Assembly (NCBI RefSeq): GCF_000341285.1
Contig: NW_005178408.1
Location: forward strand, 1 to 55,687
DNA: 55,687 nt
Direction: 5' to 3'
Source: Galdieria sulphuraria
Lineage: Eukaryota > Rhodophyta > Bangiophyceae > Galdieriales > Galdieriaceae
The notes under the pieces were generated by a model. The model saw only the letters and a list, made by a program, of their open reading frames with translations. It had not been told where the DNA came from and made no database searches. A program made the position numbers and the translations under genes. This document shows positions 1 to 55,687 of the stretch, in pieces (positions within the stretch are counted from its first letter, which is position 1; each line of letters begins with the position of its first letter).

Positions 1-324
1 GTAAGATGATATGGAAGATAGTAGAACAACTCTCTTACAGTATACAAGCCATAGAAATAGTACCCATCAATCTAATTCACCACAAAAACTCATAGAAACC
101 TATTTCTTGTCTATTGTAAAAGAAAGTTTCTAGTTATGACAAGCAAGAAAATATTCCTGATTTCTCTCTATTGTCAATGTAAGTCTAGAAGTGTCAACGA
201 GATCAGTTCTACCAATCACCAAATAAAGCAACAGCTCCAACAATAAACATACACTCCTTTCGTCTCCTTTGAAAGTATTTCGGTCATTCATTTATTCGCT
301 GTTTTGTTGTGAATTGATTTCGGA

Positions 325-334
325 TTGGCGCGGC
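325..334 (+). promoter_or_regulatory. E2F-like element next to the start of the NTPase gene
   Basis: The sequence TTGGCGCGGC lies about 8 bases before the ATG at 342. It resembles the E2F/DP core (TTTSGCGC). It is GC-rich in otherwise AT-rich DNA, but a single match this close to the start codon could be chance or part of the leader. Confidence 0.25.
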
Positions 335-341
335 GTGTAAA

Positions 342-2831
342 ATGAGTTTGAACGAACCGTTGATAGATAGAAAAGAAGATGCTTATTCTATTCTTCGAAC
401 TTATTACGACCAGTTTTCTTCAGCTGGGGGAAAATTAGATCTTTTACGTCCTGCAGCTTGCTTCTCCCCTCACATTTTTGGGGCGGGCAAAAGCTTTGTA
501 GGTCAAAAATTTTTAGAGTTTTTAAAAAAATTCGCCGACGAAGAGGAAGAGCAGACGAAGACGGAGGTTTTCAACAAGAGCTCGTCGGGAAAAGTTGATG
601 CGAAGATTTTTTCTTGGAAGCAATTTGCGGAAAACACTTTGTCAGTTTGCTTTAAACTAGGAGAGAGCTTTTCTCGTGCTCCTTTTCCAAGGTTTCTAGA
701 GGCTTTGATGTATAACATAACTATGGCTACAGCCGAGTGTAATGGTAACACTGACCGAGAAAATGGAAAAGACACGGACGCAGCGATGAAGAAACCTAAT
801 ATCGCAGGAGCTATCCAGTATCTTCTCGAACAATTTCAGAAACAATATTTATTTTTGATGATAGACGAACTTAGCCACCTGAGTGACCTCACCAAATACT
901 ATAGTGAACTTACCATGAAACAGTTTGTCGAGTCCGATCCTGGTTATATCCCGTATCGCAAATTTTTTCGAACTGTATATGAGTTGCTTGATACAGGAAA
1001 AGTTATCTTGTATCTTGCTGGGCGAACTGCTGAAATCTCAGCCCGCCTGTCTGATGCTCGCTCCAGTAGAGTGAGTCTCCGTATGTTGCGGTTGAATCCC
1101 TTTAACCTCCATGATATTAACGAATATATTGAGCTGGCAACTTATGATGGAAAGTCCTTGAAGGACTGTTTATTGCCCTCTGATGAATTACGATATCGAT
1201 TCGTAGAATTGTTGAAGAAGAAGACAGGGGGTATTCCGTTGATTGTAAAGAATACTTTACTAGCCCTAGTAGGGAAACTTGCAAACTTATCTCAACCTGT
1301 TATCAACAATGACAATATGGAATTTTTATTAGATAGTGTCTTTGCAGATATACTAAATGAGTCGGGAACGTTTATTATTCCGGAGATATTAGATTCCGCA
1401 ACCCTTCTTCGATATGAATTTGTCTTTTTGAATTATCAACTCGGAACAATTTTCCCAATCGGATTTGCAACTACTCTATGTGGAACAAAAACTTATTTGA
1501 TGGACTTGGTTGCAACTTTTGGGTTTTATTCTGAAATTTGTGAAACTGACGGGATTGATTTGGGCACTAAGTTCAAGATTGGTTGTTGTGAATTTATATT
1601 GAGAGCTCATAGCAACTATAACTTTTTCCGTGAGGCTACTGAACTCTTTCCTTTATCTCCGTTTAGTTATATTCCCGACACTTCAACAGCAAAAGGAGTC
1701 TTCTTTGAATTTGTATTTATGAAGATCTTTCGCTTTCGCTTATTAACTTTTCTTCATTCTAATTCCTCGCCTATTGTACATTCTGCTATTCCAGGAATTT
1801 TCCAGGGTTCTTTTATTGAACAGGACAACGCTTCGTATTCTATAGAATCAACAAAATCTAATGATATACCCATCTTGAGAAATGTCTCTCATTCATTTTC
1901 TGATCATTATAGAGATTATTTACAACATTGTGGTATTTTTGTTCCAAAAGAGGGCAATTCGAGTGGCCCTGATGCATATGTTGTATTCCATAATGGACAA
2001 ACACGTTATGTTGTTGGATTTTCATTCAAATTTTATCACAAAACTAAATTGTCGAAAAAAAATATTAACAAAGAAACAAAAAAATTTTTTAAGGGAGTTG
2101 TTTCCGTTTTGAATGACGAATCTTTTTCATCTGTTCAACTTCGTTTTCAGTTTGTGGTAGTATGTACTAGATATGATCAATCTGTAGGTTTCTCTACCGA
2201 AGAACAGAACATTGTTGAAGATGCAAGTCGTTTGGTGACTCAACATTCTTCGGGATCAACTTTGAATGAAAGTAGTCGATCATGTCTGCAATTGGTAATT
2301 GTTTCTCAAAGGAACCTTGAAGTATATTTGGGAAGAGATAATGTCGAAACGTTGAGGAAAATTGGGGAAGCAAACCGAGGAGAGTTTTCTAAAGACTTTT
2401 CAGTATGGTGTAAAACTCTCTTTGAGTCGATGTCTAATGAATATGTTTCGCCTTTGGAAGCTGAGCAATCAACTGTTACTGTTAGAGTGGCTCGAAATAT
2501 AAGACCGAGAACCAATGAGGAGAATAGGATGCAAATGGAAGGTTTTCAAAGTGCTATGCAAGTGGCAGGTACTCGAGACGAAGCGACTACTTCTTCGGTT
2601 AGTTCGGTGCAACAAAATCCTTTTGACTGGATGAACTTTTTGAAAGCATATTGTCATTTAAATGAGGAAGAAGCGAGTAAATGTTATGAATGCCTTTGGA
2701 CTTTTTCAGAGCGAGACATTGGATTCATAAGTTCGGATATATTGCAACAAGTTGGTATCGATGATACGTTGTTGCGAGTCAAGGTTGTTGCTGGTATGAG
2801 AAATTATGTGAGAAACAATCCTCGAACTTGA
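342..2831 (+). CDS. P-loop NTPase with nuclease-like middle region and C-terminal SAM-like domain (Crinkler/RHS-type candidate)
   Basis: This is an uninterrupted 829-residue frame. A P-loop-like motif, IFGAGKSFVG, sits near residues 45-54. It keeps GKS but lacks the usual first glycine of Walker A. A good Walker B, LFLMIDELSHL, follows near 170-180. Residues about 540-620 (GPDAYVVF then GFSFKFYHK) resemble the strands of a PD-(D/E)xK nuclease fold, with a weak catalytic triad. The last 70 residues (FDWMNFLKAY to GIDDTLLRVKVVAGM) match the pattern of a SAM domain. NTPase plus nuclease-like domain is the architecture of Crinkler/RHS-type proteins; archaeal-type STAND ATPases are the main alternative. 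Family assignment is inference. The gene stands alone, with no intron seen, beside decayed sequence. Confidence 0.6.
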   Translation: MSLNEPLIDRKEDAYSILRTYYDQFSSAGGKLDLLRPAACFSPHIFGAGKSFVGQKFLEFLKKFADEEEEQTKTEVFNKSSSGKVDAKIFSWKQFAENTLSVCFKLGESFSRAPFPRFLEALMYNITMATAECNGNTDRENGKDTDAAMKKPNIAGAIQYLLEQFQKQYLFLMIDELSHLSDLTKYYSELTMKQFVESDPGYIPYRKFFRTVYELLDTGKVILYLAGRTAEISARLSDARSSRVSLRMLRLNPFNLHDINEYIELATYDGKSLKDCLLPSDELRYRFVELLKKKTGGIPLIVKNTLLALVGKLANLSQPVINNDNMEFLLDSVFADILNESGTFIIPEILDSATLLRYEFVFLNYQLGTIFPIGFATTLCGTKTYLMDLVATFGFYSEICETDGIDLGTKFKIGCCEFILRAHSNYNFFREATELFPLSPFSYIPDTSTAKGVFFEFVFMKIFRFRLLTFLHSNSSPIVHSAIPGIFQGSFIEQDNASYSIESTKSNDIPILRNVSHSFSDHYRDYLQHCGIFVPKEGNSSGPDAYVVFHNGQTRYVVGFSFKFYHKTKLSKKNINKETKKFFKGVVSVLNDESFSSVQLRFQFVVVCTRYDQSVGFSTEEQNIVEDASRLVTQHSSGSTLNESSRSCLQLVIVSQRNLEVYLGRDNVETLRKIGEANRGEFSKDFSVWCKTLFESMSNEYVSPLEAEQSTVTVRVARNIRPRTNEENRMQMEGFQSAMQVAGTRDEATTSSVSSVQQNPFDWMNFLKAYCHLNEEEASKCYECLWTFSERDIGFISSDILQQVGIDDTLLRVKVVAGMRNYVRNNPRT

Positions 2832-4467
2832 AATGTTCTATGTTCGTTTTTACAAATAAATATTCAAGTCTTGTGTATTCATAGCTTTTCTAATGCAAGT
2901 GTCCTTTCGTTGAATACGAAATATTTCAACTGAAGAAACCGCCATTCATTAACTGTGATATAAGAGCAGTACTTAGCATTGTTTTGAGCATCTCTAATCT
3001 ATGCAACATGGACTCACAATTCGGTACTGCAAAACAATATTGAAATATCCATGTATTTGCAGTAGATAAGATGAGGATGAACTTTCATCTTCTGAGCCAT
3101 TTAGATAGAACCAATGATTTGACTTGGCTCATATTCTGGAATATATTTGGGTGTTTCTACTTGTTGCAAAAGTGAAAAATTTTTCTAAGAGCACTGTTTG
3201 ATCTCTTGAAAGAGGTTTGAATGTCTAAAAGAGAAAACACTTGGAAAATATCTCCTTCAAGTTATGCATATCTCATAAAGGGATGAGTCTCAAGTTTTCT
3301 TTTTTTGAAGATAGGTGAAATATTTCAGGATAAGAAAGAACTGTAAGCTGTCTCAAAAATACTATTTTTTGAGGTGGTCTACGATGAGTAGGTTGACTAT
3401 AAGAAGCTGACCCAAGGATATAAAATCTTGCGCTGATAGATGGATACACATTCTACTTACGATAAGAAGGATTGAAGGTCAAGAGTTACAATTATCTTGG
3501 TTCGATCGCAACATGAACAATCAATCATATGATAGTTTTGAACTTAAGTGGAAGTTTTAACAGTTTCCTTTCCTTGCACGGATACTTCGAGATTCGCTTC
3601 TATCTTCTATTATGCAAAGAAAATATTCTTCATTTTCCAAAATTTCCAACAGTATTTTCTCTTGCTCGATGAAGAACATCTGACAAAACCGAGTTTTATC
3701 TAATATGCCAAATAGCACATGAACTATCGTCAATTTTGGTCATAATCATTGAAAGAGAGAGTGGGATCGAGCTGAAGTTGATAGACTATAAAAAACGAAT
3801 TGTTGATTGTAGAAAGAGTCCTTATGTAAGCCTTCATATACACGTAAAACCATCATGAGTCTTTTTGAGGTAAATTGCACTCTTACACTCTGTTATGTAT
3901 GATGATACTCAACGTGCCAAGATATTCATAGAGAACGATGATATCGTTGAAGTAATAAAAGTTTGTAAAGGAAGAATGGATGAAACGTGCTCTCTAAAGA
4001 GCCAAAGAGCACCTTGCTCTCCAAGACAAACCCACCCTCAAGTTGTCTTTTAGTTGAGTTCTTCCAAGGCCATATGCGTATTGGTGAAAGATGCCTGTAT
4101 ATTTATTCTTAGAAGACTTGTTGTGATAATAAAAATTTCTTTTATGGCTTTCGTGATAACGGTACTGTGGAAAGGAGCCGCATCTAGTTGTATGATAGTT
4201 CTATATTAAAAGCTTTTGAAAGATATTATCAATAGTTGTAAAATTACGCCAAAGAGAGAACCTCATTGATCAGCAACTTACATCCAGTATCTCTCAAAAC
4301 AATGGTTTGATAAGCCCTTCTTTCCACAACACGTATCAAAAACAAAGTTCATTCTATCATTCGTGTCATTCTCAACTTGTAAGTCAGCAATCAAAGTCTT
4401 CTGAAAAGTCTTGTTTGAGGAAAAGTCTGTTTTATATCTCTACCAACTAACATCTTGTCTTAACTTT
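2832..4467. other. Intergenic stretch without an intact gene
   Basis: No convincing intact reading frame is present on either strand. On the minus strand between about 3900 and 4200 there are short protein-like stretches interrupted by stops. These could be the far 3' end of the decayed locus that begins near 7036. No RNA gene or clear repeat was recognised. Confidence 0.5.
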
Positions 4468-7036
4468 TCATCTCTGCTGTTCTCCTAAATATGGCTTAAA
4501 GTCTTCTGGAATATCTTCCAATGTTATAAAATCAATGAACGATGGAGCATTAGATGTGCTGGCTTCATTCTTTCTCAGTGGAGTGACATACAAAATACAT
4601 ATTCGGTCTCTATAACATTGGCCATTACTCTCTGTTACTTCAAAATCTATTATAGTATCCGACTCATCTCGAATAGTCGATACTTGATAGTCGGACTGAC
4701 CAAAAAGTGCTTTTAGTAAAGAAGCGAGATGTGAACTTTCAGGTGATCCAAACAAGTGCTCCATTCGAGCAAAGTCTCTGCTGTGTTCTGGAATAGATGA
4801 AATAGAAGCTTGAAAAAGGTACAATGTCCAATATCTAACCTTCCATTCGACATAAGCAAAATCGAACAGAGAATAATTCGTCATAAACCGGACCCAACAG
4901 GTATTCGTTATTTTCGATGCAAAAAAAAATAAAACTGCTTTCCATCAAATCTTATCCACTTCCTACTTTCCAGGTTTATCGTTTGCAAACAGGCTCTTGA
5001 ACTAAGTTCAAGTTTTGGACATTTGCAAAGGCACCACAGGAAAAAGAGCTGCTCAAAATGGTCACCCTTTTCTATTCCTTCCGACGTTCGGAAACTGTTT
5101 AATAGTTCAATAAGATGATCTTAACTGAAAAAACAGTTGAAAAAGTGTCAAAAAGAATGTTACGTGCCATGCTGTTGTAAAAACGTAAGAGTCCGTTCTT
5201 CATAGTAATGAACAGACCACGCTCACGATAGGCACCATCACATACATACAGTTCCATAGGATATCCTTCAAGAAACAACTGACGACGCAATCGATAAAAC
5301 TCAGCTTTGTCTTTCAACAAGTCGACGTAATCTTTATATTTCTGTTTCATTTCTGGGTAGTCATAATTTCTAAAAACTCCAGTCAATTGCTCAAAATTGG
5401 CATCTGGTTGTCGTGAGTGCTATTATTCGCGCTATTATTCTAGGAACCAATTCTGTAAGTTGAACAACATCTGGCAAATATTGACAAAGAAGAGTTGGAT
5501 AATTATTTAAATTTTGCCGCAGTTCAAACTCTTCCGAATCTAATGGCTCCATATAATACTTGACGGTTGTAAACTACCGGCAAATTTATCTTCAAATTCA
5601 CGATATTGCGAGCAAGCGATAAGAATTCTGCAAGAAAACTACCAAAGTTAACAGAGAGATTGATATAAAAAGAGAACAGTTTCTTATTGTACTCATCACT
5701 TCCATTTTCGTGTAAAACCAAAAAAAGTCGAGCCAAATGTTTTTTGTATTTCCTCGTTTTCAGGTCAAAATATATAATATTTTTGAAGAGGAGCGCCATT
5801 CAAAGAATCATAGCTTGATGCATGCATTAAAACTGGGCATCTCATCTAGAATATATCTACATTCATAAAAAGTAACATTTTCAAGTAAAGTGAAGTTACT
5901 TGCGAGGTACTCTTAACATCATTTAACCATAGAGCAATGTTTTCAATATACTGAAGGGGAACCCTACAATACTTGAAAACATCGCGGTGAGGTACAGATC
6001 TATGCTCTTCTCTAGACCACCTGCGGCTGAGAGAACAATCTGCTTGGGTCGAAAGTTGAAACTATTTTCACCAAAACCTTCAATGAGACTATGCCAATTC
6101 TTAATAAACTCTCGTCACAACAAAATTCTGGAGATTTTGCCTGCAAGTCGTTCTACTGAAAAATCATAGGTGAACTCTTTAGGAATAACCAGCTGTGTAA
6201 TATCTGCGCAACGTTAAAGACTTCTCCCTATTTCTACTTTTTCTCCAACAATCGAGGCTACGGTTTTGAGTCTACAATTTTCTGAGAAGTCAGATAAACC
6301 CATTCGCCAGAAGCTACTATGCTTTTTTGGTCAATCTTAAACCTGCCAGGTAGAAATATCTCAAAGTCAACAAATCTTCCAAAGACACTATCACAACTCT
6401 GTGTGACTCCAGAAAGCAAGAAGCCTCCATATGTACAAAAGTCACTGTTGCAAGAACTGGTAGGCTTCATATTCAAATACGACAAAGGTTTTGTAAAACT
6501 TTTGCTCCACAAACGAAAGTCTCTTGTTCCTTACTTTACCTTTTTTCGACTTTGTTTTGATTGTACACTACTTGTGAAAAAAAAAGTAGAGTCAAACGAC
6601 AAAGCAAAGCAACTGACAAACTACCCATCAATCTGTCCGCCAACTCGATTCCATCACAACTCCCATAATTTTTCTATTTGTAACTTTCATGACTTGCTCT
6701 ATAAGAATTTCGTGCCTTGAAAGAAAATTACTACAAGTTGAAAGTGTCAAGAAATATTGTTTTACAGAATGCAAAGCTGTTTTAAAATGCAGCATTTGTT
6801 TCTAAAATGAAAGTAGTTTTGTTTTCAATCATTGTTAGCACTTGAATCACTCGTTTTGAAGGTAATAAGGACTGTCTTCTAATCACTATCCGGCTCAGAG
6901 AGTGCGTAAGTTTGCCAAAGATCTTTTCTATGGCTGACTTGTCATCTTGTCTTGATACCTGTAAGCAGTATTTTAGGAGTAGCCTTGAAGTCTTCTCCTT
7001 TATTACAAAATATATTGTACGATGAAATAGAAACAA
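4468..7036 (-). pseudogene. Decayed protein-coding locus, family not recognised
   Basis: Several minus-strand stretches read like normal protein with mixed charge and hydrophobic periodicity. Examples are around 6258-6512 (FGRFVDFEIFLPGRFKIDQK), 6060-6180 (EFTYDFSVERLAGKISRIL), 5524-5799, 5099-5386 (LFLEGYPMELYVCDGAY) and 4468-4884. They keep one order and strand but are separated by stops and frame changes that do not look like splice sites, so the locus appears to be one broken gene with many interruptions. I do not recognise the family. A rapidly evolving multi-exon gene is the alternative, but too many junctions lack GT/AG signals. Confidence 0.45.
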
Positions 7037-9185
7037 TTTCTAAGCATATGCACGATAAACGTCTTCTAGAAAGGAGTCTGGGTCTATTTTAAAGTGTCTT
7101 GTTGTCGTTGCATTTTATAGTTGGTTTCCAAATTGTTTGCTCGAAGAATGTCCAGTTGCTTGCAGTATTTAAGATACCCAGAAGGAAACAAGATGAGATT
7201 GACTGTCATGAAAATAAATGCAATCACCTTGATTCTCACGAGACTCGATGAAGATTTCTTTTTTTTCTCTTTCTTAAATTGCATCTTTGATGTCCAATGT
7301 TGAAAGATGATTGTTGTCAATTTTTGGTTGTGAATGGAGCTGCCAATGCTGAAAATATTTCAACGTAATGTTTCTTTGTTTCTGAATATTTGTTCTGTCA
7401 CATTGGAAACAAATACTGAACATGAGTTCGATTTAATTCTTTGAAAAGTTCTGAAAGTCTTTCTTGAACTTTTGACGCAATCACGCATTTCGACAATCTT
7501 TGAAATATTTTTTGTATTTCATCTTTCAATCCCCATTGAACTAGACAAAACGAAAGTTCGATATTGTTTTTCGACGGCATAAGAGTTATTCTTTTTCGTA
7601 TATGTCTTTATTTTCTGTTCTCCTTTCCAAAAAGTTCCGTCTTCAGTTCCTTGTTTTATGTTTTCTGCTTTCAATATCTCCTCTTCTTGCAGTTTTTCTT
7701 CTTGAATATACAAATTGTTCCCTCATAATGGTAAATACTTGATGATCTCTCTAGGTATTTTTCTTTCGAACCTTTCTACATGTGAAGCATAGCTTATTCT
7801 TCATTTTTGTTTCTTACATATTCTAATATTTGACATTTTTCGTATTTTGAACTTTGACTATTGCCTTCTTTGCTTATTCAACTGGAAACTGTCAATATTC
7901 TAGTTTTTTGGAGTATTTTTTTATCAGGTTTTTTTACAGATCTGTCTGCTGCTTTTTACTTACATGCACTCGACATTTTTGTATTTGCTCTGTGGTTTCA
8001 ATGCAAACGAGTGACTTTGATAGTATGAAAAACGAACAATCAATCAATGTACTAAAATAGGTCATCTTCAGAAGTCTTCATCCATTTTCTTTCTAATCTT
8101 TTCTGCAGTATTTTCGTCTTTCTTATCAATGTACTCCGCAACTCTCTATCTCTGCTCATTTCTATTGTTTTTTTTTGAGCCAAGCCTCTTGTTCGTAAAG
8201 AATAGACAAAGATTTTCATTACAGACACAATGTTACTGAATCTCTAAAAAAATATCCCAGTTACAATGCCTTGGAAGTTTATAAACATCGTTTACTTGAA
8301 ACTCTTTCATAGACCCATTCAATGTCTCAGTATGAGCAGTTTATACCGATTCTTGTTTACGACTACGCTTTTGGTATCCTTGATACATAAAATAGAAACC
8401 AAATTTGAACAAATTGTATCAGAAGCTATTTTCGACGATAAGTAATCAATCCATTTTATTACAAAATATATGATCAGACTTTATTTCATGTAGAATGATT
8501 GGAAGTTGCTCAACGAAATCCTTTTTGTCAACTCCATAAAAAGATGTTTCCTTTTAATAAACTGTGAAATCTCTTCTATAGAGTTGTGTAGTTCATTATG
8601 ACAGTCGAACAGAATACTGAACCACGTCGTTTCCTTAGTTCAGATCCTCATTTGACAAAATAAATGAATAGTGGAGAAATTCAGACTCGGGAGGATGCAC
8701 AACACCCGCACAAAGTAACCTAAAGTTTCTACATCCCTACTTCTTACTTGGGAGATTGAGAATCTTAAAAAGATAACCTATGAATTGTGTCATTTTCATC
8801 GGATTGAATTGCCTTTTAAAGACTTATTTGCACTTGTTATCTTCACAAAAAAGTAGGAAACATAACAAAACTGAGTACATTAACCAAGCTTCAGAATTTG
8901 AAATGGATTTAGCCAAGCAGATGGCAGGGTGGAACATAATTTCTTACTCAACTAATTTCACAGAAACAAAGATACAACATCTTTATCAAACTTGCATTCA
9001 CAAAGCGCAACAACACAATAGCACAAAACCAAATGATAATTCTAAATTCAATCATTCTGGCAAAGTGAAAAAAAAACAATTGTCTTGTAGTATCAACATC
9101 AATACCCTTCAAAATAGTTTGTTCTTGAACTCAAAAGATTTCATGAAACCCTGCAAAATACTAGCATAAAAAGGCTTCGACCTCT
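7037..9185. other. Gene-poor, low-complexity stretch
   Basis: The stretch is AT-rich with T-rich runs, and only short open frames occur on both strands. A 129-codon frame at 8780-9169 is open but rich in Asn, Lys, Ser and Thr, with no domain-like pattern. No RNA gene, tandem repeat or intact gene could be supported. Confidence 0.45.
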
Positions 9186-9189
9186 TCTT

Positions 9190-9510
9190 TTTAAAGAACA
9201 ACTCACAATGCATTTCAAAGTATGGCAAAGCCCTCCGCGAATCTGTTATAAGACTATCCCCATAGCTGAGAGTGGTTCGTTTTGAAAAATGAAATAAACA
9301 GCAACTAGCAAAAGAAGAGGCATAGAGCAATCTTGAGCCACTGAGAGGTAACTTCGTTCCAAAATGAAACTCTCCAATGTGAGAACGACATTAAAGAAGA
9401 AATAATAACAGCAATGTATCCAAATAACCCTTATAAACGTTGGATCGGATGCCATTCGAAGCCCGATGAGGACGGAAGTAATGCAGTAGATGGCAAACGA
9501 GCACAAAACT
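9190..9510 (-). pseudogene. Partial, decayed second copy of the PrsW-type protease gene
   Basis: The DNA and its minus-strand translation align with the 3' half of the intact gene at 11198-12109. Both copies contain GAGAGTGGTTCGTTTTGAAA, and the protein stretch LLVAVYFIF is identical. Similarity runs past the stop into the 3' flank, so the copy arose by DNA duplication. The 5' half, which carries the EExxK motif of the intact copy, is not recognisable here. A stop lies upstream of the conserved part, and a one-base length difference changes the C-terminal frame. Both histidines equivalent to His207 and His242 of the intact protein are tyrosines, so even an expressed fragment should be inactive as a protease. 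Confidence 0.75.
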
Positions 9511-9659
9511 CAACCAATACATGATGTTGGTTACCAGTTAAAAAAACTCTACAAGAACTCTGCGAACAACTTAAGAAGTAAAACTGTGTTAAAAAAAGGA
9601 GAGTTACCAAAGGAAGATTCAATATTCCAATATAATAACTCAGAAAGTGACACAAGTCA

Positions 9660-10270
9660 TAAAGATCCAACTTGATCCAAGCAAAACGTTCTCTTTCCCG
9701 TAGAGAAAAAACTCGTGATACTCATCCATCATGAGCAGATTTGGAAAGCGTCTAGACTCAAGTAAGAGTCTTACAATGGTTGCATGGCTATACTTCTTTT
9801 TGGCACTCCCAAGTCCACCTATTGAGTGAGAATGTATCCTTGAATATCGACCCCTTCCATATTTTTCCTATCAGAATATTTCCAGTCCAACATTACTAAA
9901 CTATCATTGTTAAGACACTTGATCACGGAAAGGTAAAGTTTCGCCATAGCAGCTTCGTCTAGATACATTTTGCAGAAAACACTTGTTCTCCCGAAAAGCT
10001 GAACAATCCACCCCAAATGAAAACCAAAAATAACGAAAAATAAAGTTTCACGCTCTTCCCAGCCTTCCAAGCAGTTGAAAATATTCAAATGTTGTTCTCA
10101 CCACTTCTTTCAGTAATTGCCTAACTAGATGGTTTCATCTTTTTTGAATTTCTTAGCAACCTTCTTCTGTCAAACAATTTTTCTTCAAAGTTCTTCGGTT
10201 GCAAAAGCTTAAGGACTTCAGAAACTTCCTCTGTGCTTATACTTCAAACATAAGTGGATAACCCCCAGTC
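9660..10270 (-). pseudogene. Decayed locus with a Walker-B-like segment
   Basis: Minus-strand protein-like stretches run in order from about 10270 down to 9660 and are separated by interruptions. The first is charged (EEVSEVLKLLQPKNFEEKLF). The second is a longer open stretch at 9819-10088 (MYLDEAAMAKLYLSVIKCL). The last is 9660-9830 (RFPNLLMMDEYHEFFLYGK). The hydrophobic-MMDEY pattern resembles a Walker B strand, so a broken ATPase is possible. No reliable P-loop remains and I cannot name the family. Confidence 0.35.
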
Positions 10271-11197
10271 ACTGGTTAGCAAGTAGATCGATATCTATAT
10301 AGTTCCCCGTTCGAACAAGCCTACTAGTCGAATGCAACTTTGAATTTCGTAGTACGAGTTTTAACGATGGAATAGGAATAAAGACCAAACTACGCACAGA
10401 AAGAGAGACTATGACATTGTCTATCCATCCTAACCCTGGTGCTGTTGGTCTCTTTACCACTCTTTCGGAAACGGCAGAAAAAACAGAGAAACCTGACGTA
10501 CAAGTTGAAAATATGGGAGAAGAGCCTCGATCTAAAACTGCTATTCTTTGTACTGAGAGAGATCCTGAGGATTCACCTCCTCTGATACTATGCGATCCAT
10601 TATCAGCTTCGGAGGTTGCTCCACTTTGGAACGAGAAGGCCTTGAGAAAGGACAATCCTTCTTTATTACTCGAGATAGCGTAAAGAATTGACACATTTCG
10701 ACCACTCTACAGAAGGTAATCCACAAAGAAGACGAGTACTCCAATAGTCAGTAGAAACGCGACCAAATAGTGTGTCGTTAGGGTTTAGCAAAGGAAAGGG
10801 TTCATACCTTGTTTCTTGTCACGACTTTGCTCAGAAATCCCCTACAGTCAGACACTCCTCTGTAATGGAACTCTAAAGGACCTTCCTGAAACCGACACAT
10901 TTGCGTGAAGAACCCAATTTTATTTCGTTGAGAACAACTTCGCAAAGGTCAGGCGACTTTCTTTCCGATGGTCCCGCTACAGAAGCGATACTCGCCGGAG
11001 TCTGCACGACACTGCAGACCATTCTTTGACAAAGTCACTCAATGACAACTTTTATCGATCAGTTTATTGCTGGGACTTAATCGAATAGGGTAAGCATTGT
11101 TACAAGACAGAGAATCTCGTTCCTTCTTGAATATTTTTTCAAGAAGAGAGTTGAAAGGAGACTCAATTTTACAGATAGCATTGCAATGTTATGCATT
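10271..11197. other. Stretch without a supported gene
   Basis: Both strands are open for about 90-140 codons around 10269-10694. Neither translation shows domain-like patterning, and the overlap means at most one could be real. The last ~60 bases are the 3' flank of the PrsW gene, which is also conserved in the decayed copy near 9190. Confidence 0.4.
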
Positions 11198-12109
11198 TTA
11201 GCGTATAACGAAACCTTCGGCCAGTCTGCTATAAGACTGTTCCAATAGTTGAGAGTGGTTCGTTTTGAAAATGAAATAAACAGCAACTAGCACAAGAAGA
11301 GGTAGAGTGCAAGCTTGAACCACCAACGAATAACTTTCTTCTAGAATGAAATCCTCCGATGTAACAAGAATATTGCAGAAGAAATGATAACACCAAGGTA
11401 TCCAGATAATATGTACATATCGGTGAAGAAAAGAAAGATTTGTTGGAACGGATACCATTCGAAATGCAATGAAAACAGCAGTACTGCAATGAAAAGCAAA
11501 TTTGCAAAAAAGAGACCAAAACTCAATCAATATGCTAGAGAAAGTCCAAGCTCGTTTGGAAAAATAGTACGAGTCTAGCATCTGGTTACTCTGCTCTCCT
11601 ATTGCAACACCCGCACCCACAGCTACTGCTTGTGCTACGAAGTTTTTGAGACTGTCTAAATGTCCTTGCTTTACTGCAATATATTTCACAGTTTCTTCTG
11701 TAAAAGCGCCTTGAAAGAACATAACCAAGTAAAGAATTGCAGTTTGCCAGCTGAAAGGAGTGTCGGAGTATGGAAATCCATAGGCTCCTGAAATTTTTAC
11801 TAGCGCTACTACGAAGAGAGTGTTAAGTACCGGCACTGCGATGGAAAGTATGGTAGTCACAGCAAAGGAGTCAAACAGAAGCCATATATTCGAAGCTCTT
11901 AGGAAACGCACCACAAGATACAAAGCAAGAACTACCTCTACTAGAATACCGGGGAGCCAGAAAAGAAAAAGAAGGACCTCTTTGTTATAAATAAGTCGGA
12001 AAAGAGTTGGGGTCGAACCTAATAAGCAGTATAATATATTTCTAAAAGCTTGCGGCTGGGTTGTGCTATCTGAACTATTTCCCTCCATGTTAACCAATTT
12101 TTCTTTCAA
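11198..12109 (-). CDS. PrsW-type intramembrane protease
   Basis: This is a single-exon, 303-residue membrane protein with about seven hydrophobic segments. It carries the ordered motifs of the PrsW/CPBP (CAAX-like) membrane protease superfamily. EExxK appears as FTEETVK (Glu138, Glu139, Lys142). A Gly-rich helix has GAGVAIGEQ (Glu172), a histidine lies in FAFHCSTAVF (His207), and HxxxN appears as YHFFCN (His242, Asn246). In characterised relatives these residues form the active site within the membrane and cut membrane-anchored substrates. The substrate here is unknown. The gene is divergently arranged with a small secreted-protein gene (start codons 160 bases apart), and a dead partial copy lies 2 kb away, so the family may be expanding and decaying here. 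Superfamily placement is firm on motifs; exact family is inference. Confidence 0.75.
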   Translation of the reverse strand: MKEKLVNMEGNSSDSTTQPQAFRNILYCLLGSTPTLFRLIYNKEVLLFLFWLPGILVEVVLALYLVVRFLRASNIWLLFDSFAVTTILSIAVPVLNTLFVVALVKISGAYGFPYSDTPFSWQTAILYLVMFFQGAFTEETVKYIAVKQGHLDSLKNFVAQAVAVGAGVAIGEQSNQMLDSYYFSKRAWTFSSILIEFWSLFCKFAFHCSTAVFIAFRMVSVPTNLSFLHRYVHIIWIPWCYHFFCNILVTSEDFILEESYSLVVQACTLPLLVLVAVYFIFKTNHSQLLEQSYSRLAEGFVIR

Positions 12110-12268
12110 CTGAAGAGCGTTGACATCGTTTTAGCCGAAAACTTCGTTCCAATACTGTCTATGAGACATGTACAATGGACAGACTTTTTAGTTGCACAAC
12201 TCTGTGAAACACTACATCTAAATTTCGATTTTGCTGAAATTTACGTTGTTAATCTGAAAGCTGCACTC

Positions 12269-12670
12269 ATGAGTTCACGCAAACTTCCCCTATATATTTA
12301 TGTAGTCTTCCTCTGCGTATTTGTTCAGTCCTGTATCTCCTTTTCCGAGTTTAGGGAAACAGATATAAGGGGTCTGGACAGCCCTGGGTCCAAAGATGCA
12401 CTATATTCAAGCCTGCTCGAGCTACTCAACATGAGCTCAAATGTTACTTTAATTCGAGAAGCCATCGAGAACCGATTGGCCATTGAAGTTTTCAGAAGGT
12501 TATTACAGAATAGCTCATATCCTGATATCTCAGTTGGTAGTTTCCATTATATTATTAGATGCGGCGCATGTGTAATACTACATGGAGTGGACCTTTGTTA
12601 TGTAATTACTGAGTCATGTTCTGGCGGTGGTTGTCCTGATCGCCTACTATGTGAACGTGAATGTTGTTGA
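12269..12670 (+). CDS. Small secreted cysteine-rich protein
   Basis: The frame opens at 12161, but the ATG at 12269 is preferred because it places a clear signal peptide at the N terminus (LPLYIYVVFLCVFVQSC). That gives 133 residues. The middle is acidic to neutral with three N-glycosylation sequons (NMS, NVT, NSS). The C-terminal 37 residues contain eight cysteines in a CxxC...C...C...C...C...CC spacing, ending in ERECC, which suggests a disulfide-stabilised knob. No family is recognised. It is divergently transcribed from the PrsW-type protease gene, so the two could share a promoter. Whether the protease acts on this protein is only a guess. Confidence 0.6.
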   Translation: MSSRKLPLYIYVVFLCVFVQSCISFSEFRETDIRGLDSPGSKDALYSSLLELLNMSSNVTLIREAIENRLAIEVFRRLLQNSSYPDISVGSFHYIIRCGACVILHGVDLCYVITESCSGGGCPDRLLCERECC

Positions 12671-15600
12671 CTGTTGACATGTTTTAATAAAATCGATTTT
12701 CGCATTTCTGCTCCGATGATGAAAAGAATAAAAGTGGGAAAAGCGGGGTATTTGTCTTTCTTTTTATCTTCAACGACATCTAGAGTTTGTTTGGTTTTAC
12801 AATTTTCCAAATCTTCCGTATTTATCATACGTATAAAATGAAATGCTTGAATTCCTAAAACTTAATGAGTTCCAAGGTGCAACGATATCTCTTCTACAGT
12901 GGTTTGCAACTCAAGTACGAGTTTGTCTGAATTCACACTTTGTAACTACCAGACGAAGCCATTGAAACGAAAAGAAATCAAGTTAACATGGTCGCTTTCG
13001 AAACATGTTGACGAAAATCTATTCAAGTTCGACAACGAAAACTACAAAAATAAAGGAGTAATACTGTAAAGGATCAAGGCCTTAACAAGGTTCATCTTAA
13101 CCGTGTTTCAACTGATTGCAAATGACAAAGGAAAATTCGGAATAAGAGTAATATTGCTTTTTGGTCACTGAGAAAGGATGACACTTTAGAACATTGCGAC
13201 AGAATCTTGAATAAGATCTTTTCCCAACTATGCAATAGATATGTTGGCTTCAATGCTTTGAGCATCAACAAAAATTTCTTCAATTTCCTCTGTTACAATT
13301 ATCATATTCTTCAAAGACTTAACGCTGATTTAAGTCTTCTTAAATACCGCTTTCCAACAACGTATTAGTAGCACCCAAACCTAAATAGAAAATATGCACA
13401 CACTCTCTCGAAAGCTACGAGGTTCTTCTTGAAAAGACTACAGATTTCCTTTAAAATATGTTGACTTGGGTTGCTTTTGAAACTGGACGCACATTTCATC
13501 CAATCGAAACAGACTTGTAGGCTACTTGTGAGTGTTTTGTTCCACTAATCTTTCAGAAACATAGCTGAACAAGCCAATAATCAATCATTGATAGAGCCAG
13601 GCACAGAAAAACAAGCGAGAGAAGAGATCTAAGAAGTTTTTATTGGTCTCAACAAGGAGTATCAGTGTTCAGGTCCCATTCTCACCGTTATTTTCTGATT
13701 GCGATAGTAACTTGTGGCAAATCACTGGATAGAAAAAACAGGATTCTTTACCAACGCAAGTTGAGCAGAAAGGAGAAACTTCCTTGTAGCTTTGCTAATA
13801 GGATTTCAAACTATTCCCGAAACCATCAGACTGTAGAACTCGAGTTGTATGGCAACCATGATAACATAGTTTTGTACTATTGTTTACTTCTCTTTTCCTA
13901 TATTTTGTCCCTTTTATGCACAAAAACTCACAATGAAAGATAGAAAGGAGCTGAGGCAATTTTGAAGAGAATATTACTTGAGCGGACCTGAAGGTTGCTT
14001 CTTAGTTCTATAAAAATGACAAGTGAAACTACAAAAAAACATTTCAATTGTCACAATGAAGGGCTAGTGAATTGTACTGGTTGAAACCAATGCATAGTGA
14101 ATAGACGAAAATGGATAGAGAACTAATATTTTCTTTAGCGACGACGCTACATTTATATAGACTTACGAAAATAATTTGGTTGGTAACGTATTAGTTGATT
14201 AAAAAGTTAAGACAGAAAATGATTATTGTTCTGTTCCAGTATCTGGATGTCTGTTCGATAAAGCTGTTGATTACCATTACAGATGAACAAATGACATTGA
14301 GCATTTACTAGGATTATTCACTCTATTTCAGCCGCAATGCTATAAATCAAGAATATGAATAATGAGTATGATTGAATACTCATTGCTAGAAAACTGCCCT
14401 TGAGCAACTTTTTCAGATGAGCTGCTTCCTTGGAATGAGTACCTTATACATGTAGAATCCCAAACTTCACTTGAGCAATGACTGAAAGCCGTAAGGTTTA
14501 AATGGATATGTGTTTCATTGTGTATAAGCAAAAAGGAGTCACAAGTTTCATTAAAGCAAAGCTCATTCAATACGATAAGAAAGTTTTTGAATGACTGACA
14601 TTATTGTCATTTCACTAAAAGACCTTCTTGCTGACATTTCTATTGAATCCACATTCCAAACCTCTTCAAGTTGTTTCTTTCTTCAATGGAAACTTGCAAG
14701 ATGGAACGAGAGAACTCTGAAGAAACGCCGAAAGACCTTTGACCATATTCTTTTTCTTCCAAAAACAGAAATATACAAGAAGGCATAGACGAACTCTACA
14801 ATTTTTGAGAGAAAATGGACTGACAGCAATCAGAGGTGTCTTACAAGAAAGCAACTCCCGCGAGAAACGGTTCTATTAGTTACGTAAGTTGAAAAGATTC
14901 ACAAAGTAACCAGCAAATCGAAACTGCCAAAGGTAGCGAAAAATTGGGTCAATGAGGACTTACCGGATAGGAGCCAAAGCAAACTCGACAAAGTGTTTTT
15001 CGTTTCTTCACGCGAGAAGAGCTTCGAAGACAACGACAAAGGAACTTGAAAGACAATGTCGATCCAACCATTTAGCTAGAGTTTAGTCGTCATTGGTATA
15101 GCTAAGCAAATCATATTTTCAAGTAGTCCCAAGGCATGAAACTCCTAGAAAGAATAATTTACGACTATACAGGTGGCAAGCCTACATATACTTCTTATGT
15201 ATTATGCGTATTAGTAAATACGTATCAATCTGATCTACAATGGAGAGATTTATCAAAAGAAGAACTAAGGAACAATGTCGAAACCATTCCCATGATGGAA
15301 AGTCTTTTGTGAGAGTGAAAAGCATTGGACATGAAGAATATGCTGCTTTCTCTATGCTGCTTTTTGTCAGTATCTTCAGCGTTCCTCTTCATAGCAGAGA
15401 AGTATACTTTAGTCATTTGCAGTTGGGCGAATTTCTGAAAACGTTGCATACGCTCTGGATGTTGCCAGTCACTTTGGTTTTTATTATATGTATGAAGAAA
15501 GTACAAGGACTTTCAAGTTGGTTTATCCAAAGATTGTTTTGAAATATTTTTTGAGCGTGACTGTCTCCAATTGACACACACACTCTCTCTCTCTCATATT

Positions 15601-15735
15601 CCTGTGACTCGTGATTTATAGTTTGAAGTGTTGTTTGTTCTGGTATTATATCTTCGATTACGTCTTCGCTTCAAGTTGGGAGAACTCAGCATATTTAAAA
15701 ATACGAAAGTGAAAGAATAGAAAGTGCAAAGAACA
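12671..15735. other. Long stretch with no supported gene
   Basis: Only short frames occur, often open on both strands at once (for example 15225-15542), without domain-like sequence. A (CA)n/(CT)n dinucleotide tract lies at about 15574-15596. I see no tRNA, no clear repeat unit, and no splice-joined protein. This is unusually empty compared with the dense region after 17.2 kb. Confidence 0.5.
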
Positions 15736-15739
15736 GTGA

Positions 15740-16500
15740 GGCAGAAAAATGTATTCCTCCTCCAAAGTTTATCTCTACTTATGATTCCGGAGTATTGTTA
15801 TCCAATGAAGAAGATGTTTTCATTTCTTAGTCGCAACGATCAAGAGGATTCACTTGATGATTCGTGCATCTAAAAATGTCACCGAGTCAATGGTTACTTC
15901 ATCTTTCGATGAAATAAATGAGAGAGTTCTCTCGGCATATTTCAATGCCGCGTATCTCATTGGAATTCCATTAAAGTGTTTCAACTTAACAGGCAAAGAA
16001 GAAGGGAGTGGACGTTCAGATGTTGGAGCTAAGGTAAGAAAGTTTTCTCTTTCCAGTATCACAACAAATTGACTTGGAATATTCAACTTGTTGCAAGTAC
16101 GAAGTATACCCATCAAATTTTAAGCGAGTTTAGAGATAGTAAGCATTAGAAATTGGAGTGTGGAGTAGATGATGAAGATGATTGTGGACAAATCCTCTGT
16201 CGATCAATTGCTTCTCAACCTGCAGGTGGTACTACTACGGAATGTTTAACTGTTCCATCTCGTTTTCAGTTGGTTTGTTCGACCAATTCGTTGGAAACCA
16301 TTTTTCGGACTGAATACCTATGAACTATTCGAAAGGATTTGGCAAAGAATACTTGCGCTTCAACAGATTCTGATATTGTTTTCATGGGTACTGCATTTAC
16401 ATACTTGTTACAGGAATTGTTAGGAGATGAACTGGTCAAAGTTGCAAGACAAGTTTTGTGGATGGGAACAGAACTAGAAAGGAATATATAAACCCAAGAG
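15740..16500 (+). pseudogene. Decayed protein-coding fragments, family not recognised
   Basis: Plus-strand stretches at about 15745-15825 (ISTYDSGVLLSNEEDVF), 15854-16072 and 16170-16490 read as protein. The last includes DIVFMGTAFTYLLQELLGDE. Stops and frame changes separate them, and the third stretch carries an in-frame stop. The helical segment faintly resembles histone-fold or transcription-factor helices, but this is too weak to name. A (GA)n tract follows at 16716-16728. Confidence 0.3.
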
Positions 16501-17245
16501 TGGATATTGGAATGTTATAAAAGATAAAAAATGTTGTGAAGGAAACGTTGCTGTATTCAGTTCCTTTTCTTTCTCATTGGATTGAAATTTTGTTCTTGCT
16601 CGAGTGAGTCTTTATATGACCATCGAGTTCATGAATATAATATGTTTGGAAGTTTTCGCGTCTTTTTTTGTCAGCTCTAAAATATATTTCCTTCGAAGAC
16701 TTGATACACGGGACTGAGAGAGAGAGAGGATAATATTGTCAAGATGTTGTTCTGATTGCAAAGAGTTTCAGCAAAGTTAATCTTATCGTCATTATGCATG
16801 TTTGGTTTCAAAGTTCATTCTTTGTTGTCATCGCATTTTATGTACAATGATTGGATGCTGTATCGTTTTCAACTTTGAACAATTTTGCTAAAAAGATGAG
16901 TATTTGTTGAAACGGGATCGTACAAAGTAGACATACGATGGCACTCAACAGTTTGACTATCTTTGAAAAACACAGTTTCGTGCAGTGCATGTGAAGAATA
17001 AAGCGAAAGATACAAATTTCAAAAGGACAAAGATAGCATTGCTCCTCAACTCACGGAATAGTTTGAACAAATATTCAATACAAATTCGATCTCTTATGAA
17101 ATGATTTAGAGATCCATTGGTTTTGAATATTTGCCAAAAAATACATTTTCATACTTATTTGCAATACTAACAACAATTGAAGTTTCAATAGGGTCCAAAA
17201 TACAAGACTCTATCACTCAGTCTAGGTACTATTAAGAAAAAGCCT
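16501..17245. other. Intergenic, nothing recognised
   Basis: This AT-rich spacer lies between decayed sequence and the 3' end of the TMCO4-like gene. No frame, RNA gene or repeat could be supported apart from a short (GA)n tract at 16716-16728. Confidence 0.5.
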
Positions 17246-20200
17246 TCAAGTCTCCATTTTTGCGAATTCATTACTTTGCTCCAAGGTTCGATTTCGACTA
17301 TGCATTTCCTTTAGTTGTAAATATATTTTCCTTGCAATATATCTACGCCATGTAGACTGAATCATAATAGCTGCATCATATCGTTGTTTATTTCTCTCTT
17401 CCGCTAATTTTTCTGCTGAAATGAAAAATTGTATGGAACCAACTAGCAACAACACTCAGAAATAATTTACCTTTTGCAGACAAACTTACCAATATCTTCT
17501 GATTGCACTGGTTGTGAATTCTCCCAACCACTACCCAACTCATTCGCAGTTACCCATAGCCCACCTCTCTCTGTTATCTCAAATATAACCCATACAAAAG
17601 TATTTTTCCCATCTCGAACAGACTTGCTTAGAATCAACTCTCCATGACCTAACAGGGGCATCAATCTTGCTTTGTTTCGAAGACGACCACTTCCATGAAC
17701 TCTAATATCAACCGCTGTTTGACCATCTCCAAATGTGGTGAATACTTGAGAACGCCTTGCGGGAGGTTTTGTGCCTTGACAAAAGAAGCGTGCAAATCGT
17801 CCACCAGCAACTTCACATCCTACATGAATAGGTATACCGCCTTGTTCTATAGAAATGACTTCCACTTTGGGAGTATCTTTAGATAAGTAAGGCTTATCAC
17901 TTTTACAATGATTGGGCTCCTCTTCAAAAAGCAAAGCATCTATATTAGATTGGGATGATGCAAGTAATGTATCATCTGCTGTATCCAACATGAGAAGTTC
18001 ACCAGTGTCTTTATCAACCATTCTTCTTATTGTAGAATATTCCAACTTCTTCGCAATGAATAAATTGGTTTCATCTTCATCTTCACTATTGTTACTATAG
18101 CTATGAGATGCATCACTCGTGCTTTGCTGCATTGTAACGGAATCCTTATCTGGTTGATTTCCAACAAGATTCTCATCCTTCTTTTTCTTTCGAAATAAAT
18201 TGGTAAAGGATGTGAAGTTCCATTTAGAGGAGTTGTTCTGTTTGCTTTCCTTCTGATAATTCCAAGGATCATCCTTATTGACTTCCATTCGGTCTTGTGC
18301 TAATTCCTCATCATCGTCTCCTGCTATCAACAAAGCATCGGCATTAGTTCCCATTTCTTTATGTTTTTGTTGCCATTGTTCTTCTGTAGGAGTTTTCCAA
18401 GAGCGAAATTTACTTTTCTTCTTCTTGCCGTGATTTCTGGATAGCGATTCCAAGTCTTCATCTATCCAATTAGGCGATAGGCTCTTGGAACGCACAACTG
18501 CAGGAGGCAATGAAACATGACCACTACCAATTCCGACACATTCTAATATGCGACGCAATAGATTGCGATAGTCCTTGTGTCCTTGCACACCTATCGCTGC
18601 CAAATCCACATTTTCTACCAATTCTATCGAAATAGATCTATCCTTTACATTATCTAACGTCTCATTATCATTCACAAAGTGATTGGTTCCATTGTTAGAT
18701 ACTTGTGCCTTCATCGTGACTCTTACTCTACGAATACCAGCTACACTAGTAGCACTATTGGCCATTCCACTATGATATCCAACATCATCAATATGTCTAT
18801 ATAACAACTCTAACGATAAAGCCACTTACCGATGAAAGAATGTTAGTGCCCAATCGGTTCCACAATATGCATTTACAAGACGACCACCAACCGCAGCTTT
18901 TGCCTTTTTCCATTGAGAAGGACTTCCTGTAACTGGTGCTCCAATAAGAAACGCATGATCAACTACGCCAAAACATCGTCTATCTGCCAATGAAAGTAGA
19001 CATTTGAATACTACTCTAGCACCAAGTGAAAATCCTACTAAAGTGACTGGCCTATTTCCATGGCATCTTTCAGCTAGAACATCGGCTAAAGTATCTCCTG
19101 CTCCATCTGCTCGTGAAATAAGTTGAGACCAAGGCTAATGCCGTGTCAGTTCAATGAATGAAAATAAAACAAATATCACACTTACATTATCTATATAATC
19201 CATTACAGAGACGACTGTGAGAGGCCAAGCGATGGCAGCCAAAAAAGCACCAGCTATCAATGAAAATACTCCACCTAACTGAGTCACTGCTTGTTGAGCC
19301 AACGTTTGTGCTGTTTTACTCGCCCAAAACTTGGCAAAAGCTCTACCCATCTGCTTCAATCTTTTAGATTCCCATCGCAATGCAAACCGCTCAGAACAAG
19401 GAAGCAACTCTTCCAAGTCTGAAGCAAATATTGCTGCACAAGAGCCTGGTCTACTTCCAGATTTGCCAAGCCATCCAGGAATGGCAATGCAGACATGAAG
19501 ACCAGGAGTATATGAATAAGCTGAACCTCCTTCTTCTTCATCACGGTTGGGATCCATTCCATCAGCTCTTTCAAACTTTCAAATATAAGTAAATATGTCA
19601 TTAAATATATAAAAAGATCACTAACTAGAAATTCCTTCACTCGAGAACTTGTCCTTCTACGAGCTTTCTTTCCTGTTAAAGCAGCACCACCTGCACCGAA
19701 TAGGGAACCTACAATGGTAGTTCCCATAGTAGTACCTGCCAAAGTACCTGCAGAAGCAAGACCCACTATAGAAAGTTAGTACATAAAACAAATAATAAGA
19801 TGACAAACTCACTTGCAGCAAGTGCTGGTAATAGTAGAGGTGCAATGAGACCTCCAGTTAACCCAAAAACAACTCCACCAGCAACCGTTATTCCTCCAAT
19901 CTTCAATGCTCGGATTCTTCTTCTTCTTGTTCTCAACTTTTCTATTCTGTGTCTAGCATCTTCCTCATCCCATGCATCTTCAACTGCATCGTCTATTTGT
20001 TGTTGATAAGAGGAAGAAGGCGCAATCGTTCTCTCTTGTTCCTCAGCATCATCTTGTTCTGTATCATGTTCAGATATTGGATGGGTCTCTATCAATTGTA
20101 CAGCCAGTGCCATTTCAATCATAGCAAACTTGTTCCATTCGATAGAGAGTTGTGAACAAGTCCTTTGCAAAATGACTCGAGCTCGGGAGTCGTATTTCCC

Positions 20201-20959
20201 CCTACAAATAGCTACTTGAACAAGAGCTTGAATAGCACAAAACCTGTTGGACATATCTCCCAACAAGTTGACGCAATGAATCTTTGTTTCTTCCAACGTA
20301 TCTTCGACCCTTTCACTTTCCAAACAAAGAGAAGGTATGCAAAGTATAGCTTGCTTAGCCTCTTCCTTTAAACCTAATGCATCCAATAAAATAGTCGAAA
20401 AACGGTTTGCAAAGTGTTTGTCGTCTTGTATCTTGTCCTTGGTTCTTCTAATTGTTTCTTGAGAAGAGGATGAATATACTATGACTTGTAGACCCACGTT
20501 CAACAAGTTGGAAAGAACGTTTACTACCAAACAACCAACTGCATATCTTTGGGCTTCATCAAAACTTTCAAAACCAAAGCTAGGTTGTCCTGTTCCTGTT
20601 GCTGTGGAGAGGAAAGCCACATTATTTTCTTCTGACCAGTTCTCAGACTGCTCTCCCAATTCCACCGGTAGCAGAGTAATAACTGCGTCACTTTCTTTTG
20701 CAAAGTCTTCCAAGTCCACTGAGTTGTTTTCCATTGGCAGCAAGTCATCGTTTTCCATAGCCGAGTTGGAGCCGTGCACTGCATCACTAACAGAGTTTTG
20801 TCGTTGTTCGCCTCGACCTTTATTTTCTTTGTGATAGTTATTAGTATATTTTGTTCCATCCACTCTAGATACGGGAGGTTGAGCTGGTGTGTTGTTCATA
20901 TTGCCATCAAAGGCTAACAACAATACATCAAAAATAATTCTTTTCTTAGCACACCCCAA
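17246..20959 (-). CDS. TMCO4/DUF726 alpha/beta-hydrolase fused to an Hsp70 substrate-binding domain and an IQ motif
   Basis: Six exons on the minus strand (20959-19813, 19765-19626, 19575-19186, 19134-18830, 18769-17490, 17415-17246) total 3432 bases, or 1143 residues. An in-frame ATG at 20899 is an alternative start. The first intron has an exact TACTAAC branch site. The DUF726 core spans about residues 360-740. It has Gly/Ala-rich membrane segments, a TPGLHVCIAIPGW strand, the nucleophile elbow VGFSLGA (Ser595), and the family end signature VAGI then ENVDL and GHKDYRNLL. Residues about 961-1075 match the Hsp70 substrate-binding beta domain (RRSQVFTTFGDGQTAVDIRV, then LLGHGEL). The last exon adds an IQ-type calmodulin site (MIQSTWRRYIARKIY). 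TMCO4 and yeast Mil1 are membrane hydrolases linked to trafficking; the fused Hsp70 part is unexpected and its function is unknown. Confidence 0.85.
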
Positions 20960-21212
20960 AAATAGGCGGACAAGTGTGGGAAGACTTTTAGAATATCGTT
21001 CTAAGAGAAATACAATTTGGACCTTATACTGAAAAACTAGTTACTATACATTTAGTGGATAGGTCAAGCCAATATATCAGTGAAAACCTAACAAATTCTA
21101 TCATGTATGACTGGATAACAAATAGAACAGCTGAATGAATAAACCTTTTTCTTTATCCATTCATATATCAATGGAAAGAAACTGAGCCAAAACATTCAAC
21201 GATTCCTAAGCC

Positions 21213-22840
21213 ATGTGGCAATTCTTACAGACTGGTCTCCTATGGAAATGTTTGTTATTCTTGTTGAGTTTTGCGTATCTCTATTGGGTACCTTTTACAA
21301 AGGTAATGGAGCATTGTATTGGATCAAGTTTCTCAAGTTTTGGTGTCTAGGTCGAGGAAAGTTTTAATATTCAAGCAACTTTTGACTTGATATTCCATCC
21401 TCTTCAACTATCCTCCTATGATCACTTTGTCTTTCCTGGTGTGGTAAGTACTCTTGCAACACAATACAGCAGTCTTCTTTCTCATCCTTTTTTATTATGA
21501 TATGAAGGTTCCAAGAACCTTTATAGGTGCTTTGTTAATATCCATCCCTTTGATACCCTTGCAACGCATCTTTGAGTGGTCTCCCTTGACCTGTTTGTTT
21601 GTTGTTCGTGCCACTTTATTGTTGTTGCTTCTCTCTACTATCTTACTATTGGAAAGAGCAACTTGTCATCGTTATGGGAGGGCAGTTGGAAATTGGTTTC
21701 TCTTGATAACTTGTTCTCAATTTCATATCTTATTCTATGGTTCACGATTATTACCCAACACTTTTGCACTAGTGTTTTCTAATCTTTTCCTTTCTCTTTT
21801 TCTGGAAGGACACTGGAATATATCCTTTTTCATTCTATCTTTTACTTGTGTCGTATTTCGCTTTGAACTTGTATTATTGTTAGCTGTTTCCTTTCTCATT
21901 GTACTTGGCCATCATCATAGACAAGTGTCGAAAAGTGTTATTCGATATGGTTTTTGGGGTTCCATCGTTGGAACACTACTTTCAGTTAGTATCGATTCTT
22001 TATTTTGGAAACGATTCTGTTTTCCAGAATTCGAAGCTTTTTATTTCAATGCCATTCAAGGACATTCTAAACAATGGGGTGTATTTCCTTTCTATTGGTA
22101 TTTTACTCATGCCATACCCAAGTTGTTGATGGGAGCTTTGGGTGGTTTATCTATAGGTTGGATATTGGATAGAAGAACTTGGTCACTTTATATCATTTCC
22201 TTTGGTTATGTTGTTCTTTATTCATGTTTGGGACACAAAGAAGTTCGATTTATTTTCTATGTCGTTCCATTGTGGAATATTTGTTCTGCAGTTGGCATGG
22301 AATCCTTACGTAAGACAAGTAACAAATATCGACTTGCTATCTTTTTTTATAGAGGATTATGTTTCATGTTGATGCTTTCGTTGATCGTTTCTCTCTTTTG
22401 GGTGTGGATTTCTTCTCATAATTATCCTGGTGCTAAAGCCTTACAGACTCTACATCACATGCAGGAAGGATCAGTTCATATAGACCCAGCAGCAGCTATG
22501 ACAGGCATTTCAAGATATCGTAAGTAGATATACTTTTGATGGTCTCTTATTGGATATTCATTGGTGTATAGTACAACAACCATCAGGAAATTGGAAATAT
22601 TCTCGTCAAGAACATATCGATGACTTCACCTCATTCGATTATCTTATCACGGAAAAGAGTTTTGTGGAAAATTTTACAGTGAGTGGTGTGGTGATATTTG
22701 CTTTTTATATGTTACTCATTCAACTTGAGATGATTCGTTCTATCTTTGCGTTTTCTCAAATGGATTGGAAACATATCCAACCCATTTTTCAAACCAAAAT
22801 ATTTATACACGTTGCAAATAGTTCATTGACTTCCTTATAA
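21213..22840 (+). CDS. ALG12: Dol-P-Man:Man7GlcNAc2-PP-Dol alpha-1,6-mannosyltransferase (ALG12)
   Basis: Four exons (21213-21302, 21351-21443, 21508-22519, 22572-22840) give 487 residues. The N terminus has the GT-C family signature: the first luminal loop reads [16 protein letters not shown], then [14 protein letters not shown], both nearly identical to ALG12 from animals and fungi. Further ALG12 marks are [29 protein letters not shown] and [14 protein letters not shown]. The enzyme adds the eighth mannose to the lipid-linked oligosaccharide in the ER lumen, using dolichol-phosphate mannose. About ten membrane segments are visible. It is divergent from the TMCO4-like gene and convergent with the GNAT gene, with only 39 bases between their stops. 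Confidence 0.92.
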
Positions 22841-22879
22841 TAGAGGCAAATAGAATGGATTGCAAATAAACTTTATCAG

Positions 22880-23786
22880 TTACCATTCCTTCTCCCAATA
22901 ATTTCTTCTAGCCATCCATAACAAACTCACCCAAAATGGATCACAACCTTTCTTGGAATAACCAAGACTTTGATAAAGTCTCTCTGCTCTATCGTTACCA
23001 ACGATGGAATGAAGTCCAACTTTGTTATATTTCCAACGTTCTCGAACAATTTCTTCACATTTTTGTAATAAACCACGTCCAATGCCACGTCTTCTCACTT
23101 GAGGAAGAACAGCCAAGTTATAAACATAAGGAATTTTGCCTTTTTGAACTCTGGAAAAAGCTTGAAAGACTTGTGAACCTTGTGGAATCGTCGATAGCTG
23201 CACAACTCCAACCAAATTACCTGAAAGATATGATATTACTTTCAAAGCATACGAGTGAACGAATACTGACCCGTTGTCTCATCTTGTGCAACCAAAACTT
23301 CGTCTTCTTCAACACATTTTTCTGCTTCTTTTCTATTCAGTAACAACAATAAACCGAGAAAAGTTTCCACTATAAGCAAAAAATACCATAAGAAAGAGTG
23401 GAAAAAAAGTCATGTCACAAGATATACCAAAGAATAATGGTCGAAGTAACAACTTCCATCGAGGAACAGCATGAAAGCACTCATTACAAATATGAGTGAA
23501 CTGAAATATTTCCTGAAATAAAGTTCAATAAGGTTGACGTCTTTTAAAACTAAACTCTCACGTGTCGCTGCAAAGGACGAATATGGTAAGTAAGCAGGGA
23601 CAAGTTACTCTGTTGTTCTGAAACGGAAGCAAAGACTCCGTATGCACGTCGTTGCTTTTCACATATTCTTCTCTTCACTTGAAAACAATTATGTTTATTA
23701 CCATAACGATAGGATAAATGATATAAACAAGACTCATCAACCAAAACATTCACACCAAAAGCACATGCCTTCATCATGAAAGTCAT
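22880..23786 (-). CDS. GNAT-family N-acetyltransferase, probably organelle-targeted
   Basis: Four exons (23786-23562, 23512-23428, 23369-23271, 23220-22880) give 249 residues. Residues from about 135 on form a GNAT domain. They include the beta-4/alpha-3 acetyl-CoA pyrophosphate loop RRRGIGRG preceded by YVYNLAVLPQ, then an alpha-4 region with VGNDRAERLYQSLGY, the usual Asn and Tyr of motif B. The first ~75 residues are basic, Cys/Ser-containing and poorly structured, which fits a transit peptide. The layout matches plant chloroplast GNATs that acetylate protein N termini or lysines, but the substrate is not predictable from sequence. The start codon lies 77 bases from that of the divergent GPAT9 gene. 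Confidence 0.82.
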
Positions 23787-23863
23787 TTTGAGTTGGTCAA
23801 GTCCCCAGACAAGATATTTTGTATTCTAAAAATAAGAAAATATTGAAACCAACTCTATTCCAA

Positions 23864-25713
23864 ATGTTGTTATTGAGAAACCGATACATCTTTCGTTCGG
23901 TATACTTGCAATTGTTGAGTATAGCTTCACGTCTTATCTATGGAAGGGATCCAGAGAGAACCCAAGCCAAGGACAGAGCCGCACAGTTAGCCAATGCCGT
24001 GAAAATAAAAAAAGTAAACTCGGCTTTGGAGTTTGGAGGAATCGGAGAGTGGGAAGGAATTTTCTATGAAGCCGCAGACCACAGACAGACTGAAAGAAAG
24101 GACTTGATATTTGACTTTCCAGATAGCTTCACCTTTTTGTCAGAAGCTGCAGATGCTTTGGTTGGAGACTCCCTTAGTCGATGCTTTTCTTCAGAGCCTC
24201 CTAAACCTTGGAACTTTTTAACAAGAAATTGTTCCCAAGTACCACTCTTATTGATACCTCTGTGGATAGCCAGTTTATGGATAAGATATTTGGTATTGTT
24301 GCCACTTCGACTGGCCATCTTGTGCTTTGGGATCTTCCTATTTCTAACACTGTTTATTCTGGTGGGATTTGTCATTCCAAGAGGAGACTGGAGAAGTAGC
24401 TTTGAACAACGTCTATTGCGGTTTTTAGCATCGGTATTCTTAGCTTCTTGGAGTGGAGTCGTCAGGTTTCATGGAAGGAGACCTGAAAGAAAGGCCAACC
24501 AAATCTATGTAGCGAACCATACGAGTCTCATTGATATTATTGTCTTGTACAAAGACTATACTTTTAGTATTATTGGTCAACGACATGGAGGTTTTGCCGG
24601 TATTTTACAAGATTTGTTGATGAGAGTTCAGAACCATATCTGGTTTGATAGAGAAGTGGGAAGAGACCGACATATCGTACAAGAACTGTTAAGAGAACAT
24701 GTAAGGAACCCTAATAACGAACCCATGTTGGTATTTCCAGAAGGAACTTGTGTGAATAACGAATATTGTATCATGTTTAAAAAAGGAAGCTTTGAATTGG
24801 GTGCACAAGTGGTTCCTATTGCTATAAAATATAATAAGCGGTATGCCAATCCTTATTGGGATTCTAGTCAATGCGGATTTCTAAGACATGTGTGGGACTT
24901 GATGACTTCTTGGGCAGTCGTTGTGGATGTGTATTATTTAGAACCCATGAAAAGGGAGTGAGTATTTCAATAGGACAAGTTATAGCTCAACTTATTTGTG
25001 TATATAGGCCAAATGAAACTGCTTCAGAATTTGCCAAAAGAGTAAAACGTGCTATAGTTCATCGTATTGGTTTGATAGATGTCGAATGGGATGGTTTCTT
25101 GAAAAGACATCGAATATCGTCAAAATTTATTCAACAAAGACAAAAAGCTCATGCAATGGTAAATATATAAAGGATAAGATCATAATTGTTGGCCACTAAC
25201 AAGTATAGGTTTTATTGCGTCGAATGCAAAGAAATTGTATCATATCGGATTCCTACCCATTGGAATGGAAAGAAACAGCTTTTGACTCCTCAGTGGATCT
25301 AAGTTCACTTTCTACAGCTTCTCATTTACCAAAAATGAGAAAGAGAAAGTCTGAAAAGACAAGAATCAAGTACAATGAAGAAGAGAACAAGACAAACTCA
25401 ACTAGTGCAGAAAATAAGGAAACTTTTATGAAAGAATCATCATCCTTTACCAGCTCTCAAGAAAATGGGAAAGAACAACTAGATTTGGATGACCCGTTTG
25501 ATGAGATAGAAGGGTAAGTTGAGAAACTGGAGCAAGTATTTTCTAATATCTTGTCATTTTAGAAGAGGATATAAGGTATGGGTGGATGGTGTATTCTTAC
25601 TTGTGATAATGTTATGTATTGTATTTTGTACTATCTTGAGTTGTATTTTGTTCTTCAAATATACATCTTGGAGTGGTATAACTGATTGGAAATGGAATGT
25701 ATTGTTCAAATAA
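23864..25713 (+). CDS. GPAT9: Glycerol-3-phosphate acyltransferase, GPAT9/GPAT3-4 type, with C-terminal extension
   Basis: Four exons (23864-24957, 25008-25158, 25209-25513, 25563-25713) give 566 residues. The upstream open codons lack an ATG. Two N-terminal membrane segments (about residues 126-172) precede the acyltransferase core. The core has the catalytic HxxxxD in NHTSLID (219-224) and the substrate motif FPEGTCVNN (291-299), both typical of ER GPAT9/GPAT3/4. These enzymes make lysophosphatidic acid, the first step of glycerolipid and triacylglycerol synthesis. After about residue 430 comes a Lys/Glu/Ser-rich stretch and then a strongly hydrophobic final exon (VFLLVIMLCIVFCTILSCIL), a probable extra membrane anchor. 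That tail is not usual for the family. Confidence 0.88.
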
Positions 25714-25866
25714 TACCTATTTCCGAGAGAATATGACTAGACTGTATCATTTTTCTGCAAATAAATTTGATCGTTTATCTATTATTCATATACAATATAT
25801 CTCTTTTGTTTCTCAACCCAAATACACAACACACAACAAATACACAAGAGACACACAAGTTATTAT

Positions 25867-26340
25867 TTACTCGTTAGCAATCTCTATCTTTTGGCTCTCA
25901 GATTTCTCCACCTGTTTCTTGGGCACAGTTACCGTTAGCATACCATCTTTGCAATTTGCTTTGATACCCTTCCGGTCGATATGTTTCGGAAGGCGAATAG
26001 ACCTTTCAAACTTGCCATAAGAACGTTCCATCCTATGATACACCGTTCCTTCTCGTTCCTCATCAGATTTCCTCTCATCAGCTTTCTCACCAGAAACAGT
26101 TAGAATATCGCCTTTTAGATCTACGTTGATATTTTCCTTGGGAACACCGGGTACTTCGGCTTTTACCAAGAAACAGTCGTCTTTCTCGACGAGATCTACT
26201 CTAGGTGACCAAATTTGACCTTCACCAATACTCCTCGGAGTAACAGACCATATATCACGATAAAAAGGATCTGTTGCCCATGAAAACAAGTCGCCGAAAC
26301 TGCTATCAAAGAAACGACCAGGTCGCACCAACTCACTCAT
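25867..26340 (-). CDS. Small heat-shock protein, HSP20 family
   Basis: This is a 157-residue, single-exon protein; the ATG at 26340 begins MSELVRPGRFF. The alpha-crystallin domain covers about residues 45-145. It contains WSPRVDLVEKDDCFLVKAEV, PGVPKENINVDL, the core GxLxVxxP as GMLTVTVPKK, and a C-terminal IEI motif (KIEIANE) that docks between subunits. Such proteins are ATP-independent holdases that keep unfolding proteins soluble. No targeting peptide is seen, so it is probably cytosolic (class I-like). A heat-shock element about 90 bases upstream supports heat regulation. Confidence 0.93.
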   Translation of the reverse strand: MSELVRPGRFFDSSFGDLFSWATDPFYRDIWSVTPRSIGEGQIWSPRVDLVEKDDCFLVKAEVPGVPKENINVDLKGDILTVSGEKADERKSDEEREGTVYHRMERSYGKFERSIRLPKHIDRKGIKANCKDGMLTVTVPKKQVEKSESQKIEIANE

Positions 26341-26429
26341 GGTAGCTGACAATGCAAGTTATTCACTATTCGCCAAATTCGATATCTTATCCAATCACGC
26401 AGTTCATCATGCTTATTTAAAGAATGCAT

Positions 26430-26439
26430 AGAAATTTCT
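26430..26439 (-). promoter_or_regulatory. Heat-shock element upstream of HSP20
   Basis: AGAAATTTCT is a perfect inverted pair of nGAAn units, the basic binding site for heat-shock factor. It lies about 90 bases upstream of the HSP20 ATG. A third nGAAn (AGAAT) occurs nearby at 26421-26425 but out of five-base phase. Confidence 0.55.
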
Positions 26440-26539
26440 TCGATACATCTATATGCTTCTAAAATGTGACCAAGGAATGTTCCATTTTAAATCTATCTCT
26501 ACTAGAAAATTCGACAACACCACAGAAATATGGATGGAA

Positions 26540-26622
26540 GCAGAGATGGCCGAGCGGTCTAAGGCGCTGCGTTCAGGTCGCAGTCATCCCAGATGGCGTG
26601 GGTTCGAATCCCACTCTCTGCA
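26540..26622 (+). tRNA. tRNA-Leu (anticodon CAG)
   Basis: An 83-base class II tRNA without intron. The acceptor stem GCAGAGA pairs with TCTCTGC, followed by discriminator A. The D arm has the B-box-linked A-box TGGCCGAGCGG. The anticodon stem CTGCG/CGCAG encloses TTCAGGT with anticodon CAG. The variable arm is long, as expected for leucine, and the T arm is GTGGG-TTCGAAT-CCCAC. A T-run about 13 bases downstream can serve as the RNA polymerase III terminator. Confidence 0.97.
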
Positions 26623-26908
26623 CTTTCTCTCTTTTTCTCATACAGAGGGCTAGGTTTATATCATTTTAGACGTTGTGACAGAAATGGGTTGTCTTCAATC
26701 AAATGGGATAACTTTTTATCAATACTCTTTCCAAAGAGAGTGTTGAGTGAATAGCTCTATGTATGGTTATTGGAGAACAGACATGTGAATGTTCTTTCCT
26801 ATGGGTAAAACCCTTTCTGTAAGTGATTCCTAATAGGAGAAGAACAAGTCTATAAGAAAATCGTTCCAAGAGTGGTTCACTTATAAACACTTCCTTGATA
26901 CAGCAAAA

Positions 26909-26921
26909 TTTGGCGGGCAAA
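26909..26921 (+). promoter_or_regulatory. E2F-like site upstream of the RAD51AP1-like gene
   Basis: TTTGGCGGGCAAA matches the E2F/DP consensus (TTTSSCGS). It lies 64-76 bases before the ATG at 26985. The identical 13 bases occur in the same gene orientation upstream of the CENP-C gene (34180-34192). Placement, identity and the cell-cycle nature of both genes make function likely. Confidence 0.65.
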
Positions 26922-26984
26922 GTCATTTTTTCAAAAATGGGAATGAAGCAGCATCGTGCATTGCTCTTCTTTGGATAAGCGAGG

Positions 26985-27773
26985 ATGGATACGGATTCAG
27001 AGTCTTCTGACTTTGCAACAACAGCCATAGGAAATAACAAAAGCGCTGTTTCTCAAAAACCAACAAACAAGAAAAAAGAACAATCTCCTAATAAAGGTGC
27101 ATCGGAAAAGTTGTCTCTTTCTGATACCGAAGAAAAGGAGAATTTTCCTCTACTACTGGGTCAAGGAGTGACTGGTGAGCAAGAAAGTGATCAAGAATAT
27201 TGTGAAGAACTCAATAGTAGACCAAGTCGCCGTTCAGCTGTTAAAGCACAAGGCAAAATGACTCAAGTACAAGCCTCTGTATCTGATATGAAGGAGTCAT
27301 CTTCAAGAAGGAAGAGGGACTCTAAAGTACTTGAAGAACCTGATTGTGACAATGACGATGAAGACGAATCTTTTTCTACCAACGATACTGAAGATAGTGC
27401 TTTTGACGAAGATGACTCAGAAGATTCTTCATTAATAGATGATAAGCTGAAAAAAGGAAAAAAGAGACGTGACTCTACGAGTTGCTCCAAGAAAACCCCA
27501 AATCCTAGAGCGTCCAAAGCTAAAGGAAATCAGTCAACACAGAAGAAAAACGTGAAATCAACAGCAACAAGTACGAGAGCTGTGAAGAACGATACGAATT
27601 GCAAGTCAAAAATTTCCGTGAAGCCCATTCGCAGTGGCTTATCGTCGAATAACCAAACAGAGTTGGAATCGTCCCATAGTTCTCGTTTGTTACATGTAAG
27701 ACCTATCAGAGCAGGATTATCCAAAAAGTCACCCATACCAAGGCTGCATTCTTCTTTCTTGAATCACTCTTAG
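26985..27773 (+). CDS. RAD51AP1-like RAD51-binding protein (candidate)
   Basis: This is a 262-residue, single-exon, highly charged protein, mostly disordered: acidic runs (NDDEDESFS, DEDDSEDSS) alternate with Lys/Arg/Ser-rich stretches suited to DNA binding. The C terminus ends in VRPIRAGLSKKSPIPRLH, which closely resembles the RAD51-binding end of vertebrate RAD51AP1 (GLSR..RVKPLH). A related copy, VKPIRSGLSS, lies about 30 residues earlier. The N terminus (DSESSDFATTAI) also recalls the start of RAD51AP1 (SDSDDDFVSATV). RAD51AP1 stimulates RAD51 strand invasion in homologous recombination. The assignment rests on short motifs and is an inference. The E2F-like site just upstream fits an S-phase repair gene. 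Confidence 0.5.
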   Translation: MDTDSESSDFATTAIGNNKSAVSQKPTNKKKEQSPNKGASEKLSLSDTEEKENFPLLLGQGVTGEQESDQEYCEELNSRPSRRSAVKAQGKMTQVQASVSDMKESSSRRKRDSKVLEEPDCDNDDEDESFSTNDTEDSAFDEDDSEDSSLIDDKLKKGKKRRDSTSCSKKTPNPRASKAKGNQSTQKKNVKSTATSTRAVKNDTNCKSKISVKPIRSGLSSNNQTELESSHSSRLLHVRPIRAGLSKKSPIPRLHSSFLNHS

Positions 27774-27959
27774 TATACTTCGATTCTAAATACCGTCTTT
27801 ATTGTAAATATGCAATTCAAAATGAACAGTTGTTAGAAACCATTTGCTTTAGAATAAACACGAGGAGCAAAACGTGACTTTAATAAGTTTCCAGCCATGA
27901 TGCCTGCAAGAAAATCCCAGTCCATTCAAAACGCTTCTCAATGTTGATAAAAAGCATAT

Positions 27960-29039
27960 TCAATGATGAGAATATAATCTTCTCAAAAATGGAGCACAAA
28001 AGTTTAATTTCTTATCCCTTGAAACAGGAGAAGAGGATTGGGTGGCTTCTGAATTAGTTGTTTCTAGTCGCTGTTGTTCTCCAATAGCAACTCTTGTCAT
28101 CTTGCGATGGCAACATGGTTCAAATAAAGACTGCCAAATCACCTCAAAAAGATCCTCATCATCAGGTTTCGCTTTTTGACTCGACTGTATTGAATGTTCT
28201 GATGACTGTAAGCGATATTCTCTCGACAAATTTTGCTGCAACTCTCGTTCTTCCATTGCTTGGTAGCCTTCGATATCTTCCGATGCCCAATTTCTTAAAA
28301 GAGTACATGGTGAACTGGAGAACTCTGTTTTTATATATGATGAATGGCAATTACCAAAGTCATTTAACTGCTCCTGATTATCCACTGTCCAGTTCTGTCC
28401 TGTATAATTATCCAAAAGAAACGAGGAACTGGCTATTGTGGCATCGTCCAATATTTCCAAAGCGGTTCCAAGTTTTTCTTTCAGATCATCAGAAAGAGCA
28501 TGTGCTGATCCTCTCAAAGGCGTCTCCAACGACAACAATGTATCTTGGTCCACAAGAAGCTGTTCACAAGAAACTTGTCGTATCATCCGAGCATTTTGTG
28601 CTATCGCAAGTTCTTCATTGACATTCAAGTTAGATAATGAGGAGTGTCTATACTCTAAGTTTGCTGCTACATCTTGATTGCAACCAGGACTTTCACTATG
28701 TATAGACGACTCAGTTGTGGTTGCTATGTGGTTTTCAGCCCAATCTTGTCGATTAGCATTTTCCATATGTTTCGAATGTATATTTTGAGCAAACTTATGT
28801 TCTACGCTAAAGTCTTTACTAGAGTGGCTAGAAAACTCACAGGAATCCCTTTTACGTTGTCCACAATATGTTTTCTGCCTATTTTGATCGTACTGGAAAT
28901 CTGGATTTCTTGGAATTTTATTACAACCTCGTTTCCTATAAAGTTCTTTTCTTCTCCGTTGCCGACTTTGTCTTGCACTACCAGGGGAGATCTTATTTCC
29001 GATGTCAGGAATAAATGAAGTATGTCTCTTTGTCCTCAT
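27960..29039 (-). CDS. Hypothetical Ser/Gln-rich protein
   Basis: This frame of 359 residues starts at the first in-frame ATG, 29039. The frame is open further upstream and contains a possible acceptor (TTTGTTCAG before ATAAATCC), so a 5' exon may exist; one candidate ATG lies at 29296 before a GTAAGT donor. The N terminus is basic (RQSRQRRRKELYRKRG). The middle is rich in Ser, Asn, Gln and Glu and low in hydrophobics. Near the C terminus a short ordered stretch reads DDEDLFEVIWQSLFEPCC. No family is recognised; a nuclear, largely disordered protein is plausible. It runs tail to tail with the RAD51AP1-like gene. Confidence 0.6.
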   Translation of the reverse strand: MRTKRHTSFIPDIGNKISPGSARQSRQRRRKELYRKRGCNKIPRNPDFQYDQNRQKTYCGQRKRDSCEFSSHSSKDFSVEHKFAQNIHSKHMENANRQDWAENHIATTTESSIHSESPGCNQDVAANLEYRHSSLSNLNVNEELAIAQNARMIRQVSCEQLLVDQDTLLSLETPLRGSAHALSDDLKEKLGTALEILDDATIASSSFLLDNYTGQNWTVDNQEQLNDFGNCHSSYIKTEFSSSPCTLLRNWASEDIEGYQAMEERELQQNLSREYRLQSSEHSIQSSQKAKPDDEDLFEVIWQSLFEPCCHRKMTRVAIGEQQRLETTNSEATQSSSPVSRDKKLNFCAPFLRRLYSHH

Positions 29040-29534
29040 AAGGTTGGATTTATCTGAACAAACAAATATCACAAGTGTTGTACTCAAGGCAGAAGCGATA
29101 CTGCAAGTAAGTCAGAGACTTGAGCAACGCTTTAATACAACAGAGTAAATGACCGTTGGTCAGTCGTCAACCAACCTGAAATAGAAACAACCTATTTGAT
29201 CATGCAGACAACAAATTGCATTTTAAAGCTGTGACGACGAAGTGCAACTTACGTGGAAGAAAATCGCCTTTGGACCATCGATCGATTGTTCGACATTTCC
29301 CAAATTAGAAATTTCCATTTTACATCCACTGACTTTGGAAAACAACCCTGCGCATTTCTCACACAACTCCCATATTCTTTATACAAATCAAAAACTCGAT
29401 AAGTGTCTATTCCTAATAACAAACACAAAAGTTACGCTACAGGTGATTGGAATCAACCATGGAATACTTCATGCTCGTACAAATAGTTATATCCAAAGAT
29501 GACGTTATTCCAGAAAAGTAAAAGAACACTTTGA
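29040..29534. other. Spacer between the hypothetical gene and CSN7
   Basis: This is probably the 5' leader and promoter of the minus-strand hypothetical gene, perhaps with a leader intron (a GTAAGT donor near 29257 and pyrimidine-rich acceptors near 29180 and 29105). A plus-strand frame at 29242-29502 shows no protein-like features. Confidence 0.35.
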
Positions 29535-30533
29535 TTATTCGGAACTTCTATGTAAGGCTGAAGATCTTCTCTTGGCTCTAAAAATGCTTCTTATTCAAAA
29601 GGCACAGTTGTCATTTCCAATCTAAACTTACCTTTTATCTCTTCTACTCCTTTCATTTGAACTATGTAGCTCTATCTCTTGTTCTTGTCTCAGTTGCTGT
29701 TCTCGTACTTGTCTTTGGACAGATTCCACTTGTTTTATCGTATGGGTTCTCTCCATTTCAAACTCCGTTTCCTTTTTTTGTATATAAGCCATCTAAATAA
29801 CATATTAATCAAATGAAACAAATCAATATAACCCCAAGTACCTGTGAGTCCAACTGTTCTAATAACAACTGAGCATTCGTCTCCCATCGATAAAAGCTGT
29901 CGATCATTTCCTTCAACTGAGAGTCTGAAACATCTCTTCCCATTGTCCATTCTACTTGAAACAATTGTTGTTTCTGATCCAATCTCCCTCGCATCAACCT
30001 GTATTCGATGCAGTCCATAAGTAAATCTTCCAACTCTCTCACAGAAACCAGTCCCAAGGTTTCCATAAGATCGGAGTAATTCAGTTGCTTTTGTTTTGAT
30101 GCAAGTTGTACAACTGTCAAACGTTTGAGTTTTCTTTTAGCTTCATCACTGATGACGTTCCAAAGCTTGCCATCTAAAGTCATAAAGTTAAGCACAGTTT
30201 ATCTAATGATAGACATACTTTGACCATCTCTCCAAGTTCCATATGCAAATATTTCCAACAACTGAACCCAATCTTTCTGAGCACCATCCTGTTTTAACTA
30301 GAGAGACCATCAGTTCCTTGAGTGGGTCATATCTATTCACAACCCACCTGAAGAATAGTTGGTTCCAGCAAAACTTCACCAAATACGTGAACGTTTGGGT
30401 CTTCTAGCAACTGTTGTATAATTTGTTGAGCGCTTTCAATCCCTCCAACTCGCAAGTTTTCCAGGTAACCTTTTAAGCTGTCGTCTGCTATTCCCATTCT
30501 TCTTCCACAAATGCAAATAGCATACCGATCCAT
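29535..30533 (-). CDS. CSN7: COP9 signalosome subunit 7 (PCI-domain protein)
   Basis: Five exons (30533-30348, 30288-30219, 30173-29842, 29792-29632, 29577-29535) give 263 residues. The PCI domain is recognisable across exons 2-3: LLEIFAYGTW, then LKRLTVVQLASKQKQLNYS, SVRELEDLLMDCIEYRLM, RGRLDQ and VEWTMGRDV. The order and wording match CSN7 of animals and plants (LTIVSLAS, LRELEDLIIEAVY, GKLDQRNQLLEVDFCIGRD). A Gln/Glu/Arg-rich coiled coil and a basic tail (RAKRRSSALHR) follow. The COP9 signalosome removes NEDD8 from cullin ubiquitin ligases. The related eIF3m-type PCI proteins are less similar. The gene is divergent from the Miro gene, with 269 bases between start codons. Confidence 0.88.
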
Positions 30534-30695
30534 TTTGGCGATAACTTTTCAAAAGTGGAAGAAAACATAAACTCTTATGATACTTCATACTTTTATTCTT
30601 CATTTACAAAGTATCTTTCTCTCCTTGTTCTTATCAATAAAATTATATTTTGGCAGTCTACAACTCTATGACTTGCCCTTCCATTCTTCTTCTTA

Positions 30696-30718
30696 TTCTC
30701 TCTCTCTCTCTCTCTCTC
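30696..30718 (+). repeat. (CT)n microsatellite in the CSN7/Miro shared upstream region
   Basis: About eleven CT units lie 85 bases before the Miro ATG. Pyrimidine tracts are common in core promoters and leaders of compact algal genomes. It may influence transcription of either divergent gene, but that is inference. Confidence 0.8.
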
Positions 30719-30802
30719 CTTCGGCGATATTGTTGGATATTCATTTGGGTGGACTTGGTGATTGTCGTTGGTGACGAACATATATCAACACTTGTATCCA
30801 TT

Positions 30803-32749
30803 ATGAAACCTTCCGTTCGTATTGTAGTGGTAGGAGACCCTAAAGTAGGAAAAAGTTCCCTAATCAAAACCCTCATTTCAGAGAGTTTTGAGGACGAAGT
30901 TCAGCCCGTGTTACCTACCGTAGTCATACCCCCTGAAGTTACACCCGAACGTGTACACGTTTCCATCGTAGATACTTCCTCATCACCTGAAGAAAGACAC
31001 AAATTGGAAGAAGAAATTCGCAAAGCAGACGTTTTGGTTCTCGTTTACGACGTCAGCAAAAGAGAAACACTCGATAGAGCAAGTTCTTATTGGTTACCGA
31101 CGTTGAGAAGACTCGGTGTGACCGTTCCAGTAGTACTTGTCGGAAATAAAATAGATGTAAGAGGAATTGGAGCAGATCACTCCTTGGAACACCTCATCAA
31201 ACCTATTATGGACGAGTTTCGGGAAGTCGATGTGTGCATCGAGTGTTCAGCGAAACAAGTTTTCAACATCGCTGAACTCTTTTATTATGCCCAAAAAGCA
31301 GTTATACATCCAACTGCTCCACTGTATGACGTTAATGAGCATACTCTCAAACCAAAAGCGGTGTCTGCGTTGAAAAGAATATTCCGACTCTGTGATAAAG
31401 ACAAGGATGGAGTGTTGAATGATGAAGAACTCAACCAATTCCAATATGAATGTTTTGGAGTTGAACTGAAACCAAAAGAACGCGAAGGTGTCAAAAATGT
31501 CGTTCGAGATAACACAACAGATGGTTTGGATGCCAATAGTTGCGTCACTTTGAATGGTTTTCTATATTTGCACAAATTGTTTATTCAAAAAGGAAGATTG
31601 GAAACCACTTGGGCTGTATTGAGAAAATTTGGCTATGATGATGACCTTTTATTGAGACCTGACTATGTGAAGTTGGATATGAAAAAGGCAGATGATCAAT
31701 GTGTAGAGTTATCGGAACGAGCAAGTTGCTTTTTACTAGATTTGTTTGATAGAACTGATAAAGATAAGGATGGCAAGTTGTCAGAAGCAGAATGTAAGGA
31801 ACTGTTTTCCACTATTCCTTATGTGGTTTGGGATGAAGAGAAATATGGAGTTCGCTTAGTAGAACAAGGAGACTCTAAGATAACAAGAGATGGCTTTCTG
31901 GATAGATGGACCTTGTACTTATTGGATGACCCGGAAACGGCTCTATATTCCTTAGTATATCTTGGCTATGAAACTGAAGTGAATAGTGCGTACGTTATTT
32001 CTAGGAGAAGGAGAAGAGATCGACGATTGAAGAGTGTGAGTCGTCATGTGTTTCAAGTATTTGTCATGGGAAGTCCTGGTTGTGGCAAATCGAGTATGTT
32101 ACGTTCTTTGGTTGGTTTGCCATTTGTCGAAGATCATCAACCTACTGTAAGAAATATGGCTGCTTTACGTCGAATCCTTCTTCCAGAAGAAGAAGGTGGT
32201 GGTTATCGTTCCTTGGCATTGTATGAAATTCCTGAGCATGAGATTACGAGCAAACTATTGAGACTTGTGTCTCCTGATGGAAAGAAAGGAGAAACCAACA
32301 AAACAGAAGCATCCTTAAACTTGGAATCCTGTGACGTTGCTTGTTTGTTATATGATATTCACGATCCTAAATCCTTTGCCTATGCGGCACGTTTATATCA
32401 AAATTTGGCTGCTTTACGTCCGTTGCTTCCAGTAGTTTTTGTGGCAACGAAAGCAGATTTAACTGCCGTTTCTCCTCATTATGAAGTATCACCTGCAGAC
32501 TTTTGTGACCATTTGGGTTTACCGCATCCCGTCAAGGTATCTTTTCGATTACAGGAAGATGCAGATATCTTTCAAATGTTGGTAGGTGTGGGCTTGCATC
32601 CACAGTTAGCTTGTCCTGGTTATTATGAACATTCGGCTGTCGTACATTATGCATTGGTTGTTTCTAAGATATTGGCGGCGAGTGCTGCAATCGGTGCAAC
32701 GGTTTATGTTTCCAAGAAAATTTATCAATGGATACATTCTCGTGAATAG
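30803..32749 (+). CDS. MIRO1: Mitochondrial Rho GTPase (Miro)
   Basis: This is a 648-residue, single-exon protein; the ATG at 30803 puts the first GTPase at the N terminus. Domain order is that of Miro. GTPase 1 has P-loop GDPKVGKSS (11-19) and NKID (115-118). EF-hand 1 has DKDKDGVLNDEE (198-209). EF-hand 2 has DRTDKDKDGKLSEAEC (about 316-331). GTPase 2 has P-loop GSPGCGKSS (423-431) and TKAD. A C-terminal membrane helix (LVVSKILAASAAIGATVYV) ends with a short basic tail for outer mitochondrial membrane anchoring. Length is close to the usual ~620 residues. Miro controls mitochondrial movement, ER contact and inheritance in response to calcium. Confidence 0.96.
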   Translation: MKPSVRIVVVGDPKVGKSSLIKTLISESFEDEVQPVLPTVVIPPEVTPERVHVSIVDTSSSPEERHKLEEEIRKADVLVLVYDVSKRETLDRASSYWLPTLRRLGVTVPVVLVGNKIDVRGIGADHSLEHLIKPIMDEFREVDVCIECSAKQVFNIAELFYYAQKAVIHPTAPLYDVNEHTLKPKAVSALKRIFRLCDKDKDGVLNDEELNQFQYECFGVELKPKEREGVKNVVRDNTTDGLDANSCVTLNGFLYLHKLFIQKGRLETTWAVLRKFGYDDDLLLRPDYVKLDMKKADDQCVELSERASCFLLDLFDRTDKDKDGKLSEAECKELFSTIPYVVWDEEKYGVRLVEQGDSKITRDGFLDRWTLYLLDDPETALYSLVYLGYETEVNSAYVISRRRRRDRRLKSVSRHVFQVFVMGSPGCGKSSMLRSLVGLPFVEDHQPTVRNMAALRRILLPEEEGGGYRSLALYEIPEHEITSKLLRLVSPDGKKGETNKTEASLNLESCDVACLLYDIHDPKSFAYAARLYQNLAALRPLLPVVFVATKADLTAVSPHYEVSPADFCDHLGLPHPVKVSFRLQEDADIFQMLVGVGLHPQLACPGYYEHSAVVHYALVVSKILAASAAIGATVYVSKKIYQWIHSRE

Positions 32750-32861
32750 TCATTTGTCTGGATGTGTTGGATAAAGATGGCAAATGTTTTTTTTTGCATT
32801 TCTCACCATTCAATTTTCTTCTGATGTGCACAAAATCACTTTTATTTTCAAAACGAAACAA

Positions 32862-34094
32862 TCATCCATGTGCTTGCGAATGAATACTAGGCAGCATAGA
32901 ATGATGACTTTGTTCTTCACTGCTACTTTTCGATGTTTCCGTGTCATTCGGATACTTATTACTCATAGCCATCCCAGATGATGTCGTTCTTGAATAGTGC
33001 TTGCCACGTCGACGTCTTCTTTGACTCCTACGTTCTTCTTGAGGTGTGTCTGGATAAGCTAAAATTCCAGCAATGGTTGGAAACTGACGGGAGTCTCTTC
33101 GTTCATATAGGATGGTTTCATTCTTCCAAAACTTCAGTACAGGAAAACGAGTTCTTTGACTTCTTCTAACACCTGAACCAATTTGTCTCAAACCATCATC
33201 TTCACGGGAAGTTGGCAAAAAACGAAGTTCGCGAGGCTGCCCACGTCTATTTTCAGTTTTCCTTGTTTCCAAGCTTTGTTTATTTTTGCTCGGTGAATTG
33301 ATTCCTTTGGGCCTCTTTGAAGGATGTGAACTTGTACCTTTCGAATCACAGTCTACTGTCAGTCCTGCTACATGTTGTATTTTGTAAGCATGTTTGGGAT
33401 GATCGTGAATATCTTGTTGTAAATATATTTCATCTTCATCATTGGCAACCATTTCATAGGAAAAACTCAAATCATCATTTTCAGTAGTCTGTGGAACATC
33501 AAAGTCCACTTGTACTGTACAAGGAGTTGTTGTTGATGTATAGCCATCGACTTGTTTTACCCATGGATAGTCCATTTCGTCGCTTTGAACCGTGTTCTGT
33601 ATACCAGTACTATGAAGAACGGGAGGAGTACTCGTTGAATGGTTGCTTCTCGTATCACTGGATTGTTCCTGTTCATTATCATCAACCTGAGATTCCGGTT
33701 TCCAAAAATCTTCCGATGTGATAGTATCCATAGGGTCTCGACTAGCTATAAGACTTAGAATTCTATGACGACGAGGACCTATTCTTTCTATGGTAGCTTG
33801 AATGGCTTCTTCCGTGGTTAGGTGAATGGTTTCTCTGGCAACCTTGTTTGTTCGCAACGAACTCTTTCTTTTAGAACTAGGTAGAAGTATTCTTCTTTGT
33901 TTTGGCAAGCCATACTTTTGCGCATATTCTAAAGCTTCTGCGAGTGGCAATATATTGGGTTGTTGGGAGTCATATGGCTTTTTCTCTTCTTCCAAGGAAT
34001 GGATATCGTTAGAATGGACGTTTTCCTTTGTCGGAGACGGTGAAAAGAGTTTTTTCAAATAGGGAGTCTTGATAGTTTCCAAACTTGGGTCCAT
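32862..34094 (-). CDS. CENPC: Centromere protein C (CENP-C) homologue
   Basis: This is a 410-residue, single-exon protein, mostly polar and disordered. At about residues 305-332 it carries a clear CENP-C motif: GVRRSQRTRFPVLKFWKNE. This compares with RRTKRTRLKPLEYWRGE in humans and RRSTRIRSRPLEYWKGE in plants; the Arg/Lys pairs and the aromatic-Trp pair that bind the CENP-A nucleosome are kept. Basic Arg-rich stretches follow (SQRRRRRGKH). I see no C-terminal cupin dimerisation domain of the fungal/animal type. The N terminus (MDPSLETIKTPYLKKLF) could contact the outer kinetochore. An E2F-like site lies 86-98 bases upstream. The gene is convergent with Miro. Confidence 0.8.
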   Translation of the reverse strand: MDPSLETIKTPYLKKLFSPSPTKENVHSNDIHSLEEEKKPYDSQQPNILPLAEALEYAQKYGLPKQRRILLPSSKRKSSLRTNKVARETIHLTTEEAIQATIERIGPRRHRILSLIASRDPMDTITSEDFWKPESQVDDNEQEQSSDTRSNHSTSTPPVLHSTGIQNTVQSDEMDYPWVKQVDGYTSTTTPCTVQVDFDVPQTTENDDLSFSYEMVANDEDEIYLQQDIHDHPKHAYKIQHVAGLTVDCDSKGTSSHPSKRPKGINSPSKNKQSLETRKTENRRGQPRELRFLPTSREDDGLRQIGSGVRRSQRTRFPVLKFWKNETILYERRDSRQFPTIAGILAYPDTPQEERRSQRRRRRGKHYSRTTSSGMAMSNKYPNDTETSKSSSEEQSHHSMLPSIHSQAHG

Positions 34095-34179
34095 CAACAA
34101 GTTAACTGCAAGTAAAAGACAAACCCAAACCGGGCAAACTTCTCAACGGTTCTCTCATTCAAAAAAAAAAGCAACCCAA

Positions 34180-34192
34180 TTTGCCCGCCAAA
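34180..34192 (-). promoter_or_regulatory. E2F-like site upstream of CENP-C
   Basis: Read on the gene strand this is TTTGGCGGGCAAA, identical over 13 bases and in the same orientation as the site before the RAD51AP1-like gene. It is 86-98 bases upstream of the CENP-C ATG and lies outside the neighbouring OCH1-like coding region. Confidence 0.65.
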
Positions 34193-34223
34193 ATGGACCC
34201 GGGGAAGGGTAATTAAAAAATTC

Positions 34224-35228
34224 CTATTTGAATGATTGGCGAGAGAGAGTCTTCTTCCATGACCCTAAAAAAGTATGACGAATACAAGCCAAATGTGGAT
34301 CACCATTATTTTCCCAACGGAATCCTGGAGCAGGAAGAATATATACATCACCTACACAAAGTGGTTTTTGTGCATGGTAAATGTGATCTTCTGTATACCC
34401 GTAATACCGAATATACTCCAATATCACATCGGTCCATGCTCCTGGTCCAGCAAAATCCAACACATCATATTCAAATAAATCATGTTCAGTCATATTCTTC
34501 ACTTTCTCTACACATCCTTGAAGTAGCTTGGCAATCAAAGGATGTAACGGTGCTGAAGCAACTGTCCAAGAGGCTAATTGCACGTCTCTTGCTAGAGGCT
34601 TGGGTAAGGTTGGATGTGATTGCCAAACAATATCATCTCTCAAGCTTGCTTCATAACCTACAATAAGAGATACGTTTCTATACTCATTGGACCAGTCATA
34701 AGCTGGCTTCAAACACAAAGTATCTATATCCGAATACACTCCACCAAATTGTTGCAACAATAGAAACCTCAACAAGTCAACCTTTAAGATAACACGTGGT
34801 AGTCTAGAAAAGAGATGGCTCAACGATGGATACAACTGCTCTATCAATTCATCCAAGTCCTCCTTTTCCCACAACAAGTGTGTTGCGTAGGGATTCCAAT
34901 GTCGAAAACTTTCGATAGAGCTGGCAACTTGTGGAGGCACTGGCTTTTCCGAGTCATACCAAATTTGGTGAATAATACTAGGAATATGGTTGTTAAACCC
35001 TACTTTTCTTTTCTCATAAAAAGCCTGAGTGGCTTCAATCGCTTGGTGAAGAATCTTGCTTTTTCTAGGAGAAGAAGTATTCCGTTGCGAAAATAAACGT
35101 ATCAAATGATTATTACAACTGATAGTCCGTCCATATATATCTGCTATTAAAAGAGTTACAATTACTAGCACTAACAAGTTGAACATTTTGAATATTTTAA
35201 CTCTCCTTAAAGGCCAACCACATACCAT
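34224..35228 (-). CDS. OCH1-like glycosyltransferase (GT32 family)
   Basis: This is a 334-residue, single-exon type II membrane protein: a short basic cytosolic tail, one membrane helix (FNLLVLVIVTLLIADIYG, about residues 16-33) and a luminal domain. The GT32 core is clear: IPSIIHQIWYDSEKPVP, HWNPYATHLLWEKEDL, VILKVDLLRFLLLQQFGG and the DxD metal/nucleotide-sugar site in VYSDIDTLCLKP (Asp167, Asp169). It also has GPGAWTDVIL and, near the end, HLACIRHTFLGSW, like the GxW HH...SW end of OCH1. These enzymes transfer mannose or related sugars in the Golgi. The donor sugar cannot be fixed from sequence. Confidence 0.88.
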   Translation of the reverse strand: MVCGWPLRRVKIFKMFNLLVLVIVTLLIADIYGRTISCNNHLIRLFSQRNTSSPRKSKILHQAIEATQAFYEKRKVGFNNHIPSIIHQIWYDSEKPVPPQVASSIESFRHWNPYATHLLWEKEDLDELIEQLYPSLSHLFSRLPRVILKVDLLRFLLLQQFGGVYSDIDTLCLKPAYDWSNEYRNVSLIVGYEASLRDDIVWQSHPTLPKPLARDVQLASWTVASAPLHPLIAKLLQGCVEKVKNMTEHDLFEYDVLDFAGPGAWTDVILEYIRYYGYTEDHIYHAQKPLCVGDVYILPAPGFRWENNGDPHLACIRHTFLGSWKKTLSRQSFK

Positions 35229-35283
35229 CCTCTTCTCTTCTGATGTATCCAAAAATGAACAATTCCCACAACTCTCAATAGGA

Positions 35284-37464
35284 TTATTGGAGAATAGTCA
35301 TAGGATAACGTTCTACTAACAGTGCAACATTGCAATCTCTATTTAGTCTTTCCAAAACTGGGTTATAAGGATAATAATCATAACAAGAGCGAATAAATCG
35401 ACGAACTTGTGGTACAATCAACAAATAATGTCTTTCCAACATATTACAAATTGTATGACGTTGTTCTATAAAGCTTATTTCATTCCAACCTTCCACGAGA
35501 CATTTTAAGCCTGATTTCAACTGCAAGTATTCCATTTGTAAACAAAGTACATTTCTACTATCTTTCTGTAACTGTGTGACTTGTTCCATAGCTGCTTTAG
35601 CCAATCCAATATAAATGGCACTGAGACAGGCAAAGTGCCATGAATGACTCAATAACATAGCCAACGATATTTCACCCTTATGACTTGTAATAAGATGACT
35701 ATCTTTGACTTGATCAAACACAACAAAAGACATTCCACTTGCTTTAAGTCCATTTTGATGATTCACCCACTTTTGTATTTTCATAGCTGAGGACTTGGGT
35801 ACCAAAACCATTCCCAATGGACTTTTATCATGATGACTACTTTCAATTAATGGAATAAAAGTAACAAAGAAATCCATCAAAGGACTGGCTACTACTTGTT
35901 CAGCTACTCCTTGAATGATCCAAGACTTTGTTTTCTGATTAGCAAAGGAAGAAGCCATCAAAGGATTGCCTTTGGATATATGGGGAGGCAAAATAGTGTA
36001 ACAAAAACTTTGTCGAAGAGCAACTTCCCAAAACATATCTTCTACAGTTGATGAAGAATACGACAATAACCAATCTCTTAAAAAGCCAATCGTTGCAAAA
36101 TGATGAGCAAACCCATAAGCAGTGGAAATACAACCGCTACTCAATTCTATCAACACTTCTAAACAGTCTGAAATAGAAATATCTTCACCACCATATTTAC
36201 TTGGAATATTAGCTGCAGGAATGGCTTCCAATTGGCAACGAACATAGGACTCTCTCGCAAAGGTCCCATTTTGGTCAAAAGTCGATGCCAACTGAGACAA
36301 TACATTCTTGATTCCCATGGAAGCTTGAATAGTTCGCAGATTGTGATATTTGCGATCCATCAAACGTTGAAAAGTATTCCAAGATTGTACATTCCAACCT
36401 TTCATTCTTTCAACCAAGTCAGTTTCTCTATTATACTTCTTATTATTATTGTTATCCAAATGTCCTTGTTCTACGATGATATGATCACTTTCTTCTTTCA
36501 TCAGTTGGTCAACTCTTTTCCGTGCTCGATAAAGAGCACTTTGAATGCATTCATCTTCCTTTGATAAAACTCCAAGTCGAGCTAATGCTTCTTTGGCTGC
36601 TTTCTGTTGCGCTTCTTTTTTGGATTCTCCTTTTCCTTGTCCTACTATGACTTGATCCACTACGGCATGATAAATAAACTCTCTTTGATGAGAAGGTCCT
36701 TTGCATGATTTTTCTACATATTCCACTTGTTTGTTTTGGGAATTGACATATTCTTGTAACAACGATTTGTAGTTCCTAGGAGGGTCATTTAACATATCCA
36801 ACATAGTATTTCCTAATTGAATATAAACAAAGTGGCGAACAGCTTCAAAACCTCCATCCAAATAAATGGCTCCAACAACTGCTTCCAAAGCACCAGCAAG
36901 AACGGAAGTGGTATTCTTCAACTTTTCCAATCCTTTCTTTACCACTAAATATTCAACCAACTGAAGCTTTTCAAAATACTGTTCACAAGCTTTTCGACTC
37001 ACCAAACAAGAACGCATCTCAGATAAGCCACCTTCATCCAAATGTGGAAACCAAGTAAAAAGAAATTCTGCCACTACAAAGTTGAAAATACTATCACCTA
37101 AAAACTCCAAACGTTCGTTATTTTGTAAGTCGGTTTTCGTGGACTCCGTTATCTTATCCCAAGTCTCCATATCGTAATGTACTGAGGCATGAACAAACGC
37201 TAATCTTAGCCAATGTTTGTGTTGAAAAGAATATCCAATTTGTTTCTCAATACGTTGAATAACTGTGTCGTTTAACACAGCAACTGGATGGTGCACTGTT
37301 GGCTGATATTGAAATCTATGAGGAGGACAAAGATGTGACTTTCTATGTGGTAATGAAAAGGTGAAACTCGACCAGCTGTATCTTGAAAGTAAACTCCTTC
37401 CAAAGAAACACCATAACCTGGTTGGACAACGAGAAAGCAAAGACATATTCGAATAGGCAAACAT
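35284..37464 (-). CDS. RNase III - dsRNA-binding - acyl-CoA dehydrogenase-like fusion protein
   Basis: This is one uninterrupted 726-codon frame. Residues 1-55 are Arg/Ser/Phe-rich and resemble an organelle transit peptide. Residues about 66-225 form an RNase III domain with NNERLEFLGDSIF (115-127) and the second acidic site LEAVVGAIYLDGG (193-205). Residues about 231-299 are a dsRNA-binding domain ending GESKKEAQQKAAKEALARLG. After a ~60-residue charged linker, residues about 370-726 are related to acyl-CoA dehydrogenases and flavin monooxygenases: AANIPSKYGGED, SSGCISTAYGFAHHF, then KTKSWIIQGVAEQV and a helical C-terminal bundle. I cannot point to a catalytic glutamate in that half. RNase III would process rRNA or other structured RNA; the link to the flavoprotein half is unknown. 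The start is 34 bases from the divergent DPH6 start. Confidence 0.9.
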   Translation of the reverse strand: MFAYSNMSLLSRCPTRLWCFFGRSLLSRYSWSSFTFSLPHRKSHLCPPHRFQYQPTVHHPVAVLNDTVIQRIEKQIGYSFQHKHWLRLAFVHASVHYDMETWDKITESTKTDLQNNERLEFLGDSIFNFVVAEFLFTWFPHLDEGGLSEMRSCLVSRKACEQYFEKLQLVEYLVVKKGLEKLKNTTSVLAGALEAVVGAIYLDGGFEAVRHFVYIQLGNTMLDMLNDPPRNYKSLLQEYVNSQNKQVEYVEKSCKGPSHQREFIYHAVVDQVIVGQGKGESKKEAQQKAAKEALARLGVLSKEDECIQSALYRARKRVDQLMKEESDHIIVEQGHLDNNNNKKYNRETDLVERMKGWNVQSWNTFQRLMDRKYHNLRTIQASMGIKNVLSQLASTFDQNGTFARESYVRCQLEAIPAANIPSKYGGEDISISDCLEVLIELSSGCISTAYGFAHHFATIGFLRDWLLSYSSSTVEDMFWEVALRQSFCYTILPPHISKGNPLMASSFANQKTKSWIIQGVAEQVVASPLMDFFVTFIPLIESSHHDKSPLGMVLVPKSSAMKIQKWVNHQNGLKASGMSFVVFDQVKDSHLITSHKGEISLAMLLSHSWHFACLSAIYIGLAKAAMEQVTQLQKDSRNVLCLQMEYLQLKSGLKCLVEGWNEISFIEQRHTICNMLERHYLLIVPQVRRFIRSCYDYYPYNPVLERLNRDCNVALLVERYPMTILQ

Positions 37465-37498
37465 ATAAATCTTTCTTGTGGTGAACCAATTGGATCTT

Positions 37499-39628
37499 AT
37501 GAAAGTAGTGGCGTTGATCAGCGGTGGAAAGGATAGTTTTTATAGTTTATGCAAATGTATTGCTTATGGTCATGAAGTTGTAGCACTTGCAAACCTATTT
37601 CCTGAAGACTCTACAGTACAAGATGCGGACTCTTACATGTATCAAACTGTGGGCCACGAAATCGTACAAGCATATGCCAGAGCACTGTTATTACCTGTTT
37701 TTCGGAGACCTACCAAAGGGAAAGCAGTGCTTACTACTTTGGGATATTCTCGCCAACCATATGATGAAGTAGAAGATTTGTATCAACTGCTGTTACAAGT
37801 AAAACAAGAAATGCCTCAAGTGGAAGCTGTTTGTACGGGAGCTATCTTGTCCGATTACCAACGCAACCGTGTAGAACATGTGTGTTGTAGATTGCAACTA
37901 ACTTCCATTGCATATCTTTGGAAAAGGAATCAAAAACAACTTCTGCAAGAAATGTTACAAGCTGGAATAGATGCAATAGTTGTAAAGGTTGCGACAATGG
38001 GATTGTATCCACGGAAACACTTGGGAAAGCATTTGATCGAATTGGCTCCTTTGTTGATAGAATTGGAGAGCAACTACGGATCTCATGTTTGTGGAGAAGG
38101 AGGTGAATTTGAAAGTTTGGTATTGGACTGTCCACTTTTCTATTATCGATTGGTTGTCGATGAAGCTGAAACAATTGTAGTTTCTGATGATCGCTTTGCA
38201 CCTATAGGCTATTTGCGAATCAAAAAATATCATTTGGAAGAAAAGTCATTACATGTCAACCGTATGCATTGGATAAAGACTCTGGTGCCTATCAAGTCTA
38301 TGCCAGCTCAGACGAAACAAAGAGAAACAGGCAGAAAGAAAGTTTCACAAAATGATATTTCTTTAATGTACTTGTGCAAGTCTCGTTGGTGCACATCCAA
38401 AACATCAAATATTTCATACTTTTTGTGTTGTAGTAGAGCTGCTTCTACAACTGAGGATAAGAAGAATGTCTCGGAAGAAATGAAGAATATTTTGGATGAC
38501 TTGGAACAATCTTTGAAGGAATGCAGTTTGACTCGAAAGGATATATTCTATTGTCAGTTATACTTGAGTGACATGAGCGATTTCGTTTCAGTTAACAAAG
38601 TTTATGCTTCTTATTTTGGAACTGAAGAGCCTCCCGCTAGAGCATGCGTAGAAGTTTCTTTATGTTATCATCAACTCGTTGTACTAGAAGCATTTGCTAG
38701 GAAGGGTCCTCGTAAGGTTCTTCATGTTCAAAGCATCTCTGAATGGGCTCCTCCTTGTATTGGACCCTACTCTCAAGCTCATTGTTTCCAACATGTCGTA
38801 TATATTTCGGGAATTCTTGCATTACATCCTCCTACTGTAACTATTGTACCAGGATTGAATATAGAACAGGAAACTATGCTCTGTATAGAAAATGTGAACC
38901 ACACTATGGAAGCTTTGCCATGTGGATGGGAAGATATTTTGTTTATCTATTGTTACATCACTCAACCACAAGATGCACAAAGGGTAGCCACATTATTGTA
39001 TAATACTTATGGAAAGCAATTTGGTTTGTGCATCGTACCTGTACGTAACTTACCTCGAAATGGTTGTGTCGAATTGCAACTCATTTGTGTATCATCCAAC
39101 GACTCTACTGGAAATTCATCACAATATGATGCCCGTCCGATATGTAGTAAACAAGTTGTCCAAGGAGAATTTCCGATGCTCGTTGCAGATGATAACAAGA
39201 ATATATGTAGTCTCTCGGAAGATAACTTTCAAGTGAAGTGGCAAATGTGTATCAGTGGTTCTATTATTGTATTGCATGCAACATGGAAACAAGTTCCTTT
39301 ACTTGACTCGTTCAAGAAACAAATCAAAGCAATATTTCATCAATGGATAAGCTTATGCGAAAAGCGATTGGACCGTGTTGGAGCTCATGTCGCGTGGAAT
39401 CCGATTGTTTGTAAGTCGTGGTTACCAAAAGATCTTTTTTATGAAAACAACAATTATTCTTTGCAAGAGATAACTGAAGAAATATTAGTCAAGGTACTAT
39501 CCAACGAGCATTCGATGAACAGGACACCAGTATTTATTATACCCTTGGAAGAAGACGAACAAGTTAGAACATGCCATTTGCAGTTAATATTACAATTGGA
39601 TGAAAAAGTTAACACATCTAGGTTGTGA
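37499..39628 (+). CDS. DPH6: Diphthine-ammonia ligase DPH6 with two RidA-like domains
   Basis: This is a 709-residue, single-exon protein; the ATG at 37499 places the PP-loop SGGKDS at residues 8-13, as in all DPH6. The N-terminal ~230 residues are the ATP-pyrophosphatase domain: GHEIVQAYARALLLPVF, CTGAILSDYQRNRVE and the diphthamide-specific GEGGEFESLVLDCPLF. Two RidA/YjgF-like domains follow (about 310-400, and 415-540 with IGPYSQAHCFQHVVYISG), the arrangement of the longer fungal and plant DPH6 proteins. It performs the last step of diphthamide formation on elongation factor 2, using ATP and ammonium. It is divergent from the RNase III fusion, with only 34 bases between the two ATGs. Confidence 0.93.
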   Translation: MKVVALISGGKDSFYSLCKCIAYGHEVVALANLFPEDSTVQDADSYMYQTVGHEIVQAYARALLLPVFRRPTKGKAVLTTLGYSRQPYDEVEDLYQLLLQVKQEMPQVEAVCTGAILSDYQRNRVEHVCCRLQLTSIAYLWKRNQKQLLQEMLQAGIDAIVVKVATMGLYPRKHLGKHLIELAPLLIELESNYGSHVCGEGGEFESLVLDCPLFYYRLVVDEAETIVVSDDRFAPIGYLRIKKYHLEEKSLHVNRMHWIKTLVPIKSMPAQTKQRETGRKKVSQNDISLMYLCKSRWCTSKTSNISYFLCCSRAASTTEDKKNVSEEMKNILDDLEQSLKECSLTRKDIFYCQLYLSDMSDFVSVNKVYASYFGTEEPPARACVEVSLCYHQLVVLEAFARKGPRKVLHVQSISEWAPPCIGPYSQAHCFQHVVYISGILALHPPTVTIVPGLNIEQETMLCIENVNHTMEALPCGWEDILFIYCYITQPQDAQRVATLLYNTYGKQFGLCIVPVRNLPRNGCVELQLICVSSNDSTGNSSQYDARPICSKQVVQGEFPMLVADDNKNICSLSEDNFQVKWQMCISGSIIVLHATWKQVPLLDSFKKQIKAIFHQWISLCEKRLDRVGAHVAWNPIVCKSWLPKDLFYENNNYSLQEITEEILVKVLSNEHSMNRTPVFIIPLEEDEQVRTCHLQLILQLDEKVNTSRL

Positions 39629-39705
39629 ATTTCTTAGCAACTGCCATGAGAATACGGTTATTGGCAGTGACTCGAAAGTAACCATACTGCTTCTATCTGA
39701 GAATA

Positions 39706-41822
39706 TCAATGAACTACTTGCAGGTTATCTTGTACTTCTTCTATATTCTTCAACAGTTCGGTTATTTCGGAATAAACGAGTCCAATTTTTTTATCTCTTC
39801 TAGCAAGTATTTGTTGTAGTTGTTCAATATGTTTCTCCTTTTGAGACATACGTCTCTGAAGTTGTCGTTCGCGTTGTCTTTGTCGGCTCTCCAGTTTTCC
39901 TATTTCATCTTCCATGGATCCACAAAGTTTTATTGATGGATGGCGATGTTCCAAGTGTCTCTTTTCTGTCACTGCAACCTTGAGAGCGAGTTCCGTTCTA
40001 CTTAATTTTGCTTGATAATCTTCAATTTCATCACTGATAGTTGCTTGTCTGGTTTGAATTTCATCAAGATTCTGCCCCGCTTTTTTTTGTTCTTCCAAGA
40101 TTCTCATTTCCAAATTGTGAATGCGGTCAGCATTTCTATTAGGGTTTGAATCAGCATCACAAAGCAATCTCTCCAGACAATAGAATAACAAATCTACATA
40201 ATTTCGACTAGGCGTTTCTGAAATGAAAACAAGGAACTGCTGAACATCTCCTTTGTATGCCGCTTGAAGACAGTGTTCTAATCTCTGAATATGATTCGAA
40301 TGTACATCGAAGAAGGATCGAAAAGAAAATTTACCATGATATGGTGGAGAAGGTATATTATTGGTAAAAGAGTCTGGTAAAAGAACAGAAGATGGAGCTG
40401 AGCCTTCTTCTTCTACAAATGAGCTATGTTCTTGTCTTGACAATGCTGCTGACTGAAGTACAGTAACACTGCTATTGTCTTTCTGTTCTTTCTTTTCTGC
40501 AAATACTTGTGTGTCTTTTTGTTCATATGGAATCCTAACTTTTTCGTCATGATTAGGAGTGGATGTATGGTTTGTTAAGAGAGCGGTCCATTTCCCCTCA
40601 TCTCCTTGCGTACTTGCGATGTTCAAAGTATCTGCGTTCCAAGTATCATTAGATAAACGAAGAAATGACTCCTTGTTACTCATTTCCCTATAATTTTCCA
40701 ATATTTCTCGCAAGGCTGCAATCTCGTGTTGAATGCTATTTTGGTTTGCCATTTCAACGCCTCTGCTTTCAACACATTCTTGATTGACCGAAGGAGTGTT
40801 ATGAGTTACTCTAATGTATTCTGGCTTTTTGCCATTTTGTGCCCGATCCGATTTTCGCATCGGCGATGAGAATGACTCCGTTTGGCCTTCAGACTGAGAG
40901 TTCTTTTTAAGCCCAAGTTGCCGCTGCTGCTGTTGTCGTTGTCGTTGATATTCCAAAAATTTTTGTTTCAGCCTGGCAGAGATGAATGGTACAGATATTT
41001 CATTTTGTTCTATTTGAGCTGACGAAGACTCTGGTTGCTGTACTACGTCCTTGGTAAGAGGTTTTGCCAGCCCTTGTGAGCTTTCCTGGTCTTCAGAATG
41101 TTCACTGCGTTCAGACAACAGCTTGGCTGGTGCTGAATCCAAAGGTGACACAACTTTCAAACCTTGAGGAACTTCCGGTTCGATAATATCTATGACTTGC
41201 TCAGATTGCTGCTTTTCTTCGGGTTGACTCAAATCAAGAACTGGAATGAACGACTGTGTAGAATTCTTACTCGCCTGACGACCTTGTGATACGAGCTGTA
41301 TGGGTGGACCTGGAGGTAGTCCATTCGATAATTTACCGCAAAAAACGAGAGAGACAACTTACTGTTTTCGTTGGCTTTTTCTGTTGCTTGCGATACCTCT
41401 TTATCGGCCATTTTTGGTTTAGTGGACTGTTCATGCATAGTTCCTCTTGTAGAACTAAGACAGTTGTTCAAATGTTGCGTCTCTTCTTCATATCCATACA
41501 TTAGATAGTATTTGATTTGCCAACAGTGGCAACTTACCAGCCTTTTGGTAAATCTGTGGAATTGAAGCAGCCGTTTCTGGTGTAACACGCGATTCTGTTC
41601 TGATATCAGTTAAAGTTCACTCTCCCCAAATTCTTTCAACTTACGGTGTCTTATTAAATTATTTTCTTTAGATGGCTCCAACTTTTGTTGCTTGAAAGTT
41701 GTATTATTTTCAAGTTTACTTTTGTTTTTCTTGGCAAGGGAAGAAGAGAAAGTATCGTTGGCAGTTTGTTCCACAGCTTTCAAATAAGATTCCATTCGTT
41801 CGTGAAAAGCATTGGTTGGCAT
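39706..41822 (-). CDS. Coiled-coil protein of unknown function
   Basis: Four exons (41822-41645, 41594-41538, 41485-41363, 41309-39706) total 1962 bases, or 653 residues, and all joins keep phase. The protein begins MPTNAFHERMESYLKAVEQ. The first two thirds are polar and probably disordered, with a Gln-rich stretch (QRQRQQQQRQLG). A more ordered part has HIQRLEHCLQAAYKGDVQQF and YVDLLFYCLERLL. The last ~150 residues form a long coiled coil rich in Glu, Arg, Gln and Leu, ending SEITELLKNIEEVQDNL. No family is recognised. The layout resembles cytoskeletal, centrosomal or kinetochore scaffolds, and a palindromic E2F-like site lies upstream, but that function is a guess. Confidence 0.7.
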
Positions 41823-41914
41823 ATTTGCTTTTGTTTAACAAAAAATATATTCCCAAGACTAATTTACGCAACCTAACACGTAAGAAGAAGAGCCAACCAA
41901 GAAAAAATGTGAAA

Positions 41915-41924
41915 TTGGCGCCAA
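41915..41924 (-). promoter_or_regulatory. Palindromic E2F-like site upstream of the coiled-coil gene
   Basis: TTGGCGCCAA is a perfect palindrome containing the E2F core GGCGCC. It lies 93-102 bases upstream of the coiled-coil gene start, about the same distance as the sites at the CENP-C and RAD51AP1-like genes. One site alone could be chance. Confidence 0.45.
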
Positions 41925-41934
41925 AGACACGTTG

Positions 41935-42561
41935 AATGAACTTTGGGTACCGAAGCGGCATCTTCGGATTGCTTTTTGTGGATGTAGTCTGTTGTGTTGT
42001 TTTCTCATTCTTATGGAAATAGCACATTATCCATACTTGACGTATATTTTGTTTTTGATAAACTATCGAAGAGATATCACAAAACAGGAAAAGCGAGTCA
42101 GTTACTGAGCTAAATAGATACGAAACCATCCGTATCTTCTTCTTGAAGGATATTTCTCTAGTGAATAGTTATCTACTCTTTTGCTCACAAGGATTATTCA
42201 ATGAATATTTTCATAGGTTCTATTTACGAAAGACGTTCTTTTTGAACCACTTCACGTAAATACTCAACAACCTATTTTCGAAATTGTATCTTTTCTACTT
42301 GAATAGACTATTTGTCGTGCACAATGTGTTTTATGGAATTTGTCTTGATTGTGGTTGATTTCTCTATTGTTCTGCTACAATCCATTTCATTCAACTAGTC
42401 CTTTTCATGCTTTGATACAGTTTGAACATCATTCCACATACAACTTCGAAGTTTGGAGCGTAAAATTTCTTTCTCGTTCATTCTCATAGGTTTAGACATC
42501 TATATCAACATACAGTAGTAACAGGGCCAAGTCATTTCCTCTTGGGACGATTGATTGGCCA
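41935..42561. other. Divergent promoter region between the coiled-coil and GDT1-type genes
   Basis: No protein-like frame was found. It separates two divergent genes and presumably holds both promoters and leaders. Apart from the E2F-like site just outside its left end, no recognisable element was found. Confidence 0.45.
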
Positions 42562-43621
42562 ATGGCTTCTTTTTTGGATAGTGCCAAGTTGTTTGTTCCA
42601 TCGCAGTATTCTCAAAGTAGAGTTGTAGGTCTTTCCAAGCAAAAGAAACTAGAAAATATATTGTATTCCAAGTCAAGAATAAGAAATCTCGTTATCGTAT
42701 CTTGTTCCCATCACAATCGAGGAGTTGAACGAGAAACTCTGATCAAGCCTTGTTATCCCAAGAAAGGTCGTCTTGGTTTTGTTTCTCTATCGTTACGTTT
42801 ATTATGTCTTATACGCCTTTCATGGGCCAGTTACCGGAGATCTCTCTCTTTATTGCTACCTTATCGCTATAGTTCTTCAGGTCTTGCTTTGTTGTTATCT
42901 ACCACTTTGAGACGTGGTGTATTTGCAACTTCACCGTTTCTTTCAAGTCTTGTAGAAGCTATGACTATGGTGTTTATGTCTGAACTTGGAGATAAGAGTA
43001 TGTTTGCTACAGCTTTGTTAGCTACAAGATATCGTCCTTGGTTGGTATTCATAGGTGCTATGGTAGCTCTCACCATGATGACTGGAATTGCTTGTTTTCT
43101 AGGCAATGTAAGTAATTATTTCATTATTCTAGTCCTGGCCGAGTACTTATTCATGCTATCGATGATCATTTCTCTAGTTGATGCATCTATTACCTCCTAT
43201 TTATACTCATTATGGTTCCATTATTCTTTTTCTTTACTTTGGTATCCAAATGATAAAAAATTCGTATACAAAGAATCAACGAGAATCGACAGAGTTGGGA
43301 GATGCAGAAAAGTTGGTGGGTAGTTTTAAAGCAGAGAACAGTTCCTTTTGGTCGATACTAGGAAAGATATTTTTACTTATCTTTACTGCAGAATGGTGTG
43401 ATCGTTCCATGTTAGCAACGATGGCATTGGCATCTTCTCATTCGCCTTTAGCTATCATAAGTGGTGCAACTATTGCCAATGTCATATGTAGTGGTATTGC
43501 CGTATTAGGAGCTGCACTTGTATCTTCGAAGATATCGGAACAAAAAGTTTCTTTTGTAGGTGGTTTGTTATTTCTCTTTTTCGGTATCAAGTCGTGGGTG
43601 GATGGACCTGAAGAAGAATAA
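42562..43621 (+). CDS. GDT1/UPF0016-family cation transporter, probably plastid-targeted (PAM71/CMT1-like)
   Basis: Two exons (42562-43107, 43178-43621) give 329 residues. The first ~110 residues are basic and Ser-rich with few acids, fitting a transit peptide. Two homologous three-helix repeats follow. The first has the family motif ExGDKS as ELGDKSMFATALLATRY (141-146); the second has EWCDRSMLATMALA (254-259). GDT1 proteins move Mn2+ and Ca2+ (with H+ exchange) in Golgi or chloroplast membranes; plant PAM71 loads Mn2+ for photosystem II. The second motif has Cys where almost all relatives have Gly (EWGDRS), which may alter ion handling. Localisation is inferred from the N terminus. Confidence 0.87.
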
Positions 43622-43669
43622 AAAAATTTGTATTGACAATCCTGATTTTGTTTGAGGAAAAGCTTTTCT

Positions 43670-46103
43670 ATGGCTGGTCGTGGGACTCATCTTACCAAAC
43701 CTGCATGGTTAGTGGAAAAAGAAACTGTGCCACTCAATACGAACAACTCGAACACTTCAGTGAATAGTTTATGGAAAACTGCACAAACTGCAGATGGAAG
43801 ACAATATTGGTATAATGTTCAAACGAGAGAGTCGAGATGGGAACCTCCCCCTGAGTGGACAGACCAAGAAAAGAAGAGCACTTTACATACAGAACAAGTT
43901 TGGTATGAACTAGAAACGGCTGATGGTAGAAAATATTATTTTAACCAATTGAATAACGAAACACGTTGGGAACCTCCTCCCGGAGCTTCCATCGTGAAAG
44001 GTCAAGAAGATAAGAGAGCCAAAACACCGGTTTCGGCAACTTCGGTTGGCTCTGTCAGTTCTTCTGAACCCAAGAATAATGAAAATATGTCAAGAACTTG
44101 GAAAGAATACAAAACAAAGGATGGTAGAACTTATTTTTTTAATCCAGCAACAGGAGAATCTCGTTGGGAAAAGCCTGCTACAAGTGGTGGTATGGAGGAC
44201 TGGATAGAATATAGAACTTCTGATGGAAGACCATATTATTACAACAAACGTACAAAGGTTACTTCATGGACTCTACCAAAGGTGCAACAAGATGAAAGCA
44301 GGGATAGGAAAGAAACTCAAAGAAAGATGATGGTAAGAAGAGACTTGGGTGGAAAGCAAGACATTGTGCATCGTCCAAGACATCGAGATGGAAAAGTCAT
44401 GACAGATAGAGAAGCAGAATTATATTTCTTAAAGGAAGCAACGAAGAAGAGAAAGCGAGGCAAATCCAATAGTGAAGTGGTTGGAGGAGATAATACTGGC
44501 CACAGCCATCAAAAAAGTGTATCAGATGAGATAGATAACAAGCAAGCTGAAGAGACTTTCATGGAAATGTTGCAAGAATATGGAATAGATGAAAACTCGA
44601 GATGGCTGGATGCGATATATTTTTGTTGTTCAGACCAAAGATACTTTGTGTTTCATTCTTATGGACAACGACATTCCTGTTTTGTAAAGTACAAAGCTAA
44701 GCGTGCGGCTCAGAAGAAATTGGAGCGAAGCAAAAAAATCTTTCAAGCGAGAAGTGAATTTGAACAAATGCTTCGAGAGAAGATACAACCCAATAAGATT
44801 CCAGAAGGAGCTCGAGTTGTTGAGGATTGTGATGAAAGTATTATCACAAGTATAAAGGAAGATCGTAGATATGCCGCCTTAGAAGATGAGAAAGAACGAA
44901 AGGATTTGATAGGAGCTTATTTTAGTATAATAGAACGCCAAATAAGAGAAGTACGTAGACAGGAACGCAAGGAAAGAATGTCAAAAGTTCGAAATATTTT
45001 GTCGGAATGGGCAGAAAAGGATAGACCTATTTCAGGTTGGTTTTATGGGTTGTTCTTTTGAAATAGAAGACTAAGAATGATGTTTAGAGCCATTAGAAGA
45101 AGGAGAAGCAGCTCCAGCAAGAAAGATGATTGATGAACATTCCACATTTCGAGAAGTTTCTGAGTTGCTTGCAGATAATGTTGATTGGAATGCATTGGAT
45201 AAAGTAGATCGAATGGTTGCTTTTGAAGAGTGGCAAAGAGAAGCAGAGAAATTAGCAGCTGAAAGGAGAGCGAGAGAGAGAGAAGAAAAGAAGCTCAAGG
45301 AAAGACAACAACGTGCAATATTTCGGAAACATTTAGAAGAAATGTTAGAAAGAGGAGAACTTATATTATCTACCCAATGGAAAGAAATAGAAAGTATACT
45401 TTTGCCCCAACCATGGTTTCAAGAACTGATCCAAACTGATGAAAGTAACTCCTCACCGTTGGTAATCGGAGGCCAAAATGCTGTCGATATTTTTGAAGAT
45501 TTTATGTTTACTGTCGAAGAGAAAGTTTTCAAAGATAAGAAGGCATTCAAAAGAGCGCTGCAAGAGCTGAATTTTGAAATAGACGAGAATACAAATGTGG
45601 AAATGTTGTATGCTTGTCCTAATGCTATGAATGTTTTGGAGTCCAACGGAATTACCCAACAACTACATGTAAAACTTTTATTGGAAGAATATCGAAGAAA
45701 ATCACAAGAAAAGAAACAAAAAGAAAAGAAGAAAAATCAACTCAAGGAAAACTTTTATGAATATTTACGTAAAGAAGGAACATCAACAGGAACTTCTTCA
45801 TGGGACTGGAATGAATTACTCAACACAAAGTTATTAAAGAATAGTGTGTTTCAAGAACTAAAGAACCTTGTGGGTGAACCTAGTGTCCGAGATATGTTTG
45901 AAGACTTTGTTCGTCAACAAACAGCCGAAAAGAGAAAGAGGGATGATCAGAATCATACAAACGAACCAATTCCCAAAAAACCAAGTCTCCGTGAATCCGG
46001 CTCTACTTTTGACAGCGAACGAGAAAAATTGGAGGCGTTGGAACGTCGGAGACAAGAAATACTAGCAAAGTTGCAAGCTGTCAATGAAACTAAAAATGAG
46101 TAG
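43670..46103 (+). CDS. PRP40: Prp40-like splicing factor with four WW domains and FF domains
   Basis: Two exons (43670-45035, 45088-46103) give 793 residues. The only intron uses a GTTGGT donor, and the join restores the frame. Four WW domains follow in series: residues about 35-62, 78-104, 144-170 and 178-204, each with the two Trp or Trp/Pro marks (DGRQYWYN...RWEPP). After a basic linker come FF domains, the first in ETFMEMLQEYG...YKAKRAAQKKL and later ones in FREVSELLADNVDW and MFEDFV. Highly charged helices connect them. Prp40 links the U1 snRNP at the 5' splice site to branch-point proteins and RNA polymerase II. Four WW domains are more than the usual two of Prp40; TCERG1-type proteins are the alternative. 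Confidence 0.85.
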
Positions 46104-46174
46104 CTAAATCTCGGATAAAAATTTTTTTTGTTTGAAACGTTCTTGTAGTGAATTTATACAAAAGATTGAAGAAT

Positions 46175-47558
46175 ATGACTTCTTCACAGGAGAGGTGGAT
46201 TCATAAGACGAATACAGAGAGCTTGAACAACGACAGCCTTGTTGTGGATGTTGAAGTGAATGAAACAAGGCAAAGTTCCAAATTACTGTTAGGAGCAGCT
46301 TTACTTTATTCAGGAACAGTCATAGGTGCCGGAATGTTAGCCCTTCCGTTGGAAACTATACAAGCTGGATTCGCTCCTTCTATAGTAGCTCTCATCGTTT
46401 GTTGGTGTTTTACAGTAATAAGTAGTCTCTTGGTTTTGGAAGCTACCTTCACAGCAGCAGCTGCCAAAAATAGTTATTGTGTGAGTTTCCTTTCTATCGC
46501 TTCTTTGAGTCTAGGTTTCATAGGCCGCATACTGACTTGTGGCTTATACCTTTTCATTCTTTGGGCTTTGTTAGTTTCCTATATTGCTGGAGGTGGAGAT
46601 ATCTTAGTGTTCATATGGTCTTCTGTCGTTCATGCTGGCTTTCAACATTGGGCAGCCTCCTTGATCTTTATGATATCTTTTGGTCTAGTTGTATTCTTAG
46701 GTTCGAGTTGGTGTGATTATCTGAACCGGTTTTTGATGGGAGCTATTGTCTTATCCTTTTCTATTCTGGTAGTATGTGGACTACCAAAGGTGCAATATGC
46801 TTTTTTGGTAAGGAGCCAACCTTTTGTATTCTTGTTGACACTCAACTTGGAGAAAGGGACATCAGGATTGGTTGGCTATTTGGCCAGGAGCTATTGCTGT
46901 CGGTATTATTGCTTTTATGGCACAGAATGTGGTTCCTGTCCTTGTTTCTTATGTGCAAGATGTTATATTAGTTCGTAGAGCCATTCTACTTGGTAGCATA
47001 CTACCCCTTGTGATGTATATCGTTTGGGAATGGATTGTGTTGGGTATTGTGTCTTTTGAAAGTGGAACGTCCAAGTCCACAGACTTTGTTACAAAAGCAC
47101 TTAGTATAGCTTCTGGATACCCTGGTTTGGTGAATATAGTGGCAACCATCTTCTCCTTATTCTCCATAGCTTCCAGTTTTCTAGGAGTTGCTCTTTCTTG
47201 CATCGAGCTTTATCTAGATTTTATAGACGCATTGCAAGCAAGAGGCATATTCACGGGAATGTCACCAATATGGCGGAGAACCATTTCCGTGATAGGAAGC
47301 TCACTTGCACCGTTTTTATGCGCGATTTTTCTTCAAAATGCATTCGTCGTAGCAATGGAAAATTCTGGTTTGCTTGGAGGCTTGAGTATTTATGGAGTGA
47401 TTCCAGCAGTGGTGGTTTTGATACAACGTGCACACGAAAGATATCCACCTATGCCTGGTAGACTACCTGGTGGTATAATATCATTGAGTCTGTTTCTGCT
47501 CTTTTGCATCGCCATTATCCTGTTACAGCTGGCGAAACTTTTAGGTCTAATTAAATAA
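46175..47558 (+). CDS. Aromatic amino-acid permease (tryptophan/tyrosine permease family)
   Basis: Two exons (46175-46807, 46866-47558) give 441 residues. After a ~40-residue polar N terminus, the first helix has the family signature GTVIGAGMLALPLET, in which the broken helix binds substrate. About eleven membrane segments are visible. After the intron, the sequence DWLAIWPGAIAVGIIAFMAQNVVPVLVSYV and the later SSFLGVALSCIELYLDF match the Trp/Tyr permease (HAAAP) family, which in eukaryotes occurs mainly in plants and algae and in bacteria. It probably imports or exports aromatic amino acids across the plasma, vacuolar or plastid membrane; the membrane is not determinable. Confidence 0.87.
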
Positions 47559-48812
47559 TAAATGGACTCAAAAATACACCATAAAATTTCTGGACTTTGG
47601 TATCCCTTTGAAGACGCATTAAAAAGGAGAACAAATCAAGTACTACAAAACAAAGAAAACATCAATTTTTGTTAAAATTGTCATACTTTTATAGCCTGCC
47701 AAGATACATGCTTTAAAAACCTCTCAATCTATTGCCTAACAATTTAATTTATTCAAAAAAACTCTTAGAAAATGAAAGAAATATTAATACTTCGGAACTA
47801 CATTCTAAATTTCGAATAAAAAGTTAATGCAAAAGTTATAATGCTTGTGATACGTCGCTTTTAGATAAAATTTAAGGTTTGATGACGACTGTTTGGGAAA
47901 AACTCAACGTTTAAAACTACATTACCGCCTTTTATCTAATTTTTTCATTTTTTAAAACTTTAATGTTTAAACCAGTCATATTCACTAGTTTACATTGTTA
48001 AAAGCTCTCAATTTGAAATTAATTTTAATATTCCTTTGCAGCGCTTATTTAATGAACATTTCGTTGCTTAATTTAAATATAATTTTAAATAAATAAAACA
48101 ATGACCATTTACTTGTCACGCTAAAAGTGATAGTGAAAGACAGGAATCTAACTACTTTTTGTCGACAAAATGACAATGACTTTACCCTGATGGGCTTCGC
48201 CTTGAGTCTTTTACCAAAAGTTTTGGTTGCTTCTGAAATAATTTTTTTGTAATAAGAATGACATTGTTTTGATTATTTTTAAGCATTATTGGCTACATTC
48301 TAGTCAAGGAAGTATTTTCTTAGTCGATAACAAACATTTTATGAATCTTATGGATAAATTATTGCATGTATTCTTATTCCAAATTAATTGGCATCTGGCA
48401 TCGAAAACTTTGACATGGATGTTAATGGCAGGTCAAAATTAAGTTGGAATGACGTAGAGAAGGATGAATTTGTCTTGTATTTTTGACTCGTTAAATTTCA
48501 TGTTTTATTTTTCAGCATGCATAATAATCTTTTTACAACCGTTTTTATGTACCTTAGTAAACTCAAAATATTGGACTCTAAGAAATGCTTGGCGAAGTTG
48601 GTGGCTGTTTTTGATAATGCAAATGATATTCTATACAGACGTCTCTTGGGGCCGGACCCAATTTCTCCCAGATTTGGAGTATCTACGATCCCCTCTAAAG
48701 CATTGGAGGTGGAAGGAGAAGAAATTCTGTCATCTCTAGTCTTGTATAAATGAATCATTTTCTTCATTGTTCAAAGTAATTTTCAAGTGCAAAAGGACAT
48801 TTTACAGAGAAT
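47559..48812. other. AT-rich intergenic block, no gene supported
   Basis: This 1.25-kb spacer is much more AT-rich than its neighbours, especially 47600-48420, with many TTTAAA and AATTTT runs. It is unusually long for this dense part of the window. At 48460-48770 three overlapping frames are open on both strands, with none clearly coding. A more GC-rich island around 48648-48700 (GGGGCCGGACCCAATTTCTC) stands out. I see no tRNA, terminal repeat or known RNA motif. It could hold the glycerol kinase promoter, a decayed insertion or a non-coding RNA. Confidence 0.5.
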
Positions 48813-50478
48813 ATGCAAGACGTTTATGTAGGAGCTGTAGACCAAGGAACTACCTCAACACGGTTTATGCTATTTAATAAACAAGGGGAACCTATAGCGT
48901 TTCATCAAGTAGAACATAAACAGGTTTGTTAGAAAGGCTTTGTTATCTCTTCATCAATGAGTATATGACTTGATTGATTAGATATATCCACAACCAGGGT
49001 GGGTAGAACACGATCCTGTGGAGATAATCAACAACACCATACTTTGCATCGACGAGACAGTGAAGAAATGTCAAGCAAAGGGAATTCAAACGGTGTGCTC
49101 TTTTTTATTTTACTATGTAAAAAGGAATTGACAGTTTTATTTTTTCTAGTCACAAATCAAAGCGATTGGCATAACCAACCAGCGTGAAACCACTGTTGTA
49201 TGGGACAAGTACACTGGAAAACCTCTTTTCAATGCTATTGTTTGGCTGGATACGAGAACCAAGGAAACTTGTGAAAAACTGGGAAAGAATAGAGACCAGT
49301 ACAGAGATCTCTGCGGTCTTCCTGTATCAACTTATTTTTCAGGAGTTAAGCTTCGTTGGATAATAGACAATGTCCCCGATGTGAAAGCGGCACTTGAGGA
49401 AGGCAGAGCGATATTCGGAACGATTGATACTTGGTTAGTATGGAACTTGACAGGACGCCAGGCGCATGTAACAGATATTACAAATGCTGGAAGAACGCTT
49501 TTAATGAATATCGAAAAATTGCAATGGGAACCCAAACTATTACAAGCTTTGGGTATTCCAAAACAATGCTTGCCTGAAATTCGTTCAAGTTCGGAGAGGT
49601 AATGCGAAATGTCTTTGATATGGAGTTGATTGAACAAATTGATTAGATATGGCACACTTGCATGCTCACTCTTACAAGGTGTTCCTATCAGTGGAATCCT
49701 TGGCGATCAACAAGCCGCATTGGTGGGTCAGACCTGTTTTCGTAAAGGAGATGCCAAGAATACATATGGTACAGGTTGCTTTTTAATTGTAAACACTGGA
49801 GAAGGCGAAGGACCTGTTCCATCCAAACATGGTCTATTGACTACACCGGGTTATCAGTTAGGTCCAGACAAGCCTGTTGCCTATGCTTTGGAAGGCTCCA
49901 TTCCTATAGCAGGTGCAGCAGTTCAGTGGCTTCGTGATAACTTGCAAATCATCAAGACTGCTCCAGAAGTTGAAGATTTAGCCAATTCAGTAAAGGATAG
50001 TGGGGATGTATTCTTTGTACCAGCATTTTCTGGCCTATTTGCTCCTCATTGGCGTGAAGATGCCAGAGGTGTTATTGTGGGTCTTACACAATACACTACC
50101 AAGGCACATATTGCTAGAGCCGTATTGGAAGCCGTATCTTTTCAAGTTTGTGATATTATTGGTTCTGTAGAGGCAGATTCAAAAGCTACTATTAAAGTTT
50201 TAAAGGTAGACGGAGGCATGACGGCTAATAATACTTTCTTACAACTACAATGTGATTTACTTCAATGTCCCATTGTTCGTCCGCAAGTTACCGAAACCAC
50301 AGTGATTGGTGCGGCATTTGCTGCTGGTTTAGCAGAAAAGGTTTGGTCATCACAAGAAGAGTTGGTAAAACTTTGGAAGGTGGATAGAGAATTTTCGACC
50401 AAAATTTCTATTGATGAAAGTAGCCGACGTTGGAAGCGTTGGAAACAAGCTCTAGAGCGGAGCTTTGGATGGATCTAA
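48813..50478 (+). CDS. GK: Glycerol kinase
   Basis: Four exons (48813-48923, 48982-49092, 49150-49598, 49647-50478) give exactly 500 residues, the normal size. FGGY-kinase motifs are all present: [12 protein letters not shown] at the N-terminal phosphate loop, [78 protein letters not shown] and [11 protein letters not shown]. The enzyme phosphorylates glycerol to glycerol-3-phosphate with ATP, the entry point for growth on glycerol. No targeting peptide is seen, so it is likely cytosolic. Galdieria is known for heterotrophic growth on glycerol, and the product feeds GPAT9 found elsewhere in the window. Confidence 0.96.
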
Positions 50479-50587
50479 TAAAGTCATTTGTCTGTGTTTT
50501 AAAAATCATAGAATATCGAAAGACTATTGTTGAGGTACAACAAACAAGTTTGGATTCTGATCTTCATTGAATTCCAAATATAATTAT

Positions 50588-51413
50588 ATGAAATGGCGTT
50601 GCATTTTTTCTCAAGGAATGGCGCGAATATCGACGACCCGCCTTTTATTGTCCAATAGGGTGCAATTCGAAAGTAGATGTCCTAGAGAACAATCATCCAA
50701 CAGGTCGATCTTCGAAAGACGACCCTCTAGTCGAGACAGAATCCAAAAAAAACAATCAATCAAGTACCCAGTTGTAGAGAGAGAATGGAAAAAAGACAAC
50801 CATAAAGTAGTACAGGAGTGAAAATGAAGAGTGGTTGAAAAAACCAAAGGTTGTACAGAGTGCTTGTGCAAACCTGACCAATGAGAGCATTCTTAAAGTA
50901 ATCCAGCAGATTTCTAGGGGAGACAACCACCTTTTCGTTCGAAATCAAGTTTTAGAAAGTCTTCAGTTGACTGCCCATTTGGTCAATTTGCTGCAGCTTT
51001 GTCAGGGGTCAACAACTTTTCTTTGTCAGCTGATTGACGTGAATATCTTCTCCAAAAACATAATTGAACTGCTTTCCAATTATGAAGGTTCTCAATTGGC
51101 ATGTTTGAACATTCAAAGTCGTTACTTTTCAGTTACCTCTGACAAAACGAAGCTACTGAATGCGTTCTGTTTTTCTTACGTGGATAAGGCTAAACCGTGC
51201 AACATTATTGCATATGTTTTACAGACACTATTTTGTGATGATCCAGAAGCAAGTATTTGTGTTGTCGAAGGAAGTGGAGTAGCGTGCGTATTGTTGGCTG
51301 ACTTTTGTCACATGTACGGCTTAACTGAGTTTGTGGGAGGAAGGAATTGGCCTGCACTGTTAATTGTATCTGGATTTCCTAGTGGAAGGAATCTTCTAGT
51401 TCCAGTTTTTTGA
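50588..51413 (+). CDS. Hypothetical protein
   Basis: Two exons (50588-50806, 50859-51413) give 257 residues. The splice uses a GTAGTA donor and a GTTGTACAG acceptor and keeps the frame, but the donor is weak. The first ~70 residues are Arg/Ser-rich (RISTTRLLLSNRVQFESR), compatible with an organelle transit peptide. The remainder is mixed helix and strand with nine cysteines (LLQLCQGSTTFLCQLIDV, FCDDPEASICVVEGSG) and ends GFPSGRNLLVPVF. No family is recognised. If unspliced, the second half could start at the ATG at 50835. It lies just downstream of glycerol kinase on the same strand. Confidence 0.5.
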
Positions 51414-51586
51414 TAACTTTTTGTCTATCTTATGAGGATAGCATATTGTCCTTATCCATGTATAATAATAAAATGAATTGTTCTTCTACTTAACATATTG
51501 TGGAGTTTTCATGAAATAGTTTCATCAAGAAAGAAAACTTTATTGACTCTTAGCTTCTATATATTATTACACAAGAACAACAACAA

Positions 51587-52686
<1,100 letters not shown>

Positions 52687-53066
52687 CGTCCAATGTTGTT
52701 TTATTGTGAATATGAATCTTTTCAATTTTGGATATTCTTTATTCTATGGTATTGGAATCGTTTATCAAAAATTCTTGTAAGAAACATGAGAAAGAGGTTT
52801 TAAGAGTTCCATTTCTAGGGTTGGTTTATAAAGATTCCTTTTTTATGTTGTAGTGATAGAATGTATCCATAAAAAGATATCAACAATAGCATATGTATTG
52901 TATACTTGTCTATTCAATCACTTGACAGGGAAATATACACAACCACATATACAAATATATATATATATATAGATAGATAGAGAGAGAGAGAGAGAGAACG
53001 TCCAAAAGGAAATCACGTGACCTTATCATTTCTTCTTCTATTGATTTTGTTGTTATTGAAGAATTG
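52687..53066. other. Divergent promoter between spermidine synthase and rhodanese
   Basis: A 380-base spacer with no protein-like frame. Its only distinct feature is a compound microsatellite at 52955-52997. Confidence 0.5.
52955..52997 (+). repeat. Compound microsatellite (AT)n(GATA)n(GA)n
   Basis: Alternating AT units pass into two or three GATA units and then about eight GA units. It lies 70 bases before the rhodanese ATG, so length changes could affect its promoter or leader. Confidence 0.9.
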
Positions 53067-53475
53067 ATGATGTCAGTAGAAGTAGTCTCACCTCGAGAAG
53101 CTCAAAAGCGTTGTAAAGAAGAAGGTTGGAAGCTTGTCGATGTTAGAACTATCGAGGAATATAATCGTGAGTATTTTTATGCTTTGAATAACTGAAACAG
53201 CTTCATTCTTGTGTTCTATAGAAGGGCATCCAAGTGGCAGTCGTTGCATTCCGTATATGATTAAAGAAGGAGGAGAAATGAAACCCAATAGTTCGTTTCT
53301 TTCGGAAGTAAAAAAGGTCTTCCAACCGGATGATAAAATTCTTATTTCTTGTCAAAGCGGTAGACGTTCTTCGATGGCAGCAAAGGTCTTGAAAGAGGCT
53401 GGATATTCTCACTTGGCTGATGTAGACGGTGGATTTTCCAAGTGGTGTAGTGAAAAACTTGATATTGAAAAGTAG
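53067..53475 (+). CDS. Single-domain rhodanese (sulfurtransferase)
   Basis: Two exons (53067-53166, 53222-53475) give 117 residues; a second ATG follows at once. One rhodanese domain is present: VSPREAQKRC, LVDVRTIEEYNQGHPSGS and the active-site loop CQSGRRSSMAA with Cys77, then GYSHLADVDGGFSKW. This resembles plant single-domain STR14/16/18 proteins. The active-site loop has the six-residue length of sulfurtransferases rather than the seven residues of Cdc25-type phosphatases. It would move sulfane sulfur from thiosulfate or a persulfide to an acceptor. No transit peptide is evident. Its stop lies 55 bases before the preferred phosphofructokinase start on the same strand. Confidence 0.9.
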
Positions 53476-53530
53476 TGAAAAATAAAGAGTCCTCGGGACA
53501 AGTTGTGTGTTGGTGGAGGGAAATGAAACG

Positions 53531-55218
53531 ATGCTTGGAAAGTTGAGCAACGATGTTGACCAACTTGCCTATTGTAACTCTATCCTTTTTTCCTCACAGT
53601 ATAAGAAACCACTAAGAAATAGAGACAAAAGTATTGGCAAATATCCATCTCGAGAGAAATGTGCAGAGCATCGCCACTCAAGGTTAGGGTATTGGGTTAC
53701 TATGACAGCAACTCACGACCAAGAATCTTGCCATATTTCTGTTTCTTATACAACAGCACCAGTTCCTCATTTGAGCCATTTTCTGTCGGAACTTGAGAGT
53801 TTTCCACATCCCTTTCTTTTGGAAAACGCAACTAGTTATCGACCACTCAACACGAACTTTATTTCAGAACAAGATGCCGTTATCAACAGAATTGTATGGA
53901 ATAAAAGTGAAACACCGAAACTCATTTTGTATCCTCGTGCTGGTCCAAGAGAAAGAATTGTATTTGCACCAAAGAAAGTAAAGGCAGCTATTGTGACTTG
54001 TGGAGGTCTTTGTCCAGGTCTCAATACGGTGATTAGGGAACTTACAGAATGCCTGAGCTACCAATATGGTGTTGCTGATATTTTTGGAGTTTTACAAGGA
54101 TATCGAGGATTCTATAGCAAAGAGTGGATTCCACTGACAACTGAAAAGGTAGATAACATTCACAAGATGGGTGGAACAGTATTGGGTTCGTCACGTGGTG
54201 GTTTTGACTTGAATAGAATAGTGGACTCCATCGTACAAAATGGAGTCAATCAGGTTTATGTGATTGGAGGAGATGGTACTGTTCGAGGTGCAGCAACATT
54301 GAGTGAAGAATGCAGAAGAAGAAAGTTGCAAGTTACAGTTGCTAGTATTCCTAAAACAATAGACAATGATATTCCGATCATTGACAAGTCCTTTGGTTTT
54401 GATACTGCTGTGCAGGAAGCTTCCAAAGCCATCGATGCTGCACATACCGAAGTCTCTTGTTTTCCTAATGGAGTGGGTATAGTCAAGTTGATGGGAAGAA
54501 ATAGTGGATTTATTGCGTTGCATGCTTCCTTATCCAGTAGAGAAGTGGTAAGCATTTATCATATGGATGAAATAGCTATTTTCATAGTAGTTAGGATTGT
54601 TGTCTTATACCTGAAGTACCTTTTGTTATTCATGGAAGAGGTGGTTTGATTGAATATATTCACAAGTGTTTGATAGAAAGAGGTAAAATGGTATTGGTCG
54701 TTGCAGAAGGTGCTGGTCAAGAATATGTTCGTAACCATCATGATTGGATAGATCAGTTGGATGCTTCAGGAAATAAGAAACTGGGAGATATTGGACACTT
54801 TTTATATCAAGAGATAGAATCCACGTTTAAGAAACAAGGAATAGAAGTTAGTATGAAATATATCGATCCAACTTATATGATAAGGGCAGTTGCTAGTAAT
54901 GCATCAGATAATATTTATTGTACTTTGTTGGCTCATTCTGCAGTTCATGGCTCCTTTGCAGGATATACAGGATTTACGGTGGGCCCTATCCATGGAAGAC
55001 ATGCATATATTCCTATGACTGAAATAGTAACTGCACAAAAGCAAGTAGACTTGAGAGACCGCATGTGGTCAAGATTGGTCAATTCAACTGGACAACCTGA
55101 CTTTTCTCCGAGAGATATTCCAAAAGGCTTCCAAGGGCCTTGTATTTATTCTCGAGAAGAAGAATCCTTTGAAACTACTAAAACAGTGGATAAAGGATTT
55201 CCAGGAGAAACTCCTTAG
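53531..55218 (+). CDS. PFK: ATP-dependent 6-phosphofructokinase, plant type
   Basis: Two exons (53531-54547, 54595-55218) give 546 residues. The exon join restores REVDCCLIPEVPF, nearly identical to plant PFKs; several AGs precede the true acceptor. Key sites are TCGGLCPGLNTVIREL, the nucleotide loop GGDGTVRGA, the catalytic PKTIDNDIPIIDKSFGFDTA, MGRNSGFIALHASL and EGAGQEYV. GGDGT rather than GGDDS marks ATP rather than pyrophosphate as donor. It phosphorylates fructose-6-phosphate in glycolysis. The first ~90 residues are weakly conserved and Ser/Arg-containing; a plastid transit peptide is possible, and a later ATG (MTATHDQ) would give a shorter cytosolic form. Spacing from the rhodanese stop is only 55 bases. 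Confidence 0.93.
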
Positions 55219-55255
55219 ATAAAACATTCTAGCATTTCTATATATCTTACTAGCA

Positions 55256-55281
55256 ATATATATAGAGATATATATATATAT
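55256..55281 (+). repeat. (AT)n/(GA) microsatellite between convergent genes
   Basis: ATATATATAGAGATATATATATAT lies in the 60-base gap between the stop of phosphofructokinase and the stop of the minus-strand dehydrogenase. Confidence 0.8.
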
Positions 55282-55687
55282 TCAGAATTTCATATCTCTA
55301 GGTCTCATCCATATATCATGAATATCCACTAAACTAGGACAAGATAATATATAAACAATGCTATCTGCAATATCTTTGGGTTCCAAACACTTCATCGATC
55401 GATACAAATTATTGGCAAACTCTTCACCTCCCACGTGGACATAAAATTCTGTTTCAACATGTCCAGGACTAACCATAGCTACTCGAATATTGGAATGGGC
55501 TTCTCTCAGTTCCTGACGAAGACAGTCTCCCAACATCTTGACTGCTGCTTTTGTAGCGGAATAGAAAGACAAGGCAATAGGACGATGAGCTGCCATGGAA
55601 CTTAGGTGAATAATTATACCATCATCGACATTTCTTCTTTTCATGTCTTGAATAACTTCTCTGGTAAGAATAGATAGTGCCAATACA
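55282..55687 (-). CDS. Short-chain dehydrogenase/reductase (partial, 5' end outside the window)
   Basis: The C-terminal ~135 residues of a classical SDR are present and the frame is still open at the window edge. IIHLSSMAAHRP gives the catalytic Ser strand, FYSATKAAV holds the YxxxK catalytic pair, and RVAMVSPGHVETEFY is the usual P-G-x-V-x-T element after the active site. The nucleotide-binding TGxxxGxG end would lie beyond 55687. The pattern is closest to the clade of cytosolic NADP-dependent SDRs such as DHRS11/YdfG, but the substrate is unknown. It is convergent with phosphofructokinase. Confidence 0.9.
   Translation of the reverse strand, partial: VLALSILTREVIQDMKRRNVDDGIIIHLSSMAAHRPIALSFYSATKAAVKMLGDCLRQELREAHSNIRVAMVSPGHVETEFYVHVGGEEFANNLYRSMKCLEPKDIADSIVYILSCPSLVDIHDIWMRPRDMKF

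Follow-up and report, generated by a model that had tools for sequence, protein, structure and literature searches.

A Galdieria sulphuraria reading frame that joins an RNase III to a divergent acyl-CoA dehydrogenase-like module

Introduction

Human mitochondrial RNase P counts a dehydrogenase, SDR5C1, among its subunits, and in the account given in PMC10602865 it is the presence of this protein that is needed and not its activity. ACAD9, in turn, is described as becoming a complex I assembly factor on losing its FAD (PMC10716376). Set against these two precedents, the statement in an initial annotation of the DNA analysed here, that RNA processing and acyl or flavin chemistry are not known partners, was too strong. 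A scan of titles and abstract openings found no description of a fusion between RNase III and an acyl-CoA dehydrogenase (ACAD). Here we describe such a frame from Galdieria sulphuraria, in a stretch of 55 687 nucleotides of contig NW_005178408.1 (hereafter the window). The Cyanidiophyceae are reported to have lost the Dicer-like protein DCL1 (PMC9812998), and the fusion, if expressed as read, would bear on how double-stranded RNA (dsRNA) is handled in these algae without it.

Results

The frame runs from 37464 to 35284 on the minus strand, on which all its parts given below also lie, and occupies 35284..37464 exactly as first annotated. It is a single ATG-started frame of 726 codons plus a stop, with no need for an intron, and encodes, from the N to the C terminus, a basic leader, a bacterial-type RNase III domain, a dsRNA-binding domain (dsRBD) and, after a linker of 84 residues, an ACAD fold predicted to be complete. 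The earlier claim that these parts share one uninterrupted frame holds. Codon log-odds, trained on the other long frames of the window, were highest in this frame in 22 of 22 segments of 30 codons covering residues 61–720, linker included, and residues 301–726 remained open in none of 1000 dinucleotide shuffles. The uninterrupted RNase III–ACAD frame is confirmed as real and as open beyond chance.

The leader (residues 1–65, 37270..37464) is transit-peptide-like in composition, with seven Lys or Arg and no Asp or Glu, which suggests organelle targeting, to either plastid or mitochondrion. A transit-like N terminus had been proposed earlier; codon bias lends residues 1–60 no support, the fusion frame not scoring highest in either of the two segments that cover them.

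The window, with a GC content of 35–40%, short introns and tight gene spacing, is in line with Galdieria, for which introns of about 50 bp, roughly two to a gene, have been reported (PMC5880011). It holds 26 frames of at least 150 aa, and Pfam was run on 10 frames other than the fusion. Divergent from the RNase III gene and 34 bp from its start lies a plus-strand frame (37499–39628) with a diphthamide synthase domain (PF01902) and two Ribonuc_L-PSP stretches. Further away on the plus strand, Ras, EF-hand and EF_assoc_1/2 domains share one ATG-started frame of 694 codons (30668–32749), presumably a Miro-like GTPase, and a frame at 43670–45061 combines a single FF domain with four WW stretches, which we take to be a Prp40/TCERG1-like splicing-linked protein. 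The sole tRNA found in the window is a tRNA-Leu (cag) at 26540–26623 on the plus strand.

The RNase III catalytic domain (residues 72–214, 36823..37251) was recognised by Pfam, NCBIfam and AlphaFold2, and the dsRBD (residues 232–297, 36574..36771) by Pfam and AlphaFold2. All Pfam matches were above their cut-offs (PF14622, 4.1e-22 and PF00636, 4.8e-22 for RNase III; PF00035, 1.2e-18 for the dsRBD), and the NCBIfam RNaseIII model TIGR02191 matched residues 72–297 over model positions 1–219 at 3.5e-57, with 193.4 bits against a curated cut-off of 166.25. On these profile matches the RNase III identity of the N-terminal half is certain. The two halves were modelled separately, an alignment of the whole protein having been dropped as it misplaced ACAD rows onto the RNase III half. 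For residues 60–399, modelled with AlphaFold2 from 12 sequences (mean pLDDT 79.9, pTM 0.68), both the RNase III domain and the dsRBD were predicted with confidence. Two other assignments were considered and rejected. Kinship with Dicer or Drosha does not fit a single RNase III domain, the high Drosha score being a sum over the two domains of Drosha, and the mitochondrial ribosomal protein mL44 (PF22935) scored 26.5 bits, just below its cut-off of 27, against 193 bits for RNaseIII.

The RNase III signature had been called intact and the box itself, NERLEFLGDS (residues 116–125, 37090..37119), is complete, with E117, E120 and D124 corresponding to E. coli E38, E41 and D45; outside the box two conserved acidic positions have changed. 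Five of seven conserved acidic residues are kept, the equivalents of E. coli E38, E41, D45, E65 and E117 being E117, E120, D124, E144 and E194 here. In an alignment with 25 bacterial RNase III proteins, taken from the genomes of 25 of the 75 ACAD loci described below, the E. coli D114 position is filled by Gly191 (36892..36894), where the comparators have Asp (20/25), Ala (3/25) or Arg (2/25), and the E. coli E100 position, Glu in 22 of the 25, is Leu179. Of 14 viral RNase III loci, 11 were used in an alignment, three near-duplicates being omitted. Among the four acidic side chains of the catalytic site (E41, D45, D114 and E117 in E. coli numbering), three are present and D114 is missing, as it is in 5 of the 25 bacterial comparators. 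The comparators with Ala or Arg at this position come from five Chloroflexota genomes (L085, L090, L096, L098 and L103), each with one TIGR02191 match.

These substitutions bear on whether both halves could be pseudoenzymes, the protein then being a dsRNA-binding organelle factor comparable with maize chloroplast RNC1. The losses at D114 and E100 speak for this, as E. coli D114A and E100A are described as weak in vitro and low in their binding of dsRNA, and RNC1 as inactive (both in PMC8708148). Against it stand the retained equivalents of E38, E41, D45, E65 and E117, the five single-match Chloroflexota proteins that likewise lack the Asp, and the description of D114 as the only one of the four catalytic side chains that makes no direct contact with Mg2+ (PMC9291653), although PMC3839596 classes it as a metal-coordinating residue. 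We regard a double pseudoenzyme as distinctly improbable, and dsRNA cleavage by the RNase III half, as judged from its residues, as plausible but not assured.

The C-terminal half (residues 385–726, 35287..36312) has predicted helical, beta-barrel and C-terminal helical-bundle parts, and the fold begins slightly before residue 385, within a predicted helix at 359–399. Every curated family model scored this half under its cut-off. PF02771 gave 16.8 bits (E = 0.0088) and, in a second search, 17.7 bits, against a cut-off of 22.9, and PF02770 11.9 bits against 33.3; no match to PF00441 or PF08028 was listed for this half by Pfam. The best NCBIfam models were two prolyl-PCP dehydrogenases of the ACAD superfamily, PigA (3.9e-8 with the whole protein and 9.1e-9 with the half, far under the 500-bit cut-off of the model) and RedW (8.8e-7 with the half), and the best phmmer matches in the PDB were the prolyl-ACP dehydrogenase 4irn (3.3e-4) and 6cxt (9.3e-4).

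To gather relatives, the half was aligned with two plasmid ACADs and bacterial genomes were scanned with this alignment, which yielded 75 ACAD loci. Of these, 74 met the threshold of E < 1e-3, and 64 were retained by a filter for lengths of 320–480 aa. A profile of these 64 gave the ACAD half 79.8 bits over residues 385–635, a score that is not independent of the scan as the relatives were chosen by similarity to the window; with the same profile none of the controls, for which we took 104 other frames of the window, 1000 shuffles, the ACAD half in reverse and the RNase III half, exceeded 2.5 bits. The C-terminal bundle beyond this match is evident only through alignment (LERLNRD against LERxxRD) and modelling. 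AlphaFold2, guided by an alignment of relatives (residues 344–726, 65 sequences), gave a mean pLDDT of 81.7 and a pTM of 0.85, and Foldseek matched the model to 342 PDB chains at E ≤ 0.001, with E values down to 2e-15. The best 50 of these 342 chains (TM about 0.67–0.77, 12–18% identity) comprise nitrososynthases, dibenzothiophene monooxygenases, acyl-CoA dehydrogenases, a desulfinase, PigA, AnaB and their kin. Profile and predicted structure together argue that this half, very divergent and below the curated cut-offs, is nevertheless a real ACAD-fold module.

Sequence collections, all of them without eukaryotes, were also searched. Among genome contigs none of 39 pattern matches was confirmed as a relative of the ACAD half, among viral contigs none of three was confirmed as a relative of the whole protein, and no phage locus encoded a relative of the ACAD half. 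Amongst the plasmids, 12 records carried ordinary bacterial ACAD genes with 20–25% identity. Since these collections are without eukaryotes, absence from them says nothing about red algae.

For a comparison of individual columns, six plasmid ACADs were added to the 64 relatives to give 70, a seventh, unannotated plasmid locus (L007) being excluded. The counts that follow refer to this set, which was gathered by similarity to the window and with two peptide patterns, and whose members are 15–22% identical to the half, so that single columns may be misaligned. The motif names EPxxGS, [TS][NG], RxxFG and QxxGG are those that we take to mark flavin contacts, and the columns of Leu492, Ala521, Val525 and Ala526 presumably lie around the flavin in ACAD structures. 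At the position of the EPxxGS-type loop (residues 492–503, 35956..35991) Glu, present in 66/70 relatives, is replaced by Leu492, and residues 494–497 and 500–503 of the loop have a pLDDT below 50. The [TS][NG] position reads VVASP (residues 524–528, 35881..35895), with Val525 where all 70 relatives have Thr or Ser and Ala526 where 59/70 have Gly; close by, Ala521 stands for a Lys found in 68/70. Two comparators, L002 and L006, have Trp in place of this Lys and Ser at 525. The stretch corresponding to the RxxFG loop (residues 625–649, 35518..35592) measures 25 residues, against 33–42 in every one of the 70, and residues 687–704 contain no Gly, which is present in 69/70 relatives.

Positions of the fold, by comparison, are kept: G519 (shared by 69 of the 70 relatives), G620 (69) and A625 (68), and, within LERLNRD (residues 704–710, 35335..35355), which retains the fold motif LERxxRD, E705 (65), R706 (67), R709 (69) and D710 (67). 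Substituted or shortened flavin-contact motifs alongside kept fold residues fit a module that would have lost its cofactor and retained its fold.

The catalytic glutamate had been reported as not identifiable. An acidic residue does align with it, Glu718 (35311..35313) falling in the column of the YEG-type catalytic Glu of two canonical ACADs (L001 and L005; Glu in 2/70 relatives), and the earlier doubt holds in so far as its context, VERY, breaks the motif to VER-Y. The helix glutamate of 6cxt corresponds to His610. An argument for inactivity from a missing glutamate alone was tried and set aside, as flavin monooxygenases of this fold also lack it, and the flavin motifs were used instead.

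Two readings of the ACAD half had been offered at the outset, a true bifunctional protein or a structural or sensing module, and the loss of flavin contacts in a kept fold favours the second. A true bifunctional enzyme, or a flavin sensor, in which the ACAD half still bound flavin or acyl thioesters and RNA cleavage responded to the redox or acyl state, would draw on the complete predicted fold and on E718 in the catalytic column, and loss of the glutamate would say little against it, given the flavin monooxygenases without an ACAD glutamate among its closest folds (best 50 of 342 chains). The flavin-contact positions are altered or shortened in several separate motifs, however, and the 494–503 loop is predicted with a pLDDT below 50, which makes such an enzyme rather improbable. 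The same eroded site, together with a compact gene order that eases fusion, might instead point to a neutral or recent accident, in which read-through joined a decaying ACAD gene to the RNase III and left a functionless tail. Simple decay is disfavoured by a stretch of 342 codons without a stop or frameshift, with coding bias throughout and with selectively kept fold motifs, and we consider an accident very improbable.

The halves are joined by the linker (residues 301–384, 36313..36564), predicted as a helix to about residue 337 and mostly with low confidence thereafter (pLDDT below 50 at 334–357 and 372–386 in the model of residues 60–399). No stop separates the halves, and only 8 of 5000 dinucleotide shuffles left residues 301–384 free of stops. 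A scan for the donor pattern GTRNGY, which donors of the GTAATG type escape, found one match in the gene at residue 155 and another at residue 565, and none in the linker. In nearby genes four introns were read by eye: two short ones in a spermidine synthase (51772–52570, minus strand; donors GTGCGT and GTATGT) and two in a glycerol kinase (48978–50475, plus strand; donors GTGTGC and GTAATG), both genes also identified by eye. The last of these donors lies outside GTRNGY, so that a weak cryptic intron with a donor of this kind could still lie in the linker.

Separate expression of the halves, through an internal promoter and start, a cryptic linker intron or an assembly error, would make two genes of the frame. 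Candidate in-frame starts exist at Met354, Met369 and Met383, the linker that holds the domain boundary is poorly conserved, is partly predicted with low confidence and contains a short AAT run, and this genome does splice short introns, one in four of the donors read being of a kind that the scan of the linker would have missed. The two-gene reading would nevertheless require an RNase III gene without a stop of its own, and has to accommodate the rarity of an open linker among the shuffles, the coding bias for the fusion frame in every linker segment and the lack of a GTRNGY donor there; we think it unlikely.

Discussion

We favour the reading, to which we give a probability of about 0.5, that a single fusion gene encodes an organelle RNase III carrying a C-terminal pseudo-ACAD as an oligomerising or docking module. 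The leader would direct the protein to the plastid or mitochondrion, where the RNase III part would act as a dimer on structured RNA, such as precursors of organelle rRNA or mRNA. RNase III forms dimers, and ACADs usually form tetramers. Given this tetrameric state of ACADs, the pseudo-ACAD, which would perform no redox chemistry, may hold RNase III dimers together or else dock them on a partner, and its oligomer would perhaps compensate for the weakened RNase III active site. The fusion probably originated by loss of the stop between two tandem, tightly packed genes. The nearest ATG-started frames lie 34 bp (the divergent diphthamide synthase) and 55 bp (a glycosyltransferase on the same strand) away, and with gaps of this size the loss of one stop would be an easy route to a fusion.

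A bolder version of the favoured reading, which we put forward only tentatively, is that a flavin-stripped ACAD fold within an organelle RNase III brings the dimers of the nuclease together in a larger particle for RNA processing, the oligomer offsetting the missing Asp, as an independent and fused counterpart of the dehydrogenase–nuclease partnership of mitochondrial RNase P. If the protein is expressed as read, it would combine domains in a way that the scanned titles and abstract openings do not describe, and would be a new build of RNA-processing enzyme. It would also be a second, independent example of organelle RNA processing taking up the fold of a metabolic dehydrogenase, and would offer a direct test of whether such folds are recruited for oligomeric shape and not for chemistry.

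Compared with bacterial RNase III (TIGR02191; Rnc), the protein has in common a catalytic domain and a dsRBD that together match the model in full, the signature box and five of seven conserved acidic residues. It differs in having a leader, about 65 residues long, in the replacement of D114 by Gly and of E100 by Leu, and in its ACAD-like C-terminal half. With the ACAD superfamily, including the PigA/RedW prolyl-PCP dehydrogenases and the DszC/TdsC/nitrososynthase flavin monooxygenases, it shares the whole fold as predicted and LERxxRD, whereas flavin-site positions are lost, two stretches are shorter and scores fall below the family cut-offs. Maize chloroplast RNC1 is likewise an organelle protein with RNase III domains and an altered active site, if the organelle location suggested here by the leader holds, but as described in PMC8708148 it has two inactive RNase III domains and no ACAD part is mentioned. 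In the complex I assembly complex ACAD9 is reported to lend its ACAD fold as a scaffold after release of FAD (PMC10716376), the role that we propose for the fold here, although ACAD9 is otherwise still an enzyme and is not fused to a nuclease. In human mitochondrial RNase P the dehydrogenase SDR5C1 (HSD17B10) has an SDR fold, is a separate subunit and works with the nuclease PRORP; as in that complex, where its activity is described as dispensable (PMC10602865), we propose that a dehydrogenase fold in Galdieria would serve an organelle RNA-processing nuclease in a non-enzymatic role.
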